Assembly (NCBI RefSeq): GCF_000743705.1
Contig: NZ_JQEZ01000004.1
Coordinates: 212,149 to 276,148 of the forward strand
Direction: 5' to 3'
Source of the DNA: Ruegeria halocynthiae
GTDB taxonomy: Bacteria; Pseudomonadota; Alphaproteobacteria; Rhodobacterales; Rhodobacteraceae
DNA: 64,000 bases
Shown piece after piece: positions 1-64,000 of this stretch (position 1 is the first letter of the stretch; each line of letters begins with the position of its first letter). The position numbers were made by a program, and so were the translations under genes. The notes below the pieces were generated by a model that had not been told where the DNA came from, did not search any database, and saw only the letters and a program-made list of their open reading frames with translations.

Positions 1-221
1 TGCGCATAGTGGCGGTTGTCAGTCTCGTATTCCACGTGGGCGGTCGAGATCGTGATGCCGCGGGCTTTTTCTTCCGGCGCGCCGTCAATCTGGTCATACG
101 CTTTGAAGTCACCAAAATACTTGGTGATCGCTGCGGTCAGCGTGGTCTTGCCGTGGTCAACGTGGCCAATCGTGCCGATGTTGACGTGCGGCTTGTTACG
201 CTCAAACTTTTCCTTTGCCAT
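1..221 (-). CDS. tuf: Elongation factor Tu, N-terminal part (cut by window edge)
   Basis: EF-Tu delivers aminoacyl-tRNA to the ribosome as a GTP complex. The minus strand reads [20 protein letters not shown] and continues with the P-loop GHVDHGKTT and the switch I sequence ARGITI. About 73 residues lie inside the window; the rest is off the left edge. The start at 221 is supported by an AAGGAG Shine-Dalgarno about 9 bases upstream. It is the last visible gene of the str operon, 61 bases after fusA. Whether the rest of the gene is intact cannot be seen. Confidence 0.97.
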
Positions 222-247
222 GGTTAGGCTCCTTTTTCGGTAATGAA

Positions 248-270
248 GGGAGCCCGCTAATCGAGCTCCC
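248..270 (-). other. Hairpin in the fusA-tuf spacer
   Basis: GGGAGC (248-253) and GCTCCC (265-270) form a 6-bp stem between the fusA stop and the tuf start. No T-run follows on the minus strand, so an attenuator or processing stem is as likely as a terminator. Confidence 0.3.
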
Positions 271-282
271 TCAAATTTTCGC

Positions 283-2400
283 TTATGCGTATTTCGCCTG
301 AATCTCGTCCGAGATGTTCTGCGGAACCGGATCGTAGTGGTCGAACTGCATGGTAAACTGGGCACGGCCCGACGACATCGAACGCAGGGTGTTGATGTAA
401 CCGAACATGTTGGCCAGCGGCACAAACGCGTCGATCGCGATTGCGTTGCCACGGTTTTCCTGTCCGGAAACCTGACCACGACGTGATGTCAGGTCGCCGA
501 TGATACCGCCGGTGTATTCTTCCGGGGTGATCACTTCGACCTTCATGATCGGCTCAAGCAGTTTCGCACCCGCCTTGCGCATGCCTTCACGCATACCCAT
601 ACGCGCCGCGATCTCAAAGGCCAGAACCGAGGAGTCCACGTCGTGGTACTTACCTTCGATCAGGGCAACCTTGAAGTCGATCACGGGGAAGCCAGCCAGA
701 GGGCCGCTGTCCATAACCGAGTTGATGCCTTTTTCAACGCCCGGGATGTATTCCTTGGGCACCGAACCACCAACAACGCGGGATTCGAACGAATAACCCT
801 CGCCCGGCTCTGTCGGCGAGATGATCATTTTCACCTCGGCGAACTGACCCGAACCACCCGACTGTTTCTTGTGGGTGTAGACGATTTCGGCTTCGTGACC
901 GATGGTTTCACGATAGGCCACCTGCGGCGCACCAATGTTCGCTTCAACCTTGAATTCACGCTTGAGACGGTCAATCAGGATGTCCAGGTGAAGTTCGCCC
1001 ATGCCCTTCATGATGGTCTGACCGCTTTCGATGTCAGTTTCCACACGGAAGGAGGGGTCTTCGGCGGCCAAACGGCCCAGACCCTGGCTCATCTTTTCCT
1101 GGTCAGCCTTGGTTTTCGGCTCAACCGCGATCTCGATCACCGGATCGGGGAAGGTCATGGTTTCCAGAACCACCGGATCACCGGTCGAACACAGGGTGTC
1201 GCCCGTGGTGGTGTCTTTCAGACCTGCCAGCGCAATGATATCGCCCGCGAATGCTTCCGTGATTTCCTCACGGTCATTCGAGTGCATCATCATCATCCGG
1301 CCGATACGCTCTTTCTTACCCTTGGTCGAGTTCAGAAGCGTGTCGCCCTTGCCCAAAGTGCCCGAGTAGATGCGGGTAAAAGTCAGCGAGCCAACAAAGG
1401 GGTCGTTCATGATTTTGAACGCCAGCCCCGAGAACGCCATGTCATCATCCGCACGGCGGGCGATGTTACGGGTTTCTTCTTCGTCACCGGGTTTGAAGCC
1501 CATGTAATCAACAACGTCCAGCGGGCTGGGCAGATAGTCGATCACAGCGTTGAGCAGCGGCTGAACGCCTTTGTTCTTGAACGCCGAACCACCCAGAACC
1601 GGAACAAACGCGATTTCCAGAGTACCTTTGCGCAGCAGGGCGCGCAGGGTCGGAACATCGGGTTCGTTGCCTTCCAGGTATTCCATCATCGCGTCGTCGT
1701 CCATTTCGACGGCCGCTTCGATCATCTTACCGCGCCATTCGTCAGCCATGTCCTTCAAGCTGTCGCGGATCGGTGCTTTGATCCAGCTTGCGCCCAGATC
1801 TTCGCCCTGCCACAGCCATTCTTCCATGGTGACCAGGTCAACCAGGCCTTCCAGCTCGGTTTCTGCGCCGATCGGGATACCAACCGGAACAGCACGTGCG
1901 CCGGTGCGGTCTTCGATCATTGCAACGCAGTTGAAGAAATCTGCGCCGATTTTGTCCATCTTGTTGACGAACACCATACGCGGAACCTTATAGCGGTCAG
2001 CCTGACGCCACACGGTTTCGGTCTGGGGCTCAACGCCGGCGTTTGCGTCCAGAACGCAAACGGCACCGTCGAGAACCGCCAGCGAGCGTTCAACTTCGAT
2101 GGTGAAGTCAACGTGGCCGGGGGTGTCGATGATGTTCAGGCGGTGCTTGGGCGAGTCAGCAGTTTCACCGTCTTCGGTGCGTTCCCAGAACGTGGTGGTC
2201 GCAGCCGAAGTGATGGTGATGCCGCGTTCCTGCTCCTGCTCCATCCAGTCCATGGTGGCCGCACCGTCGTGCACCTCACCGATGTTGTGGGATTTGCCGG
2301 TGTAGTACAGGATACGCTCCGAGCAGGTGGTCTTACCTGCATCGATGTGCGCCATGATACCGAAGTTACGGTAGTGATTGAGTGTATATTCGCGTGCCAT
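283..2400 (-). CDS. fusA: Elongation factor G
   Basis: This is the canonical EF-G GTPase that drives ribosomal translocation and, with RRF, recycling. It is 705 residues, normal for the family. The G-domain motifs are intact: AHIDAGKTT near residue 17, RGITI in switch I, DTPGH near residue 90 and NKMD (G4). Domains II-V follow, with the domain IV YRETI and GSGQFAEV region. It starts 18 bases after the rpsG stop, as in a str operon. This complete copy contrasts with the degenerate paralogue at 33.7 kb. Confidence 0.99.
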
Positions 2401-2418
2401 TTTGATAAGCCTCTGGAA

Positions 2419-2904
<486 letters not shown>

Positions 2905-3279
2905 CTATTGATCGGCGCATTTGCTGGTCACCCGCCAGCATTTTGCACCGAATTTTTCTCTACATTCAGCAGATGCGGTTCTCTTGGCCTTTGAATGCGA
3001 AGCACCTTCAGCCCAGTGATCCTTGCCCTTGTATCGGAACACGGCAAAGCATTGCTTGGTCTCTAGAACAACTTCACAACCAGAAACGTTGTGAGAATAT
3101 CGTTCGCAAGCCGCCAACGCCCTTTGGTTTGCGTATTCCTGCGTATCTCGCCCCCAAGTAAACCCCATATTGTTCGTATTTTGGTTGTACGCCAGTGCCG
3201 CAAATTCTGCGCGGAGCTGAACGGGTGCAACCAACACCGAAGCAACAAGAACGAATACCGAAAGGCGGGCCATCTGCAT
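2905..3279 (-). CDS. Secreted DUF4189-type small protein embedded in the str operon
   Basis: A 124-residue protein of unknown function. Residues 1-24 form a signal peptide ending near LRA. The mature part has the DUF4189 layout: ALAYNQNTNNMGFTWG, then a run of AxxAC(E/R), then CEVVLETKQCFAVFRY, with six cysteines after the signal that may pair in the periplasm. It starts 6 bases after the rpsL stop and ends 15 bases before rpsG, so it almost certainly rides on the ribosomal operon. The ATG at 3273 is an alternative start. Base composition is visibly less GC-rich than its neighbours, which suggests insertion. The family match is from memory of its pattern, not a search. Confidence 0.8.
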   Translation of the reverse strand: MQMARLSVFVLVASVLVAPVQLRAEFAALAYNQNTNNMGFTWGRDTQEYANQRALAACERYSHNVSGCEVVLETKQCFAVFRYKGKDHWAEGASHSKAKRTASAECREKFGAKCWRVTSKCADQ

Positions 3280-3285
3280 TGTCTC

Positions 3286-3657
3286 TTACTTGGGACGCTT
3301 CGCGCCGTACTTCGAACGACGTTGTTTACGGTCCTTGACGCCTTGGGTATCCAGAACACCGCGCAGGATGTGGTAACGGACACCGGGAAGGTCTTTTACA
3401 CGACCGCCACGGATCAGAACAACAGAGTGTTCCTGCAGGTTGTGGCTTTCACCGGGGATGTACGAGATGACCTCGAACCCGTTGGTCAGGCGCACTTTGG
3501 CAACCTTACGCATAGCCGAGTTCGGCTTTTTCGGTGTAGTCGTATACACGCGGGTACAGACGCCACGCTTCTGCGGGCACTGCTCCAGATGCATGGACTT
3601 CGAGCGTTTTACTTTCGGCTGCCGCGGCTTGCGGATCAGCTGTTGGATCGTTGGCAT
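3286..3657 (-). CDS. rpsL: 30S ribosomal protein S12
   Basis: S12 is the decoding-centre protein. I start it at 3657 ([13 protein letters not shown]), which gives the family length of 123 residues; upstream in-frame starts would add an unconserved tail. The conserved [17 protein letters not shown] and [12 protein letters not shown] segments carry the usual lysines at the streptomycin-resistance positions, so the allele looks streptomycin sensitive. KDLPGV holds the aspartate that RimO modifies in other bacteria. It is the first gene of the str operon here, with a promoter candidate at 3883-3911. Confidence 0.98.
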
Positions 3658-3882
3658 TCCGGTTATATCCCCGTTTTGCAACACACATGACATGCACGCG
3701 CGACGCGTGCGGTTAAATTCGCTGCACTTGTGCGTCCACAAGCGCAAAACCCGCGAACGTTCCCATTCCGAGGTGAACGTCGCGGTTTATTATCAGAGGG
3801 CGCGAACGGCAAAATTGTCCGGGCCTTGACCAGTTCATTACTGGAATCGGTTATGGGGCGGCCCCCGCACCGAGATGTGCGC

Positions 3883-3911
3883 GTAATAGGGGGAGTCGAC
3901 CCGAGTGTCAA
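3883..3911 (-). promoter_or_regulatory. Candidate promoter of the str operon
   Basis: On the minus strand TTGACA (3911-3906) and TATTAC (3888-3883) are separated by exactly 17 bases, a near-consensus housekeeping promoter. The predicted transcript would have a leader of about 220 bases before rpsL. The whole 3658-4052 gap between rpsL and the divergent glycosyltransferase gene holds no other gene that I can support. Confidence 0.6.
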
Positions 3912-4052
3912 CAGCGCTCCTGATTACGCCATTGGCAGGTTGGTGCGCGACGGATTAACAGGCCGCACCGGGATTTTCCAGACCATCTACCCGTTGCGGG
4001 ATCGAAGGCGCATGGGCATAGTCTGGGCAACAGTCTACACCACGGATGAACC

Positions 4053-4862
4053 ATGCAAGTTATCGGCCTGTGCCGCTTTTCCTACCCGGCCCATGGCGGC
4101 TTTCAGATCGAACATGAAACGATCGAGGAACGCCGCAGCTATCTGTATGATCCCGCGCGGCTGGAAGAACGGTTCCGCCTGTTCGAAACCACCACCCTGC
4201 CCTGTTTCAAAGAGCAGACCGATGAAGAGTTTGAGCTGCTGATCGTTATCGGAACCTGTTTGCCCAAACCCGCGTTGGATCGGTTGCACGATCTGACCGC
4301 AGGCATGAAACAGGTGAAGATCGTCGCGCGCAGCCCGATGCGCCATCGCCGGGTGATGAAAGAGGTTCTGAATACCGCACGCATCGACCCCGATGCGCCC
4401 TGCCTGCAATTTCGCCACGATGATGATGACGCCGTATCGGTCGATTTCATCGAACGCCTGCGCCTTGCCACTAAAGACGGCGAAGGGTTGATGCGAAACA
4501 GCAAATACGTCGCCATTGACTACAACAGCGGGTTTCTGGCTCGCTTTAGTGACCGGGGCATTCAGGCGGCTCAGATATTTCGCCCTTTGTTGGGGGTGGG
4601 CTTCGGCATGTATGTCCGGGGTGGGTGCGATTCAACGATCATGAATTTCGGCCATCACCGGATCGGGAATTTCATGCCGGTCATCAGTTACCCGGACGCG
4701 CCGATGTGGGTTCGGACGCTAAATCAATTCAACGACTCACCGCTGGCTCGCAACAACAAGGTTGAATTGGCGCCGCTGACCCCAGAACTAGAGGGTGAGT
4801 TCATCGCACGGTTCGCCATTGATCAGAATGAAGTCCGGCGCGTTCACGCGGCGGCCAGATAA
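4053..4862 (+). CDS. Putative rhamnosyltransferase-like glycosyltransferase
   Basis: A 269-residue protein of the putative rhamnosyl transferase family (PF11316/DUF3118 type), common in roseobacters. It has no signal peptide or membrane segment. Visible hallmarks are the N-terminal RFSYPAHGGFQ, a GT-A-like start (FEXLIVIG) and an acidic FRHDDDDAVS cluster near residue 128 that would bind the metal of a nucleotide sugar. It is the divergent neighbour of the str operon and ends about 60 bases before a convergent macro-domain gene. The true donor and acceptor sugars are unknown; the name rests on family resemblance only. Confidence 0.7.
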   Translation: MQVIGLCRFSYPAHGGFQIEHETIEERRSYLYDPARLEERFRLFETTTLPCFKEQTDEEFELLIVIGTCLPKPALDRLHDLTAGMKQVKIVARSPMRHRRVMKEVLNTARIDPDAPCLQFRHDDDDAVSVDFIERLRLATKDGEGLMRNSKYVAIDYNSGFLARFSDRGIQAAQIFRPLLGVGFGMYVRGGCDSTIMNFGHHRIGNFMPVISYPDAPMWVRTLNQFNDSPLARNNKVELAPLTPELEGEFIARFAIDQNEVRRVHAAAR

Positions 4863-4921
4863 GCCCCCTCGCGTCGCAGTCCACAAAAACCGACATCCAA
4901 GCGCCGCACAACACCCACAAG

Positions 4922-5380
4922 TCAATCGCGCGGAAGAACGACCAACCTGTGATCCAGCCCCTTCAACGCTTTGTCAATTCGCGGTGCGATCTCGGTCCAG
5001 TCTCCGCCAGCAAGGCCGGCACCGATCAGGGGATAGCCGATCCGCGCGGTCGGAAAGCGGCGGGCAATCTCTTCGAAACAGCGCGTGATGGCGTCGTAAT
5101 CCGCCATGCGTCCCCGCCCCTGCCACTGGAATTGAGTGTAGGCGTTGACAATCACAAAGCTGGTCGACCCGCGTGTGACAGGAGCCGTTGAGATAGTGCC
5201 CAGCTTGGATCTGGCCCCATATTCAGTCTGCTGATCCGCCACCAGCGCATCGGGGAATTCCGCCGCAATCGCCTTGGCGATGCCCGCGTCCATTGCGTGC
5301 AAACAATTGCAGCCGTGAACAATGACATCAAACTCACCTTTCAGGGCCAGCCGTATCAGGTCACCCTTAATCGTCAGCAT
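4922..5380 (-). CDS. Macro-domain protein (ADP-ribose binding or hydrolysing)
   Basis: A 152-residue single macro domain. The motifs fit: VIVHGCNC near residue 20, the AMDAGIA loop, FVIVNAYTQ, and the phosphate-binding IGYPLIGAGLAGG near residue 118. Such proteins bind ADP-ribose or remove phosphate or ADP-ribose from it. It lies downstream of the rpoC terminator on the same strand, so it probably has its own promoter. A stand-alone domain without a toxin partner is typical of metabolite repair enzymes rather than DarTG toxin-antitoxin pairs; no DarT-like gene is next to it. Confidence 0.8.
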   Translation of the reverse strand: MLTIKGDLIRLALKGEFDVIVHGCNCLHAMDAGIAKAIAAEFPDALVADQQTEYGARSKLGTISTAPVTRGSTSFVIVNAYTQFQWQGRGRMADYDAITRCFEEIARRFPTARIGYPLIGAGLAGGDWTEIAPRIDKALKGLDHRLVVLPRD

Positions 5381-5428
5381 TGGAGTGCTTTCTGTCTCAC
5401 CATCTTTGACTAAACAGAATGGCGGCTC

Positions 5429-5460
5429 AAAAGAAAAGGCCCCGCGAAATCGCGGGGCCT
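5429..5460 (-). terminator. Rho-independent terminator after rpoC
   Basis: AGGCCCCGCG (5437-5446) and CGCGGGGCCT (5451-5460) form a perfect 10-bp stem with an AAAT loop. On the minus strand the stem is followed by TTTTCTTTT, and it lies 23 bases past the rpoC stop. Confidence 0.88.
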
Positions 5461-5482
5461 GATCATTGAAATGTTGGCGCGC

Positions 5483-8400
5483 TTACTCGCGGCTTTCCGG
5501 TGTTTCCACCAGAACGTCCAACTCGTCGCCGACCATATCGTCGTTGATCGTTGGCGCGGCCAGGGCAGCGGCGGCTTCGGCCTCTTCCCGGCGGGCTTCG
5601 ATCACGACGTTGTCGCGGCCTTGTGCAACCTGACGCACGGCCTGCGTGGCACCACCGGTACCGGCCGGGATCAGACGACCCACGATGACGTTTTCTTTGA
5701 GACCAACCAGCTTGTCTTTCTTACCCTGAACCGAAGCTTCGGTCAGAACGCGGGTGGTTTCCTGGAAAGACGCCGCCGAGATGAACGAACGTGTCTGCAG
5801 CGAGGCTTTGGTGATCCCCAAGAGGATCGGTTCGCCCTGAGCCGGACGTCCACCACGCGAGAGTGTCTTCTCGTTGGCCGCGTCGAACTCTTGCTTGTCG
5901 ACATGTTCGCCTTTCAGCAGGGTGGTGTCGCCTGAATCTAGGATCTCCCACTTCTGCAGCATCTGGCGCACGATGACCTCGATGTGCTTGTCGTTGATCT
6001 TCACGCCCTGCAGACGATAAACATCCTGCACCTCGTCGATCATGTAATCCGCCAGCGCTTCGACACCCATGATGGACAGGATGTCATGCGGAGCCGGGTT
6101 ACCGTCCATCAGGTATTCACCCTTCTGGATGAAGTCCCCTTCGGCGACCGGGATGTGCTTGCCCTTGGGCACCATATACTCGATCGTTTCCATCGACTCA
6201 TCCGCCGGTTCGATGCTGATGCGGCGCTTGTTCTTGTAGTCACGGCCAAAGCGCACGTAACCATCGGCTTCTGCGATGATCGCATGATCTTTCGGACGGC
6301 GGGCTTCGAACAGTTCGGCCACACGCGGCAGACCACCGGTGATGTCCTTGGTCTTGGCGCCTTCACGCGGGATACGCGCAACGACTTCACCAGCCTCGAT
6401 TTTGTCACCGTCTTCGATCGACAGGATCGCATCCACCGACATCGGATAGTGAACCGGGTTGCCCGCATCGTTGCGGACCGGCTCGCCATCTTCACCAACC
6501 AGAATGATCTCGGGCTTGAGGTCGCTGCCTTTGGGCGCGGCGCGCCAGTCGATCACGATCTTCTGGGTCATGCCGGTTGCATCGTCGGTCTCATCGCGGA
6601 CAGCAATGCCCGACACAAGGTCAACGTATTTCGCAGTACCGGCTTTTTCGGCGATGATCGGCAGAGTGTAGGGGTCCCACTCGTACAGCTTGTCACCACG
6701 AGCCACCTTGGCGCCGTCCTTGACGAACAGCTTTGAGCCATAGCCCAGCTTGTGGCTGGCACGTTCCTCGCCGTGTTCGTCTTTGATCACCAACTTCATG
6801 TTCCGGCCCATGACCAGGATTTCGCCTGCGGAATTGGCCAGAACCTGCGGGTTCTCGAACGAAACCACACCGTCCTGGCTGGCCTCTTGGAACGACTGCT
6901 GACCACCTTGTGCAACACCGCCGATGTGGAAGGTCCGCATCGTCAACTGCGTACCAGGTTCACCGATGGACTGGGCGGCGATGATGCCGACAGCCTCACC
7001 CGTGTTGACCCGCGTACCACGTGCAAGGTCACGACCGTAGCAGGTGGCACATACGCCTTCCTCGGACTCACAGGTCAGAGGCGAACGGATACGCATCGAA
7101 GCAACACCGGCCTCGTCAATGGTGTCGGCCATGCGTTCGTCGATCAGCTGACCCGCAGCGACCAGAACCTCTTCCGTACCCGGACGCAGAACGTCATCAG
7201 CCGAGACACGGCCCAGCACACGTTCGGCCAGCGAGGCGACAACCTCACCGTCATTGACCGCAGCCTCGGCAGTGATCGCACGCTCGGTTCCGCAGTCGAT
7301 CTCACGAACGATGCAGTCCTGCGCGACGTCGACCAGACGACGGGTCAGGTAACCCGAGTTCGCCGTCTTCAGAGCCGTATCCGACAGACCCTTACGGGCA
7401 CCGTGGGTCGAGTTGAAGTATTCAAGAACGGTCAGACCTTCCTTGAAGTTCGAGATGATCGGCGTTTCGATGATGTCGCCGTTCGGCTTCGCCATCAGGC
7501 CGCGCATCCCGCCCAGCTGCTTCATCTGAGTGACCGAGCCACGCGCGCCCGAGTGGGCCATCATGTAGACAGAGTTTGGCTCCTGCTCGGACCCATCCTC
7601 TGCTCGTTCCGAAGATGAGATCGTGCTCATCATCGCCTCGGTTACGCGGTCGTTACACTTGGACCAGGCATCGACAACTTTGTTGTACTTTTCACCCTGA
7701 GTGATCAGGCCGTCCATGTACTGCTGTTCAAAGTCCTTCACCTGACCGCGGGTTTCGTCAACGATGCCCCACTTGTCGTTCGGGATGACCATATCGTCCT
7801 TGCCGAACGAGATGCCCGCCTTGAACGCTTCTTTGAAGCCCATCGACATGATCTGGTCACAGAAGATGACCGACTCTTTCTGACCGCAGTAACGGTAGAC
7901 GGTGTCGATGACCTGCTGCACTTCTTTCTTCCGCAGCAGACGGTTGACCAGTTCGAACGGCGCTTTGTTGTTCATCGGCAGCAACGCACCCAGACGCAGA
8001 CGGCCCGGCGTGGTTTCAAACCGCTGCTGAACCTCGTTGCCTTCCTCGTCGATCTGCGCAATCCGCGCGGTGATCTTGGTGTGCAGGTGCACTTCGCCGG
8101 AATCCAGCGCGTGCTGAACTTCGTCGATCGAACCAAACACCTTACCTTCGCCCGGCATGCCTTCGCGTTCCAGGGTCACATAGTAGAGACCCAGGATCAT
8201 ATCCTGCGACGGAACGATGATCGGCGCGCCGTTTGCAGGCGACAGAACGTTGTTTGTCGACATCATCAGAACGCGCGCTTCCAACTGGGCCTCAAGGCTC
8301 AGCGGGACGTGAACGGCCATCTGGTCACCGTCGAAGTCAGCGTTGAAGGCGGAACAGACCAGCGGGTGCAACTGGATGGCCTTACCTTCGATCAGAACCG

Positions 8401-9724
8401 GTTCGAACGCCTGAATGCCAAGACGGTGCAGCGTCGGCGCACGGTTCAGCATGACAGGGTGTTCGCGGATCACCTCGTCGAGGATATCCCACACTTCGGG
8501 ACGTTCTTTTTCGACCAGTTTCTTCGCCTGTTTCACGGTCGAAGACAGACCCTTGGCTTCAAGGCGCGAGTAGATGAACGGCTTAAACAGTTCCAGCGCC
8601 ATCTTCTTGGGCAGACCACACTGGTGCAGCTTGAGTTCCGGACCGGTCACAATGACCGAACGGCCCGAGAAGTCGACGCGTTTCCCCAAAAGGTTCTGAC
8701 GGAAGCGGCCCTGTTTCCCTTTCAGCATGTCCGACAGCGATTTCAGCGGGCGCTTGTTGGCGCCGGTGATCACGCGGCCACGACGGCCGTTGTCGAACAG
8801 AGCGTCCACGGATTCCTGCAGCATCCGCTTTTCGTTGCGGACGATGATGTCAGGCGCGCGCAGCTCGATCAGACGCTTCAGACGGTTGTTCCGGTTGATG
8901 ACGCGGCGATACAGATCGTTCAGATCCGACGTTGCGAAACGGCCACCATCCAGCGGAACCAGCGGGCGCAGTTCCGGCGGAATGACCGGGATTACGGTCA
9001 TCACCATCCACTCGGGCCGGTTGCCCGACTCGAGGAAGGATTCAACAACCTTCAGACGCTTGATGATCTTCTTCGGCTTCAGTTCACCGGTTGCCTCGGC
9101 CAGATCAGCACGCAGCTGCTCGGCTTCGGCTTCCAGGTCGATCTGGGCCAGCATCTCACGGATGGCTTCAGCGCCGATATTGGCGGTGAACGCGTCCATG
9201 CCAAAGGCATCCTGCGCATCCATGTACTCTTCTTCGGTCAGCATCTGGCCGTATGACAGGTCGGTCAGGCCGGGCTCGATGACGACATAGTTTTCAAAGT
9301 ACAGAACGCGTTCCAGATCGCGCAGCGTCATGTCCAGCATCAGGCCGATGCGGGACGGCAGCGATTTCAGGAACCAGATGTGCGCAACGGGCGCGGCCAG
9401 TTCGATGTGGCCCATACGCTCACGGCGGACTTTCTGCAGGGTGACTTCCACGCCGCATTTCTCGCAGACAACGCCGCGATACTTCATCCGCTTATATTTG
9501 CCGCACAGACATTCGTAATCTTTGATCGGGCCAAAGATACGCGCGCAGAACAGACCGTCGCGTTCAGGCTTGAACGTCCGGTAGTTGATGGTTTCGGGTT
9601 TCTTGATCTCGCCATAGGACCAAGACAGAATCCGCTCGGGCGACGCCAAGGAGACTTTGATCTCGTCAAAGACTTTCGGCGGCGTCAGCGGGTTGAACGG
9701 GTTATTGGTGATTTCCTGGTTCAT
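5483..9724 (-). CDS. rpoC: DNA-directed RNA polymerase subunit beta-prime
   Basis: The 1413-residue catalytic beta-prime subunit. Near the N-terminus is the zinc-binding [13 protein letters not shown]...CEKCG; around residue 465 is the absolutely conserved NADFDGDQM that binds the active-site magnesium. The second zinc cluster ([13 protein letters not shown]) and the trigger-loop neighbourhood ([16 protein letters not shown]) are intact. It starts 49 bases after rpoB and ends at a strong terminator. The C-terminus is acidic. No unusual insertion or truncation was seen. Confidence 0.99.
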
Positions 9725-9773
9725 TTTGCGTCCTTACAAATTGGGATGGGATGAGTGTGGGGCGTTGCCGCCC

Positions 9774-13907
<4,134 letters not shown>

Positions 13908-14042
13908 GTCAGATGTCACCTTTCGATGTTCTCAGCGGGCTAAGACACCGTCGGGCCCCGGCGCCTTGCACATTAGAGACGACACGTCCGGATCAATTCG
14001 TGGCCACCGTCCCGAATGGCGGCCTCCCGATCCGTGAACCGC

Positions 14043-14121
14043 GTCTTAGAAAACGCCCCCCTTGCCAGAGGCCCTTTCTAAGACAGGTTCGGCTGGACCC
14101 GGATTTTCTCCGGATCCAGCC
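14043..14121 (-). promoter_or_regulatory. Two tandem stem-loops in the rplL-rpoB spacer
   Basis: Stem A pairs 14091-14103 with 14109-14121 (12 pairs with one C-A mismatch, loop TTTTC). Stem B has perfect 10-bp arms, GTCTTAGAAA (14043-14052) and TTTCTAAGAC (14075-14084). Neither has a T-run on the minus strand, so they are better candidates for partial attenuation or RNase III processing than for full termination. Escherichia coli has both kinds of control in its rplL-rpoB spacer; function here is inference. Confidence 0.55.
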
Positions 14122-14160
14122 AAAATTTACGGCGCATCAGCGATGCACCTGTCGATTGGC

Positions 14161-14535
14161 TTAGGCCAGCTCGACTTCGGCGCCAGCTGCTTCCAGCTTG
14201 CCTTTGACTTCTTCGGCTTCGTCTTTCGACACGCCTTCTTTGATCTTGCCGCCAGCTTCGACCAGCTCTTTGGCTTCTTTCAGGCCAAGACCGGTGATGC
14301 CGCGAACTTCTTTGATCACGTTGATTTTCGAAGCGCCGGCGTTCTTCAGAACGACGTCGAATTCGGTTTTTTCTTCCTCAGCTGCGCCACCGGCGTCGCC
14401 ACCGGCTGCCATGACAACCGCGCCGCCAGCTGCGGGCTCGATGCCATATTCGTCTTTGAGGATGGTTTTCAGTTCTTGTGCTTCCAGCAGGGTCAGACCC
14501 ACGATGCTTTCTGCGAGTGCTTTCAGATCAGCCAT
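14161..14535 (-). CDS. rplL: 50S ribosomal protein L7/L12
   Basis: L12 forms the stalk that recruits translation GTPases. The product is 124 residues: an N-terminal dimerisation domain ([16 protein letters not shown]), an Ala/Gly-rich hinge around residues 36-52, and the globular domain with [24 protein letters not shown], which binds EF-Tu and EF-G. It lies 79 bases after rplJ and is followed by the stem-loop spacer before rpoB. Confidence 0.99.
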
Positions 14536-14614
14536 TTTATCAGCTCTTTCCGTTTACAGTGTGTGTTCCAACGTCAGGGTATTCACCCTACGCAGATCAG
14601 TCAGTGCCAACCGC

Positions 14615-15133
14615 TTACGCAGCTTCCGCCTTCTCTTCGATGGTGGAAAGGATGCTTGCGATGTTGCTTGCAGGTGCGCCAATTGCGCCAGCGATGTTCG
14701 AAGCAGGTGCGCCAAGCATGCCCGCGATAGTAGCAATAAGCTCCTCGCGCGAAGGCATTTTCGACACGGCTTCGACGCCGGCACGATCCAGAGCGTTCTC
14801 ACCCATTGCACCGCCAAGAATTTCGAACTTTTGGTTCTCTTTGGCGTAGTCCTGGGCCACCTTGGCTGCTGCCACGGGGTCCTCAGAATAGGTCAGAACG
14901 GTCATCCCTGTCAGCAGGTCAGTCATGCTTTCACACGGCTTACCCTCAAGGGCGATTTTGGCGAGCCTGTTCTTGGCAACACGCACGGCACCACCCGCGT
15001 CACGAGCACGTGCGCGAAGGTCCTGCATCTCGGCAACTGTCAGACCGGCGTAGTGGGCTACCACAACGACGCCAGAGCTTTCGAAGATCTGGCCGAGCTC
15101 GTCGACCACTTTCTCTTTCTGGGCTCTATCCAC
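14615..15133 (-). CDS. rplJ: 50S ribosomal protein L10
   Basis: L10 anchors L12 dimers to the 23S rRNA and acts as translational repressor of its own operon in many bacteria. I place the start at the GTG at 15133 ([10 protein letters not shown]), 6 bases after a GGAG Shine-Dalgarno, giving 172 residues; the upstream in-frame TTG would overlap that Shine-Dalgarno. The C-terminus contains a tandem GAPASNIA repeat (twice within 17 residues) in the helix that carries L12. The 401 bases upstream separate it from the divergent phosphotransferase gene. Confidence 0.97.
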
Positions 15134-15475
15134 AGTTTTCTCCAAGTTTGGGGTGATATCTCACCCCGGCTCATATTTGCCGCAGCTTACGCTCCGGCGT
15201 TCAGGTCCGTTGTTACGGGATTGGCCAAAATTCGCCCGAGGGTTGGACCCTCAGAATTCTTTGGTCTTACCCGTCTCAGGCAGGGAATTAAGGGGCCAAA
15301 TGACACCACCCACCGTCTTGGACGAAACGAAATAAAGCGCACGACGAATCGCACGCTTTACTTCGCAGCCCTATTTAGGGCAGATACAGCGGGTTTCCAA
15401 GGGGTAAATTGCACGGCAACGCCTGTTTCCACCGGACGACACCACCTGCGCAGCATGGGCGCCGTGGATTGACAT
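15134..15475 (-). promoter_or_regulatory. rplJ leader and promoter region
   Basis: No gene is visible in this gap of more than 300 bases. Weak promoter candidates on the minus strand are TTGGAA (15400-15395)/TAAATA (15377-15372), spaced 17, and TTGACA (15500-15495) without a good -10. Arms TAAAGCG (15333-15339) and CGCTTTA (15354-15360) could form a stem followed by TTTCGTTTCG. A long leader in front of rplJ fits L10-L12 autogenous control in other bacteria, but I cannot show the binding fold by eye. Confidence 0.35.
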
Positions 15476-15534
15476 GTGATGCAGGCTAAGGTCCTGTCAA
15501 CAGAACCCTTATTACCCTTGAAAACCCTGCGTTT

Positions 15535-16500
15535 ATGCCAACCCTCACCAAAGACGAACACACTCGGGCTGCTGAATTCGTGCAAGAATTCTCGCACCAT
15601 GCCTTTGCGGGCGAGCTCTTGCCGTTCGAATGCATTTACCGCTCGCATGATTTTGCGGAAACACGGATGGTTCTGAAGGTGCAGGCACAGGCACAAAGTT
15701 ATGCACTGAAGATCGACACAGAGTCCCCCGGCACTGGGCGGTTGCAAAAGGAATTCGATGTCCTGACCGCACTATCCGCGTATTTCGCGCCATCCGGATC
15801 CTCGCAAGTGGTGCAACCCTTGTATCTGTCGCCGGGGCACGCGTTCTTTGTGACCGAATTCGTCGACCGGCCTACGGCGGTGGATTTGATCCACAACAGC
15901 CCCAACAATGACCAGATCGCCCAAATCTATCGAAGGGCCGGTTCGTGGCTTCACGATCTTCACGGGTTTCAGCCCGCCAAGGAATACGGTTTCCGGCCAC
16001 GTTGGATGACTGACAGCATCAGAGAATTGTCTCAATCCGTCCCGCGCGACATTCTTTTGGTCAGCCAGCCCTTCCTTGCCACATTGGAAGACGATCTTTT
16101 GCGGCTGAAGGGCATATCCGAAACACAAGTGTTTTCGCATGGGGATTTCCACGGCGAGAACCTGATTGTCGGCCAAGGAGACATGATCGGGCTGGATTTC
16201 ACCGAGGTGCGGGAAAAGCTGGCCGTTTACGATATTGTCGATTTCCTCAAGTCGGACATATTCCGGGATGGATCATCCGCAGATGTGGACCGCAGCGGAA
16301 TCCTGACCACGAACAAGGACATGTTTTTCCGGCGGTACAAACATCCGGTGCACATGGGCATTTTGGATTTCTGCATCCGGGCGCGCCTGCTGAAAGACTG
16401 GCTGGCCTTGTGGCAGATCGATCATTCCTGCAGCGCTTTCGAAGAAGACAGAAGGCACCGCCTGGAGCAACGACTGCGGATCGCCTTTAGTCGGGATTGA
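15535..16500 (+). CDS. APH-family phosphotransferase (small-molecule kinase-like)
   Basis: A 321-residue cytosolic protein of the aminoglycoside/choline phosphotransferase fold. The catalytic loop reads VFSHGDFHGENLIVG near residue 200 (HGDxHxxN), followed by the metal-binding LDFTEV near residue 222 in place of the usual D-x-D/E. The N-lobe ALKIDTESPG gives the expected lysine. The substrate is unknown; nothing ties it to antibiotic resistance. It reads opposite to the flanking ribosomal genes, with no clear Shine-Dalgarno before its ATG. It may form an accessory pair with the Hint protein downstream. Confidence 0.75.
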   Translation: MPTLTKDEHTRAAEFVQEFSHHAFAGELLPFECIYRSHDFAETRMVLKVQAQAQSYALKIDTESPGTGRLQKEFDVLTALSAYFAPSGSSQVVQPLYLSPGHAFFVTEFVDRPTAVDLIHNSPNNDQIAQIYRRAGSWLHDLHGFQPAKEYGFRPRWMTDSIRELSQSVPRDILLVSQPFLATLEDDLLRLKGISETQVFSHGDFHGENLIVGQGDMIGLDFTEVREKLAVYDIVDFLKSDIFRDGSSADVDRSGILTTNKDMFFRRYKHPVHMGILDFCIRARLLKDWLALWQIDHSCSAFEEDRRHRLEQRLRIAFSRD

Positions 16501-16564
16501 GTGCGAGGTTGATTTACGCAACTCCATGACGCATTTGTGTACCGTTGACCTTGGAATTCTCTAG

Positions 16565-16595
16565 TTGACGCGACAAGTCAAGGTTAGCTTACAAT
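16565..16595 (+). promoter_or_regulatory. Candidate promoter for the Hint-domain gene
   Basis: TTGACG (16565-16570) and TACAAT (16590-16595) lie 19 bases apart, a little long. They sit in the 169-base gap upstream of the Hint gene. Confidence 0.4.
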
Positions 16596-16669
16596 GCAGT
16601 TAATCAGTCACGGGGCCTGCTGCGGGCAGACCCTGAAGTATCCAGTTCAAAGAAGGTTAAATAGCGTAA

Positions 16670-17713
16670 ATGGTACTCCGCAGTTTTTTCGCTCAGGACA
16701 GCGAAAGCCTTGTCGCAACATTTGTCCCTGGTACGAACAACCCCCCAGGCACAGTGCAGGTCGGCAACCCGATCATCAACAACTCTGACACGCCGAACGG
16801 ATCGATCTTTGCCTATTCCGGCGGCTTTGGCACCACAGTAACACTGGATGACACCAGTGGTGGACCAAATGTGTTCAACGATGATCAACCGTTTGGACAC
16901 ACGATCACGGATGGCGGCGGCATTGTCGCCAATGGCACCCCGGTCGAATCCGAATCCATCATCACCGTGCGTGCCCTGGACAGCAACGGAAACCCGACCG
17001 GACCCGAAATTGACATCTATGTGTTTTCTCAGAACGGGGTCACACAAGATGTCTGGGGCTACGGAACGTCGCAAGAGCTGACGCCCGGAACATCCTACGT
17101 TAAAATCAGGGGATCAAACGCCGGCAGCTCGGCCTATACCGATTATGTGACCTGTTTTGGCCCGGACACCCTGATCGAAACCGCCGATGGAAATATCGCG
17201 GTTCAGAACCTGGAACGCGGCCAACTGGTCTGGACCCGGGATGGCGGGCTGCAACCCATTGTCTGGATCGGCACGACCCAGGCCTCGGGCAAGGGCGCGT
17301 TTGCGCCAGTTGTGATCGAGGCTGGCGTGATCGGAAACACTCAAGAACTGATTGTGTCTCAGCTGCACCGGGTCCTGATTTCTTCGCCTGCGACCGATAT
17401 GCTGTTCGGATCACCCGAAGTGTTCGTGGCCGCAAAACATCTGTGTGGCCTGCCCGGCGTTTCCATCCGCGAGACGGACAGTATCGCCTATACCCATTTC
17501 ATGTTTGACCGGCACCACATCGTCCGTTCAAACGGGGCGCTGACGGAAAGCTTCTATTTTTCGGACACTGCGGCACGCGCGCTGCCCTCTCCGCAACGTG
17601 CGGAAATTGTCGCCCTGTTCCCCTCGCTTGAGGACGCCAGCGATGCGTTCACGCACACAGCGGCAACAACGATCGGCGCGCGCGAAGCCACAGTGTTGCG
17701 CGCCTACCTCTGA
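16670..17713 (+). CDS. Hint-domain (hedgehog/intein-like) protein
   Basis: A 347-residue protein. Residues about 1-160 are a Gly/Asn/Thr-rich beta-type region without cysteine, probably secreted though no classical signal peptide is present. From about residue 162 a Hint_2 domain runs CFGPDTLIETADG, then VQNLERGQLVWTRDGG, LIVSQLHRVLI, YTHFMFDRHHIV and SNGALTESF, all roseobacter Hint_2 hallmarks. The leading Cys and the HRV histidine fit a self-cleaving fold, but there is no C-extein, so splicing is unlikely. Such proteins are often exported by type I systems. It ends at a terminator shared with convergent rplA. Confidence 0.82.
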   Translation: MVLRSFFAQDSESLVATFVPGTNNPPGTVQVGNPIINNSDTPNGSIFAYSGGFGTTVTLDDTSGGPNVFNDDQPFGHTITDGGGIVANGTPVESESIITVRALDSNGNPTGPEIDIYVFSQNGVTQDVWGYGTSQELTPGTSYVKIRGSNAGSSAYTDYVTCFGPDTLIETADGNIAVQNLERGQLVWTRDGGLQPIVWIGTTQASGKGAFAPVVIEAGVIGNTQELIVSQLHRVLISSPATDMLFGSPEVFVAAKHLCGLPGVSIRETDSIAYTHFMFDRHHIVRSNGALTESFYFSDTAARALPSPQRAEIVALFPSLEDASDAFTHTAATTIGAREATVLRAYL

Positions 17714-17737
17714 TCTGACGCTGAGCGGGCAAAGAAA

Positions 17738-17765
17738 AACCCGGGCCACATCCGTGACCCGGGTT
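17738..17765. terminator. Bidirectional terminator between Hint gene and rplA
   Basis: AACCCGGG (17738-17745) pairs with CCCGGGTT (17758-17765). The minus strand continues TTTTTCTTT and the plus strand CATTTTCC, so it can serve both convergent genes. Confidence 0.8.
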
Positions 17766-17791
17766 CATTTTCCAAGCAGGTAGCTTGAAAC

Positions 17792-18490
17792 TTATTCGCC
17801 TGCAGCAGCGGCCACATCCAGAGTCACACCCGGGCCCATGGTCGAGCTCAGTGCGATTTTCTTCATGTAGGTGCCTTTGGCGCCTGCCGGCTTGGCCTTG
17901 GCAACGGCCGAGATAAAGGCACGGACGTTTTCGACCAGCTTGGCTTCGTCAAAAGACGCTTTGCCAACACCGGCGTGCACAACGCCGCCTTTTTCCGCCT
18001 TGAACTGAACTTCACCGCCCTTGGCTGCTTCCACGGCTGCTTTCACATCCATGGTCACGGTGCCAACCTTGGGGTTCGGCATCAGGTTGCGGGGGCCCAG
18101 AACTTTACCCAGACGACCCACGACGGGCATCATGTCCGGGGTTGCGATGCAGCGATCAAAATCAATGGTGCCGCCCTGAATGGTTTCCATCAGGTCTTCT
18201 GCGCCAATGATATCCGCGCCTGCTTCTTTTGCTTCGTCAGCTTTGGGGCCACGAGCAAAAACAGCAACGCGCATCGCTTTACCGGTACCATTCGGCAGGC
18301 CAACAACGCCACGAACCATCTGGTCCGCGTGGCGGGTGTCAACACCCAGGTTCAGAGCGATTTCGACGGTTTCATCGAATTTCGAAGTTGCATGGGCTTT
18401 GACCAGTGCAACCGCTTCTTCCACCGACAGTTCTGCCTTGCCAGCGAAAGCTTCGCGCGCTGTGCGCGTACGTTTACCGAGTTTTGCCAT
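17792..18490 (-). CDS. rplA: 50S ribosomal protein L1
   Basis: L1 forms the mobile L1 stalk and assists E-site tRNA release; it also represses its own operon in many bacteria. The product is 232 residues with the typical [15 protein letters not shown] start, the [18 protein letters not shown] segment and the [16 protein letters not shown] signature. It starts 1 base after the rplK stop. Normally rplJ follows directly; here about 2.6 kb with two opposite-strand genes separates them, and a terminator lies after rplA. Confidence 0.99.
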
Positions 18491-18491
18491 C

Positions 18492-18941
18492 TTACTTCAC
18501 CTCGATGCCCATAGAGCGGGCCGAGCCCAGGATGATCTGCATTGCGCCTTCGACGTCGTTGGCGTTCAGATCTTTCATTTTGGCTTCGGCGATTTCGCGA
18601 ACCTGCTTCGAGGTCACGGTTGCCACGGTCTCACGACCTGGGTTTTCCGCGCCACGGGGGCGGTTACGCTTGCCAACCGGCTTCAGACCAGCGGCTTTTT
18701 TCAGGTAATAAGACGCGGGCGGCGTCTTGATGTCCATGGTAAAGGACTTGTCCTGATAATAGGTGATCACGGTCGGGCAAGGCGCGCCTTGCTCCATGTC
18801 TGCGGTCTTGGCGTTGAACGCCTTGCAGAATTCCATGATGTTGATGCCGCGCTGACCCAGCGCCGGACCAACTGGCGGCGACGGGTTCGCCTGACCTGCA
18901 GGAACCTGCAGTTTCATTGTACCAGCAAGCTTCTTGGCCAT
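18492..18941 (-). CDS. rplK: 50S ribosomal protein L11
   Basis: L11 organises the GTPase-associated centre and is needed for RelA activation. The product is 149 residues, starting [32 protein letters not shown] in family style, with the proline-rich N-terminal domain and the rRNA-binding C-terminal domain. It is tightly coupled to rplA. A promoter candidate lies about 125 bases upstream, so the pair may be transcribed separately from nusG. Confidence 0.99.
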
Positions 18942-19004
18942 TTGGTTTTCCTTTCAACTTAGGTGAAACGCGTCCCACCCAGATTATGTTGCGTGGTCCG
19001 ACCC

Positions 19005-19092
19005 GGGATCGCGATCCCAGCAACCTCCCACGAGAGAATCTCGCCCGAAGACGATAAGGGCGGCATTTATAGGGGAATGTGGGAGTTGGCAA
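19005..19092 (-). promoter_or_regulatory. Candidate rplK promoter and leader palindrome
   Basis: On the minus strand a TATAAA -10 (19071-19066) is preceded by TTGCCA (19092-19087, spacer 15) or CTTGCC (spacer 16). The predicted leader contains a perfect 14-base palindrome GGGATCGCGATCCC (19005-19018). This would give rplKA its own promoter downstream of the inserted gene. Spacing is short, so this is only a candidate. Confidence 0.45.
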
Positions 19093-19210
19093 GTGGATCA
19101 AGCCAAGATTCAATCACCGTTCTTGTGCTCAATTCTACTTGTCAGATAAACACGGTAAAAGCCTTGAGTTGAACGAGACGAAATTCTTTCGCATTAAACG
19201 AGAAATCCAG

Positions 19211-19879
19211 ATGTCATTTTTCAGCAGGTGCACTATTTTTATTTTCGCAACAACATTGGGATCAACTGTAACCACTACTACTGCACTCGGCGGCTCTGAA
19301 ACAGACGAATCGCGACCGGCGCGAGTCCAGGCGAGCTTTGTTCAATCGTTCGAATTGTTCTCAGACATTTGTCTTGAGGGGCTTCCAGATTTTCGAAGAT
19401 CAAAAGAGTATGCGAGCAAAAAATATGGCGCTTCGTTTGATGGACGCAAGGATAGAACTTGGCACCCCTTGGACTCTGAAAGCTTTATCAACTCTATAAC
19501 AATCTCAAAAGGACACGAATGCATCATCTACGTAGACTTCAATGACAATAATGATAGGTCGGCAGAAGAATTCAGAGCTTTGATATCCGATCTGCCAGAT
19601 ACAGGTGTCTTCTACATACAGGCTGGCCAAGAAGGTGATCTGGACCAGCTGGAAAAGTGGCAATATATGTTCAGCAGCAGCAAGAATTCCAGCTTCAGAA
19701 TGCTAAAAGAGTATAGTTACAAGAGTACACTGCTGGGCGTTTCACGAACTCTAATTCTCAGCGTGAAGTACCGTAGGTTTGATTGTACAGTGACACAAAA
19801 TCAACTGGAGTTGATGGGCTTAACAGGCGAACCACCACGGGATGGGATACTACTGTCACACGCCGAAAGATGGTGCTAA
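19211..19879 (+). CDS. Secreted protein of unknown function, AT-rich insert between rplK and nusG
   Basis: I do not recognise this 222-residue protein. From the ATG at 19211 (MSFFSRCTIFIFATTLG) it has a signal peptide ending near TTALG, so it is probably periplasmic or secreted; longer upstream starts would bury that signal. The mature part has SFELFSDICLEGLPDF, reminiscent of small exported proteins with a first conserved cysteine, and a C-terminal CTVTQNQLELMGL. Codon use and base composition are clearly more AT-rich than every neighbour, and it reads against the ribosomal genes, which suggests horizontal acquisition. Confidence 0.6.
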   Translation: MSFFSRCTIFIFATTLGSTVTTTTALGGSETDESRPARVQASFVQSFELFSDICLEGLPDFRRSKEYASKKYGASFDGRKDRTWHPLDSESFINSITISKGHECIIYVDFNDNNDRSAEEFRALISDLPDTGVFYIQAGQEGDLDQLEKWQYMFSSSKNSSFRMLKEYSYKSTLLGVSRTLILSVKYRRFDCTVTQNQLELMGLTGEPPRDGILLSHAERWC

Positions 19880-19977
19880 CCCACGATACGAATTGCTAAA
19901 CTATAGCAAACACCTGCGACGACAAAAAGGCCACGATACCAAGAGCGCCGCGGCACCTTAGATTTACTGAGAGTTTC

Positions 19978-20511
19978 TCAGCCCTGCTTGGTAACCTGCG
20001 TGAAATCCAGCTCGACCGGGGTTTCGCGGCCAAAGATCGAGACCGAGACCTTCAGCTTCTGCGCGTCGTCGTCCACACCTTCGACCATGCCGTCGAAATC
20101 CTCGAACGGGCCGTCGTTGACCTTGACCTTCTCGCCGATCTCGAAGGAGATCATCAGCTTAGGCGCTTCTTCGCCTTCCTGAACGCGGTTGAGAATCTGG
20201 TTGACCTCGGCGTCGCGCATCGGCATCGGGCGGCCTTGTGGGCCCAGAAAGCCGGTGACGCGGTTGATCGAGTTGACCAGATGATAACCTTGGTCGGACA
20301 TCTCCATATGCACCAGCACGTAACCAGGCATAAAGCGGCGTTCGGTCGTGACCTTCTTGCCCCGGCGCACTTCGATCACCTCTTCGGTGGGCACCAGTAC
20401 TTCGTCGATATCGTCCTCAAGGCCCTGCTCGGCCACGGACGTGCGGATCTGCTCTGCGATCTTCTTTTCGAAATTCGAAAGAACGCTGACCGAGTACCAC
20501 CGTTTCGCCAT
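19978..20511 (-). CDS. nusG: Transcription termination/antitermination protein NusG
   Basis: NusG binds the clamp of RNA polymerase and links it to Rho or the ribosome. At 177 residues it has an NGN domain (KRWYSVSVLSNFEKKIAEQI...PGYVLVHMEM) and a C-terminal KOW domain (FEIGEKVKVNDGPFEDFDGMVEGVD). It follows secE after about 200 bases containing a weak hairpin. The usual nusG-rplK adjacency is lost: an AT-rich secreted-protein gene sits between them on the other strand. Confidence 0.98.
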   Translation of the reverse strand: MAKRWYSVSVLSNFEKKIAEQIRTSVAEQGLEDDIDEVLVPTEEVIEVRRGKKVTTERRFMPGYVLVHMEMSDQGYHLVNSINRVTGFLGPQGRPMPMRDAEVNQILNRVQEGEEAPKLMISFEIGEKVKVNDGPFEDFDGMVEGVDDDAQKLKVSVSIFGRETPVELDFTQVTKQG

Positions 20512-20592
20512 GAACCTGTCGTCCTTGTTTACTTTCGGGGCAAGCCGTTTGCCGGATGCGCCCGTTATTGAAAATCTGTCACGTCACCCGGA

Positions 20593-20624
20593 ATAAAAAG
20601 CGGCGCACAGCCCGAATCGCCGCA
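20593..20624 (-). terminator. Weak terminator-like hairpin between secE and nusG
   Basis: On the minus strand GCGGCG (20623-20618) pairs with CGCCGC (20605-20600) and is followed by TTTTTATT. The 12-base loop and short stem make it weak; it might attenuate readthrough from secE into nusG. Confidence 0.4.
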
Positions 20625-20712
20625 CGCCCATTCCGAATAGTCCCGCGTCAACTACTCTGACATCGCGCGCTGTGCAAGAGGGCAGTGGCGTTACCGCGGC
20701 CCCAACGCACAC

Positions 20713-20910
20713 TTAGCCGAATGCACCCAGAACCAGTTGAAGACCGCCGCGAATGCCCAGATCGACCAGAGCAAAGAACACCGCTGTCAGCGCTGCCATG
20801 ATAAACACCATGACCGTGGTCAACAGCACCTCGCGCCGGGTGGGCCAGACGACCTTTGCGACTTCGGCTCGGACCTGCTGAATAAACTGGATCGGGTTTG
20901 TGGTGGCCAT
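20713..20910 (-). CDS. secE: Preprotein translocase subunit SecE
   Basis: SecE clamps SecY in the SecYEG channel. The 65-residue product is the short single-span form: an amphipathic FIQQVRAEVAKVVWPTRREVL segment then one membrane helix (residues about 29-50). The conserved VVWPTRREV is diagnostic. Unusually, no tRNA-Trp gene lies upstream; instead ccoS ends 68 bases before the start. Confidence 0.98.
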   Translation of the reverse strand: MATTNPIQFIQQVRAEVAKVVWPTRREVLLTTVMVFIMAALTAVFFALVDLGIRGGLQLVLGAFG

Positions 20911-20978
20911 TTGGCGTTGTTCTCTCTGCTAGCGGATGGGCCGGACATAACCGGGCAATGCGGCAATTTCAAGGGCTG

Positions 20979-21137
20979 TCACTGCTTAGGCTTGTCGTCC
21001 CATTCATCACTCAGGATTCGCCGGGCGTCGCCTTCGGGATCGTCATACTGGTTGGTTCGGACAGTATAGATGAACGCACCAAGGCCAACCCCGCCCAATA
21101 GCAGGGAAATCGGTATGAGATAGGCCAGAACATTCAT
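20979..21137 (-). CDS. ccoS: cbb3-type oxidase assembly protein CcoS
   Basis: A 52-residue protein that is easily missed because of its length. It reads MNVLAYLIPISLLLGGVGLG, with one membrane helix at about residues 4-24, then TVRTNQYDDPEGDARRILSDE, the usual CcoS tail with the QYDDPEGDA motif. CcoS is needed to insert haem b and copper into CcoN. It starts 5 bases after the ccoI stop, completing ccoGHIS. Confidence 0.95.
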   Translation of the reverse strand: MNVLAYLIPISLLLGGVGLGAFIYTVRTNQYDDPEGDARRILSDEWDDKPKQ

Positions 21138-21142
21138 ATCAG

Positions 21143-23320
21143 TTACCTCAGCCGCAATGCATTCAGGGACACCGTAATTGACGATGTCGACATCGCCAGG
21201 GCCGCGATCAGCGGTGTGGCCAAGCCTACCACAGCCAATGGTACGGCGACGATGTTATAGACAGTCGCGATACGGAAATTCTCGCGAATCCGTCTGGTCG
21301 CCTTAACCGCCGTGTCGCAGGCATCGGCGATGGGCGACAGATCATTGCCCAGCAACACGATATCCGACGCCACACGCGCCGCATCCAGCGCCGAGGCCGG
21401 AGAGATCGACACATGTGCCGCCGCCAATGCCGCCGTATCATTCAGACCATCGCCCACCATCAGGACATGGCGGCCCTGATCACGCAGGTCCTGAACACGG
21501 GCGGCCTTGTCCTGTGGCAGCGCCTGTGCAACCCAATTTTCAATCCCCAACTTTTGCGCCAATGCCCGCACCGCGCCTTGCGTGTCGCCCGAAATCAGGA
21601 TGGCCTCTTTCCCGGCATCGCGGAAGGCCTGAACGGATTCCGCCGCACCCGGCCGCAGCGAATCCGAGAACAGGAACGCAACGGGTGCCCGCCCCTCGAT
21701 GGACAGCCACGCAGCGGTCTGATCACCTGCGCGGCCTCCGGTCCATTCCGCACGCCCCAGACGCACTTGTTTCCCGTCACAGGTGCCTTGGGTGCCATAT
21801 CCCGGCACTTCGACCACATCCTGCAGGCTGGTGGGCGTCACCCCCGCCAAACGCACAGCCTTGGTCAAGGCAACAGACAACGGATGCGATGAAACCTGGG
21901 CCAGTGCCAGTGCCATCTTTAGGTCAGCAGCGGCGTGATCGGCCAGATTGGTCAACTCGGGCGCGCCCGAGGTAAGCGTTCCGGTCTTGTCGAACACAAC
22001 GGTATCCACCTCGGCCAGACGTTCCAGCGCGGTGGCGTGTTTGATCAGCATCCCCTTGCGGAACAACCGGCCCGATGCCGCCGTTGTCACCGCAGGCACC
22101 GCCAGACCCAGCGCACAGGGGCAAGTGATAATCAAAACCGCTGCTGCGATATTCAGCGCGGTACGGATATCGCCGGAATAGATGTACCACCCCAGAAAGC
22201 TGAGCGCCGACAGGATGTGCACGCCCGGTGCATAAAGCTTGGCCGCCTTATCCGCCAGCGATGTGTATCGGGAACGCCCTGATTCAGCGATGGCCACCAG
22301 ATCGGCCATCCGATGCAGCGAAGTATCTTCGCCCACTGCCGTCGCACGAATTGTCAGGGGGCCGGTCAGATTGACCTCTCCGGCGCTGACCGTCAGGCCA
22401 GCTTCGGCAAAGACCGGCAGGGTTTCCCCGGTCAGAAGCGACCGGTCCAGTTCCGAGCGTCCCGAAACAATTTCCCCATCCACGGGCATCCGGCCACCGG
22501 GGCGAACCAGGATCAGATCGCCGACATTCAGCGTGGCAACGGCCACTTCTTCCTCGACACCGTCAACCTGCCTGATGGCCCGGGGCACCTCAAGCGCGGT
22601 CAGCTCCTCGGCGGCAGATCGGGCGGCGGCGCGGGTGCGGTAATCCAGATAGCGACCGGCCAACAGGAAAAACGTCAACGTCAGGGCGGCATCGAAATAG
22701 GCGTGCTCGCCGCTTAGTGCGGTTTCCCACAGGGATGTCGTAAGCGCCAGCAGGATCGCCAGAACAATCGGCACATCCATGTTCAGCCGCCCGACGCGCA
22801 GGGCGCTCCAGGCGTTGGCAAAGAAGGGCTGCGCCGAAAACGCAATCGCCGGCAGCGCAATGGCCGCCGAAATCCAGTGGAACATGTCGCGCGTGGCATC
22901 CGTTGCCCCGGACCAGACCGACACCGACAGCAGCATCACATTCATCGAGGCAAAACCAGCCACCGCCAGACGCATCAACAGATCGCGCCCTGCCTTGTTG
23001 GCCTGCGTGGCCGACAGGGCCGATGGGTCCAACTCGTGCGCCTCAAACCCAACACGTTCAAGCACCGGGATCAGATCAGCCGCTTGCAGGTCTGGCTTGG
23101 CTTTGACCATCGCACGTTTGAGGGTCAGATTGACCCGGGCATCATCGACCCCCGGGTGTGCAGACAACTCTCGCTCGACCGTTGCGATACAGGCCGAGCA
23201 GTGGATGCCCGGCAGCGAAAGCGCGATCTGCACATCCTCGGGGACAGGCCGGGCCGGTTCGACCGGGGCTGCGATGCAACCCGGGCAGGCGGCAGTGCCG
23301 GATGTAAGCTGCGCCGTCAT
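21143..23320 (-). CDS. ccoI: Copper-exporting P1B ATPase for cbb3 oxidase assembly
   Basis: CcoI (FixI) moves copper across the inner membrane toward CcoN. The 725-residue product has an N-terminal CPGC (12-15), a heavy-metal-associated domain with HCSAC (40-44), the intramembrane CPC in ITCPCALGLAVPAV, phosphorylation site DKTGTLT and hinge GDGLNDTAALAAAH. Eight membrane segments are expected. It starts 4 bases after the ccoH stop. The second N-terminal CxxC may add a metal site and is common in FixI proteins. Confidence 0.97.
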   Translation of the reverse strand: MTAQLTSGTAACPGCIAAPVEPARPVPEDVQIALSLPGIHCSACIATVERELSAHPGVDDARVNLTLKRAMVKAKPDLQAADLIPVLERVGFEAHELDPSALSATQANKAGRDLLMRLAVAGFASMNVMLLSVSVWSGATDATRDMFHWISAAIALPAIAFSAQPFFANAWSALRVGRLNMDVPIVLAILLALTTSLWETALSGEHAYFDAALTLTFFLLAGRYLDYRTRAAARSAAEELTALEVPRAIRQVDGVEEEVAVATLNVGDLILVRPGGRMPVDGEIVSGRSELDRSLLTGETLPVFAEAGLTVSAGEVNLTGPLTIRATAVGEDTSLHRMADLVAIAESGRSRYTSLADKAAKLYAPGVHILSALSFLGWYIYSGDIRTALNIAAAVLIITCPCALGLAVPAVTTAASGRLFRKGMLIKHATALERLAEVDTVVFDKTGTLTSGAPELTNLADHAAADLKMALALAQVSSHPLSVALTKAVRLAGVTPTSLQDVVEVPGYGTQGTCDGKQVRLGRAEWTGGRAGDQTAAWLSIEGRAPVAFLFSDSLRPGAAESVQAFRDAGKEAILISGDTQGAVRALAQKLGIENWVAQALPQDKAARVQDLRDQGRHVLMVGDGLNDTAALAAAHVSISPASALDAARVASDIVLLGNDLSPIADACDTAVKATRRIRENFRIATVYNIVAVPLAVVGLATPLIAALAMSTSSITVSLNALRLR

Positions 23321-23324
23321 CCCG

Positions 23325-23783
23325 TCATCCCTTTACGTACAATGGAATTCGCTGTGCGAACTCAGCGCCGCTGTGATCTTTGGCCACCAGACGGATGTTC
23401 CAATTGCCCTTACCCAGCACCGCCGGAACTGCATAAGCCACGCCGTCAAAGGTGAAATCCGGAGAGAAGTCATCCTTCACATGGGTCGCGCGCCCAACAA
23501 CCGCCTGCAACTCGGCAACTTCGACCGGTGCACCGGTCTGATCCGTGATGCGCAGGATCAGCAGGCCGCCCGAAACCTCGGCCAGAACGTCCCATCCCAG
23601 CGACTGTTGTTCCTGCAAGCGCTCATTGAACTCTTGACTGGCGACATAAGAGTTTTTGACCTCAAGCCCGGGAAAGGTTTTGACGGCGCTATAGGCCAGC
23701 ACAAGATTCACGGTGATGATCACCCCAAAGGCCGCGACAAATACGGCCAATGCATGTTTCCCGGTGAATTGACGTTCTGCCAT
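23325..23783 (-). CDS. ccoH: cbb3 oxidase assembly protein CcoH (FixH)
   Basis: A 152-residue membrane protein: one N-terminal helix (residues about 9-30, KHALAVFVAAFGVIITVNLVLAY) followed by a periplasmic beta-rich domain containing NWNIRLVAKDHSG near the end. FixH proteins are required for stable cbb3 assembly, probably by contacting CcoN and CcoP. It starts 2 bases after ccoG and sits before ccoI in the normal order. Confidence 0.93.
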   Translation of the reverse strand: MAERQFTGKHALAVFVAAFGVIITVNLVLAYSAVKTFPGLEVKNSYVASQEFNERLQEQQSLGWDVLAEVSGGLLILRITDQTGAPVEVAELQAVVGRATHVKDDFSPDFTFDGVAYAVPAVLGKGNWNIRLVAKDHSGAEFAQRIPLYVKG

Positions 23784-23785
23784 TC

Positions 23786-25213
23786 TCAGTTCCCCCGGCC
23801 GTTGAACGCAGTATCCTTGTAGGCCCGCTCGCCGCTTTCCCGATCTTCGACCCAGATGCGCACTTGCGTCGCGTCGGCTGCTGCCGGACCAGAATCTTTG
23901 GGTGCCACAATGTAAACGCGAGTCAATTGTGCCGTGTCCGCGGTGACGTTAACAATATTGCCCTCGACACCCTCAATCTCAATCACCATGGCTGGGTCCC
24001 CGGCCAATGACAGCTCAAACGGGCGATCTTCACCGTGTTTGTTGCGCAGGCGCACGTCATAGGTATTGCGAATTGTTCCGTCGGACAGTGTGACAAAGGT
24101 CGGATTACGAACCGGTGCCACCGTCAGGTCGATATCCGACCGGATGAACAATGCAAACAAAAGGGCAAACCCAACCAGGGACCACATCGCCGTGTACATG
24201 ATCGTCCGTGGCCGCAGGATGTGCTTCCAGACATTTTTGGGCGACTGCCCTGCCCGCTCGCGGGTTTCGTCGCTCAGCGCCATGTAGTCGATCAGCCCGC
24301 GCGGTTTGCCGATCTTTTCCATCATATCATCGCAGGCGTCGATACAAAGCGCGCAAGTGATACATTCAAGCTGCTGACCGTCGCGAATGTCGATGCCCAC
24401 CGGGCAGACATTCACACAAGCCATACAGTCGATGCAGTCCCCCAATTCGGAATCCGCCGTGCGTTTGCCCTTGCCGCGCGGCTCGCCCCGCCATTCGCGG
24501 TAGCCGACGACCAAAGTGTCCTCGTCCATCATCGCCGCCTGAATACGAGGCCACGGGCAGGCATAGATACAGATCTGTTCGCGGGCAAAGCCACCGAACA
24601 AAAACGTGGTGCCGGTCAGAATCAGAATCGTCGTATAGGCAACCGGATGCGCATTTCCGGTGACCAGATCCCGGGTCAATGTGGGCGCATCAGCAAAATA
24701 GAACACCCAGGCCCCGCCGGTCGCCAGACCGATCAACAGCCAGACCGCCCACTTTGTGACACGCAGCCGGGCTTTGCGGAAATCCAGCTTTTCCTGCCGG
24801 TGCAGACGCAAACGCGCGTTCCGGTCGCCCTCGATCCAGCGTTCGACCAGAATGAACAGGTCGGTCCACACCGTCTGCGGGCAGGCATAGCCGCACCACA
24901 CGCGCCCCAGCGCCGAGGTGAACAGGAACAGCCCCAAGCCTGCCATGATCAGCAAGCCCGCAACGAAATAGAATTCATGTGGCCAGATTTCGATCCAAAG
25001 GAAGTAAAAACGGCGATTTGCCAGATCCAGCAGCACGGCCTGATCCGGCAGGCTAGGCCCCCGGTCCCATCTGAACCAGGGCGTCACGTAGTAGATACCC
25101 AATGTAACCGCCAGAATGATCCATTTCAGGTTTCGAAATGGCCCGGAAACACGCCGGGGAAAGATGGGCTCCCTCGCTGCATAAAGGCTGGGGGCTGGGT
25201 CGGAATCGCTCAC
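23786..25213 (-). CDS. ccoG: cbb3 oxidase accessory protein CcoG (FixG/RdxA), polyferredoxin
   Basis: CcoG is a membrane ferredoxin that reduces Cu(II) so that copper can reach CcoN. The 475-residue product has five or so membrane helices, two CxxxCP pairs near membranes (WCGYACPQ, CIYACPWPR), a two-cluster 4Fe-4S domain CIDCMACVNVCP and CITCALCIDACD at about residues 258-295, and a C-terminal IgG-like domain. The start is the GTG at 25213, 8 bases after TGGAG. A perfect FnrL-like box lies 63 bases upstream. Confidence 0.96.
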   Translation of the reverse strand: MSDSDPAPSLYAAREPIFPRRVSGPFRNLKWIILAVTLGIYYVTPWFRWDRGPSLPDQAVLLDLANRRFYFLWIEIWPHEFYFVAGLLIMAGLGLFLFTSALGRVWCGYACPQTVWTDLFILVERWIEGDRNARLRLHRQEKLDFRKARLRVTKWAVWLLIGLATGGAWVFYFADAPTLTRDLVTGNAHPVAYTTILILTGTTFLFGGFAREQICIYACPWPRIQAAMMDEDTLVVGYREWRGEPRGKGKRTADSELGDCIDCMACVNVCPVGIDIRDGQQLECITCALCIDACDDMMEKIGKPRGLIDYMALSDETRERAGQSPKNVWKHILRPRTIMYTAMWSLVGFALLFALFIRSDIDLTVAPVRNPTFVTLSDGTIRNTYDVRLRNKHGEDRPFELSLAGDPAMVIEIEGVEGNIVNVTADTAQLTRVYIVAPKDSGPAAADATQVRIWVEDRESGERAYKDTAFNGRGN

Positions 25214-25275
25214 GGGCTGGCTCCAGATGGGTTTATTTTTTTGACGCCTTGTCCCAGATCATACACGTATGCACT

Positions 25276-25289
25276 TTGACATGGGTCAA
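25276..25289. promoter_or_regulatory. FnrL box upstream of ccoG
   Basis: TTGACATGGGTCAA is a perfect inverted repeat of the FNR half-site (TTGAC-N4-GTCAA). It lies between ccoG and the convergent-side LysR gene, 62 bases from the ccoG start. Low-oxygen activation of ccoGHIS by FnrL is the usual arrangement in this family. Confidence 0.85.
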
Positions 25290-25314
25290 AAGCGCATCGG
25301 GCAGACACCTTTTG

Positions 25315-26190
25315 TCACAGTCCGCCGGCTTGCCCTTTCAGCCAGCGCACAAATGTTCTGACCGCGGGGCGAAGCGGTGCTTCACCGGTTACAATATGGT
25401 ACCCACGCGCATCCGGTTCACGGAACAGTTCCACTATACGCCCTGATGTGATGTCGTGCTCGACAAAATGTCGCGCAGTCACAGTCACCCCCTGCCCGGC
25501 GCGCACCCCCTCCAGCAGCAGATTTCCCGGCAAGGCGATACGCCCGGCCCGTGGCCCGTGTTCGACGCCCTGCTGGGACAGCCAGCTTGTTGCCTCGGTG
25601 GTGCCGAATTCCTCAAGCCAGGGCAGTTGGCTTAGCTCATCCGGGGTCCATGTAGGCCGGTCGCCCAACAGCGATGGGGCGGCGACAATCACGATGGGGC
25701 TTTGCAGCAGCAATTGCGAATTGACACCGCCCCAGCCCCCCGCGCCATACCGGATCGCCACATCCACGCCGCCCGGGCGCAGGTTGACCAGATCGGGCGA
25801 GGGGTCCAGCGCAAGGTGAATATCCCGATGTTCCGCCTGAAATGCAGGCAGACGCGGCATCAACCACGATGCCGCAAACGAGGCGGTCAGGGACACATGA
25901 ACGGGGCGGTCGTCGGTGGATTGCATCAGATCCGCGACAGAACTGCCGATTGCCCCGAACCCCAGATGCAGGGCGCGGGCCAGCCTCTCACCCTCGGGCG
26001 TCAAGGCCATGGACTTTCCCGCCCGGTCCAGCAACGCAACCCCAAGGTGCTTTTCCAAAGCGCGCAATTGCTGGCTGATGGCAGCATGGCTGACATTCAA
26101 CAACGCGCCCGCCTGCACCACATTCCCGGCCTCGGCAAAGGCATGAAAGGCCCTGAGGGACGCAAGCGGCGGCATCTTCAACCAATCCAT
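25315..26190 (-). CDS. LysR-family regulator, GcvA-like
   Basis: A 291-residue LysR regulator. I start it at 26190 (MDWLKMPPLASLRAFHAF), 8 bases after AGGA; the longer frame has no matching ribosome site. The winged helix-turn-helix is at residues about 18-50 (NVVQAGALLNVSHAAISQQLRALEKHLGVALL), followed by a ligand-binding domain. The SLRAFxAF start and PSPDLVNLRPGGVDVAIRYG are typical of the GcvA subgroup. It is inserted between ccoG and ccoP. The divergent small ORF at 26291 is a plausible target. The effector is unknown. Confidence 0.93.
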   Translation of the reverse strand: MDWLKMPPLASLRAFHAFAEAGNVVQAGALLNVSHAAISQQLRALEKHLGVALLDRAGKSMALTPEGERLARALHLGFGAIGSSVADLMQSTDDRPVHVSLTASFAASWLMPRLPAFQAEHRDIHLALDPSPDLVNLRPGGVDVAIRYGAGGWGGVNSQLLLQSPIVIVAAPSLLGDRPTWTPDELSQLPWLEEFGTTEATSWLSQQGVEHGPRAGRIALPGNLLLEGVRAGQGVTVTARHFVEHDITSGRIVELFREPDARGYHIVTGEAPLRPAVRTFVRWLKGQAGGL

Positions 26191-26290
26191 ATGTAAGTCC
26201 TGATTACACAATCGAATGGCAATTGAGTCGCATTTTATGCCTTCCCGATCAATCCTGAATGCAGTTGGAACCAATTTCAGGAGAGGTCAA

Positions 26291-26452
26291 ATGCTCTCAA
26301 TTCTCGCGCGCACTTTCATGATTGCATCCAAAACACGAAACCCGGACAGGTCTTTCGATCCGGACTCTGCCGAGACCCGCAGATCGAAATGGCTGCCGGA
26401 AGATCACTGGTGGAAAGAAAAGCCGCGCATCCAAAGTCCAAAATCGCGGTAA
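26291..26452 (+). CDS. Small ORF (53 residues) divergent from the LysR gene
   Basis: Unrecognised. The frame opens MLSILARTFMIASKTRN and ends KEKPRIQSPKSR. It is basic, with a short hydrophobic N-terminus and a DHWWKEKP motif. The ATG is preceded by a very strong AGGAGAGG Shine-Dalgarno ending 4 bases upstream, which is the main reason to accept it. It is followed by two stem-loops. Divergence from a LysR regulator suggests it is that regulator's target. It could also be spurious. Confidence 0.5.
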   Translation: MLSILARTFMIASKTRNPDRSFDPDSAETRRSKWLPEDHWWKEKPRIQSPKSR

Positions 26453-26500
26453 CGGATCGTCTGGACCGCATCAAAACCAACAAGTAGGTTGGGATTGTAG

Positions 26501-26576
26501 CACCGGCTGTTCTGGAAACGCGCGAACAGATGGAACAGCCGGTGCCTTAACCTTCGGGCGGCAAGCCGTCCGAAGG
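26501..26576. terminator. Two hairpins between the small ORF and ccoP
   Basis: The first has perfect 12-bp arms (26501-26512 and 26533-26544). The second pairs 26551-26561 with 26566-26576 (11 pairs, one G-T, loop CAAG) and is followed on the plus strand by TATTCTTTT. The second is a fair plus-strand terminator and may also stop ccoP transcripts, which end 14 bases away on the other strand. Confidence 0.6.
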
Positions 26577-26589
26577 TATTCTTTTGCCG

Positions 26590-27453
26590 TTACTGACCGC
26601 CACCCAATTGGTGGACATAGGCGGTGACCGCGCGAACCTGCGCGTCGGTCAGACGATTTTCCCAGGCTGGCATCACACCAAAGCGGCTGTTCGTAACCGT
26701 TTCGGTCAGGGCTTCTTGGCTGCCGCCATAAAGCCAGATGGCATCAGTCAGATTCGGCGCACCCTGCGTGATGTCGCCCTTCCCGTCCTCACCGTGGCAG
26801 GCGACGCAGTTGTCTTCGAAGACTACCTTGCCTGCCTGTGCCGCCGCATCGTCGGTCTGCGCATTGGTCAGCGACATGACGTATTGAACCACTTGAGTGA
26901 TCTCGTCATGTTCAAGGATCTCACCAAAGGCCGGCATCTCGGAATAACGCGCATCGTCGCTTTCCTCGTTACGGATGCCATAGGCGACGGTGGTTTCGAT
27001 GTCCTCAAGCGAACCGCCCCACAACCATGCGTCGTCCAGCAGGTTCGGGAACCCCGGCGCACCCTGCGCACCCGAGCCGTGGCATTGTGCGCACCAGGTA
27101 CGGAACACAGCGCCACCCGCATTTACGGCATATTGCTGCAGTTCAGGGTCCTTCGAGATATCCGCCAACGGAGTTTCCACCAGCTTGGCGTTCCATGGCG
27201 CGTTGGCTTCCTGAAAGGCAACCATTTCTTCCTGCACCAGCGCCCGCGAAGACCAGCCCATGACGCCCGCCGTTGCCGATTTTACCAAAGGCCATGCCGG
27301 ATACATGATCGTATAGATCACGGCCCAGACGATGGTGGCGTAGAGCGTCCACAGCCACCAGCGTGGCATCGGATTGTCAAACTCTTCGATGCCGTCCCAG
27401 CTGTGGCCCGTTGTATTCGGGTCGCCCGGCTGTTTTTCAGGTGTCTTGCTCAT
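26590..27453 (-). CDS. ccoP: cbb3 cytochrome c oxidase subunit III (dihaem cytochrome c)
   Basis: CcoP passes electrons from soluble or membrane cytochrome c to CcoO and CcoN. The 287-residue product has one N-terminal membrane helix (residues about 34-55), then two CxxCH haem-binding sites, CAQCH and CVACH, each followed by a methionine ligand region (EMPAFGE; VMPAWEN). The N-terminus ([20 protein letters not shown]) is typical. It overlaps ccoQ by 4 bases and is the last gene of ccoNOQP. Confidence 0.98.
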
Positions 27454-27638
27454 TTCCTCGCCTCCTTAACTGCGGCGGGTTTGTCCGGATGCCGGAAGGG
27501 GATATTGGCGGTGTCCTGGTATTCTTTGCTGGCACCCGGGCGGAAAACCCAAATGACGATGCCAACGAAAAAGACGAACAACAGCAGCAACATCCAACTG
27601 TCCGCGAACTGTCTGAGGATTGTGTAGGCTTCCATCAC
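27450..27638 (-). CDS. ccoQ: cbb3 oxidase subunit IV (CcoQ)
   Basis: A 62-residue single-span protein, with a membrane helix at residues about 14-34 and a polar tail ([20 protein letters not shown]). CcoQ stabilises the complex, mainly the CcoP association. The first two codons are both Met; either may start it. It lies between ccoO (8 bases upstream) and ccoP (4-base overlap). Confidence 0.94.
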
Positions 27639-27646
27639 AAATCTCC

Positions 27647-28375
27647 TCAGCGGCTTGCGTCTGGGGTGAAGGTCGAAAAGTCGACCAAAGTGCCCAGCAT
27701 CTGAAGGTAGGCAACCAGCGCATCCGCTTCGGTCAGTTCGGATTGACCATCGAAGTTGCGCACGCTGACCTTGTCGCCATAGCGTTCCAGCAGACCGTCA
27801 TAGTCGCTGTCCGGATCAGCCTGAGCCCGGAAATCCGCCCGCGCGTTTTCCAGCATCTCTTCGGTATATGGCGTACCGACCAGCGCATTTGCGGCCATGA
27901 TGTCACCGATATACTTACCGTCCAGCTTGCGGTGTTCGAGGAAGCCGTATTTCGGCATCACCGATTCCGGCACCACGGACTGCGGATCACGCAGGTGATC
28001 AACATGCCATTGGTCCGAATACCGGCCACCGACACGGGCCAGATCAGGCCCGGTCCGCTTGGACCCCCACTGGAACGGATGATCATACATCGATTCAGCC
28101 GCCAGCGAGTAATGCCCGTACCGTTCGACCTCATCGCGCATCGGGCGGATCATCTGGCTGTGGCAGGTATAGCAGCCTTCGCGCAGATAAATCTCACGCC
28201 CCGCCATTTCGAGAGGGGTGTAAGGGCGCATGCCCTCCACCTTCTCGATGGTGTTCTCAAGATAGAACAGGGGCGCGATCTGAACGATGCCACCGATGGT
28301 CACGACCAAAAAGCTGAACACCAGCAGGAGGGTCGCGTTGGTCTCGAGGATCTTGTGTTTGTCGAGAATTGCCAT
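27647..28375 (-). CDS. ccoO: cbb3 oxidase subunit II (monohaem cytochrome c)
   Basis: The 242-residue product has one N-terminal membrane anchor (residues about 15-37), the haem c site [12 protein letters not shown] near residue 70, and the conserved [17 protein letters not shown] and VMPKYGFLE segments with the methionine ligand. It starts 15 bases after ccoN and is followed by ccoQ. Confidence 0.98.
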
Positions 28376-28390
28376 AGCTACCGGCCCTCC

Positions 28391-29998
28391 TTATTCAGCC
28401 GGGACCGCGACGGTCAGGCTGGCCTCTTTAGCCGGTGCCTTCCGCACAGTCATCCACAGGTTGTAGCACATGACCATCGCACCCGCGAGGAACATGACCC
28501 CACCCAAAGCACGCACCACATACATCGGGAACTTGGCGGCAACGGTGTCAGCGAACGAGTTCACCAAGAAGCCGTTGGCATCCACCTCGCGCCACATCAG
28601 GCCCTCCATGATACCGGTCACCCACATCGACGCGGCATACAAAACGATGCCGATAGTGGCGAGCCAGAAGTGCCAGCTGACAAGGCTGAGCGAGTACAGG
28701 CGATCCCGCTTCCACAGGACAGGCACCAGGAAGTACAGCGCACCAAAGGTGATCATGCCGTTCCAGCCCAGCGCGCCCGAATGCACGTGCCCAATGGTCC
28801 AGTCGGTATAATGGCTGAGGCTGTTTACAGCGCGGATCGACATCATCGGTCCCTCAAAGGTGGACATGCCGTAGAACCCGACCGAGATCACCATCATTCG
28901 GATCACCGGGTCGGTGCGCAGCTTGTCCCAAGCACCCGACAGGGTCATCAGGCCGTTGATCATACCACCCCAGGACGGCATCCACAGCACGATCGAGAAC
29001 ACCATGCCCAGCGTCGATGCCCAATCCGGCAGCGCGGTATAGTGCAGGTGGTGCGGACCGGCCCAGATATACAGGAAGATCAGCGCCCAGAAGTGGATGA
29101 TCGACAGCTTATAGCTGAACACCGGACGTTCGGCCTGTTTCGGGATGAAGTAATACATCATACCCAGGAAACCGGCGGTCAGGAAAAAGCCCACGGCGTT
29201 GTGACCGTACCACCACTGGATCATGGCGTCTTGCACGCCCGACCAGACGATGACCGATTTCGAACCCCAAATGCTGACAGGGATGGTCATGTTGTTGATC
29301 AGGTGCAGCATGGCAACGGTCACGATAAAGGCCAGATAGAACCAGTTCGCCACATAGATGTGCGGTTCTTTCCGTTTGATGATCGTACCCAGAAACACCG
29401 CCAGATAGGCAACCCAGACGATGGTCAGCCACAGATCGACGTACCATTCCGGCTCGGCGTATTCTTTGGATTGGGTCCCACCCAGCACATAGCCGGTCGC
29501 TGCCAGCACGATGAACAGCTGATACCCCCAGAACACGAACCACGCCAGATTACCGCCCCAAAGGCGTGCGGCGCTGGTGCGTTGGACAACATAGAACGAC
29601 GTCGCGATCAACGCGTTGCCGCCAAAGGCAAAGATTACCGCCGACGTATGCAGAGGACGCAGACGACCGAAATTCAGATAACCCTGCGCCCAATCAAAGT
29701 TGAGCACCGGAAAGGCCAACTGAAAGGCGATGAACGTCCCTGCGAGAAAACCAACCACGCCCCAAAAGGCGGTGGCAATCACGCCGTAACGGATCACGTC
29801 ATCCATGTACTCGGCCGAGCGGTCTACAAGAATATCTGGCTCGTCGGTGTTTCGAAGCGTCCAGATGAACAATCCACCGGCGATCAACATCACCAGAATT
29901 GCGTGCACCTGATACGCCAAGTCCCGTGCATAATTGGTTCCGATCGCGGCGAACAATGCGATCAGACCAAGCACGATCAGCTTGATGTAGTTTGACAT
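28391..29998 (-). CDS. ccoN: cbb3 cytochrome c oxidase catalytic subunit I
   Basis: CcoN is the haem b/haem b3-CuB proton-pumping subunit with high oxygen affinity. I start it at 29998 ([12 protein letters not shown]), about 9 bases after AGGGA, giving 535 residues; an in-frame ATG 18 bases upstream overlaps that site. The ligands are visible in [47 protein letters not shown] and [13 protein letters not shown]. An FnrL box lies about 95 bases upstream. Confidence 0.98.
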
Positions 29999-30091
29999 AT
30001 TGCGTCCCTTTGCCATGCCCCGCGCGATTCTTATTTGTCGCAGGACCCTTTTGACTGGCTGCTGTTTTGTCGGACTGCGGCCAGAACTGCT

Positions 30092-30105
30092 TTGATCTGT
30101 GTCAA
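30092..30105. promoter_or_regulatory. FnrL box between ccoN and the stress-protein gene
   Basis: TTGATCTGTGTCAA carries half-sites TTGAT and GTCAA with a 4-base spacer. It lies in the shared intergenic region, 94 bases from ccoN and 90 from the universal stress gene, so it could control either or both. Confidence 0.82.
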
Positions 30106-30194
30106 GACAATACCCCGATTTCTATGACAACCGTAAACAAACAATTGGGCTTTCAAGCCGCAGATGGCCGAACTCTGAAGGACACGAGGTTAAA

Positions 30195-31034
30195 ATGGCT
30201 TACAAATCTATTCTCACCGTCATGACGGATACAAAACACGCGGAATCTGCCCTGACCCAGATGTCAGCGCTGGCCCTTGCGCAGGATGCGCATGTCGAAG
30301 CCCTGTGCCTGGGTGTTGATCGCAGTCAGACCGGATATTATTATGCCGGGGCGAATGCCTTGATTCTTCAGGAAACACTGAACCGCGCAAATGCCGAAGC
30401 TGATGAGGTTCTGACTTATACGCAGAATTTTCTGGGCAAGTCCGGCACCCGCTGGTCTGCCGAAAGCGGCGTGGCCCAGATTTCCGACATCGGCCGCCAT
30501 GTCGCCCATCGCGCGCGGTTTTCCGATCTTGTCATCCTGCCGCAGCCCTATGGGGCGGATCGCGGTGCCGAAGCCGAGCCCATTGTCGAAGCTGCAATGT
30601 TCGAAGGCCACGCGCCAGTGTTGGTCACACCGGATGACGCAAAACCCTTTGACCGGCCCGGCACCATCATGATCGGCTGGAACGAAAGCGTCGAGGCCAT
30701 GCGCGCCATCCGCCGTGCCCTGCCCTTCCTGATGCAATCCGATCTGGTGCGTATCGTGGTGATCGACCCGCCGCGTCACGGCCCTGACCGTTCGGACCCC
30801 GGCGGTATGCTGTCGCAAATGCTGGCGCGCCACGGTGTGAAATGTGAAATCGACGTGCTGAGCAAGACGATGACACGGGTGTCGGATGTTCTGAATCGCC
30901 ATGCTGCGGACACCGAGTCCGATATGATCGTGATGGGGGCCTACGGCCATTCAAGGTTCCGCGAAGCCATTCTTGGGGGCGCAACCCGCAATATGCTGGA
31001 ACAATCCTCGGTACCGGTGTTTCTGGCGCACTGA
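30195..31034 (+). CDS. Universal stress protein (UspA family)
   Basis: A 279-residue protein. I choose the ATG at 30195 (MAYKSILTVMTDTKHAES), preceded by a GAGG site; a longer frame from 30099 runs through the FnrL region and is not supported. The C-terminal half ends with DMIVMGAYGHSRFREAILGGATRNML, the Usp ATP-binding GxxGxxxxxxxxxG(S/T) pattern with a conservative end. The N-terminal half is a second, more divergent Usp-like fold, so it is a tandem type. Position opposite ccoN and the shared FnrL box suggest low-oxygen induction. Confidence 0.88.
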   Translation: MAYKSILTVMTDTKHAESALTQMSALALAQDAHVEALCLGVDRSQTGYYYAGANALILQETLNRANAEADEVLTYTQNFLGKSGTRWSAESGVAQISDIGRHVAHRARFSDLVILPQPYGADRGAEAEPIVEAAMFEGHAPVLVTPDDAKPFDRPGTIMIGWNESVEAMRAIRRALPFLMQSDLVRIVVIDPPRHGPDRSDPGGMLSQMLARHGVKCEIDVLSKTMTRVSDVLNRHAADTESDMIVMGAYGHSRFREAILGGATRNMLEQSSVPVFLAH

Positions 31035-31050
31035 CACTTTCGAAAACAAA

Positions 31051-31072
31051 AAACCGCCCCACCGGGCGGTTT
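31051..31072. terminator. Bidirectional terminator after the stress-protein gene
   Basis: AAACCGCCC (31051-31059) and GGGCGGTTT (31064-31072) form a perfect 9-bp stem with loop CACC, followed by TTT. The plus-strand stress gene and the minus-strand GlsB gene converge here. Confidence 0.9.
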
Positions 31073-31074
31073 TT

Positions 31075-31329
31075 TCAACCTCGCTTCACGAGACCGATCA
31101 GGAACAGCAGGATGATCGCGCCCAAGGTGGCAAAGAGGATCGACGAAATCACGCCACCCCCTACGGCAAACCCAAGTGCCGGAAAAATCGTGCCCGCCAA
31201 AAACGCCCCGACGATCCCGACGATGATGTTGCCGATCAGACCGAATCCGCGCCCCTCCATGATCTTGCCCGAAAACCATCCGGCTAAGGCACCAATGAAG
31301 AGCATCGCCAACAGGCTGCTGAATTCCAT
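31075..31329 (-). CDS. GlsB/YeaQ/YmgE family membrane protein
   Basis: An 84-residue protein with three predicted membrane helices and the family motif GWFSGKIMEGRGFGLIGNIIVGIVGAFLAG. I start it at 31329 (MEFSSLLAMLFIG), with AGGAG upstream. Members are called transglycosylase-associated or stress-response proteins; the biochemical role is not established. It ends at the terminator shared with the stress-protein gene and lies 75 bases after fnrL. Confidence 0.87.
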   Translation of the reverse strand: MEFSSLLAMLFIGALAGWFSGKIMEGRGFGLIGNIIVGIVGAFLAGTIFPALGFAVGGGVISSILFATLGAIILLFLIGLVKRG

Positions 31330-31404
31330 GCCCGGCTCCTGAATATCTGTTTCAATTAAGGCCAATAGACCACGGCGGGCACGACCCGTCACGCCACAAT
31401 GCGA

Positions 31405-32148
31405 TCAGACCAGAAAACCGCCGTCGGAATCGTCACCCGCCTCTTCCATCAAACGCCCCATATTCGGGATCGTCACATGGCGTTTGCCCTCAAGTGAGAT
31501 CACCTGATCCCGCTTCAAGGCCGAAATCTGCCGGCTGACCGTTTCCAGCGTCAGTCCAAGATAGTCCGCCATCGCCTCGCGGGTCAGGGGCAGGTCGAAC
31601 ACGATCGGTCCCGCATTTACTTTTTGCCCGATCGAGGCATCGCGACGCGCGATTATCGACAGCAGGCTGGCGATCTTCTCGCGCGCGGTCTTGCGTCCCA
31701 GAACCAGCATCCACTCCCGCGCCGCATCAAGCTCGTCCAATGTCATCTGCAACAGCCGGTGCGCGATATGGGGGGTTTCGGTCATCAGGTCTTCGAACGG
31801 CTTTTTGCGAAAGCAGCACATGACAAGGTCGGTTGTTGCCTGCACGTCATAAGGCGTCGATTCGCGGCCTGGCCGCCCAACAAAATCGCTGGGCAGCAAA
31901 AGGCCCACCATTTGGGTACGTCCGTCTTCCATTGTTTGCGTCAAAGAGGCGATCCCCGACACGACAGAGCCCACGAAATTCATCTGATCCCCCGACCAGA
32001 TAATCGTCTGCCCCGCCTCAAAGCTGCGATAATACTTGATATCTTCAAGCTCTTCGAGCTCGTTCGGATTGCAGTGCGCACAGACTGCCCGGTGCCTTAT
32101 GGGGCAGTCGTTACAATTGGTGTGGTCGATTTTGAAGTTCGGCGTCAT
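31405..32148 (-). CDS. fnrL: Oxygen-sensing CRP/FNR-family regulator FnrL
   Basis: FnrL senses oxygen with a 4Fe-4S cluster and activates micro-oxic genes. I start it at 32148 (MTPNFKIDHTNCNDCPIRH), giving 247 residues; earlier in-frame starts run into the FNR box. N-terminal cysteines are at 12, 15, 23 and 26, and a central CC (VMCCFRKK) supplies the last ligand. The helix-turn-helix is LTREAMADYLGLTLETVSRQISAL, with the E-x-x-S-R recognition pattern of FNR. It is divergent from hemN, and an FNR box lies between the two. Confidence 0.96.
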   Translation of the reverse strand: MTPNFKIDHTNCNDCPIRHRAVCAHCNPNELEELEDIKYYRSFEAGQTIIWSGDQMNFVGSVVSGIASLTQTMEDGRTQMVGLLLPSDFVGRPGRESTPYDVQATTDLVMCCFRKKPFEDLMTETPHIAHRLLQMTLDELDAAREWMLVLGRKTAREKIASLLSIIARRDASIGQKVNAGPIVFDLPLTREAMADYLGLTLETVSRQISALKRDQVISLEGKRHVTIPNMGRLMEEAGDDSDGGFLV

Positions 32149-32160
32149 GCGCGTTTCCAC

Positions 32161-32174
32161 TTGATCTCGGTCAA
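32161..32174. promoter_or_regulatory. FnrL box between fnrL and hemN
   Basis: TTGATCTCGGTCAA has half-sites TTGAT and GTCAA. Its centre lies about 42 bases before the hemN start and about 20 bases before the fnrL start. This is well placed for class II activation of hemN, and would overlap the fnrL promoter, suggesting autoregulation. If hemN uses its standard -41.5 position the transcript would begin almost at the start codon. Confidence 0.87.
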
Positions 32175-32209
32175 GGTATCTTTGCTGGCTGTCCTCTAAC
32201 GGTATCGAC

Positions 32210-33565
32210 ATGATAGTGAAACCACAATTGGCACGGCTTGGACTATTTGACGCGAAAGTCCCGCGTTATACCAGCTATCCCACCGCCCCGCACTTCAGCA
32301 ATGACGTAGGGTCAGACCTATATGCTGACTGGATTTCCGGAATCAAACCCGGCAGCGCCGTATCGTTGTATATCCACGTCCCGTTCTGCCGCAGACTGTG
32401 CTGGTTCTGCGCCTGCAGAACGCAGGGGACGCAAACCGACAACCCGGTTATCGCCTATGTGGATGTCCTCAAGGCGGAACTGGATCTTCTGGCCGCACGC
32501 CTGCCCGAGGGGGTCACACTGTCGCGCCTGCATTGGGGCGGCGGCACGCCGACCTTACTGAACCCCGGCCTGATGCGGGATTTGGCATCCCGTATCCTTG
32601 AAATCGTGCCCCTTGGCCCGGACGCCGAATTCTCGGTTGAGATCGACCCGAACGAAATCGACGAGGGTCGCCTGGACGCTCTGGCCGAGGCCGGTATGAA
32701 TCGCGCCTCAATCGGGGTGCAGGATTTCGACGATGAAATCCAGAAAACCATCGGGCGCATTCAAAGCTATGACGTCACGCGCAACGCCGTTGACATGATC
32801 CGTGCCCGGGGCATTGCCAGCCTGAATGCCGACATTCTGTACGGCCTGCCGCATCAGACCAAATCGCGGATGACCGAAAGCGTGCAAAAGCTGCTGTCGC
32901 TGGCCCCCGACCGCGTGGCGCTTTATGGCTATGCCCACGTGCCCTGGATGGCCAAACGGCAGCAGTTGATCCCATCGGACGCCCTGCCAACCCCCGAGCA
33001 GCGGTTGGACCTGTTCGATACCGCGCGGCGTCTGTTCCTGTGGGACAAATATGCCGAAATCGGCATCGACCACTTTGCCACGCAGGATGATGGCCTGACC
33101 CACGCGCTGAACGCCGGGCGGCTAAAGCGGAACTTTCAGGGCTATACCGACGATCAGGCTGATGTGCTGATCGGCGTCGGGGCCAGCTCAATCTCGCGGT
33201 TTCCGCAGGGTTATGCCCAGAACGCGCCAGCGACATCGGCCCATATCAAGGCGATCCGCGCCGGGCGGTTTTCAACATCACGCGGGCACTTGTTCAAGGA
33301 TCAGGACGTGCTGCGCGCCCGCCTGATCGAGGCGCTGATGTGTGATTTCCGGATCGATTCGGCCGAAATCCTGCGCGATTACGAAGTTACCGCCGCAGAA
33401 TTGCAGGGCATGTATAAGACCGCCAATGACGCGTTCGACGGATTGCTGCAGGTCACCGATGACGGTCTTTTCATCCCCCCCGAGGCGCGTGCACTGACCC
33501 GCATGATCGCCCGGAGCTTTGACGTATATGATCTGAGCAAGGCGGGCCACAGCTCGGCGATCTGA
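32210..33565 (+). CDS. hemN: Oxygen-independent coproporphyrinogen III oxidase
   Basis: HemN is a radical SAM enzyme that converts coproporphyrinogen III to protoporphyrinogen IX without oxygen. The 451-residue product has the TSYPTAPHF start, the cluster-binding CRRLCWFC at residues 60-67 (C-x3-C-x2-C), HWGGGTPT and the SIGVQDF strand. The ATG at 32210 lies at the expected transcription start of the FnrL promoter, so it may be leaderless or start slightly later. Its context with fnrL and cbb3 genes fits low-oxygen haem supply. Confidence 0.96.
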   Translation: MIVKPQLARLGLFDAKVPRYTSYPTAPHFSNDVGSDLYADWISGIKPGSAVSLYIHVPFCRRLCWFCACRTQGTQTDNPVIAYVDVLKAELDLLAARLPEGVTLSRLHWGGGTPTLLNPGLMRDLASRILEIVPLGPDAEFSVEIDPNEIDEGRLDALAEAGMNRASIGVQDFDDEIQKTIGRIQSYDVTRNAVDMIRARGIASLNADILYGLPHQTKSRMTESVQKLLSLAPDRVALYGYAHVPWMAKRQQLIPSDALPTPEQRLDLFDTARRLFLWDKYAEIGIDHFATQDDGLTHALNAGRLKRNFQGYTDDQADVLIGVGASSISRFPQGYAQNAPATSAHIKAIRAGRFSTSRGHLFKDQDVLRARLIEALMCDFRIDSAEILRDYEVTAAELQGMYKTANDAFDGLLQVTDDGLFIPPEARALTRMIARSFDVYDLSKAGHSSAI

Positions 33566-33741
33566 AACGATAACCGGACGGGGCTTGACGCACGGGGTGG
33601 GTTTTTCCCAAACTCGTACGGCAGGCGGTAACACGCCTCATGCCTGAGGCAGGCAAAGATACAGTCAGATCGTGCCGACGCACCCGCGTTCGACGACCCC
33701 TTTCGTGCAGCCGTATTGCAACGTGAAAGAGGGACAGCACC

Positions 33742-35670
33742 ATGCGCGTATTCACCGTCCTCGGCCCCAGTCAATCGGGGAAGACCACTCTGGTCGAGGC
33801 CATCAGCCGCCTCGATGGCCGACCCACCACATTCGACGTATCCGGAACCGTGCACCTGCACGGTTTTTCTTATTTGGACGAGCCTTGGTGCGCCGTCGAC
33901 GTGGACGGGGGCGGCGATAACCTCGCCTATGTCGGCCCGGCGATGGCGATCTCGGACGCGGCTGTCGTCGTTGTTCCGCCCGACCCGGATGCGGCTGTCC
34001 TGTGTGCCCCGTATCTGCGGCTGGTCGAAGAGGCGGGCATCCCCTGCTTTCTGTTCATCAACCGCATGGACAACCCCAACGGTCGCATTCGCGACATCAT
34101 CGCGGCCTTGCAGACCTATTGCACCCATCACATCGCGCTGCGTCAGGTGCCGATCCGCGATGGCGAGACAATCATCGGTGCGGTCGATCTGATCTCGGAG
34201 CGGGCGTGGAAGTATCAGGAGGGGCAGCCCTCGGCCCTGATCGAACTGCCGCAATCAGCTGAGGATCGCGAACAGGAGGCCCGCACCGAATTGCTGGAAA
34301 CCCTGTCGGATTTTGACGATCACTTGCTGGAACAGCTGATCGAAGACAAACAGCCCCCCAGCGCCGAGGTCTATGATCTGGCCGCGCAGGTGTTGCAGAG
34401 CCACCAGTTGATCCCTGCCTGTCTGGGGGCGGCCAACCATGGCAACGGCCTGACCCGCCTTATGAAAGCGCTGCGGCATGAAACACCGGAATTCGACATT
34501 GCAGCCGGACGCGATGAAGCGGCAGAAGACGCCCGTGCCATCGCCGGATTTGCGGATGTCAAAAAGCACATCGGCAAAATCATCATCCTGCGCGGCCTGG
34601 GCCAAGGCGTGAAAACGCATGAAACGCTGGGCGGTGAAACGGTCGGCAATTTGACGGGACTTGATGCCAAAACACAGATTTCCGAACTGAAGGCCGGGCA
34701 AATCGGACTGGCCGTGAAATCCGACCACCTGAACCCAGGCCACCTTTATGACAGCACCGGGGCAACCCCGCTGCCGGAATGGGCCGCATCGCATCCAATT
34801 GCACATCGACAGATCGTGTCCCCCGCGCACGAACGGGACGACGTTCGCCTTTCCAATGCTCTTAGCCGGTTGGTCGAGATTGATCCGGGCCTGCATCTGC
34901 AACAGGACGAACTCAGCGGTCACGCGGTTCTGGGATCGCAAGGCCCCCAGCACATGCGCCGCGTAACGGTGAAACTGGCCGAGGATTTCGGCATCGAGAT
35001 CGAGTCGGGGCCGGTCGAAACCGCCTATCGGGAAACCATCCGCACCCCGGTCGAGCACCGCTATCGCCACCGCAAGCAATCCGGCGGGGCCGGTCAGTTT
35101 GCCGATGTGGTGATCTCGGTCGCCCCCATGCCGCGCGGCTCTGGGTTTCAGTTCGAGGAGGTCGTCAAAGGTGGGTCCGTGCCCAAGAACTATATCCCCT
35201 CTGTGGAGCACGGCGCCAAAGACGCGCTGGTGCAAGGCCCCGAGGGCTTTCCGGTTGTCGATGTGAAAGTTACACTGAGCGACGGCAAGCACCATAATGT
35301 GGACAGCTCGGATTATGCGTTCCGCACAGCGGGCAAGAATGCGGTCCGCGAGGCATTGCCACAGGCAAAACCCGTGGTCCTGCAACCCATCCTGAGCGCC
35401 GAGATTCACCTGCCGTCCGATTTTGTCGGCGACCTTGTCCCGACCATAAGCTCGCTCCAGGGGCAGGTACTGGGTTTCGAGGGCAATCCGAACGCATCAG
35501 GTTGGGAGATTTTCAACGCCCAGCTTCCGTCGGTTTCCGAAGACGAACTGCACCGCACCCTGGCCAGCGCCACGCGCGGAACAGGTTGGGTCAGGCTGAA
35601 CTTTGACCACTACGAAGAACTGCGCGGACCGGTGCCAAAAACCGCAGGGCAGGAAAAGGCAAGCGCCTGA
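33742..35670 (+). CDS. EF-G-like paralogue with a degenerate G domain
   Basis: A 642-residue relative of EF-G, of the EF-G2-like type. The P-loop is present (GPSQSGKTT, residues 8-16) and the G4 site reads NRMD, but the switch I segment is missing and G3 is DVDGGGD in place of DTPGH. Domains III-V are conserved, including AYRETI, HRKQSGGAGQFADV and the domain IV GGSVPKNYIPSVEHG. Loss of the switch residues suggests weak or no GTPase, so it may be a ribosome-associated regulator instead of a translocase. It follows hemN by 176 bases. Confidence 0.85.
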   Translation: MRVFTVLGPSQSGKTTLVEAISRLDGRPTTFDVSGTVHLHGFSYLDEPWCAVDVDGGGDNLAYVGPAMAISDAAVVVVPPDPDAAVLCAPYLRLVEEAGIPCFLFINRMDNPNGRIRDIIAALQTYCTHHIALRQVPIRDGETIIGAVDLISERAWKYQEGQPSALIELPQSAEDREQEARTELLETLSDFDDHLLEQLIEDKQPPSAEVYDLAAQVLQSHQLIPACLGAANHGNGLTRLMKALRHETPEFDIAAGRDEAAEDARAIAGFADVKKHIGKIIILRGLGQGVKTHETLGGETVGNLTGLDAKTQISELKAGQIGLAVKSDHLNPGHLYDSTGATPLPEWAASHPIAHRQIVSPAHERDDVRLSNALSRLVEIDPGLHLQQDELSGHAVLGSQGPQHMRRVTVKLAEDFGIEIESGPVETAYRETIRTPVEHRYRHRKQSGGAGQFADVVISVAPMPRGSGFQFEEVVKGGSVPKNYIPSVEHGAKDALVQGPEGFPVVDVKVTLSDGKHHNVDSSDYAFRTAGKNAVREALPQAKPVVLQPILSAEIHLPSDFVGDLVPTISSLQGQVLGFEGNPNASGWEIFNAQLPSVSEDELHRTLASATRGTGWVRLNFDHYEELRGPVPKTAGQEKASA

Positions 35671-35692
35671 AGTTTTGCGGGGCGGGCTGCTG

Positions 35693-37270
35693 TCAGCCCG
35701 CCGCAGCGATCAGTTCGCGGGTGTATTCTGTCTGTGCGTTCTCGAACAAATCGTCCGCCGTGCCCATCTCGATGACATCGCCGTTCCGCATCACAATCAC
35801 CTTGTGCGACATGGCGCGCACAACTTTCAGGTCATGACTGATGAACAGATAGGCCAGTCCGTACTTGCGTTGTAGATCACGCAGCAGATCGACGATCTGC
35901 ACCTGCACCGTCATGTCCAAAGCGCTGGTTGGCTCATCCAGAACCAACAGCTTGGGTCGCAGCACCATGGCCCGCGCAATGGCGATGCGCTGGCGCTGCC
36001 CACCCGAAAACTCATGCGGATAGCGATCCATCGCGGCCGGGTCCAGGCCGACTTCTGTCATCACCTCGGCCACCAGTTCGCGCGGGGCGCGGTGGGGGGC
36101 AATCTTGTGGATCGCCAGACCCTCGGCAATGATCTGCATGCAGGTCATGCGCGGGCTCAGGCTACCGAACGGGTCCTGAAACACGATCTGCATATCCTTG
36201 CGCAGCCGCCGCAGTTCGCGCGTCGACCAGCGACGCACGTCCTTGTCCCGGAAGGTGATACTGCCTTCGGAGGCGATCAGCCGCATGATCGCCAGCGCCA
36301 GCGTGGTCTTGCCTGATCCGCTTTCGCCAACAATACCCAGCGTCTCACCCGCCCGCACGCTGAGCGTGGTGTCATTCACCGCTTTCACATATCCAACCGT
36401 CCGTTTCAGAAACCCGCGCTGGATCGGGAACCAGACTTTCAGGTTATCGGTTCGGGCCACTTCTTCTGCGTCGGGCGCGACAGGATCAGGATGGCCCGAG
36501 GGTTCGGCCCCCAGCAGTTTGCGCGTATAGGGGTGTTGCGGATTGTCGAAAATCTCGGTGGTTACGCCGGCTTCGACGATCTCACCATCCTTCATCACGC
36601 AGACCCGGTCGGCGATGCGGCGCACAATGCCCAGATCATGGGTGATGAACAGCATCCCCATATTCTCGGCTTTCTGCAGTTCAGCCAGCAGCTCCAGAAT
36701 TTGCGCCTGAATGGTCACGTCCAGCGCCGTTGTCGGCTCGTCCGCGATCAGAATGTCCGGCTTGTTGGCCAGCGCCATGGCGATCATGACCCGTTGCCTT
36801 TGCCCGCCCGAAAGCTGGTGCGGATAGCTGTCCAGCCGGTCACGCGGATCGCGAATACCAACCTTGGTCAGCAGTTCGACAATACGATCCCGCGCCGCCT
36901 CACCCGTCAGCCCCTGGTGCAGCGCCAGCGATTCAGCCATCTGTTTCTGGATCGTATGCAGCGGGTTGAGCGAGGTCATCGGCTCTTGAAAGATAAAGCT
37001 GATGTCGTTGCCGCGCACATCCATCAGTTTGTCTTCGGATGCGTCAATCATTTCATGGCCATCATACTTGACCGACCCTTCAACAATTGCGCTGTCACCC
37101 AACAGCGACACCGTGGACAGCGCCGTAACGGATTTCCCCGATCCGGATTCGCCCACCAACGCGACGGTTTCGCCGCGATCAACGGTGAAGGACACGCCCT
37201 TGACGGCCGCGCTGACCCGCCCGTCCTGTCGGAACGAGACCTTGAGGTCTTTCACATCCAAAAGGCTCAT
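35693..37270 (-). CDS. yejF: Peptide ABC transporter, duplicated ATPase (YejF-type)
   Basis: A 525-residue protein with two fused nucleotide-binding domains. Each has Walker A (GESGSGKS near residue 40; GESGSGKT near 315), an ABC signature ([16 protein letters not shown]) and Walker B (LIADEPT, LVLDEPT). It powers the import system formed by the preceding YejB and YejE permeases and the YejA binding protein. It overlaps yejE by 4 bases. Related systems take up peptides and, in some bacteria, microcin C; the substrate here is not shown by sequence. Confidence 0.95.
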
Positions 37271-38373
37271 GAGAACGTCTTTCTGGGATCAAACGCATCG
37301 CGGATGCCCTCAAAAATGAAGACCAGCAGCGACAGCATGATGGCAAAGGTGAAAAAGGCGGTAAAGGCCAGCCACGGGGCCTGCAGGTTCTGTTTCGCCT
37401 GCAAGGTCAACTCCCCCAGCGACGGGGCCGAGGATGGCAGGCCAAAGCCCAGGAAATCCAGCGAGGCCAGGCCGCCGATGGTGCCGGTCACGATGAACGG
37501 CATGAAGGTCAGCGTGGCAACCATCGCATTTGGCAGCATGTGGCGGAACATGATGGTCTTGTTGCCCACGCCCAGCGCCCGCGCAGCCCGGACATATTCC
37601 AGATTTCGCGCCCGCAGGAATTCGGCCCGCACGACGCCCACCAACCCTGTCCAGCTGAACAGGATCATCAGGGCCACCAACAGCCAGAAACTGCGCCCCA
37701 GAATGGCGAACATGATGATGATTACATACAGCGATGGGGTTGCGGACCAGATTTCGATGATCCGCTGAAAAACCAAGTCCAGCCAGCCGCCAAAGAACCC
37801 CTGAATCGCCCCGGCAAAGATGCCGATCACACTGGCCACGCCTGTCACCATCAACGTGAACAGGATCGACAGGCGGAAGCCATAGATCACACGCGCCAGC
37901 ACATCGCGTTTGGTGTCATCCGTGCCCAGCAAGTTCTGCCCATTGGGCGGCAGCGGCGCGGCACCGGGACGGTCCACACTGGTTGTGAAGGAATATGGGA
38001 TCAGCGGCCAGATGGCCCAGCCCCGTTCATAGCCGTCGGCCTGAAAGGTTCCGGTCTTGATTTCGTCGATGATGCCTTCGGGATCATCAAAACACTCTTC
38101 AAGCCCGCCGCTGTCGATCAGGCATTGAACCTCGGGGTCGCGATAGATCGCTTCGGTCTGGAAATCGCCGCCAAACTCAGTCTCTGCGTAAAAGTTGAAG
38201 ATCGGCGTGTAAAGCTCACCGCGGTACTTCACCAGAATCGGTTTGTCGTTGGCGATGAATTCGGCAAACAGCGACAGCCCGAACAGAACCGAGAAGATGA
38301 TCAGCGACCAAAAGGCCCGGCCGTTGCGCCGGAAGTTGCGCCAGCGGCGCTGGTTGAGTGGGGACAGTGTCAT
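37267..38373 (-). CDS. yejE: Peptide ABC transporter permease (YejE-type)
   Basis: A 368-residue permease. It has the YejE-type N-terminus (SPLNQRRWRNFRRNGRAFWSL), a membrane helix, a periplasmic loop of about 130 residues, and a C-terminal core with the EAA loop (RAARALGVGNKTIMFRHMLPNAM). It adjoins yejB with no gap and overlaps yejF by 4 bases, so all four genes form one operon. Confidence 0.95.
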   Translation of the reverse strand: MTLSPLNQRRWRNFRRNGRAFWSLIIFSVLFGLSLFAEFIANDKPILVKYRGELYTPIFNFYAETEFGGDFQTEAIYRDPEVQCLIDSGGLEECFDDPEGIIDEIKTGTFQADGYERGWAIWPLIPYSFTTSVDRPGAAPLPPNGQNLLGTDDTKRDVLARVIYGFRLSILFTLMVTGVASVIGIFAGAIQGFFGGWLDLVFQRIIEIWSATPSLYVIIIMFAILGRSFWLLVALMILFSWTGLVGVVRAEFLRARNLEYVRAARALGVGNKTIMFRHMLPNAMVATLTFMPFIVTGTIGGLASLDFLGFGLPSSAPSLGELTLQAKQNLQAPWLAFTAFFTFAIMLSLLVFIFEGIRDAFDPRKTFS

Positions 38374-39459
38374 TTACCCCTCCCGCTTTTCGAAATCGAT
38401 GCGCGGATCGACCAGCACATACATCAGGTCGCTGATGATGCCGACGACCAGGCTCATCAGGCCAAAGATGAACAGCGTGCCGAAGATCACCGGATAATCC
38501 CGCGCCACGGCGGCCTCAAACCCCAGACGACCCAGCCCATCCAGTGAAAAGATCGTCTCGATAATGATCGAACCGCTGAAGAACACGCCGATGAACACCG
38601 CCGGAAAGCCCGCGATGACGATCAGCATGGCGTTGCGGAAAACATGGCCGTACAGCACTTTTTGCTCGCTCAGGCCCTTGGCGCGGGCGGTCATGACGTA
38701 TTGCTTTTTGACCTCATCCAGAAACGAGTTCTTGGTCAGCAGTGTCAGCGTCGCAAAGGCGGAAATCGTCAAGGCTATGACCGGCAGGGTGATGTGCCAG
38801 AAGTAATCGGCGATCTTGCCCAAAAGGCTGAGGCTGTCCCAATTGTCCGAGGTCAGCCCCCGCAGCGGAAATATCTGCCAGTAGGAGCCACCGGCAAACA
38901 GCACCAGCAACAGGATCGCAAACAGGAACCCAGGAATGGCATAGGCGACGATGATGGCGCCGCTGGTCCAGGTATCGAACCGCGAGCCGTCCTTGACCGC
39001 CTTGCGAATGCCCAGCGGGATCGACACCAGATAGGCGATCAGGGTTGACCACAGGCCCAGCGAGATTGACACAGGCATCTTTTCCAGCACCAGATCGGTT
39101 ACGCTGATCGACCGGAAATAGCTCTCGCCGAAATCCAGAGTCAGGTAGTTGCCCAGCATATTCAGAAACCGCTCAAGCGGGGGCTTGTCGAACCCGAATT
39201 CCTTTTCCAGCTCTTCAATGAATTCGGGCGGCAGCCCGCGCGCGCCGACATAGCGGTCGTTTACGCCACCGGTGTGCTGTTCAACATCGCCACCGCCGCC
39301 GGCGATGCCTTCGAACACGTCGCCGCCACCTTCCAGCTGGGCGATGATCTGTTCAATCGGACCGCCCGGAACGAACTGAACCAGCGTGAAATTGACGATC
39401 ATGATCCCCAACAAGGTGGGAATGACCAGCAACAAGCGTCTTAGAATATATGCTCCCAT
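38374..39459 (-). CDS. yejB: Peptide ABC transporter permease (YejB-type)
   Basis: A 361-residue permease. It has the typical [24 protein letters not shown] start, the FVPGGPIEQ motif and a Gly-rich periplasmic insertion around residues 45-65 ([15 protein letters not shown]). The EAA loop is [23 protein letters not shown]. It starts 9 bases after yejA and abuts yejE. Confidence 0.95.
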
Positions 39460-39468
39460 GGGGGCGGA

Positions 39469-41382
39469 TTACCTCAACGCGCCCGAGGATTTCAACTCGG
39501 CTTCTTTCTCGGCGTTGATCCACCACAGGTCTTCTATACCTAGCGCATAGGGCGGCAGGTTTTCAGGGTGTTCATACATATCCCAATAGGCGACCCAGTA
39601 TTTACCCAGATACCACGTGGGCACCATGATCCGCTTGGCGCGCAGAACGCGGTCCAGAGCGCGGACATTGGCGTACAACTCTTCGCTTTCGGTTGCGGCG
39701 ATAATGTTGTCGATCAGCGGCTCGATGTCGGGACCATGCGCGCCCGAGGGGTTGAACACGGAATACGAGGCGGCCTCGGTCCCGAATTGCTGGTACAGGC
39801 CGGTCGAAGGTTGCAGCGATGTCGGGTACCCGCCAACGATCATGTCAAAATCACGGTCCCGGCGGCGCAGCGTAAACTGTGCGTTGTCGACACGATTATA
39901 CGCCGCATCAATACCCATGGCGCGCAAGTTGTCGACAAAGGGCTGAATGATCCGGTCAAGGGTCGGCTGATCCGACAGGAATTCGATCGACAGCACCTCA
40001 CCGTTTTCATTCCGGCGGACACCATCGCTGCCCACCAGCCAACCGGCCTCATCCAGCAGCTTCATGGCCGTGCGCAGGTTGCGGCGGTCATTCTGACGCG
40101 CCGCGCGGGATTCGTGAGCGCTTATGGGCTCGTCGGTCAGAACCGCCGGGTCCAGTGCATCGCCCAGGCTTTGCAAGACCTCAAGTTCACGCCCTTCGGG
40201 CAGGCCGGTGGCCTCAAGATGGGTACCTTCCCAGAACGAGCTGCGTTGCTGGAACAGGCCGTATTGCAGGCTTTCATTGGTCCATTCGAAGTTAAAGCCC
40301 AACTGAATCGCTTCGCGCACACGCGGGTCTTGCAGCTGTGGACGGTCAAGGTTCATGATGAACCCGGTTGCCGAGGGTACGTTGCCATCCGCAAGCTCGG
40401 CCCGGATCACGCTGCCATTCGAAATCGCAGGAAAATCATAGGCCGTGGCCCAGCTTTTCGAGTTGTTTTCCTGTCGCAGCGTGAAGGTGCCCGCCTTGAA
40501 CCCCTCCATCGCGGCGATCGAGTCGCTGAAGTATTCGATACGGATAGTGTCGTAGTTGTTGCGCCCGACATTCACATTGATGTCGTCCCCCCAATAGTCC
40601 GGGTTGCGTTTGTAAACGATACGACGGTTGATATCGTAGCTGTCCAGAACATACGGGGCCGACCCGATCCCCTGCACCAGGCGTGGTTCGTCCAGACGTC
40701 GGTTTTCAGGATCAGCTTCAAACCAGGCTTTGGAATATACCGGCACACCCCCGGCAACCGCGATCAGAGACCGGCGCGGGATGTCCGGCGCGAAATAGAA
40801 CTTAACCCGGTGCTCATCCAGCGCTTCGGCACGGGGGACCCGCTTGCGCACCGCATCGGCATAAGATTTCAAACCCTGCTCCAGCAACAGATCGTGGGAA
40901 AACACGACATCTTCGGCTGTGATTGGGGTTCCATCAGAAAACCGCGCCTCAGGCCGTATGTTGAAAATCACCCATTCCTGGCTTTCCGGATATTCCAGAC
41001 TTTCCGCCAGCAGACCGTAATATGACGCAGGCTCATCATAGGAGGCCACCAGCAGAGATTCGTATTGGCTTGCGGATCGCGCCCCGGCCCGGCCTTTGCG
41101 CGTGAACGGGTTGAAACTGTCGAACGTACCCTGGGCGGCATAGGACAGGTCCCCCCCGCGCGGGGCATCCGGGTTCACATAGTCGAAATGAGGAAAGCCT
41201 TCGGGGTATTTCAGATCACCGAATTCCGAGAATCCGTGGCTTTTGATGATCTTTTCTTCTGCAAACAGCTGGGTTGAGGCCAAAAGGATCAGAAAAAATC
41301 CGACCATCAAAGCACTCATCCACCCCCTGAAATCCAATGCACGCGCCTGAACGGAAACTTTGTTGGATCTCATATTGCTCAT
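39469..41382 (-). CDS. yejA: Extracellular solute-binding protein, family 5 (YejA-type)
   Basis: A 637-residue periplasmic binding protein. A signal region of about 42 residues (hydrophobic core SALMVGFFLILLAST, cut near FAEE) precedes the mature domain, which starts with HGFSEFGDLKYPEGFPHFDYVNPDAPRGG, characteristic of the YejA/microcin C-type group. It is the first gene of the yejABEF operon and so sets substrate choice. The ATG three codons downstream (M4) is an equally good start. Confidence 0.93.
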   Translation of the reverse strand: MSNMRSNKVSVQARALDFRGWMSALMVGFFLILLASTQLFAEEKIIKSHGFSEFGDLKYPEGFPHFDYVNPDAPRGGDLSYAAQGTFDSFNPFTRKGRAGARSASQYESLLVASYDEPASYYGLLAESLEYPESQEWVIFNIRPEARFSDGTPITAEDVVFSHDLLLEQGLKSYADAVRKRVPRAEALDEHRVKFYFAPDIPRRSLIAVAGGVPVYSKAWFEADPENRRLDEPRLVQGIGSAPYVLDSYDINRRIVYKRNPDYWGDDINVNVGRNNYDTIRIEYFSDSIAAMEGFKAGTFTLRQENNSKSWATAYDFPAISNGSVIRAELADGNVPSATGFIMNLDRPQLQDPRVREAIQLGFNFEWTNESLQYGLFQQRSSFWEGTHLEATGLPEGRELEVLQSLGDALDPAVLTDEPISAHESRAARQNDRRNLRTAMKLLDEAGWLVGSDGVRRNENGEVLSIEFLSDQPTLDRIIQPFVDNLRAMGIDAAYNRVDNAQFTLRRRDRDFDMIVGGYPTSLQPSTGLYQQFGTEAASYSVFNPSGAHGPDIEPLIDNIIAATESEELYANVRALDRVLRAKRIMVPTWYLGKYWVAYWDMYEHPENLPPYALGIEDLWWINAEKEAELKSSGALR

Positions 41383-41495
41383 CCCCTGCTTCGCCTTTGT
41401 CTTTTATCTTGTATGCGCCAGCTAAATGACCAGCACTGTCAGATTCAAGTTTAGAACGCGTGAACGCTTTGTGAAGTTCTTCTTAGGCAAAAAAT

Positions 41496-41522
41496 AAAGC
41501 CGCTGCACGGGGCAGCGGCTTT
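41496..41522 (-). terminator. Terminator after the cytochrome c gene
   Basis: AAAGCCGCTGC (41496-41506) and GCAGCGGCTTT (41512-41522) form a perfect 11-bp stem with loop ACGGG, followed on the minus strand by ATTTTTTGCC. It lies 25 bases past the cycM stop. Confidence 0.9.
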
Positions 41523-41547
41523 GAAATTCGGTGCGGTGATCACAAGA

Positions 41548-42057
41548 TCAGTTGCCGATGGTCTGAAGATACGCAATCAGATCGGCGCGGTCTTTCGGTT
41601 TTTTCAGGCCCGCAAAGCTCATGGATGTGCCCGAGATATAGCTGCTGGGGCGGGTCAGGAAGGCATCCAGTGCCTCGGGCGTCCAGTTGCCGCCGTGCGC
41701 CTGCATCGAGGCTGAATAGCCACCGAATCCTTTGGCCGTGGCGACCGGGCGGTCGACAATGCCAAACAGATAGGGGCCAGTGCCGTTTGCGCCGTCTTCC
41801 AGTTTGTGACAGGCGGTACACTTACGGAAGACGCGAGCGCCTTTGTCCGGGTCGGCGGCGGCCAACATGTCTTCGAACACCACTTCTTCACCGTCGGCGC
41901 TTTCGCCAGAGCTTTCGGTTTCGATGATGTAAGAGGCCGTCTCGCCATGCCCATCGGCGTGGTAAAGCACCTCGGCACCCCATTTTGCCAGAAGCAGCAC
42001 CAGGAAGGTGCCAAACAGGCCTGCTGCGGCCTTGGTAACTGTCATCGTGTCGAACAT
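41548..42057 (-). CDS. cycM: Membrane-anchored cytochrome c552-like protein (CycM type)
   Basis: The product is 169 residues from the ATG at 42057 (MFDTMTVTKAAAGLFGTF). One N-terminal membrane helix, at residues about 9-28, anchors a periplasmic class I cytochrome c with haem site CTACHKL and Met ligand GTSMSF. The layout matches CycM of Paracoccus, which carries electrons from bc1 to an aa3-type oxidase. An acidic linker lies between anchor and haem domain. An upstream start at 42072 is possible but adds residues without homologous appearance. Confidence 0.9.
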   Translation of the reverse strand: MFDTMTVTKAAAGLFGTFLVLLLAKWGAEVLYHADGHGETASYIIETESSGESADGEEVVFEDMLAAADPDKGARVFRKCTACHKLEDGANGTGPYLFGIVDRPVATAKGFGGYSASMQAHGGNWTPEALDAFLTRPSSYISGTSMSFAGLKKPKDRADLIAYLQTIGN

Positions 42058-42176
42058 TGATCGCGAGTCCATTTCAGCTGTCTGCGGGGTGTCTAAGGCT
42101 TCCCCTGACAAGAGGCAAGGTATAGACACCGCGACTAAACGCCCAATTCAAGAACTTGTTGCACGGAATCGACCAA

Positions 42177-43010
42177 ATGACCAAACGTATCGCATTTCAG
42201 GGAGAACCCGGCGCCTATAGTCACGAGGCCTGCCGCAACGCCCGTCCCGAAATGGAGGCCCTGCCCTGCCGCACATTCGAAGATGTGATCGAATCGGTCC
42301 GTTCTGGCGCGGCTGAGCTGGCCATGCTGCCGGTCGAAAACACGACCTATGGCCGGGTGGCCGACATCCACCGCCTGCTGCCCCATAGCGGCCTGCATAT
42401 CGTGGACGAGGCCTTCGTGCGGGTTCACATCAACCTGCTGGCGGTCCCCGGTGCCACACTGGCGGACATCACCGAGGCGCATTCCCATCTGGTTCTTCTG
42501 CCTCAATGCGCGGGCTTTTTGAAGGAACACAACATCCGGGGACGGGTCAGCCCGGACAATGCCCGCGCCGCGCGCGAGGTCTCGGAACAGGGCGATAAGC
42601 ACTCGGCGGCTTTGGCCAGCGAATTGGCCGGGGAAATCTATGGGCTGAATGTGCTGGCCCGCCATATCGAGGATCGGGACAACAACACCACCCGGTTTCT
42701 GGTGATGTCGCGCCAGGCGGATATGGCCCGGCGCGGTGAACACGGCATGATCACCAGCTTCGTGTTTCAGGTGCGCAACATTCCGGCGGCGCTGTACAAG
42801 GGCATGGGTGGCTTTGCCACCAACGGCATCAACATGACCAAACTGGAAAGCTATATGGTCGACGGTTCATTCACTGCGACCCAGTTTTATGCTGATATCG
42901 TCGGCCACCCCGACGACCGCAACGTGCAGCTGGCCATGGAAGAGTTGGAGCATTTCACCACCAACGTCGAGGTTCTGGGCGTCTATCCGGCGGCACAGCC
43001 GCGCGGCTGA
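42177..43010 (+). CDS. pheA: Prephenate dehydratase
   Basis: Converts prephenate to phenylpyruvate for phenylalanine synthesis. I start it at 42177 (MTKRIAFQGEPGAYSHEA), giving 277 residues. Catalytic hallmarks are the VENTTYGRVADIH loop and the NNTTRFLV motif near residue 176, and the C-terminal ACT domain (FQVRNIPAALYKGMGGFATNGINMTKLESYM) would bind phenylalanine. There is no chorismate mutase domain. The end overlaps the convergent GNAT gene by 28 bases. Confidence 0.97.
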   Translation: MTKRIAFQGEPGAYSHEACRNARPEMEALPCRTFEDVIESVRSGAAELAMLPVENTTYGRVADIHRLLPHSGLHIVDEAFVRVHINLLAVPGATLADITEAHSHLVLLPQCAGFLKEHNIRGRVSPDNARAAREVSEQGDKHSAALASELAGEIYGLNVLARHIEDRDNNTTRFLVMSRQADMARRGEHGMITSFVFQVRNIPAALYKGMGGFATNGINMTKLESYMVDGSFTATQFYADIVGHPDDRNVQLAMEELEHFTTNVEVLGVYPAAQPRG

Positions 43011-43480
43011 TTCGAGACCGCAAATGCTTTGGACACCGCACCACCGTGCTGTCGGTAATCGACGAACCCTATTGCATCGTAATAGGCCAATCCTTCGGCA
43101 TTACTGGCGGATATCGTGGCATCTATGGCCGGTATCCCGGATGCCCGCGCCACTGTCAGCGTATTTTGAAATAAGGCGCGCCCAATGCCCCGGCGCGCGG
43201 CTGAGGGGCGGATATGGGTTCCGATGACACCCCAGCCAACGGGGGCGCCATAAGGGTTGCCCCCTACCGCCCGTTTCAGGGATTGAAACCCCAGAACACG
43301 TGACCCTGCATCCAACGCCACAGTGCAGACAATCTGATCCGGATGCGTAATGTAATGCGACGCGGCAAAATCCACATCGCTGGATTTGCTGCGTTTTCCG
43401 GCGGCGACCAGTTCCTGCAGAACTGCGGCAACGCCCTCGGCATCGCTTCTGCTGGCTGTGCGAATGACAAAATCGTTCAC
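42983..43480 (-). CDS. GNAT-family N-acetyltransferase
   Basis: A 165-residue GNAT protein. Motif A reads IGTHIRPSAARRGIGRALF (R/Q-x-x-G-x-G/A for acetyl-CoA), followed by NAEGLAYYDAIGF, typical of the C-terminal part. The acceptor substrate is unknown. It starts about 26 bases after the SRPBCC gene and is probably in one operon with it and nudC. Its 3' end overlaps pheA on the other strand. Confidence 0.88.
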   Translation of the reverse strand: MNDFVIRTASRSDAEGVAAVLQELVAAGKRSKSSDVDFAASHYITHPDQIVCTVALDAGSRVLGFQSLKRAVGGNPYGAPVGWGVIGTHIRPSAARRGIGRALFQNTLTVARASGIPAIDATISASNAEGLAYYDAIGFVDYRQHGGAVSKAFAVSNQPRGCAAG

Positions 43481-43506
43481 GGAAACCTCAAAATAGCCCC
43501 GCCCCC

Positions 43507-43974
43507 CTAGCCACCATGCAGGTGACGTTCTTCCATTTCTCTTGCGAATTCGCTGAGCCGCACCTGAAATTGCCGCCGAAATCTGGATTGCCCCAGCCGA
43601 AGCGACTGCAAAAGAAGCCGCGCGGGCAGTGATTTGGCGGATAGGGACATATCAACACTCAGGCGGGTTCTGCGTTGCGACAGGGACAGAAATTCGATCA
43701 TCGTGACCCCGTTCATGCCCTTGCTGGCCGCCTCGAACATCATGCGGGACGGGGGGTCACATTCCGCCATATGGACAGCCACATGACGCGGCTTACCGCG
43801 CAGCCTGAATTCGGTTTCCCATCTTGTGCCGGGCACCACGCCCATATGGCCCGACATGCGGCGCACTTCGATCCCGCGACGCATTGCCATGCGTTCGAAC
43901 CGCTCGAAATCGGCGACCATCTCGAACACCGCATTGATCGGGGCCTGGATATCTTCGCGCGCTGATAACTGCAT
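43507..43974 (-). CDS. SRPBCC (START-like) family protein
   Basis: A 155-residue protein with the pattern of a polyketide cyclase/dehydrase fold: LSAREDIQAPINAVFEMVADFERFERMAMRRG at the start, TRWETEFRLRGKPR in the central sheet, and a C-terminal helix (LLQSLRLGQSRFRRQFQVRLSEFA). Such folds bind lipids or hydrophobic ligands; the ligand is not known here. It lies between nudC and the GNAT gene on one strand. Confidence 0.8.
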   Translation of the reverse strand: MQLSAREDIQAPINAVFEMVADFERFERMAMRRGIEVRRMSGHMGVVPGTRWETEFRLRGKPRHVAVHMAECDPPSRMMFEAASKGMNGVTMIEFLSLSQRRTRLSVDMSLSAKSLPARLLLQSLRLGQSRFRRQFQVRLSEFAREMEERHLHGG

Positions 43975-44015
43975 GGTGGTGCGTCGTTCTCTTACTTGAT
44001 TGGCCTAGTATTTTG

Positions 44016-44996
44016 TCAGTCCAGCGTATCCGCAAGCCAGTTTTGCAACAGAAAATGCGCAATCGCCCCTTTGCGGGCAGGCAACAGATCCGGATGCTCG
44101 CCCGCAAAGGCTTGCATCATATCGCTTTTGCTGACCCACATCGCGTGTTCGATTTCAACCGGATCAATGGTGATCTCGCGCGACAGCGCCTCACCGGCGC
44201 AACCGAACATCAATGAGGCCGGGAAGGGCCACGGCTGACTGGACAGGTAACTGACCGGGCCGACGGGCACGCCCGCCTCTTCCATGACTTCGCGCCTGAC
44301 GGCCGCCTCAAGCGTTTCGCCGGGTTCGACAAATCCGGCAAGCAACGAATACATTCTGTCCGGCCAACCCGGAGACCGCCCCATCAGAACCGAATCTCCG
44401 TGGGTGATCAGCATGATGACCACAGGGTCCGTGCGCGGGAAATGCTGCCCGCAGCAGGATGGGCAACTGCGCTGCCACCCGGCCTGCACCAGATCACTGG
44501 CCGCGCCGCAACGGGCGCAGAATCGATGGGTTTCGTGCCAGCTGATCACCGCTTTGGCTGCTGCCGCCAATTCTGCATCCCGTGCAGAAAGGCGTGTCAT
44601 GATCCGGCGCAATTCGGCAAAAACATATCCGTTTGGCAGATCCGGGTGCTGCTGCTCAGAGCGGTCGATAAAGGCGTTGATCTGCGACAAATCCAAGCCG
44701 TCCGCTGACCAGTCGGAGATATCGGTCGCAAAAATGGGTGCATCGTCCGACAGGCCAAGGAAAACCGGCTCTTCGACAATACCACCCGGCCCGTTTTCAA
44801 CCAGCGTGTGGATCATCGGGATCAGACCCAGTTGATCCAGCCCCTCACCCTGCACCAGAATTTTGCCGCGCCAGATCAACAGGCATTTGGCCTGCGGATG
44901 CGCCCGCGCCTGCGCAATCTTTTCGGCATCACCCCGAATATGCGCCGCGCGATCCAGCCCCGAGCCGCCAAACGTCACATGTTCCGCATTTTTCAT
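44016..44996 (-). CDS. nudC: NADH pyrophosphatase NudC
   Basis: Hydrolyses NAD(H) to NMN(H) and AMP and can remove NAD caps from RNA. I start it at 44996 (MKNAEHVTFGGSGLDRA) after an AGGA site, giving 326 residues. Zinc ribbon: CARCG and CPSCC; the Nudix box GFVEPGETLEAAVRREVMEEAGV is complete (G-x5-E-x7-REVMEEAGV). It is the first gene of a likely three-gene minus-strand unit. No partner gene for NAD metabolism is adjacent. Confidence 0.95.
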   Translation of the reverse strand: MKNAEHVTFGGSGLDRAAHIRGDAEKIAQARAHPQAKCLLIWRGKILVQGEGLDQLGLIPMIHTLVENGPGGIVEEPVFLGLSDDAPIFATDISDWSADGLDLSQINAFIDRSEQQHPDLPNGYVFAELRRIMTRLSARDAELAAAAKAVISWHETHRFCARCGAASDLVQAGWQRSCPSCCGQHFPRTDPVVIMLITHGDSVLMGRSPGWPDRMYSLLAGFVEPGETLEAAVRREVMEEAGVPVGPVSYLSSQPWPFPASLMFGCAGEALSREITIDPVEIEHAMWVSKSDMMQAFAGEHPDLLPARKGAIAHFLLQNWLADTLD

Positions 44997-45171
44997 AGGA
45001 ATTCCTTTGGATCGTCCGCACAGGGCTGCCACGGTTGCACCGGCGTTGCAATGGCAATTCATGACAGGAAAACAACGCGCCGCCAGTGCACAAGTGTGGC
45101 GCGTCTTACAAATTGCAAATACTAATCTTTTTGTTGAAAATGATTAAAATGAAACTGCTAAAAGTAGAATC

Positions 45172-47052
45172 TTGACCAGTACCTCATCGCCGCATCGACC
45201 CACAGCTCAAATTCGGATTCTGGCAACCTCGGATCTGCATATGAATCTGAATGGTTTCAGTTATTACAGCGACGCCCCGGAACCGACGATTGGCCTGACC
45301 CGCACCGCAAGCCTGATCCGGGCCGCACGTCAACAGGCCGAGGCAGACGGCGCATTGGTGCTGCTTTTCGACAATGGGGATGCCTTGCAGGGCAGCGCGA
45401 TTGGCGACTGGGCAGCCGAACAAGGCAATGAACCGCATGTTCTGATGCGGGCGTTCGCCAATCTCAACTATGACGCCATTGGCCTGGGCAATCACGATTT
45501 CGGGTTTGGTCTGAAGGTGTTGGATCGGATTCTGTCTGACGCCCCTTGCCCGGTGATTTGCAGCAACGCCCACCGGCAGGACGCCGCTCCGGCTTGGCAA
45601 AGCCAATCGATCCTGCAGCGAACTATCCAGTTTCAGTCCCGGCATCTGCCCCTGAAAATCGGCGTCTTTTCCATCCTGCCGCCGCAGACCGCCAAGTGGG
45701 AGGCGCATCTGCTGAAAAACGCGGTTGTGATAGACGATATCCTCAGCTGCGCCCGCAAAAAGGTGCAGGACCTGCAGGCCCTTGGCTGCGACCTGATCCT
45801 GGCCCTTGCGCATACAGGGCTGGGGCCGCCCGATGCCCAGCCCGATCTTGAAAACGCAGCAGTGCCCCTGGCCGCCATTGAGGGGATAGACGCGCTGATT
45901 GCCGGGCATTCGCATCTGACCCTGCCCGGAAAAGCGCATGAAGGCATTGAGCACGTCGATGCAATCCGTGGCCGTGTGCATGGAAAACCGGTGGTCATGC
46001 CGGGTTTTGCGGGGTCGCACCTGGGTGTGATCGATCTGACGCTACACATGAATGATCAGGGCAACTGGGCTGTGCGCGACCACAGGTCAGAGTTGCGCGC
46101 TGTTTCCCCCACACCATCGACCACGCCGCAAATCCAACCGAAGGAAGATGCCGAGTTGGTTCACCTGTTTGCCAGCGGCCATTCCGAAACCCGCAAGCGC
46201 GCGGCTGACCCCGTTGGGCATTGCGACCGGCATTTGCACAGTTTTTTCAGCTTTTGCGCCCCGGATCGCGGGCTTGCTTTGGTCGCGGCGGCGCAGGCAG
46301 CCGCCTTGCGCCCTTTTCTGCAGGGGACTGCGTTTGCGGGCCTGCCGGTCCTTTCCGTGGCATCGCCGTCCAAATTCGGTGGCCGCGCTGGCCCGCGTTT
46401 TTTTACAGACGTACCAGCGGGCGAAATATGCCTGCGCCATGTCATCGACCTGTATGTTTTCCCGAACGAACTACAGGGCGTGGTGGTTACAGGCGAACAG
46501 ATCGCGGATTGGCTGGAAATGTCGGCCGGTGTCCTCAATCAGGTGAACCCCGGTGCCCGACCCGACTTGGTCAATCCTGACCGGGCGGGGCACAATTTCG
46601 ATGTGTTGCATGGGATTTCCTATCAGATCAACCTGTCCAAGCCACCGCGCTTTGATGACATGGGGCAGTTGATCCACCCGGAACACCACCGGGTGTCGGA
46701 TATTCGGTTGGATGACCAACCCGTCGCCGCAGACCAGCAGTTTGTCGTCGCGCTGAACAGCTACCGCGCCGCCGGAGGGGGGTATTTCCCCTTTGTCGGT
46801 CAGGCCCATCCGCTCGCGCTGCCTGCTTTGCCGATTCAGCGCATATTGCAGGATTACCTGTCGGGTGCCCTGCCACGCGACCCGCTGGAGGACGCGCCAC
46901 GCCCGTTCAGATTCGCCCCGATGCCCGGTGCCTCGGCGATCCTGAAAACCGGAACACAGGCCCGACAGCACCTGTCGGAACTAGCGGAATACAAACCATT
47001 TATTCTTGGCGAAAACGATGAGGGCTTTTTGCAGGTCCATCTGACCTTCTGA
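45172..47052 (+). CDS. CpdB-like 2',3'-cyclic-nucleotide phosphodiesterase/3'-nucleotidase
   Basis: A 626-residue metallophosphoesterase with the CpdB/UshA domain pair. Metal-binding motifs are DLHMNL (near 21), DNGDALQGS, GNHDFG and AGHSHLTLPG; the C-terminal 5'-nucleotidase domain contains NSYRAAGGGYFPF. No signal peptide is visible from the TTG start, although the UshA group is often periplasmic; export may be absent or the start is misplaced. The upstream 110 bases are AT-rich and carry an 8-codon open frame (ATG 45149). Confidence 0.85.
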   Translation: MTSTSSPHRPTAQIRILATSDLHMNLNGFSYYSDAPEPTIGLTRTASLIRAARQQAEADGALVLLFDNGDALQGSAIGDWAAEQGNEPHVLMRAFANLNYDAIGLGNHDFGFGLKVLDRILSDAPCPVICSNAHRQDAAPAWQSQSILQRTIQFQSRHLPLKIGVFSILPPQTAKWEAHLLKNAVVIDDILSCARKKVQDLQALGCDLILALAHTGLGPPDAQPDLENAAVPLAAIEGIDALIAGHSHLTLPGKAHEGIEHVDAIRGRVHGKPVVMPGFAGSHLGVIDLTLHMNDQGNWAVRDHRSELRAVSPTPSTTPQIQPKEDAELVHLFASGHSETRKRAADPVGHCDRHLHSFFSFCAPDRGLALVAAAQAAALRPFLQGTAFAGLPVLSVASPSKFGGRAGPRFFTDVPAGEICLRHVIDLYVFPNELQGVVVTGEQIADWLEMSAGVLNQVNPGARPDLVNPDRAGHNFDVLHGISYQINLSKPPRFDDMGQLIHPEHHRVSDIRLDDQPVAADQQFVVALNSYRAAGGGYFPFVGQAHPLALPALPIQRILQDYLSGALPRDPLEDAPRPFRFAPMPGASAILKTGTQARQHLSELAEYKPFILGENDEGFLQVHLTF

Positions 47053-47089
47053 CGGGTTGTCATTCCCGCCGCCCTTGCTTATATCAAAC

Positions 47090-47187
47090 CCCGAGAGGTT
47101 GGCGCGGGCGAGCGCCTCGCCAACCTGGTCAGATCCGGAAGGAAGCAGCCACAACGAGCCCCGCTTGGGTCGATGTCCAACCTCTCA
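47090..47187 (+). ncRNA. ffs: 4.5S signal recognition particle RNA
   Basis: The apical domain is unmistakable: CTGGTCAGATCCGG, AAGGAAGCAGCC (47125-47150), the Ffh-binding tetraloop and symmetric loop of SRP RNA. The outer stem is GAGAGGTTGG (47093-47102) with CCAACCTCTC (47177-47186), which defines the ends within a few bases. It lies downstream of cpdB; ffs near dnaX is a familiar neighbourhood. Confidence 0.93.
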
Positions 47188-47230
47188 CTTCTTCACTCCG
47201 TAATGTATCAGCGCCAAGCGAATGATCCGG

Positions 47231-48088
47231 CTATGCGATCAGCCGTGGCCAGACGGCGGCGTTACGGCGGGCGAAGGCGCCGATGTGACCCACCCCGGAC
47301 AGATCGAACTCAGCAGGAGACAGCAGGATTCGGCGCGCATCTGGCCCATACAGATCAGCCAACCTCCAGACCGCGTTTGGCGGAACCACCTGATCGTCTT
47401 CGAAAGTGATCAGGTCTACGGGTGTATCGGTTTGCGCCCAGCGTGCTTTGGGCAGCGCGCCTCCGACTTCGGGCAGGTAGTTTCGCGGCGCGGTGCACCA
47501 CCTGCGCCATTGCCAGTAGACCGACGCAGGCAAATCCGCACCAAACCCCAGCGCGCGGCCCGGCAGATACCCCAGGGCTTTCACGATCAATGGCACGTGC
47601 CCGTACCAGAACAGACCTGCCAGCGCCCGATAGGGCCAGGGGTGATCCGACACTGTAACAGCGCCAGAGCAAACGCAGATCATGCGGTCTATCTGGGCGA
47701 TATCAGGCTGAAGCGGCCCCAGCATCCCGCCGATGGAATGACCAATGCTCCATTGTTGCGCATCAGGAAACCGCCGCCGCATCTCGGCCCGGGCCGCAGG
47801 CATATCCGTCAGCGCCCAATCCGCCATCCTGACCCGCGACGCCTTTAAGGGGCCGCGCAACGAATGGCCAAAGTCGGTGTAATCATATGTCAGGCAAGCC
47901 ATGCCCTGCTCGGCCGCAAGCCAGCGGGCGAAGTGCTGATAATACTCGCGCGGCACGCCGGTTGCGCTGTGGATGACCACGGCGACCCGGGGTGCGGACA
48001 CCGGCACATACAGCCGCGCCGACAAGCGGCCCGCGCCTGAGGGAAACTGATAATCCTCGGTCAATACGGTCTGTGACGTGTCCAGCAT
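47231..48088 (-). CDS. Alpha/beta-fold hydrolase
   Basis: A 285-residue cytosolic hydrolase. The nucleophile elbow reads GHSIGGM (G-x-S-x-G) near residue 116, the oxyanion area is VIHSATGVPREYY, the late aspartate is in LITFEDDQVVPP and the histidine in SGVGHIGAFA, completing a catalytic triad. Substrate unknown. Divergent from a cobalamin riboswitch across a gap of about 145 bases; no cobalamin-related function is suggested by its sequence. Confidence 0.85.
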   Translation of the reverse strand: MLDTSQTVLTEDYQFPSGAGRLSARLYVPVSAPRVAVVIHSATGVPREYYQHFARWLAAEQGMACLTYDYTDFGHSLRGPLKASRVRMADWALTDMPAARAEMRRRFPDAQQWSIGHSIGGMLGPLQPDIAQIDRMICVCSGAVTVSDHPWPYRALAGLFWYGHVPLIVKALGYLPGRALGFGADLPASVYWQWRRWCTAPRNYLPEVGGALPKARWAQTDTPVDLITFEDDQVVPPNAVWRLADLYGPDARRILLSPAEFDLSGVGHIGAFARRNAAVWPRLIA

Positions 48089-48239
48089 ATTGCGCTCTCA
48101 TCTTTCTGAACCGCTTGGTTCACCTTCCTCAATCCGCCCTGTTTGCCCCGGCAAGTCAAGACCGGCCGGACATGACCAAACGTCCGCTTTGCCGTGCCAA
48201 CTCTGGCTTGACTCGGGGCGCTCGCACCCGCTAGCGATA

Positions 48240-48433
48240 CTGTGATGGTTCTCGTCCCCGGTTTCGGGGCGAGATGAAAAGGGAACACGGTGCGGTCCTG
48301 CCCGGCAATGCCGGAACGGACCTAGGCCGCGACTGCCCCCGCAACTGTAAGCGGTAAGCAATGCCGAAACACCACTGGCCGAAAGGCCGGGAAGGTCGGC
48401 AAAGCGATGACCCGCAAGTCAGGAGACCTGCCA
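48240..48433 (+). promoter_or_regulatory. Cobalamin (adenosylcobalamin-type) riboswitch
   Basis: All conserved parts can be read: GATGAAAAGGGAACACGG (48273-48290), the CCCCCGCAACTGTAAGCGG box (48336-48354), CCACTGGCC (48372-48380), GGGAAGGTCGGC and the terminal GATGACCCGCAAGTCAGGAGACC (48406-48428). The expression platform may be translational: CCTC (48511-48514) can pair with GAGG (48520-48523) and cover the Shine-Dalgarno of the next gene. Confidence 0.95.
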
Positions 48434-48530
48434 TCGAACGAAAACCGAAACTCGGGCGGGGTGTCCGGGCAGGTCGTCAGCGTGCTGCCTTACCTGAACA
48501 ATGCCCCGTTCCTCGCGCGGAGGGCGCATT

Positions 48531-48938
48531 ATGATATGGAAGACAAAGACGCATCAATTCACCGCAACTGTGTGCCAACGCACCGGCAAGACATGCCCGG
48601 CCCTGGCGCGGCTAGCACGAGCGATGACCGTCGCGATGAAAACCGCTGCACCGACCACAACCCCGGAATTTCAGGTCGAAGGCAGCAGTGATCTGACCTA
48701 TTGCCCGGAAGGGTGCACCGCGCGTTTTTGGGCGCAAAAAGATCAGATCAGGGTCTTTTGCGGCACTTGCGCGGATACCCCGACAAAAACGCTGGATGGG
48801 TATGCTGACATGATGTTTGGCACCTCTTTTACACCGCTGCCAGCGGGCGTGTTGACCGACCTGCCCTGCGCAATGCTTGAGGTCTCATCTCTGGTGCCGC
48901 GCCCGGCTGCGCCGATATCCGAGCATTTATCGGCCTGA
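48531..48938 (+). CDS. Small Cys-rich protein under cobalamin riboswitch control
   Basis: I do not recognise this 135-residue protein. The start at 48531 (MIWKTKTHQFTATVCQ) follows a GGAGGG site by about 7 bases. Seven cysteines are at about residues 15, 22, 58, 62, 77, 80 and 113, as C-x6-C, C-x3-C and C-x2-C pairs, suggesting a metal or Fe-S site. The layout (TVCQRTGKTC...VEGSSDLTYCPEGC...IRVFCG) faintly recalls the DUF1636/thioredoxin-like ferredoxins next to cobalamin genes, but I would not name it. It ends 13 bases before a convergent phosphatase. Confidence 0.7.
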   Translation: MIWKTKTHQFTATVCQRTGKTCPALARLARAMTVAMKTAAPTTTPEFQVEGSSDLTYCPEGCTARFWAQKDQIRVFCGTCADTPTKTLDGYADMMFGTSFTPLPAGVLTDLPCAMLEVSSLVPRPAAPISEHLSA

Positions 48939-48951
48939 CCCAGCCCTGCAC

Positions 48952-49443
48952 TCAACGCCGGGCTGCCTGTGCGGCCCATTCCAACTGACCGTCTGTCTCA
49001 ACCGCGCAGGGTCGTGCCACGCGCAGGCGTTTCAGCGCGGCCTCTGGCATTTCCCCATGCTCCACCATGATGCGCAGGACAATCATCCCGGACCGCCCAC
49101 ACCCGCCCCGGCAATGCACCAGCACCCGCCCCCCCTGGGCCAGGACCCGGCGGGCCGCCACGCAGACGTCCCCCCACAGGGCATCAATCATGGGTGATGG
49201 CGCGCCGAAATCCGCAACCGGCAGGTGGTGCCAGCGGATGTTGTGCGCACGCAGGTCGTCGCCTAACCCAGCGGCCCCTTGTTGCAGCATCTCGGCCTCG
49301 GTGGTCATAGAGATCACCAGATCCGGCCGCCAATCGCGAATGACCTTTAAATCCTGCGGATAGCTGTCGTCGCGCCCCGGTAAAGCAGACAGGGCAACGG
49401 TGCCATTCCCCACTTGCACAGTATGAATTTCGAACAGGCTCAC
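48952..49443 (-). CDS. Protein tyrosine/dual-specificity phosphatase
   Basis: A 163-residue phosphatase. I start it at the GTG at 49443 (MSLFEIHTVQ), preceded by AGGGAGGG about 7 bases upstream; a longer open frame exists but lies antisense to dnaX. The catalytic loop is VHCRGGCGRSG (HC-x5-R-S), and ADFGAP provides the general-acid aspartate. Substrate is unknown. It is divergent from dnaX and convergent with the riboswitch gene. Confidence 0.85.
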   Translation of the reverse strand: MSLFEIHTVQVGNGTVALSALPGRDDSYPQDLKVIRDWRPDLVISMTTEAEMLQQGAAGLGDDLRAHNIRWHHLPVADFGAPSPMIDALWGDVCVAARRVLAQGGRVLVHCRGGCGRSGMIVLRIMVEHGEMPEAALKRLRVARPCAVETDGQLEWAAQAARR

Positions 49444-49578
49444 GAGACGACCCTCCCTGGGGATCGTTTCTAAGGCGCGCAAAATGTCATGCAAATGGAA
49501 ATTCGCCCTTACCCGCTGTGGACGCGGACGGCGGCGGTCTCTACGCTGCATCCTTGACCCGAATCCGACAGAGCAGAC

Positions 49579-51333
49579 ATGAACGACACGCCCAGCCCCG
49601 CCTATCAGGTTCTTGCCCGTAAATACCGCCCGGAAACCTTTACCGACCTGGTCGGTCAGGACGCAATGGTGCGTACGCTGAAAAACGCGTTCGAGGCCGA
49701 CCGGATCGCGCAGGCCTTTATCATGACCGGCATTCGCGGCACCGGGAAAACCACCACCGCGCGGATCATCGCCAAGGGCATGAACTGCATCGGCCCCGAT
49801 GGTACAGGCAAGCCGACAACAGAACCCTGCGGCCAGTGTGAACACTGCGTGGCCATCATGGAAGGCCGGCACGTCGACGTGATGGAGATGGATGCCGCCA
49901 GCCGCACCGGCGTGAACGATATCCGCGAGATCATCGACAGCGTCCGCTATCGCGCCGCCAGCGCGCGCTACAAGATCTATATCATCGACGAAGTTCACAT
50001 GCTGTCGACCAGCGCTTTCAACGCGCTGCTCAAAACACTTGAGGAACCGCCCGAACATGTGAAGTTCATCTTTGCCACGACCGAAATCCGCAAGGTGCCG
50101 GTAACGGTTCTGTCGCGCTGTCAGCGGTTCGACCTGCGCCGGATCGAACCCGAAGACATGATCGGCCTGCTCAACAAGATCGCAGCGGCGGAAAACGCCC
50201 AGATCGCAGATGACGCGCTGGCGCTGATCACCCGGGCCGCCGAAGGATCGGCGCGGGATGCGACCTCATTGCTGGATCAGGCGATACCGCATGGTGCCGG
50301 GGAAACCAGCGCCGAACAGGTGCGCGCAATGCTGGGGCTGGCCGATCGTGGGCGGGTGCTGGATCTGATGGATATGATCCTGCGCGGCGATGCAGCGGGT
50401 GCCCTGACCGAACTGAGCGGGCAGTACGCCGAAGGTGCCGACCCGCTGGCGGTGCTGCGCGATCTGGCCGAAATCACCCACTGGGTGTCGGTCGTCAAAA
50501 TCACCCCTGATGCGGCAGAAGACCCGACTGTGTCGCCAGACGAACGCGCGCGCGGCCAGCAAATGGCCGAGGCCCTGCCGATGCGCGTGCTGACCCGAAT
50601 GTGGCAGATGTTGCTGAAAGCGCTGGAAGAAGTCTCTGCTGCGCCCAACGCGATGATGGCGGCGGAAATGGCCGTCATCCGCCTGACCCATGTGGCCGAT
50701 CTGCCCAGCCCGGAAGAGCTGATCAAACGCCTTCAGGACACACCACCGCCCGCCGGTGGACCGGGGGGCGGAGTGGGCGCACCACAGCACGCTGCCGGAT
50801 CCTCTCCGGTCTCAGCGGCACCCGCATATGTTGCGCAGGCAAGCGCGGGCGCGGGCGCTCCGACCGCAGCATTGGCGCAGGACGTCCAAGCGGCACTGGC
50901 CCGCTATCCGACGTTTGAACATGTTGTTGAGCTGATCCGGACAAACCGGGACGTAAAGCTGCTGGTCGAGGTTGAGAACGGTGTGCGCCTTGTGTCGTAT
51001 CAACCGGGTCGGGTCGAGTTCACGCCGACCGACAACGCCCCCACCGATCTGGCGCAGAGAATGGGTTCGGCGCTGCAACGCTGGACCGGCAACCGATGGG
51101 CCGTGTCGATCGTGGCAGATGGCGAGGCTGCCACAATCGCCGAGGTTCGCGACGCCGCCGATCTTGCTTTGAAAAAGCAGGCTGAACAGCACCCTTTGGT
51201 TCAGGCCGTACTGATGCAATTCCCCAAAGCCCGCATCAAGCGGATCGAAACGCCGGAACAACGCGCGGCCAAAGTCGAAACCGAAGCCCTGCCCGAAGTT
51301 GAAGACGAATGGGACCCCTTCGAGGAAGACTGA
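49579..51333 (+). CDS. dnaX: DNA polymerase III subunits gamma/tau
   Basis: The clamp-loader ATPase, 584 residues. AAA+ signatures: P-loop GIRGTGKTT at residues 51-59, zinc-binding cysteines in CIGPDG...EPCGQCEHC, Walker B DEVHML and sensor LSRCQRFDLRR. A Gly/Pro/Ala-rich linker at about residues 385-430 precedes the tau-like C-terminal region, which ends acidic (EVEDEWDPFEED). I see no obvious slippery frameshift signal. The downstream ybaB and recR are the usual partners. Confidence 0.97.
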   Translation: MNDTPSPAYQVLARKYRPETFTDLVGQDAMVRTLKNAFEADRIAQAFIMTGIRGTGKTTTARIIAKGMNCIGPDGTGKPTTEPCGQCEHCVAIMEGRHVDVMEMDAASRTGVNDIREIIDSVRYRAASARYKIYIIDEVHMLSTSAFNALLKTLEEPPEHVKFIFATTEIRKVPVTVLSRCQRFDLRRIEPEDMIGLLNKIAAAENAQIADDALALITRAAEGSARDATSLLDQAIPHGAGETSAEQVRAMLGLADRGRVLDLMDMILRGDAAGALTELSGQYAEGADPLAVLRDLAEITHWVSVVKITPDAAEDPTVSPDERARGQQMAEALPMRVLTRMWQMLLKALEEVSAAPNAMMAAEMAVIRLTHVADLPSPEELIKRLQDTPPPAGGPGGGVGAPQHAAGSSPVSAAPAYVAQASAGAGAPTAALAQDVQAALARYPTFEHVVELIRTNRDVKLLVEVENGVRLVSYQPGRVEFTPTDNAPTDLAQRMGSALQRWTGNRWAVSIVADGEAATIAEVRDAADLALKKQAEQHPLVQAVLMQFPKARIKRIETPEQRAAKVETEALPEVEDEWDPFEED

Positions 51334-51413
51334 CACACCATCGCCGTCAAACCCCCAAATCCTCCCGCGCCCGCCACGCGGTCTCGGCTGACGCCGATCT
51401 CTCTAAGCGGCCT

Positions 51414-51456
51414 TGGGCCCGGCAGCGCGGGCATAGCCCGCGCTGCCGGGCCCAAC
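51414..51456. repeat. Perfect 20-bp inverted repeat between dnaX and ybaB
   Basis: The arms at 51414-51433 and 51437-51456 are exactly complementary over 20 bases, with only an ATA loop between. No T-run follows on either strand, so it is not a classical terminator. It sits alone in the 235-base dnaX-ybaB spacer. It could be a dispersed palindromic repeat, a regulatory stem in the mRNA, or a Rho-independent terminator lacking a tail. Confidence 0.9.
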
Positions 51457-51568
51457 GGAAGGAGAGGTCTTGCCAAAGACCTTGACGACCGGCGGGAGTA
51501 CCCCGCCCCTTGTGCCGCGCGAGTGTCACCCGTATTTAGGCGTCAAACTGATTTACAGGAGAAAACCG

Positions 51569-51913
51569 ATGCTCAAAGGTTTAGGCGGTCTGGGCGATAT
51601 GGCCAAGATGATGAAATCCGCGCAGGATCTGCAAACCAAGATGACCGACATGCAGGAAGAGTTGAACACCATCATGGTTGTCGGCGAATCCGGTGCCGGG
51701 CTGGTGAAGGCGACAGCCACTGCCAAAGGTGACCTGAAAGGTCTGGACATCGACCCGTCGATCTTTAACGGCGACGACAAGGAAGTGGTCGAGGATCTGA
51801 TCCTGGCCGCCATCAAGGACGCGCAGACCAAGGCGGCTGAACGCTCGCAAGACGAGATGGCGAAGCTGACCGAAGGCATGGGTCTTCCGAAAGACATCAA
51901 GCTACCGTTCTGA
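51569..51913 (+). CDS. ybaB: YbaB/EbfC nucleoid-associated protein
   Basis: A small DNA-binding protein of 114 residues starting MLKGLGGLGDMAKMMKSAQD after an AGGAG site. It has the family pattern of an N-terminal amphipathic helix and the ESGAGLVKATATAKGDLKGLDIDPSIF strand region. YbaB usually sits between dnaX and recR and is thought to help with DNA binding near those functions. It follows the palindrome spacer and precedes recR by 64 bases. Confidence 0.95.
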   Translation: MLKGLGGLGDMAKMMKSAQDLQTKMTDMQEELNTIMVVGESGAGLVKATATAKGDLKGLDIDPSIFNGDDKEVVEDLILAAIKDAQTKAAERSQDEMAKLTEGMGLPKDIKLPF

Positions 51914-51977
51914 TAGGCACTCCTGACGGAAGACCGGTCGGGCATGCCTGCCCGACCCATTTGCAGGAGCGTGCCCG

Positions 51978-52571
51978 GTGAGTTCGAACAGCGATATCGA
52001 CAATCTGATCGACCTGATGGCCAAGCTGCCGGGCCTCGGCCCCCGCTCGGCCCGCCGCGCGGTTCTGCACCTGATCCGAAAACGCGCCCTGCTGCTGACG
52101 CCCCTGTCGGACGCCATGCAGCAGGTGGCCGCAACCGCCCGTGAATGCCTGAACTGCGGCAACGTCGGCACCACCGATATCTGTGACATCTGCGACGCCG
52201 AAGCCCGCGCAACCGGAGAGCTGTGCGTGGTCGAGGACGTCGCCGACCTCTGGGCAATGGAGCGCGCTGGCGTGTTCAAAGGCCGCTATCACGTTCTGGG
52301 CGGCACATTGTCGGCTTTGGACGGGGTTGGCCCGGATGAGCTGCGCATTCCCCGCCTCAAGGATCGGGTCATGGCCGAGGGGGTTTCTGAGGTCATTCTG
52401 GCCCTGAACGCCACTGTCGACGGCCAGACCACCGCCCATTACATCGCCGATCAGCTGGAGGGTCAGGTGCGCCTGACCTCACTGGCACAGGGTGTGCCGA
52501 TTGGCGGAGAACTGGACTACCTGGATGACGGGACGATTACGGCTGCATTGAGGGCGCGGAAGGAATTGTGA
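51978..52571 (+). CDS. recR: Recombination mediator protein RecR
   Basis: RecR, with RecF/RecO, loads RecA on gapped DNA. The 197-residue product starts at a GTG 8 bases after AGGAG. It has the HhH region ([17 protein letters not shown]), the zinc finger [16 protein letters not shown] and the Toprim domain starting [27 protein letters not shown]. The dnaX-ybaB-recR order supports the call. Confidence 0.98.
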
Positions 52572-52641
52572 GCCTTTACTAATTAATTTCATTAGATTAA
52601 TTCCGATCCAATTTAAACCTCCAAGAACTAAGGTACTATCT

Positions 52642-53373
52642 TTGTACAAACTCGCCTTCCACATCTTTCGTATTTACTGGCTGCCAATACTGCTTGCATC
52701 GGTGATCTTATTTTTACTGGATATTTGGGGGCAAGGAAGTATCGCTCGATCTCTTGTGCCAACATTAATGGTTTATGGGTATCTGGCGTTCGCATTTCAC
52801 TTCACGCTGCTTACCGGAACCACAGTTTCGGTTTTTCAATTTTTTCCCCAAAACTCTTCCCCAAGTTGGAGCTTCTGGGTCGCATTTCTACTTCCAATTT
52901 TTTTCCTTATTTTATCAATGGTTACCACCATTCTCATAGTAAAAGCCACACTGCCAGACGAGACGCTTTCCGGACGCGAAGCACTGGGTTACGCCATGCT
53001 CTTATCCATTCCGTTGTTTGGCGTGTTACTCGCCGCGGTCGGCACTATGATACCGGCTGCGGCGATCCGGACTTCGATGGGTGTTCGCGCTGCTTTAAAG
53101 CGAGCCCGGAGGAGTTTTTGGTTTATTCTTTGGAGGCTTGTCACTGGACCTACGGTTTTTTCCCTGATTTTCATGGGCGTTGCGCTCACGTTGAATCAAC
53201 AGGGCCTTGCCTCAGAAGTTCCAGAAACTTTCGCTGGTATCACAGTTTCCAATACTGTGTACCAGACGGTGGCTGGGTTTCTGGGTATTTTCAACACCGC
53301 TCTTACTGCCTCTATCTTTTCAATGGCATACACGCGGGTCGAACAAGGTAAAAAACTGCAGCTATCTGGATGA
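52642..53373 (+). CDS. Multispanning membrane protein of unknown function
   Basis: A 243-residue protein with five or six hydrophobic segments (residues about 10-30, 40-62, 78-100, 115-140, 160-185 and 205-230) and a basic C-terminal tail. I recognise no domain. The start codon appears to be TTG after an AAGG-like site. Base composition is more AT-rich than neighbours, including the intergenic region before it, suggesting acquisition. It lies between recR and a secreted protein. Confidence 0.6.
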   Translation: MYKLAFHIFRIYWLPILLASVILFLLDIWGQGSIARSLVPTLMVYGYLAFAFHFTLLTGTTVSVFQFFPQNSSPSWSFWVAFLLPIFFLILSMVTTILIVKATLPDETLSGREALGYAMLLSIPLFGVLLAAVGTMIPAAAIRTSMGVRAALKRARRSFWFILWRLVTGPTVFSLIFMGVALTLNQQGLASEVPETFAGITVSNTVYQTVAGFLGIFNTALTASIFSMAYTRVEQGKKLQLSG

Positions 53374-53401
53374 ACAAAGTACTATTATAGGAAACAACCC
53401 A

Positions 53402-53890
53402 ATGACCCGCCATCTCGCCCTCACCTTCGCCACCTTCACCGCTACGGCCTCCTTCGCGCAGGACCTCATCGACAAAGGCTTTGTCGAAGGCTGGAACATC
53501 ATGATGGACCCCGCCTTGGGCAACGGGTGCCTGATCCAGACGGTGTATCAGGATCTCTCGGTGGTTCGCATTGGCTATGACGCGCTGGACAATCGCGGGT
53601 ATTTCGCCGTCTACAACAAGGCCTGGGGCCAGATTGAACAGGGCAAAAGCTATCCGATCCGGTTTGAACTGGATGGCAAAAGCTTTGACGCCACGGCCAT
53701 CGGGTTCAATCAGCGCGACGTGCCGGGCGCGACGGTGTTTTTCACCGACCGGAGTTTTGTCACTGCGATTGCCCAGAACAAGACAATGACCGTCTACAAC
53801 CCGGCGGGTGAGGTGGTGATGGCGATTGATCTGAAAGGCACTGCCAAAGCACTGGATTATGCCCGGGACTGCCAGAACAAAAAACTCTAA
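53402..53890 (+). CDS. Secreted protein of unknown function
   Basis: A 162-residue protein starting MTRHLALTFATFTATASFA, a signal peptide cut after ASFA; the rest is presumably periplasmic. It contains GFVEGWNIMMDPALGNGCLIQTVYQD, FTDRSFVTAIAQNKTMTVYNPAGEVV and a C-terminal ALDYARDCQ, with two cysteines that could pair. The pattern resembles conserved roseobacter exported proteins, but I cannot assign a role. AGGAA lies upstream of the ATG. The 3' end overlaps the ribonuclease T2 gene on the other strand by 4 bases. Confidence 0.7.
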   Translation: MTRHLALTFATFTATASFAQDLIDKGFVEGWNIMMDPALGNGCLIQTVYQDLSVVRIGYDALDNRGYFAVYNKAWGQIEQGKSYPIRFELDGKSFDATAIGFNQRDVPGATVFFTDRSFVTAIAQNKTMTVYNPAGEVVMAIDLKGTAKALDYARDCQNKKL

Positions 53891-54528
53891 CGAATCGGGT
53901 CGAACAGCGCGTCCTTGGCGGTGCAGTCACGGATCACGTCGCGGCCGCAGGGCACCGGGTCAAGATCGCGGGACAGGCACAGGCGGACCTCTTCGATATA
54001 GCCCTGTTTGCAGGTGATTGTGATCATGTCGCGCTCAAGCCCTGGATTGGCTTTCAGGAACGCCTCTTCGACAATTGATGCGGGCAGTTTGACCGATGCG
54101 TCCAGCTTGCGAAACACCTGAGGGCGCTCGACCCCCTTATAAGCCTGCCGGGACAGGGCAAAATAATCAGGTGCCGAAAGGCCGGAACAGGTGCCGTGTT
54201 TCTTCCACTGGTGCCACGCCAGACCGGCTGAGCCCTGGATATCTTCCATTTCGCGGGTCATGCGGCGGGTCGGCGGGGCCTCGGGTGTGCGGCAGTACGA
54301 AGGCCAGCCTTGGTGAAACTGCGGCCACAGCCCGTGCAGTATCCAGCCGTGGTCATACCGGGCGTCGCATTGATCCGATCCCCGCGCATCACCTTCGCGC
54401 GCGCACCAGTTCGGCGACCAGCTGAGCGCCAGAACGTAGTAGTCGAACTCACCCGCCTTTTCGCCATTGGCCAGCGCAGCAACCGCGCTGAATACCCATA
54501 GAAACAGACCCCGAAGCACCCTGCGCAT
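53887..54528 (-). CDS. Ribonuclease T2
   Basis: A 213-residue secreted endoribonuclease. A signal peptide (residues about 1-20, ALA) is followed by YYVLALSWSPNWC, then both catalytic segments CAS-I (ILHGLWPQ) and CAS-II (WHQWKKHGTC), which hold the active histidines. The cysteine pattern fits disulphides. It reads opposite to the secreted-protein gene and away from the TrcR-like gene. It would degrade RNA in the periplasm or outside. Confidence 0.92.
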   Translation of the reverse strand: MRRVLRGLFLWVFSAVAALANGEKAGEFDYYVLALSWSPNWCAREGDARGSDQCDARYDHGWILHGLWPQFHQGWPSYCRTPEAPPTRRMTREMEDIQGSAGLAWHQWKKHGTCSGLSAPDYFALSRQAYKGVERPQVFRKLDASVKLPASIVEEAFLKANPGLERDMITITCKQGYIEEVRLCLSRDLDPVPCGRDVIRDCTAKDALFDPIR

Positions 54529-54658
54529 TCACCTCTTCCCTTCTTGCCTTTGCGCGACTATATACAGCCCAAGTTCCCCGACAACGGAAACCTGCCCCAA
54601 GACCAAGGGGCCGCCGAATTCCGGCGACGGGACAGATGTATTTATAGGAGACGGGCTG

Positions 54659-55423
54659 ATGGCAAAACCGCTTATGGCCAAGGCAACAGCCGTATGGCTG
54701 GTGGACAACACCACGATCAGCTTCAAGCAGATCGCGGATTTCGTAGGCATGCACGAGCTTGAGGTGCAGGGCATCGCAGACGGCGATGTGGCAGCTGGCG
54801 TAAAAGGCTTTGACCCGATCGCCAACAACCAACTGACCCAGGACGAGATCGACACGGCGCAGGGCAACCCGCTGTACAAGCTGAAGCTCAAGTTCAACCC
54901 CGCCGCCTCGGGCGAGGAAAAACGCCGTGGTCCGCGCTATACCCCGCTGTCCAAACGTCAGGACCGTCCGAACTCGATCCTGTGGCTGGTCAAGTTCCAC
55001 CCCGAACTCAGCGACGGTCAGATTGCCAAGCTGGTGGGCACCACCAAACCGACCATCCAGTCGATCCGTGAACGCACGCATTGGAACATCTCGAACATGC
55101 AGCCGATTGACCCGGTTGCTTTGGGCCTGTGCAAACAGTCCGAGCTGGACGCCATTGTACAGAAGGCTGCTGCCAAGAAGGCCGCCGAAGGTGGTGTCAT
55201 GAGCGATGACGAACGCCGCAAGCTGGTCTCGACCGAGCAGTCGCTGGAAATGGACGCCGCACCGAAGATCCCGACCGCCATCGAAGGTCTGGAAACTTTC
55301 TCGCTGTCCAACGAGCCTGCCGAAGAGAAAGAAGAAGAGCCGATCATCGACGCTGACAGCTTCTTTAACCTGCCCAAGGGCGACGCCGAGGATGAAGACG
55401 AAAGCGATGATCCGCGCCTCTGA
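54659..55423 (+). CDS. DUF1013 protein, TrcR-like transcriptional regulator
   Basis: A 254-residue protein starting MAKPLMAKATAVWLVDNTTI, 8 bases after AGGAG. The N-terminal part holds two helix-turn-helix-like modules (TISFKQIADFVGMHELEVQGIADG and LSDGQIAKLVGTTKPTIQSIRERTHWN), followed by an acidic C-terminal tail (EEKEEEPIID...DEDESDD). DUF1013 proteins are conserved in alphaproteobacteria and include the cell-cycle regulator TrcR of Caulobacter. I expect DNA-binding or sigma-associated function here. Confidence 0.87.
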   Translation: MAKPLMAKATAVWLVDNTTISFKQIADFVGMHELEVQGIADGDVAAGVKGFDPIANNQLTQDEIDTAQGNPLYKLKLKFNPAASGEEKRRGPRYTPLSKRQDRPNSILWLVKFHPELSDGQIAKLVGTTKPTIQSIRERTHWNISNMQPIDPVALGLCKQSELDAIVQKAAAKKAAEGGVMSDDERRKLVSTEQSLEMDAAPKIPTAIEGLETFSLSNEPAEEKEEEPIIDADSFFNLPKGDAEDEDESDDPRL

Positions 55424-55475
55424 TTCTCAAGCAGCACCGGTCTGAAACGGCCAGGGCTTTTTTGACGAGACCCCC

Positions 55476-55865
55476 ATGCTGAACATCTTGTCCGCGCTTT
55501 TTGGACCACACCGTGCCGTGTCGATCTATGCCTTCCTCAAGACGTGGGGATTGCCATTGGCGGGCAGCGTTGGCCTGGTTGTTGTCGCAACGGCGTTGCT
55601 GGTGCTGAATGATGACGGCACGCACGAACACGAAGCCTTTCTGACGGTCCCGGTACTGTCGGCGACCCCGATCAACGGAGACGTCGATAACGGCGTCATC
55701 GCCTCGGTCCGTTTGCCGGATGGGTCGGCCACCTCGATCACATCGACCGAGGCCCCAATTTCGCGCACTGTCGGCACCAGCGCCTGTATCGAAAAGCGCG
55801 TATATGTCGAAAGCGGGGACACCAGGTATCGCTTCAAACTTCCGCGCTATTGCGAAGCAAGCTAA
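55476..55865 (+). CDS. Small single-span membrane protein
   Basis: A 129-residue protein of unknown function. One membrane helix at residues about 26-46 (LPLAGSVGLVVVATALLVL) is followed by a polar, probably periplasmic, domain with two cysteines (TSACIEKR and PRYCEAS). It follows the TrcR-like gene by 52 bases and is terminated by the hairpin at 55872-55903. Operon membership is likely. Confidence 0.65.
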   Translation: MLNILSALFGPHRAVSIYAFLKTWGLPLAGSVGLVVVATALLVLNDDGTHEHEAFLTVPVLSATPINGDVDNGVIASVRLPDGSATSITSTEAPISRTVGTSACIEKRVYVESGDTRYRFKLPRYCEAS

Positions 55866-55871
55866 GAAAGC

Positions 55872-55903
55872 AAAACCGCCCGGTGGCAACACCGGGCGGT
55901 TTT
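55872..55903. terminator. Bidirectional terminator at 55.9 kb
   Basis: Perfect 14-bp arms, AAAACCGCCCGGTG (55872-55885) and CACCGGGCGGTTTT (55890-55903), with a GCAA loop. Both sides are A/T rich, and the convergent permease gene ends 13 bases away. Confidence 0.92.
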
Positions 55904-55916
55904 TCATTCAGATCAT

Positions 55917-56945
55917 TCAGATCATCTGGAACAGGATACCGGCGATGATCGCGCCGGTGATGCCCAGCCCAAGATAGGTCACAAAGACCCTCGGTTTGAC
56001 CAGCGACCACACGGCCGCCATCGCCGGGATCGAACTGACCGCACCCGCAATCATGAACGACATCGCCGCGCCCGCGCTCATCCCCTGTTCGGTCAAACCC
56101 GCCAGCAGCGGCGGCGCAACGTATGAGTTCAGATAGGCAGGCATCCCGACCAGCGCGGCAATCACAATCGGCACGATCCCTTCGCCACCCACCACACGGG
56201 CGATCAGATCGGCGGGGACATAGCTGACCAGCAGCGCCTCAAGAACATAGGCCAGCGCCAGCCATTTCAGCAGGAACAACCCGTTCTGGGCGAACTCGGA
56301 CCGGAACCGGTGACGGCGCGCAGTGTCCCGCCAAAACCGCCAGACGGGCTTGTCATCCTGTTTTGGGCCACAACCGCATCCGGCCGGTTTGTAGTCCCGC
56401 AAGGGCTGCGCAAAGGCACCACCGCGCATCAGGGCGCGCACGGTGAAGCCACCGAAAAGACCCAGCGCCACCGCCGCAATCGCCTTGCCGATCGCAAAGG
56501 GCCAGCCCAGCGCGCCTGCGGTGATCAACAGCGTTGGCGGGTCGATCAGCGGAGAGCTCAGCCAGAATGCCATCACCGCCGACAGCGGCGCGCCCAGCGC
56601 CAGCAAACCCGCGATAAACGGGATAACCTCGCACGAACAGAACGGGGCCAGCCCACCGAACAAGGCCGCCAGAAAGATCATCCGCGTCTCGCGCCCCTCA
56701 AAGGCGCGCGCCACCATAACCTCGGCCCCGGTCGCTTTGAGGTAGGACAGCAAAAGCACCGCAAACAGGATGTATTGGCCGGTGTGGGCCAGCGCCTTGC
56801 CTGCGAAACTCACGACCTCGGTCCAGTTGCCCGGGTCCAGTATCGCGACCGCCACAAGGATCGCCACAATCACAGCCCAGGGTGTTTTGATAAGACCCAA
56901 CGCGGCTTTTGCCGGGATTTTGGGGTTTTGCGTCAACTCAGCCAT
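55917..56945 (-). CDS. Permease of the DUF318/ArsP_1 (YraQ-like) family
   Basis: A 342-residue protein with about eight membrane segments. I start it at 56945 (MAELTQNPKIPAKA), overlapping the arsR stop by 8 bases. The diagnostic GGLAPFCSCEVIPFIAGLL lies around residue 105, and a cytoplasmic loop has CGCGPKQDD. These are linked to efflux of metalloid or organic compounds, but substrates vary. Tight coupling to an ArsR repressor makes it the likely regulated gene. Confidence 0.85.
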   Translation of the reverse strand: MAELTQNPKIPAKAALGLIKTPWAVIVAILVAVAILDPGNWTEVVSFAGKALAHTGQYILFAVLLLSYLKATGAEVMVARAFEGRETRMIFLAALFGGLAPFCSCEVIPFIAGLLALGAPLSAVMAFWLSSPLIDPPTLLITAGALGWPFAIGKAIAAVALGLFGGFTVRALMRGGAFAQPLRDYKPAGCGCGPKQDDKPVWRFWRDTARRHRFRSEFAQNGLFLLKWLALAYVLEALLVSYVPADLIARVVGGEGIVPIVIAALVGMPAYLNSYVAPPLLAGLTEQGMSAGAAMSFMIAGAVSSIPAMAAVWSLVKPRVFVTYLGLGITGAIIAGILFQMI

Positions 56946-57246
56946 CGTTTGCCGCCTTTCCAACCTCATCCGCGCAGCATTCAGCCAGAATGAACTGCGC
57001 CAGTGCCTTCAATTCGCCGTAACAGGCGCGGTTGATCGTGGTACGCCCGATCTTTTCCTGTTCGACAACGCCACCTGCCGCCAGAAACCGCAGGTGATGC
57101 GCCAGTGTCGATGGCGCGATACCCGTCCGGGTCTGGATTTCACCAACCGTCAGCCCGGCCTCCCCGGCCCGGACCAGTGCCTTCAGAACCTTTAACCGGG
57201 CCTCGGACCCCATGGCCGAAAATCCTGCTGCTGCCGTTTCCCACAT
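56938..57246 (-). CDS. ArsR-family repressor
   Basis: A 102-residue winged-helix repressor with the HTH IQTRTGIAPSTLAHHLRFLAAGG at residues about 37-60 and a C-terminal CC (ILAECCADE) that may sense the inducer; it lacks the classical ELCVCDL motif of the alpha-3 metal site. It starts just downstream of a promoter with a symmetrical element and overlaps the permease gene by 8 bases, so it is an autoregulated two-gene operon. Confidence 0.9.
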   Translation of the reverse strand: MWETAAAGFSAMGSEARLKVLKALVRAGEAGLTVGEIQTRTGIAPSTLAHHLRFLAAGGVVEQEKIGRTTINRACYGELKALAQFILAECCADEVGKAANDG

Positions 57247-57262
57247 TTCGCTTATCCTATTA

Positions 57263-57306
57263 AACTAGCTTTCTAGTTATTTAGTCCAATCACATTGACC
57301 AGTCAA
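57263..57306 (-). promoter_or_regulatory. arsR promoter and operator
   Basis: On the minus strand TTGACT (57306-57301) and TAAATA (57283-57278) are exactly 17 bases apart. The inverted repeat AACTAG-CTTT-CTAGTT (57263-57278) overlaps the end of the -10 and the predicted start site, a good place for ArsR repression. Confidence 0.7.
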
Positions 57307-57337
57307 CCAGCCCGACCAAAGAATTCGTCAGAAATGC

Positions 57338-57369
57338 CTAAGTCCAGATTGCCCGCCCCATAAGTCCAA
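57338..57369. promoter_or_regulatory. Paired TauR-like boxes upstream of tauR
   Basis: CTAAGTCCAG (57338-57347) and ATAAGTCCAA (57360-57369) are direct repeats, 22 bases start to start. On the other strand they read CTGGACTTAG and TTGGACTTAT, close to the CTGGACYTAA repeats that I recall for TauR of Rhodobacter capsulatus. Similar repeats precede xsc. Confidence 0.6.
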
Positions 57370-57382
57370 CCTATAAGACCTT

Positions 57383-58843
57383 ATGGCGATATCGGTCGAA
57401 ACCTTCTTTCTTGAGCTTAACGGCCAGGGCACACTGCAGGCGCAGATTCAACAAATGATCGCCGAGGGCATTCTGTCCGGCCGATTCCATGTTGGGGAAA
57501 AGCTGCCCTCGTCGCGCAAACTGGCCGCACATCTGGGCGTCAGCCGGATCACCGTAACACTGGCCTATACCGAGCTGCTGGCCAATGACTACCTGATCGC
57601 CAAAGGCCGGTCGGGATATTACGTTTCGCAAAACGCCCCCGTACCGCCCAAGTATTCCCCCGTGCAGCGCGGCGACGAAACGGTCGACTGGGACGCAGCC
57701 CTGGCGCGGCGGTTCTCGGACGGGGATGTTCTGGCGAAACCCAGCGACTGGCGCGATTATCGCTATCCGTTCATCTACGGTCAGGCCGACCGGTCCCTGT
57801 TCGACCACGCCAACTGGCGGCTGTGCGCCGTGCGTGCGCTGGGCCACAAGGACTTCGATTCCCTGACCGGTGACTATGTGGATCTGGACGACCCGCTGCT
57901 GGTCGAATTCATTGCCCGTCACACCTTGCCCCGTCGCGGAATCGCCGCCCGCCCCGAGGAAATCCTGATCACCATGGGCGCGCAGAACGCGCTGTGGTTG
58001 GCCTCGCGCATTCTTCTGAACCGCAACCGCACGGCTGTCATTGAAGACCCCTGCTATTACGCGCTGCGTGATCTGCTGAACCATTCCGATTGCAAAGTCA
58101 CTCCTCTCGGCGTGGACCGGGACGGGTTGCCACCCGATGCGCTGCCCGATGAGACCGATGTGATCTTCACCACCCCCAGTCACCAAAGCCCGACAACAGC
58201 CACCATGCCGGTCGACCGCCGCCATGATCTGCTGATGCGCGCGCGTGAGCTGGACGCAATGGTGGTCGAGGATGATTATGAATTCGAAATGGCGTTTCTT
58301 GGCCCCCCTTCCCCGGCCTTGAAGTCCATGGATCGGGATGGGCGCGTAATCTATGTGGGCAGCTTTTCCAAATCGCTGTTTCCGGGGTTGCGGCTGGGTT
58401 ACATGGTCGGGTCCGAACCTTTCATCCGCGAGGCCCGGGCGCTGCGGTCGCTGGTTCTGCGCCATCCGCCAGGTCACATTCAACGCACGGCGGCGTATTT
58501 CCTGTCTTTGGGCCATTACGACGCGCAGATCAAGCGCATGTCCAAAGCATTGGCGCAAAGACGTAATGCGCTGGACAAAGCCGTAGAGCAATACGGGCTG
58601 ACCGTTGCCGGGCGCGGTATTCTTGGCGGGTCGTCAATCTGGATGTCGGCCCCCGACCGCGTCAACACCACCAGGCTAGCCCACACATTGCAAAGTCAAA
58701 GCGTTCACATCGAACCCGGCGCACCGTTCTTTTCCGGCCCTGACAAGCCGCGTAATTTCTATCGCCTAGGGTATTCCTCGATCAACCCCGACAATATTGC
58801 ACCGGGTGTAAAGCTGATCGCCGACGCCATACGCGCGGGCTGA
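57383..58843 (+). CDS. tauR: MocR/GntR-type regulator TauR
   Basis: A 486-residue regulator fusing an N-terminal GntR winged helix (GTLQAQIQQMIAEGILSGRFHVGEKLPSSRKLAAHLGVSRITVTLAY) with an aminotransferase-like domain. The PLP lysine lies in SFSKSLFPGLRLGY near residue 330. This MocR architecture plus adjacency to xsc and pta identifies TauR, activator of taurine catabolism in related bacteria. No tpa (taurine:pyruvate aminotransferase) gene is in the window. Confidence 0.9.
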   Translation: MAISVETFFLELNGQGTLQAQIQQMIAEGILSGRFHVGEKLPSSRKLAAHLGVSRITVTLAYTELLANDYLIAKGRSGYYVSQNAPVPPKYSPVQRGDETVDWDAALARRFSDGDVLAKPSDWRDYRYPFIYGQADRSLFDHANWRLCAVRALGHKDFDSLTGDYVDLDDPLLVEFIARHTLPRRGIAARPEEILITMGAQNALWLASRILLNRNRTAVIEDPCYYALRDLLNHSDCKVTPLGVDRDGLPPDALPDETDVIFTTPSHQSPTTATMPVDRRHDLLMRARELDAMVVEDDYEFEMAFLGPPSPALKSMDRDGRVIYVGSFSKSLFPGLRLGYMVGSEPFIREARALRSLVLRHPPGHIQRTAAYFLSLGHYDAQIKRMSKALAQRRNALDKAVEQYGLTVAGRGILGGSSIWMSAPDRVNTTRLAHTLQSQSVHIEPGAPFFSGPDKPRNFYRLGYSSINPDNIAPGVKLIADAIRAG

Positions 58844-58847
58844 CGCT

Positions 58848-58880
58848 CTGGACCTATTCCGCCAGACGTTCTGGCCCTAA
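58848..58880. promoter_or_regulatory. Paired TauR-like boxes upstream of xsc
   Basis: CTGGACCTAT (58848-58857) and CTGGCCCTAA (58871-58880) are direct repeats spaced 23 bases, ending about 88 bases before xsc. Between them lies the palindrome GCCAGACGTTCTGGC (58861-58875). This matches the recalled TauR repeat with one mismatch in each. Confidence 0.6.
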
Positions 58881-58968
58881 CGCCATTCTTTCCCATAGGT
58901 CAATAACATAAACAAAGGTAGGGTGGCGACATACCCGGCCGTTCCAAACACGCGCGGAGATCATTCAG

Positions 58969-60747
58969 ATGAAAATGACGACGGAAGAGGCTTTTGTTAA
59001 GGTCCTGCAAATGCACGGGATTGAACATGCGTTCGGGATTATCGGCTCTGCGATGATGCCGATCTCGGACCTGTTTCCGAAAGCTGGCATCATGTTCTGG
59101 GACTGCGCGCATGAGGGCAGCGCTGGCATGATGGCCGATGGTTACACCCGCGCCACTGGCAAAATGTCGATGATGATCGCGCAGAACGGCCCCGGTATCA
59201 CCAACTTTGTCACCGCCGTAAAGACCGCCTATTGGAATCATACACCCCTATTGCTGGTCACACCGCAGGCGGCGAACAAGACCATTGGTCAGGGTGGTTT
59301 TCAGGAAGTCGAGCAGATGAAACTGTTCGAAGACATGGTCGCTTATCAGGAAGAGGTTCGCGATCCGACCCGCGTCTGCGAGGTTCTGAACCGCGTGATC
59401 ATGCAGGCCAAACGCGCCAGCGGCCCGGCCCAGTTGAACATCCCGCGCGATATGTGGACGCAAGTGATTGACGTCGACCTGCCAGCCATTGTCGAATTCG
59501 AACGCCCCTCGGGCGGTGAAGATGCCGTGGCGCAAGCGGCCGAGCTGATATCGAACGCGAAAAACCCGGTGATCTTGAATGGTGCCGGTGTGGTTCTGTC
59601 CGAAGGCGGCATCGACGCCTCGAAAGCGCTGGCCGAACGCTTGGATGCGCCGGTATGCGTTGGCTACCAGCACAATGACGCGTTTCCGGGCAGCCACCCG
59701 CTGTTTGCAGGCCCGCTGGGCTATAACGGATCAAAAGCGGGGATGGAGCTGATCAGCGAAGCGGATGTGGTGCTGTGCCTGGGCACCCGTCTGAACCCGT
59801 TCTCGACCCTGCCAGGGTATGGCATGGAGTATTGGCCCGCCGACGCAAAAATCATTCAGGTGGATATCAACCCGGATCGCATCGGTCTGACCAAGAAACT
59901 CTCTATCGGCATTATTGGTGATGCGGCCAAGGTTGCGCGCGGTATTCTGGCGCAGCTTAGCGATACCGCCGGTGACGCGGGGCGCGACGACCGCAAGTCC
60001 AAGATCGCGCAGAAGAAATCCGCTTGGGCGCAGCAATTGTCCAGCATGGATCACGAGGATGACGACCCCGGCACCACCTGGAACCAGCGCGCCCGTGCGG
60101 ACAAGCCCGACTGGATGAGCCCGCGCATGGCGTGGCGCGCGATTCAGTCCGCCCTGCCGAAAGAGGCGATCATCAGCTCCGACATCGGCAACAACTGCGC
60201 CATCGGCAATGCGTACCCCTCGTTCGAGGAAGGCCGCAAGTATCTGGCCCCGGGCCTGTTCGGCCCCTGCGGATATGGTTTGCCATCAGTAATGGGTGCC
60301 AAGATCGGCTGCCCGGACGTGCCCGTTGTCGGTTTCGCCGGGGATGGTGCCTTTGGCATCGCGGTCAACGAGCTGACCGCCATCGGCCGTGAGGAATGGC
60401 CCGCAATCACCCAGATCGTTTTCCGCAACTATCAGTGGGGTGCGGAAAAACGGAACTCGACCCTGTGGTATGACGACAATTTCGTCGGCACTGAACTGGA
60501 TACCAAAGTGTCCTATGCCGGGATCGCGCAGGCCTGTGGCTTGAAGGGCGTGGTGGCACGCACGATGGATGAGCTGACTGCGGCGCTGAACCAGGCGATC
60601 ACGGATCAGAAAAACGGAATCACCACCTTGATCGAGGCCATGATCAATCAGGAACTGGGTGAGCCATTCCGCCGTGATGCAATGAAAAACCCGGTCGCAG
60701 TTGCGGGTATCTCGGCGGATGACATGACCCCGCAGGCTGGGGTATAA
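58969..60747 (+). CDS. xsc: Sulfoacetaldehyde acetyltransferase
   Basis: Xsc cleaves sulfoacetaldehyde with phosphate into acetyl phosphate and sulfite, using thiamine diphosphate. The product is 592 residues, the usual length. The N-terminal TPP half has the catalytic-glutamate region CAHEGSAGMMADGYTRATG and the QNGPGITNF loop; the C-terminal GFAGDGAFGIAVNEL is the GDG...N TPP motif. Its partner pta follows 5 bases later. It is central to taurine and other C2-sulfonate use. Confidence 0.97.
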   Translation: MKMTTEEAFVKVLQMHGIEHAFGIIGSAMMPISDLFPKAGIMFWDCAHEGSAGMMADGYTRATGKMSMMIAQNGPGITNFVTAVKTAYWNHTPLLLVTPQAANKTIGQGGFQEVEQMKLFEDMVAYQEEVRDPTRVCEVLNRVIMQAKRASGPAQLNIPRDMWTQVIDVDLPAIVEFERPSGGEDAVAQAAELISNAKNPVILNGAGVVLSEGGIDASKALAERLDAPVCVGYQHNDAFPGSHPLFAGPLGYNGSKAGMELISEADVVLCLGTRLNPFSTLPGYGMEYWPADAKIIQVDINPDRIGLTKKLSIGIIGDAAKVARGILAQLSDTAGDAGRDDRKSKIAQKKSAWAQQLSSMDHEDDDPGTTWNQRARADKPDWMSPRMAWRAIQSALPKEAIISSDIGNNCAIGNAYPSFEEGRKYLAPGLFGPCGYGLPSVMGAKIGCPDVPVVGFAGDGAFGIAVNELTAIGREEWPAITQIVFRNYQWGAEKRNSTLWYDDNFVGTELDTKVSYAGIAQACGLKGVVARTMDELTAALNQAITDQKNGITTLIEAMINQELGEPFRRDAMKNPVAVAGISADDMTPQAGV

Positions 60748-60752
60748 ATCGC

Positions 60753-61781
60753 ATGAAACCTCTGCGCGCCATTCTCGGATCGGCATCCGTTTCCAACAAG
60801 ATCATCGCCCTGTCCGAAGGCGATGATCCCCGCGTTGTCGAAGGCGCGGTCATGGCCGTGAAAGAGGATGTCGGGCGGATCATTCTAGTTGGCGATCAGG
60901 CCAGGGTTTCGGCACTGCTGGGCACGCATGAGGGGTTCGATCCGGACCGGATCGAAATTCACGATCCGAAGACATCCCCGAATGCACCTGAACTTTCGCA
61001 GGCCTTGTACCAATTGCGCAAGCATAAGGGCATGACCGAAGAGCGGGCGCAAAAGCAGATCACCAACAGGCTGACCTATGCCGCCATGCTGGTACAGCAG
61101 GGCATCGCTGACGGCACCGTCGGCGGCGCTGTTGAAACGACATCGGATACAGTCCGCACCGCCTTGCAGATCATCGGAGCCGCGCCGGGCGCGGCCATGG
61201 TATCCAGCTTTTTCCTGATGCTGTTCTGTCAGGATCACCACGACGTAAAAGGTGCCCGCATCTTTGCCGATTGCGGCCTTGTGGTCGATCCCAATGCGCA
61301 GGAGATGGCGGAAATCGCTCGCGCATCTGCCGCCTCGTATACGGTGTTGACCGGGGAAACGGCGCGGGTGGCGATGCTGTCCTTTTCCACCTCAGGCAGC
61401 GCCGATCATCCCAAAGTTTCAAAAGTGGTCGAGGCGACCCGCATAGCGCGCGAACAAGACCCTGACCTGCTGATTGACGGCGAATTGCAGTTCGATGCCG
61501 CATTCGTGCCCGAGGTCGCGGCGAAAAAAGCCACCGACTCGCCCCTTAAGGGCGAAGCGAATGTTTTTGTTTTCCCCAGCCTGAACGCGGGCAATCTTGG
61601 CTACAAGATTGCGCAGCGGATCGGCGGGGTCGAAGCCATCGGACCAGTGCTGCAAGGTCTGGCCAAACCGGCCAACGATCTGTCGCGCGGCTGTTCCGCC
61701 AAAGATGTTTTGCACATGATCGCCGTCACAGCGGTACAGGCGCAGCATAATCAACTTGGAACGCAAGTCGCGCCAGATTGA
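60753..61781 (+). CDS. pta: Phosphate acetyltransferase (short form)
   Basis: Converts acetyl phosphate from Xsc to acetyl-CoA. The 342-residue product is just the PTA_PTB catalytic domain (no N-terminal P-loop domain as in E. coli Pta); typical motifs are VVEGAVMAVKEDVGRIILVG, VFPSLNAGNLGYKIAQRIGG and GPVLQGLAKPANDLSRGCS near the end. It begins 5 bases after xsc, so both are co-expressed. A further 72 bases lead to the molybdoenzyme gene. Confidence 0.97.
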   Translation: MKPLRAILGSASVSNKIIALSEGDDPRVVEGAVMAVKEDVGRIILVGDQARVSALLGTHEGFDPDRIEIHDPKTSPNAPELSQALYQLRKHKGMTEERAQKQITNRLTYAAMLVQQGIADGTVGGAVETTSDTVRTALQIIGAAPGAAMVSSFFLMLFCQDHHDVKGARIFADCGLVVDPNAQEMAEIARASAASYTVLTGETARVAMLSFSTSGSADHPKVSKVVEATRIAREQDPDLLIDGELQFDAAFVPEVAAKKATDSPLKGEANVFVFPSLNAGNLGYKIAQRIGGVEAIGPVLQGLAKPANDLSRGCSAKDVLHMIAVTAVQAQHNQLGTQVAPD

Positions 61782-61853
61782 CGACTAAAAAATAAAGTTC
61801 CGATTTTCCGTCAAATATGGGCATGATCGGGTAGTCAGCTACAGGGGGCGCAC

Positions 61854-64000
61854 GTGAACCAGCCAACTATTGATACTTCGCCCAAGGTCTCGGACGAGAT
61901 CCGCAAGACCACTTGCTACATGTGCGCCTGCCGCTGTGGCATCAACGTCCACATGAAGGACGGCAAAGTCGCCTATATCGAAGGCAACCGCGATCACCCG
62001 GTCAACAAGGGCGTATTATGTGCCAAGGGCAGCGCAGGGATCATGCAGGTCAACGCACCCTCACGCCTGCGCAAGCCCCTGCGCCGTGTCGGCCCGCGCG
62101 GTTCAGGCGAATTCCGCGAGATTGAATGGGATGAAGCCATCAGCACCGCAGTCGGCTGGCTGAATGAACTGCACGAAACCGCGCCGCAAAAGCTGGCCTT
62201 TTTCACCGGACGCGATCAAAGCCAAAGCTTTACGTCATTCTGGGCGCAGAATTTCGGCACGCCCAACTATGCGGCCCATGGCGGGTTCTGTTCCGTCAAC
62301 ATGGCTGCAGGCGGCATCTATACGATGGGTGGCGCGTTTTGGGAATTTGGCCAACCCGATTGGGATCACACCAAGCTTTTCATGCTGTTTGGCGTGGCCG
62401 AAGACCACGACAGCAACCCCATCAAGATGGGGCTGGGCAAGATCAAGGCGCGCGGTGCGCGGGTGATTGGGGTGAACCCGATCCGATCCGGTTACAACGC
62501 AATCGCCGACGACTGGGTCGGCATTACCCCGGGCACCGATGGCCTGTTCATCCTGTCGCTGATCCATGTGCTGATGAAGGCAGGTAAGATCGACCTGGAT
62601 TACCTCAGCCGCTATACCAACGCGCCGGTGCTGGTGAATGCAGCCGAAGGGCCTGAAAAGGGTCTGTTCCTGCGTGACGGCGATGGCAAACCGCTGGTGA
62701 TCGACCGCAAGACAGGGGAACCCACCGCCTTCGATAAACCGGGCGTGCGGCCCGATCTGTCGGCGACCTATGACAAGGACGGTGTCACCCACCGGCCCGT
62801 CTTTCACCTGATGGCGGAAAAATACCTGAACGACGATCACGCCCCCGAGGCCGTGGCCGAGCGCTGTGGGATCCCCGCCAGCCGCATCCGCGCCATCGCC
62901 GCCGAAATCGCCCGCGTTGCCTTTGACGAGGCGATCGAGCTAGATCAGGAATGGACCGATTTTCGGGGTGAAACACATTCGAAAATGATCGGCCGACCCG
63001 TCAGCTTCCACGCCATGCGCGGGATTTCGGCCCATGCCAACGGGTTTCAAACCTGCCGCGCGCTGCATGTGCTGCAAATCCTGTTGGGCACGGTCGAGGT
63101 TCCCGGCGGGTTCCGGTTCAAACCGCCCTACCCCAAACCGGTCGAGGCCCACCCGACCCCCCATGGCGACCGCCGCCCCGGACGCCCGCTGGAAGGCCCG
63201 CATCTTGGCTTCCCGCGCGGCCCCGAAGATCTGTTGCTGGACGAAAACGGCAACGCCCAACGCATCGACAAGGCGTTCACATGGGAAAACCCGATGTCAG
63301 CCCATGGGTTGATGCATATGGTGATTTCGAACGCCGCTGCCGGCGATCCCTACAAGATCAACACCCTGTTCATGTATATGGCCAACATGTCGTGGAATTC
63401 GTCCATGAACACCAAGGGCGTGATGGAAATGCTGACCGCCCGCAACGAGGATGGCAAATACGTCATCCCCAACATCATCTATTCCGATGCCTATTCCTCG
63501 GAAATGGTGGCCTATGCTGACTTGATCCTGCCCGACACGACCTATCTGGAACGGCACGATTGTATTTCGCTGCTCGACCGTCCGATCTGCGAGGCTGACG
63601 CCGCCGCCGACGCCATCCGCTGGCCGGTGATCGAACCCGACCGCGATGTGCGCGGGTTTCAGTCGGTGCTGATCGAACTGGCCAACCGCATGAACCTGCC
63701 GGGCTTCACCAACGAAGACGGCAGTCCGAAATGGAAAGACTACGCCGATTATATCGTCACCCATCAGCGCAAGCCGGGCATTGGCCCCCTGGCCGGGTTC
63801 CGTGGCGAAAACGGCGATAAAGAAGGACGGGGCGAGGTCAACCCAGACCAGCTGAACCGCTATATCGAAAACGGCGGCTTCTATGTCGCTCATATCCCCG
63901 AGGGGGCCGACTATTACAAACCCTGGAACGCGGCCTATCAGGACTGGGCCGTCAGCATGGGCATCTATGACAGCCCACAGCCCTACCTGTTCCAGCTCTA
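61854..64000 (+). CDS. soeA: Molybdopterin oxidoreductase, SoeA-like sulfite dehydrogenase subunit (3' end beyond window)
   Basis: Open from a GTG at 61854, preceded by AGGGGG, to the window end: about 715 residues of an expected 950 or so. The N-terminus has the 4Fe-4S site CYMCACRCG with a fourth cysteine in VLCAKGSAG, then molybdopterin-binding segments (FFTGRDQSQSFTSFWAQNFGT, VIGVNPIRSGYNAIADDW). There is no Tat signal, so it acts in the cytoplasm, as SoeA does. Downstream position behind xsc-pta agrees with removal of their sulfite. SoeBC should follow but are outside. Confidence 0.85.
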   Translation, partial: MNQPTIDTSPKVSDEIRKTTCYMCACRCGINVHMKDGKVAYIEGNRDHPVNKGVLCAKGSAGIMQVNAPSRLRKPLRRVGPRGSGEFREIEWDEAISTAVGWLNELHETAPQKLAFFTGRDQSQSFTSFWAQNFGTPNYAAHGGFCSVNMAAGGIYTMGGAFWEFGQPDWDHTKLFMLFGVAEDHDSNPIKMGLGKIKARGARVIGVNPIRSGYNAIADDWVGITPGTDGLFILSLIHVLMKAGKIDLDYLSRYTNAPVLVNAAEGPEKGLFLRDGDGKPLVIDRKTGEPTAFDKPGVRPDLSATYDKDGVTHRPVFHLMAEKYLNDDHAPEAVAERCGIPASRIRAIAAEIARVAFDEAIELDQEWTDFRGETHSKMIGRPVSFHAMRGISAHANGFQTCRALHVLQILLGTVEVPGGFRFKPPYPKPVEAHPTPHGDRRPGRPLEGPHLGFPRGPEDLLLDENGNAQRIDKAFTWENPMSAHGLMHMVISNAAAGDPYKINTLFMYMANMSWNSSMNTKGVMEMLTARNEDGKYVIPNIIYSDAYSSEMVAYADLILPDTTYLERHDCISLLDRPICEADAAADAIRWPVIEPDRDVRGFQSVLIELANRMNLPGFTNEDGSPKWKDYADYIVTHQRKPGIGPLAGFRGENGDKEGRGEVNPDQLNRYIENGGFYVAHIPEGADYYKPWNAAYQDWAVSMGIYDSPQPYLFQL

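Follow-up and report, generated by a model that had tools for sequence, protein, structure and literature searches.

A Cobalamin Riboswitch-Preceded, Stand-Alone Relative of DUF1636 Proteins With a Different Cysteine Pattern in Ruegeria halocynthiae

The P0001 Locus and Its Riboswitch

The P0001 gene lies on the forward strand of a 64,000-nucleotide stretch of the Ruegeria halocynthiae genome (hereafter the window), from the ATG at 48531 to the stop codon at 48936–48938 (48531–48938), and encodes a protein of 135 amino acids. It stands alone because the next downstream gene is convergent on the other strand, encoding a dual-specificity/tyrosine-phosphatase-like protein at 48952–49443 on the reverse strand (Pfam PTP families; start codon assumed). 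On the other side, a divergent alpha/beta hydrolase gene occupies 47231–48088 on the reverse strand (Pfam), and both neighbors are outside the unit. An earlier sequence-only reading had described a lone gene of 135 residues and seven cysteines following a riboswitch, and this description was borne out, with cysteines at positions 15, 22, 58, 62, 77, 80, and 113; the forward-strand codons of C15, C22, C58, and C62 are at 48573–48575, 48594–48596, 48702–48704, and 48714–48716, respectively. The window also holds a Rhodo-rpoB leader RNA at 13940–14033 (reverse strand) and a small SRP RNA at 47092–47190 (forward strand).

Upstream of P0001, a cobalamin riboswitch aptamer (RF00174) extends over 48229–48449 of the forward strand, matching the full model (1–189) with 128.1 bits (E 7.5e-32) against a gathering score of 31.5 bits, which places it in the family. 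The Rfam scan found one cobalamin riboswitch in the window, and the switch proposed before the gene is therefore confirmed as a cobalamin riboswitch with the whole aptamer. The presence of this riboswitch supports the role in B12 economy that had been proposed along with it.

Distribution and Conservation of the Gene

P0001 was present in all 25 same-genus genomes, its own genome included, and was absent from all 16 other genomes of the class that were searched. Inside the bacterial family, a profile of 35 relatives (alignment A1, which omits L009 as nearly identical to L007) matched 41 of 295 genomes representing 294 genera, and the P0001 type was defined by a gap in score, with 12 genomes at 113 bits or more and the remaining matches at 82 bits or less. 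The 17 named records that matched comprised 15 from Ruegeria, one from an uncultured Ruegeria, and one from Rhodobacteraceae bacterium KLH11.

A cobalamin riboswitch was located directly upstream of the gene in 36/36 scanned loci of the P0001 type, namely the window, L002–L021 (20/20), L022–L025 (4/4), and L027–L037 (11/11), and in all 18 more distant DUF1636-like loci scanned (8/8 and 10/10). The 17 named loci were used for synteny and lie outside the Rfam scan, which also omitted 12 low-scoring profile matches without a locus (11 genomes). Whether homologues are likewise riboswitch-preceded had been raised as a check on the proposed role, with riboswitch-less homologues as the finding that would speak against it: every one of the 54 loci scanned (36 of the P0001 type and 18 more distant) carried the switch, and a search among them for homologues without one returned none. 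Genome G014 also gave a second, weak match (L026, E 0.008) that has no riboswitch and was discarded as spurious.

The chromosomal place of the gene is also conserved, with the phosphatase gene and dnaX nearby downstream in 17/17 named loci and nearby in nine of ten P0001-type loci of other genera, L176 being the exception. The median dN/dS of the P0001 frame was 0.16, calculated over the first 97 codons in 164 of 190 pairs from 20 of the 26 same-genus sequences (26 pairs without usable dS were dropped), and the frame is therefore under purifying selection.

The RNA Between Aptamer and Start Codon

Several forward-strand elements that could connect the aptamer with translation were recognized. 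The aptamer contains CCCCGC at 48337–48342, which we take to be L5 in the usual riboswitch naming; it is complementary to GCGGGG at 48456–48461 and pairs with it in the minimum-energy folds of 48229–48560 and 48229–48660. After the aptamer, the RNAalifold consensus of 35 loci gave a hairpin at 48452–48468 (UCGGGC-GGGGU-GUCCGG), presumably P13/L13, which folding of the window sequence by itself did not favor. A pyrimidine-rich stretch at 48501–48511 is able to pair with 48454–48464 in the proposed ligand-free state (fold of 48450–48560), and the stretch 48503–48512 is able instead to cover the Shine-Dalgarno sequence in the proposed bound state (folds of four other stretches). The Shine-Dalgarno sequence itself (48519–48523) lies in the loop of a possible hairpin, GCGC-GGAGG-GCGC, at 48515–48527.

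When 48450–48560 was folded alone, 48454–48464 paired with 48501–48511 and the Shine-Dalgarno sequence was open in the small hairpin (unpaired about 0.9). When the aptamer was included, 48456–48461 paired with CCCCGC at 48337–48342, and 48503–48512 covered the Shine-Dalgarno sequence (unpaired at most 0.15). This covering was obtained in four of the five stretches of window sequence folded, and the Shine-Dalgarno hairpin, a minority fold, in one of the five. Both proposed states are thus predicted minimum-energy folds, and inclusion of the upstream sequence selects between them. Across 48 loci, the two pairings exceeded shuffles by a modest margin: the mean duplex energy of the first pairing was -17.0 kcal/mol compared with -14.6 kcal/mol for shuffled partners, and that of the second was -14.2 compared with -13.2 kcal/mol, a slight gain only. 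RNAalifold returned the first pairing for the 25 same-genus sequences and the hairpin at 48452–48468 for all 35. Of the platform first proposed from the sequence, in which CCTC at 48511–48514 would pair with GAGG to hide the Shine-Dalgarno sequence, the masking by upstream pyrimidines is retained as a prediction; the exact CCTC/GAGG register was rejected because this CCTC is not conserved across loci.

The whole aptamer is shared with RF00174, and what distinguishes this leader is the GCGC-GGAGG-GCGC element that comes after it, of which we know of no description. Its 13 bases are identical in 36/36 loci of the P0001 type, and a form of it occurs in 12 of the 18 more distant loci. In total, 48 of 55 loci carry it, scored with the pattern GGAGG[GA]CG, the exceptions being L051, L093–L097, and L099; since this pattern already fixes the 3' half of pairs one to three, those pairs say little. 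The fourth pair was G-C in 40 loci, U-A in seven, and unpaired in one, and the seven U-A cases, all in the distant set, may represent one event. In the whole genome, the pattern occurs once within reach of a start codon.

From these folds, a switching process can be proposed. In the absence of adenosylcobalamin, 48454–48464 would pair with 48501–48511, leaving the Shine-Dalgarno sequence open and P0001 translated. In its presence, the CCCCGC of the aptamer would pair with GCGGGG, and the freed pyrimidine stretch would cover the Shine-Dalgarno sequence, so that translation would stop.

Relationship to DUF1636 and Thioredoxin-Like Ferredoxins

P0001 matched no family of Pfam or NCBIfam at E up to 10 and did not reach the gathering score of DUF1636 (PF07845, 31.6 bits). 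With Pfam, 13 of the 35 relatives gave weak DUF1636 matches of E 1 or less, the lowest value being 0.003, and a chance family, DUF6346, reached E 0.0024 in one relative. Profile comparison with hhalign aligned the 35 relatives with 21 classical DUF1636 proteins at 94.5% (E 8e-8, score 50.1, about 99 columns) and with 16 DUF1636-like proteins, mostly leaders of importer operons, at 99.4% (E 8.9e-22, score 130.5); the maxima of 60 column shuffles per target were 21.9 and 19.9, respectively. By profile comparison, then, P0001 is homologous to DUF1636, and the suggestion of an undescribed gene, taken as one without relatives, is not supported. No publication on the P0001 gene was found among the matches listed in the literature search.

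The two groups have more in common: both are small and B12-linked, the DUF1636 gene in the cob cluster of the same genome is also riboswitch-preceded, and the structure models of both follow the same strand-helix-strand-strand-strand-helix order. P0001 differs in having no Pfam match, in being monocistronic, and in lacking the conserved C-terminal stretch of DUF1636 (invariant G103, R121, and P123 in L051 numbering), which was not seen in alignment A1 and before which the profile alignment stops. Because the defining score, the cysteines, and the C-terminal stretch all fail, we describe the P0001 group as a sister subfamily rather than a member of DUF1636. A tree was built from 59 proteins, among them 18 of the 35 A1 rows, with L035 cut to 110 residues. 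In it, the P0001 type formed one clade (99/99), next to L038 and then L039 with L045, and these together were split from the remaining proteins with 100/100, the root being for drawing only.

Using remote homology, a published study (PMC4520260) connected DUF1636 with thioredoxin-like [2Fe-2S] ferredoxins. Consistent with this, the classical DUF1636 protein of the own genome has 48% identity to PDB 9jn8, the thioredoxin-like ferredoxin ORF378 of Rhodobacter capsulatus. The importer-leader profile matches 9jn8 at 3e-8, and the classical DUF1636 model retrieved 9jn8 in Foldseek, then 1f37 as the third hit (E 3.1e-3). The DUF1636 alignment A3 matched a three-row ferredoxin-domain set at 84% (E 7.6e-6), two rows of which are N-terminal domains of proteins that resemble NuoF by eye, and NuoE at 64% (E 6e-5). 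Neither the P0001 clade nor the importer-leader set matched NuoE in hhalign, and the P0001 profile gave chance-level matches to PDB sequences (best E 0.23). The P0001 structure model (pLDDT 86) had a best Foldseek E of 0.2, with none at E 0.001. The link from P0001 to these ferredoxins (Aquifex 1F37/1M2A, NuoE, and the NuoF-like N-terminal domain) is therefore transitive, running through DUF1636, and by analogy P0001 may work like this thioredoxin-like ferredoxin/DUF1636 group.

Genomic Setting of Other DUF1636-Type Genes

Besides that of P0001, the own genome has three further cobalamin riboswitches, which precede, respectively, P0002 (a short DUF1636-like gene with a Pfam DUF1636 match of E 2.5e-4, below the cut-off) with a BtuFCD-type importer, the DUF1636-cobW-cobN cob cluster, and cbtA. 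DUF1636-type genes are thus attached to two of the three other riboswitch units. A second classical DUF1636 gene (L071:9908-10249) was observed on the opposite strand beside cbtA, preceded by none of the four riboswitches. The name btu for the importer genes comes from the riboswitch and from sequence similarity; the best matches of the ATPase and permease in NCBIfam, BtuC included, are below the curated cut-offs.

The leader of the own btu-like operon (L072:9119-9379, contig C1, minus strand) was seen to be shortened mid-protein and without C-x3-C. Of the 23 same-genus genomes searched, the own genome included, 17 carry a homologue that covers nearly the full length of the G003 leader, and five gave a weaker match or none. 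The idea that P0001 and P0002 are halves of a split protein was dropped, as those 17 genomes hold a near full-length leader plus P0001.

Flanks were taken for ten of the more distant relatives (L177–L186), and seven of these (L178, L180, L181, and L183–L186) precede importer genes similar to the btu-like genes of the own genome. L178 has a second riboswitch between the DUF1636-like gene and the importer genes, L182 is followed by a gene for a DUF6925 protein and by an exbB-like gene, and L177 and L179 stand alone. At L039, riboswitches at 1174–1367 and 1871–2073 flank the DUF1636-like gene before btuF-, btuC-, and btuD-like genes. DUF6925 proteins were noted to recur in B12-linked operons, at L182:5297-6280 beside the exbB-like gene and at L246:12467-13465 beside CbiZ. 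With the importer-operon leaders, which make up most of alignment A4, P0001 shares the riboswitch (18/18) and a close profile match (hhalign 99.4%), and the Shine-Dalgarno element extends to 12/18 of the distant loci. The leaders differ in sitting at other chromosomal places than the P0001 type, and no importer operon was found at the P0001-type loci examined.

Since a number of its relatives head operons for B12-type import, P0001 probably helps the cell to handle scavenged B12. More specifically, we propose that P0001 is a cobalamin-repressed, stand-alone DUF1636 relative that takes part in redox handling of scavenged corrinoid through an Fe-S cluster or metal, a reading that we favor tentatively, at slightly less than an even chance.

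Cysteine Pattern of the P0001 Type

The four cysteines C15, C22, C58, and C62 were conserved in 35/35 proteins of the P0001 type, at a mean column identity of 43%, and C77 and C113 occurred in 32/35 and 31/35. The C-x2-C pair that had been listed among the cysteine pairs was rejected as a metal pair, as C80 occurs in 1/35. The invariance of four cysteines at this level of identity speaks against the view that the fold was kept, the metal site lost, and P0001 left to serve the B12 system by regulation or by binding a partner. That view could draw on the missing conserved DUF1636 C-terminal stretch and on the finding that no Fe-S family matched P0001 directly, and we regard it as very unlikely.

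Cysteine equivalence between the P0001 type and DUF1636 was taken from the hhalign profile alignment. In classical DUF1636, the equivalents of positions 12, 15, 54, and 58 are cysteine in 21/21 proteins (invariant cysteines 15, 18, 55, and 59 in L051 numbering) and that of position 62 in 17/21. In the P0001 type, by comparison, positions 12 and 54 are never cysteine in 35/35, and the DUF1636 cysteine test accordingly failed, the equivalents of C15 and C55 (L051 numbering) being cysteine in none of the 35 relatives. P0001 thus lacks two cysteines that are invariant in classical DUF1636 and has the invariant C22 in addition. Most importer-operon leaders have all six: cysteine was present at positions 12, 15, 22, 54, 58, and 62 in 14, 16, 15, 12, 16, and 16 of 16 proteins, respectively. 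In profile alignments, the positions lost in the P0001 type fall opposite the leading cysteines of the two NuoE pairs. The ligand spacing of thioredoxin-like ferredoxins is about C-x10-12-C-x29-34-C-x3-C. The spacing of P0001 is C-x6-C-x35-C-x3-C, which departs from this pattern.

With two cysteines invariant in classical DUF1636 absent in 35/35, cluster binding may have been lost. The metal site, if there is one, would have changed two of its four positions, which is the most unusual feature of the group as judged from aligned sequences. One conceivable history is that a six-cysteine ancestor resembling the importer leaders gave rise to classical DUF1636, which would have kept positions 12, 15, 54, and 58 (and 62 in 17/21), and to the P0001 clade, which would have kept 15, 22, 58, and 62 and lost the first-ligand position of each NuoE pair. 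The metal site would then have walked along the chain, giving a ferredoxin fold with relocated cluster or metal ligands that serves B12 scavenging specifically and persists even in a genome lacking CobN. We consider this full account possible but somewhat doubtful.

Occurrence of P0001-Type Genes With and Without CobN

CobN was found in 34 of the 36 genomes with a P0001-type gene, so the distribution is compatible with a role in B12 synthesis. Of the two others, G004 has no CobN orthologue, its sole CobN-like match at 1e-20 being a BchH magnesium chelatase, and neither a DUF1636 match nor an importer leader was found in it. It keeps the P0001-type gene with its riboswitch (L016), together with three other strong riboswitches (L246, L247, and L248) and a fifth, weak match of 42.6 bits. 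The strong ones precede a btuB-like/btuF-like/FecCD/ABC/CbiZ operon that also includes DUF6925, gbcA/gbcB-like genes (best matches below cut-offs), and nrdE/nrdF, encoding a class Ib ribonucleotide reductase of which NrdE scored above its cut-off. The riboswitch set of G004 is a B12-economy regulon. G193 had no CobN match at 1e-20 and retains a divergent P0001-type copy (L176). This most divergent copy is followed on the same strand by a gene (L176:3689-6145) that combines DAO and GCV_T domains in the way known from dimethylglycine dehydrogenase, and this neighbor hints at one-carbon metabolism.

These genomes show that a P0001-type gene can outlive CobN, and G004 suggests that its role lies in taking up, salvaging, or using B12, or in coping when there is none. 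Participation in cobalt insertion, for which CobN was the chelatase searched, is weakened by G004 and G193, although 34/36 genomes have CobN. Related to this is the proposal that P0001 is a mononuclear metal binder, holding cobalt or zinc with four thiolates as a metallochaperone or buffer rather than carrying electrons. Both cysteine pairs differ from those of classical DUF1636, the classical DUF1636 gene of the own genome sits before cobW-cobN, and CobN accompanies the gene in nearly all genomes, all of which would suit such a protein. The family is otherwise ferredoxin-like, however, and since G004 keeps the gene without a CobN orthologue, cobalt delivery to CobN cannot be the sole role; we judge a metal binder of this kind to be distinctly unlikely.

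In these genomes, B12-independent enzymes are likewise encoded behind riboswitches, so the switch alone is no proof of uptake, and P0001 might support B12-independent metabolism as a helper of backup enzymes when B12 is short. The class Ib ribonucleotide reductase and gbcA/gbcB-like genes behind the G004 riboswitches are in line with this, as are riboswitches before a Rieske oxygenase and a glutaredoxin in G002 (read by eye) and the DAO/GCV_T gene that follows the G193 relative. Apart from G193, however, its near relatives, as judged from profile and tree, head importer operons, lie before the exbB-like operon, or stand alone; we consider help to backup enzymes unlikely.

Proposed Role of P0001

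Considering the above results, the redox handling of scavenged corrinoid is still the role that we favor for P0001, for which we infer a ligand response, metal or cluster binding, and electron transfer. When adenosylcobalamin is scarce, P0001 would be made along with importer and synthesis genes. The protein would bind an Fe-S cluster or metal through C15, C22, C58, and C62, and it could then reduce the cobalt of corrinoids before adenosylation or reactivation.

A ferredoxin-type fold would suit an electron donor for the reductive reactivation of corrinoid methyltransferases, working with RamA-type activases and serving no import function. For Ruegeria pomeroyi, the recharging of cob(II)alamin has been predicted to depend on RamA together with a DUF1638 protein (PMC12478193), which favors such a donor. 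The word DUF1636 is absent from the main text of that paper, and no ramA or mtg gene was noticed next to P0001, both of which speak against it. We hold it to be rather unlikely that P0001 serves reactivation in place of import.

The exchange of B12 shapes marine communities, and to our knowledge the intracellular reduction of imported corrinoids is poorly assigned in these bacteria. With P0001 as a component that would act on scavenged corrinoid, there is now a conserved, riboswitch-marked candidate, missed by Pfam and NCBIfam, in Ruegeria and in further genera of its family. DUF1636-type proteins are also linked to B12-type import. Furthermore, the natural series of cysteine patterns provides material on how a ferredoxin-type site can move.
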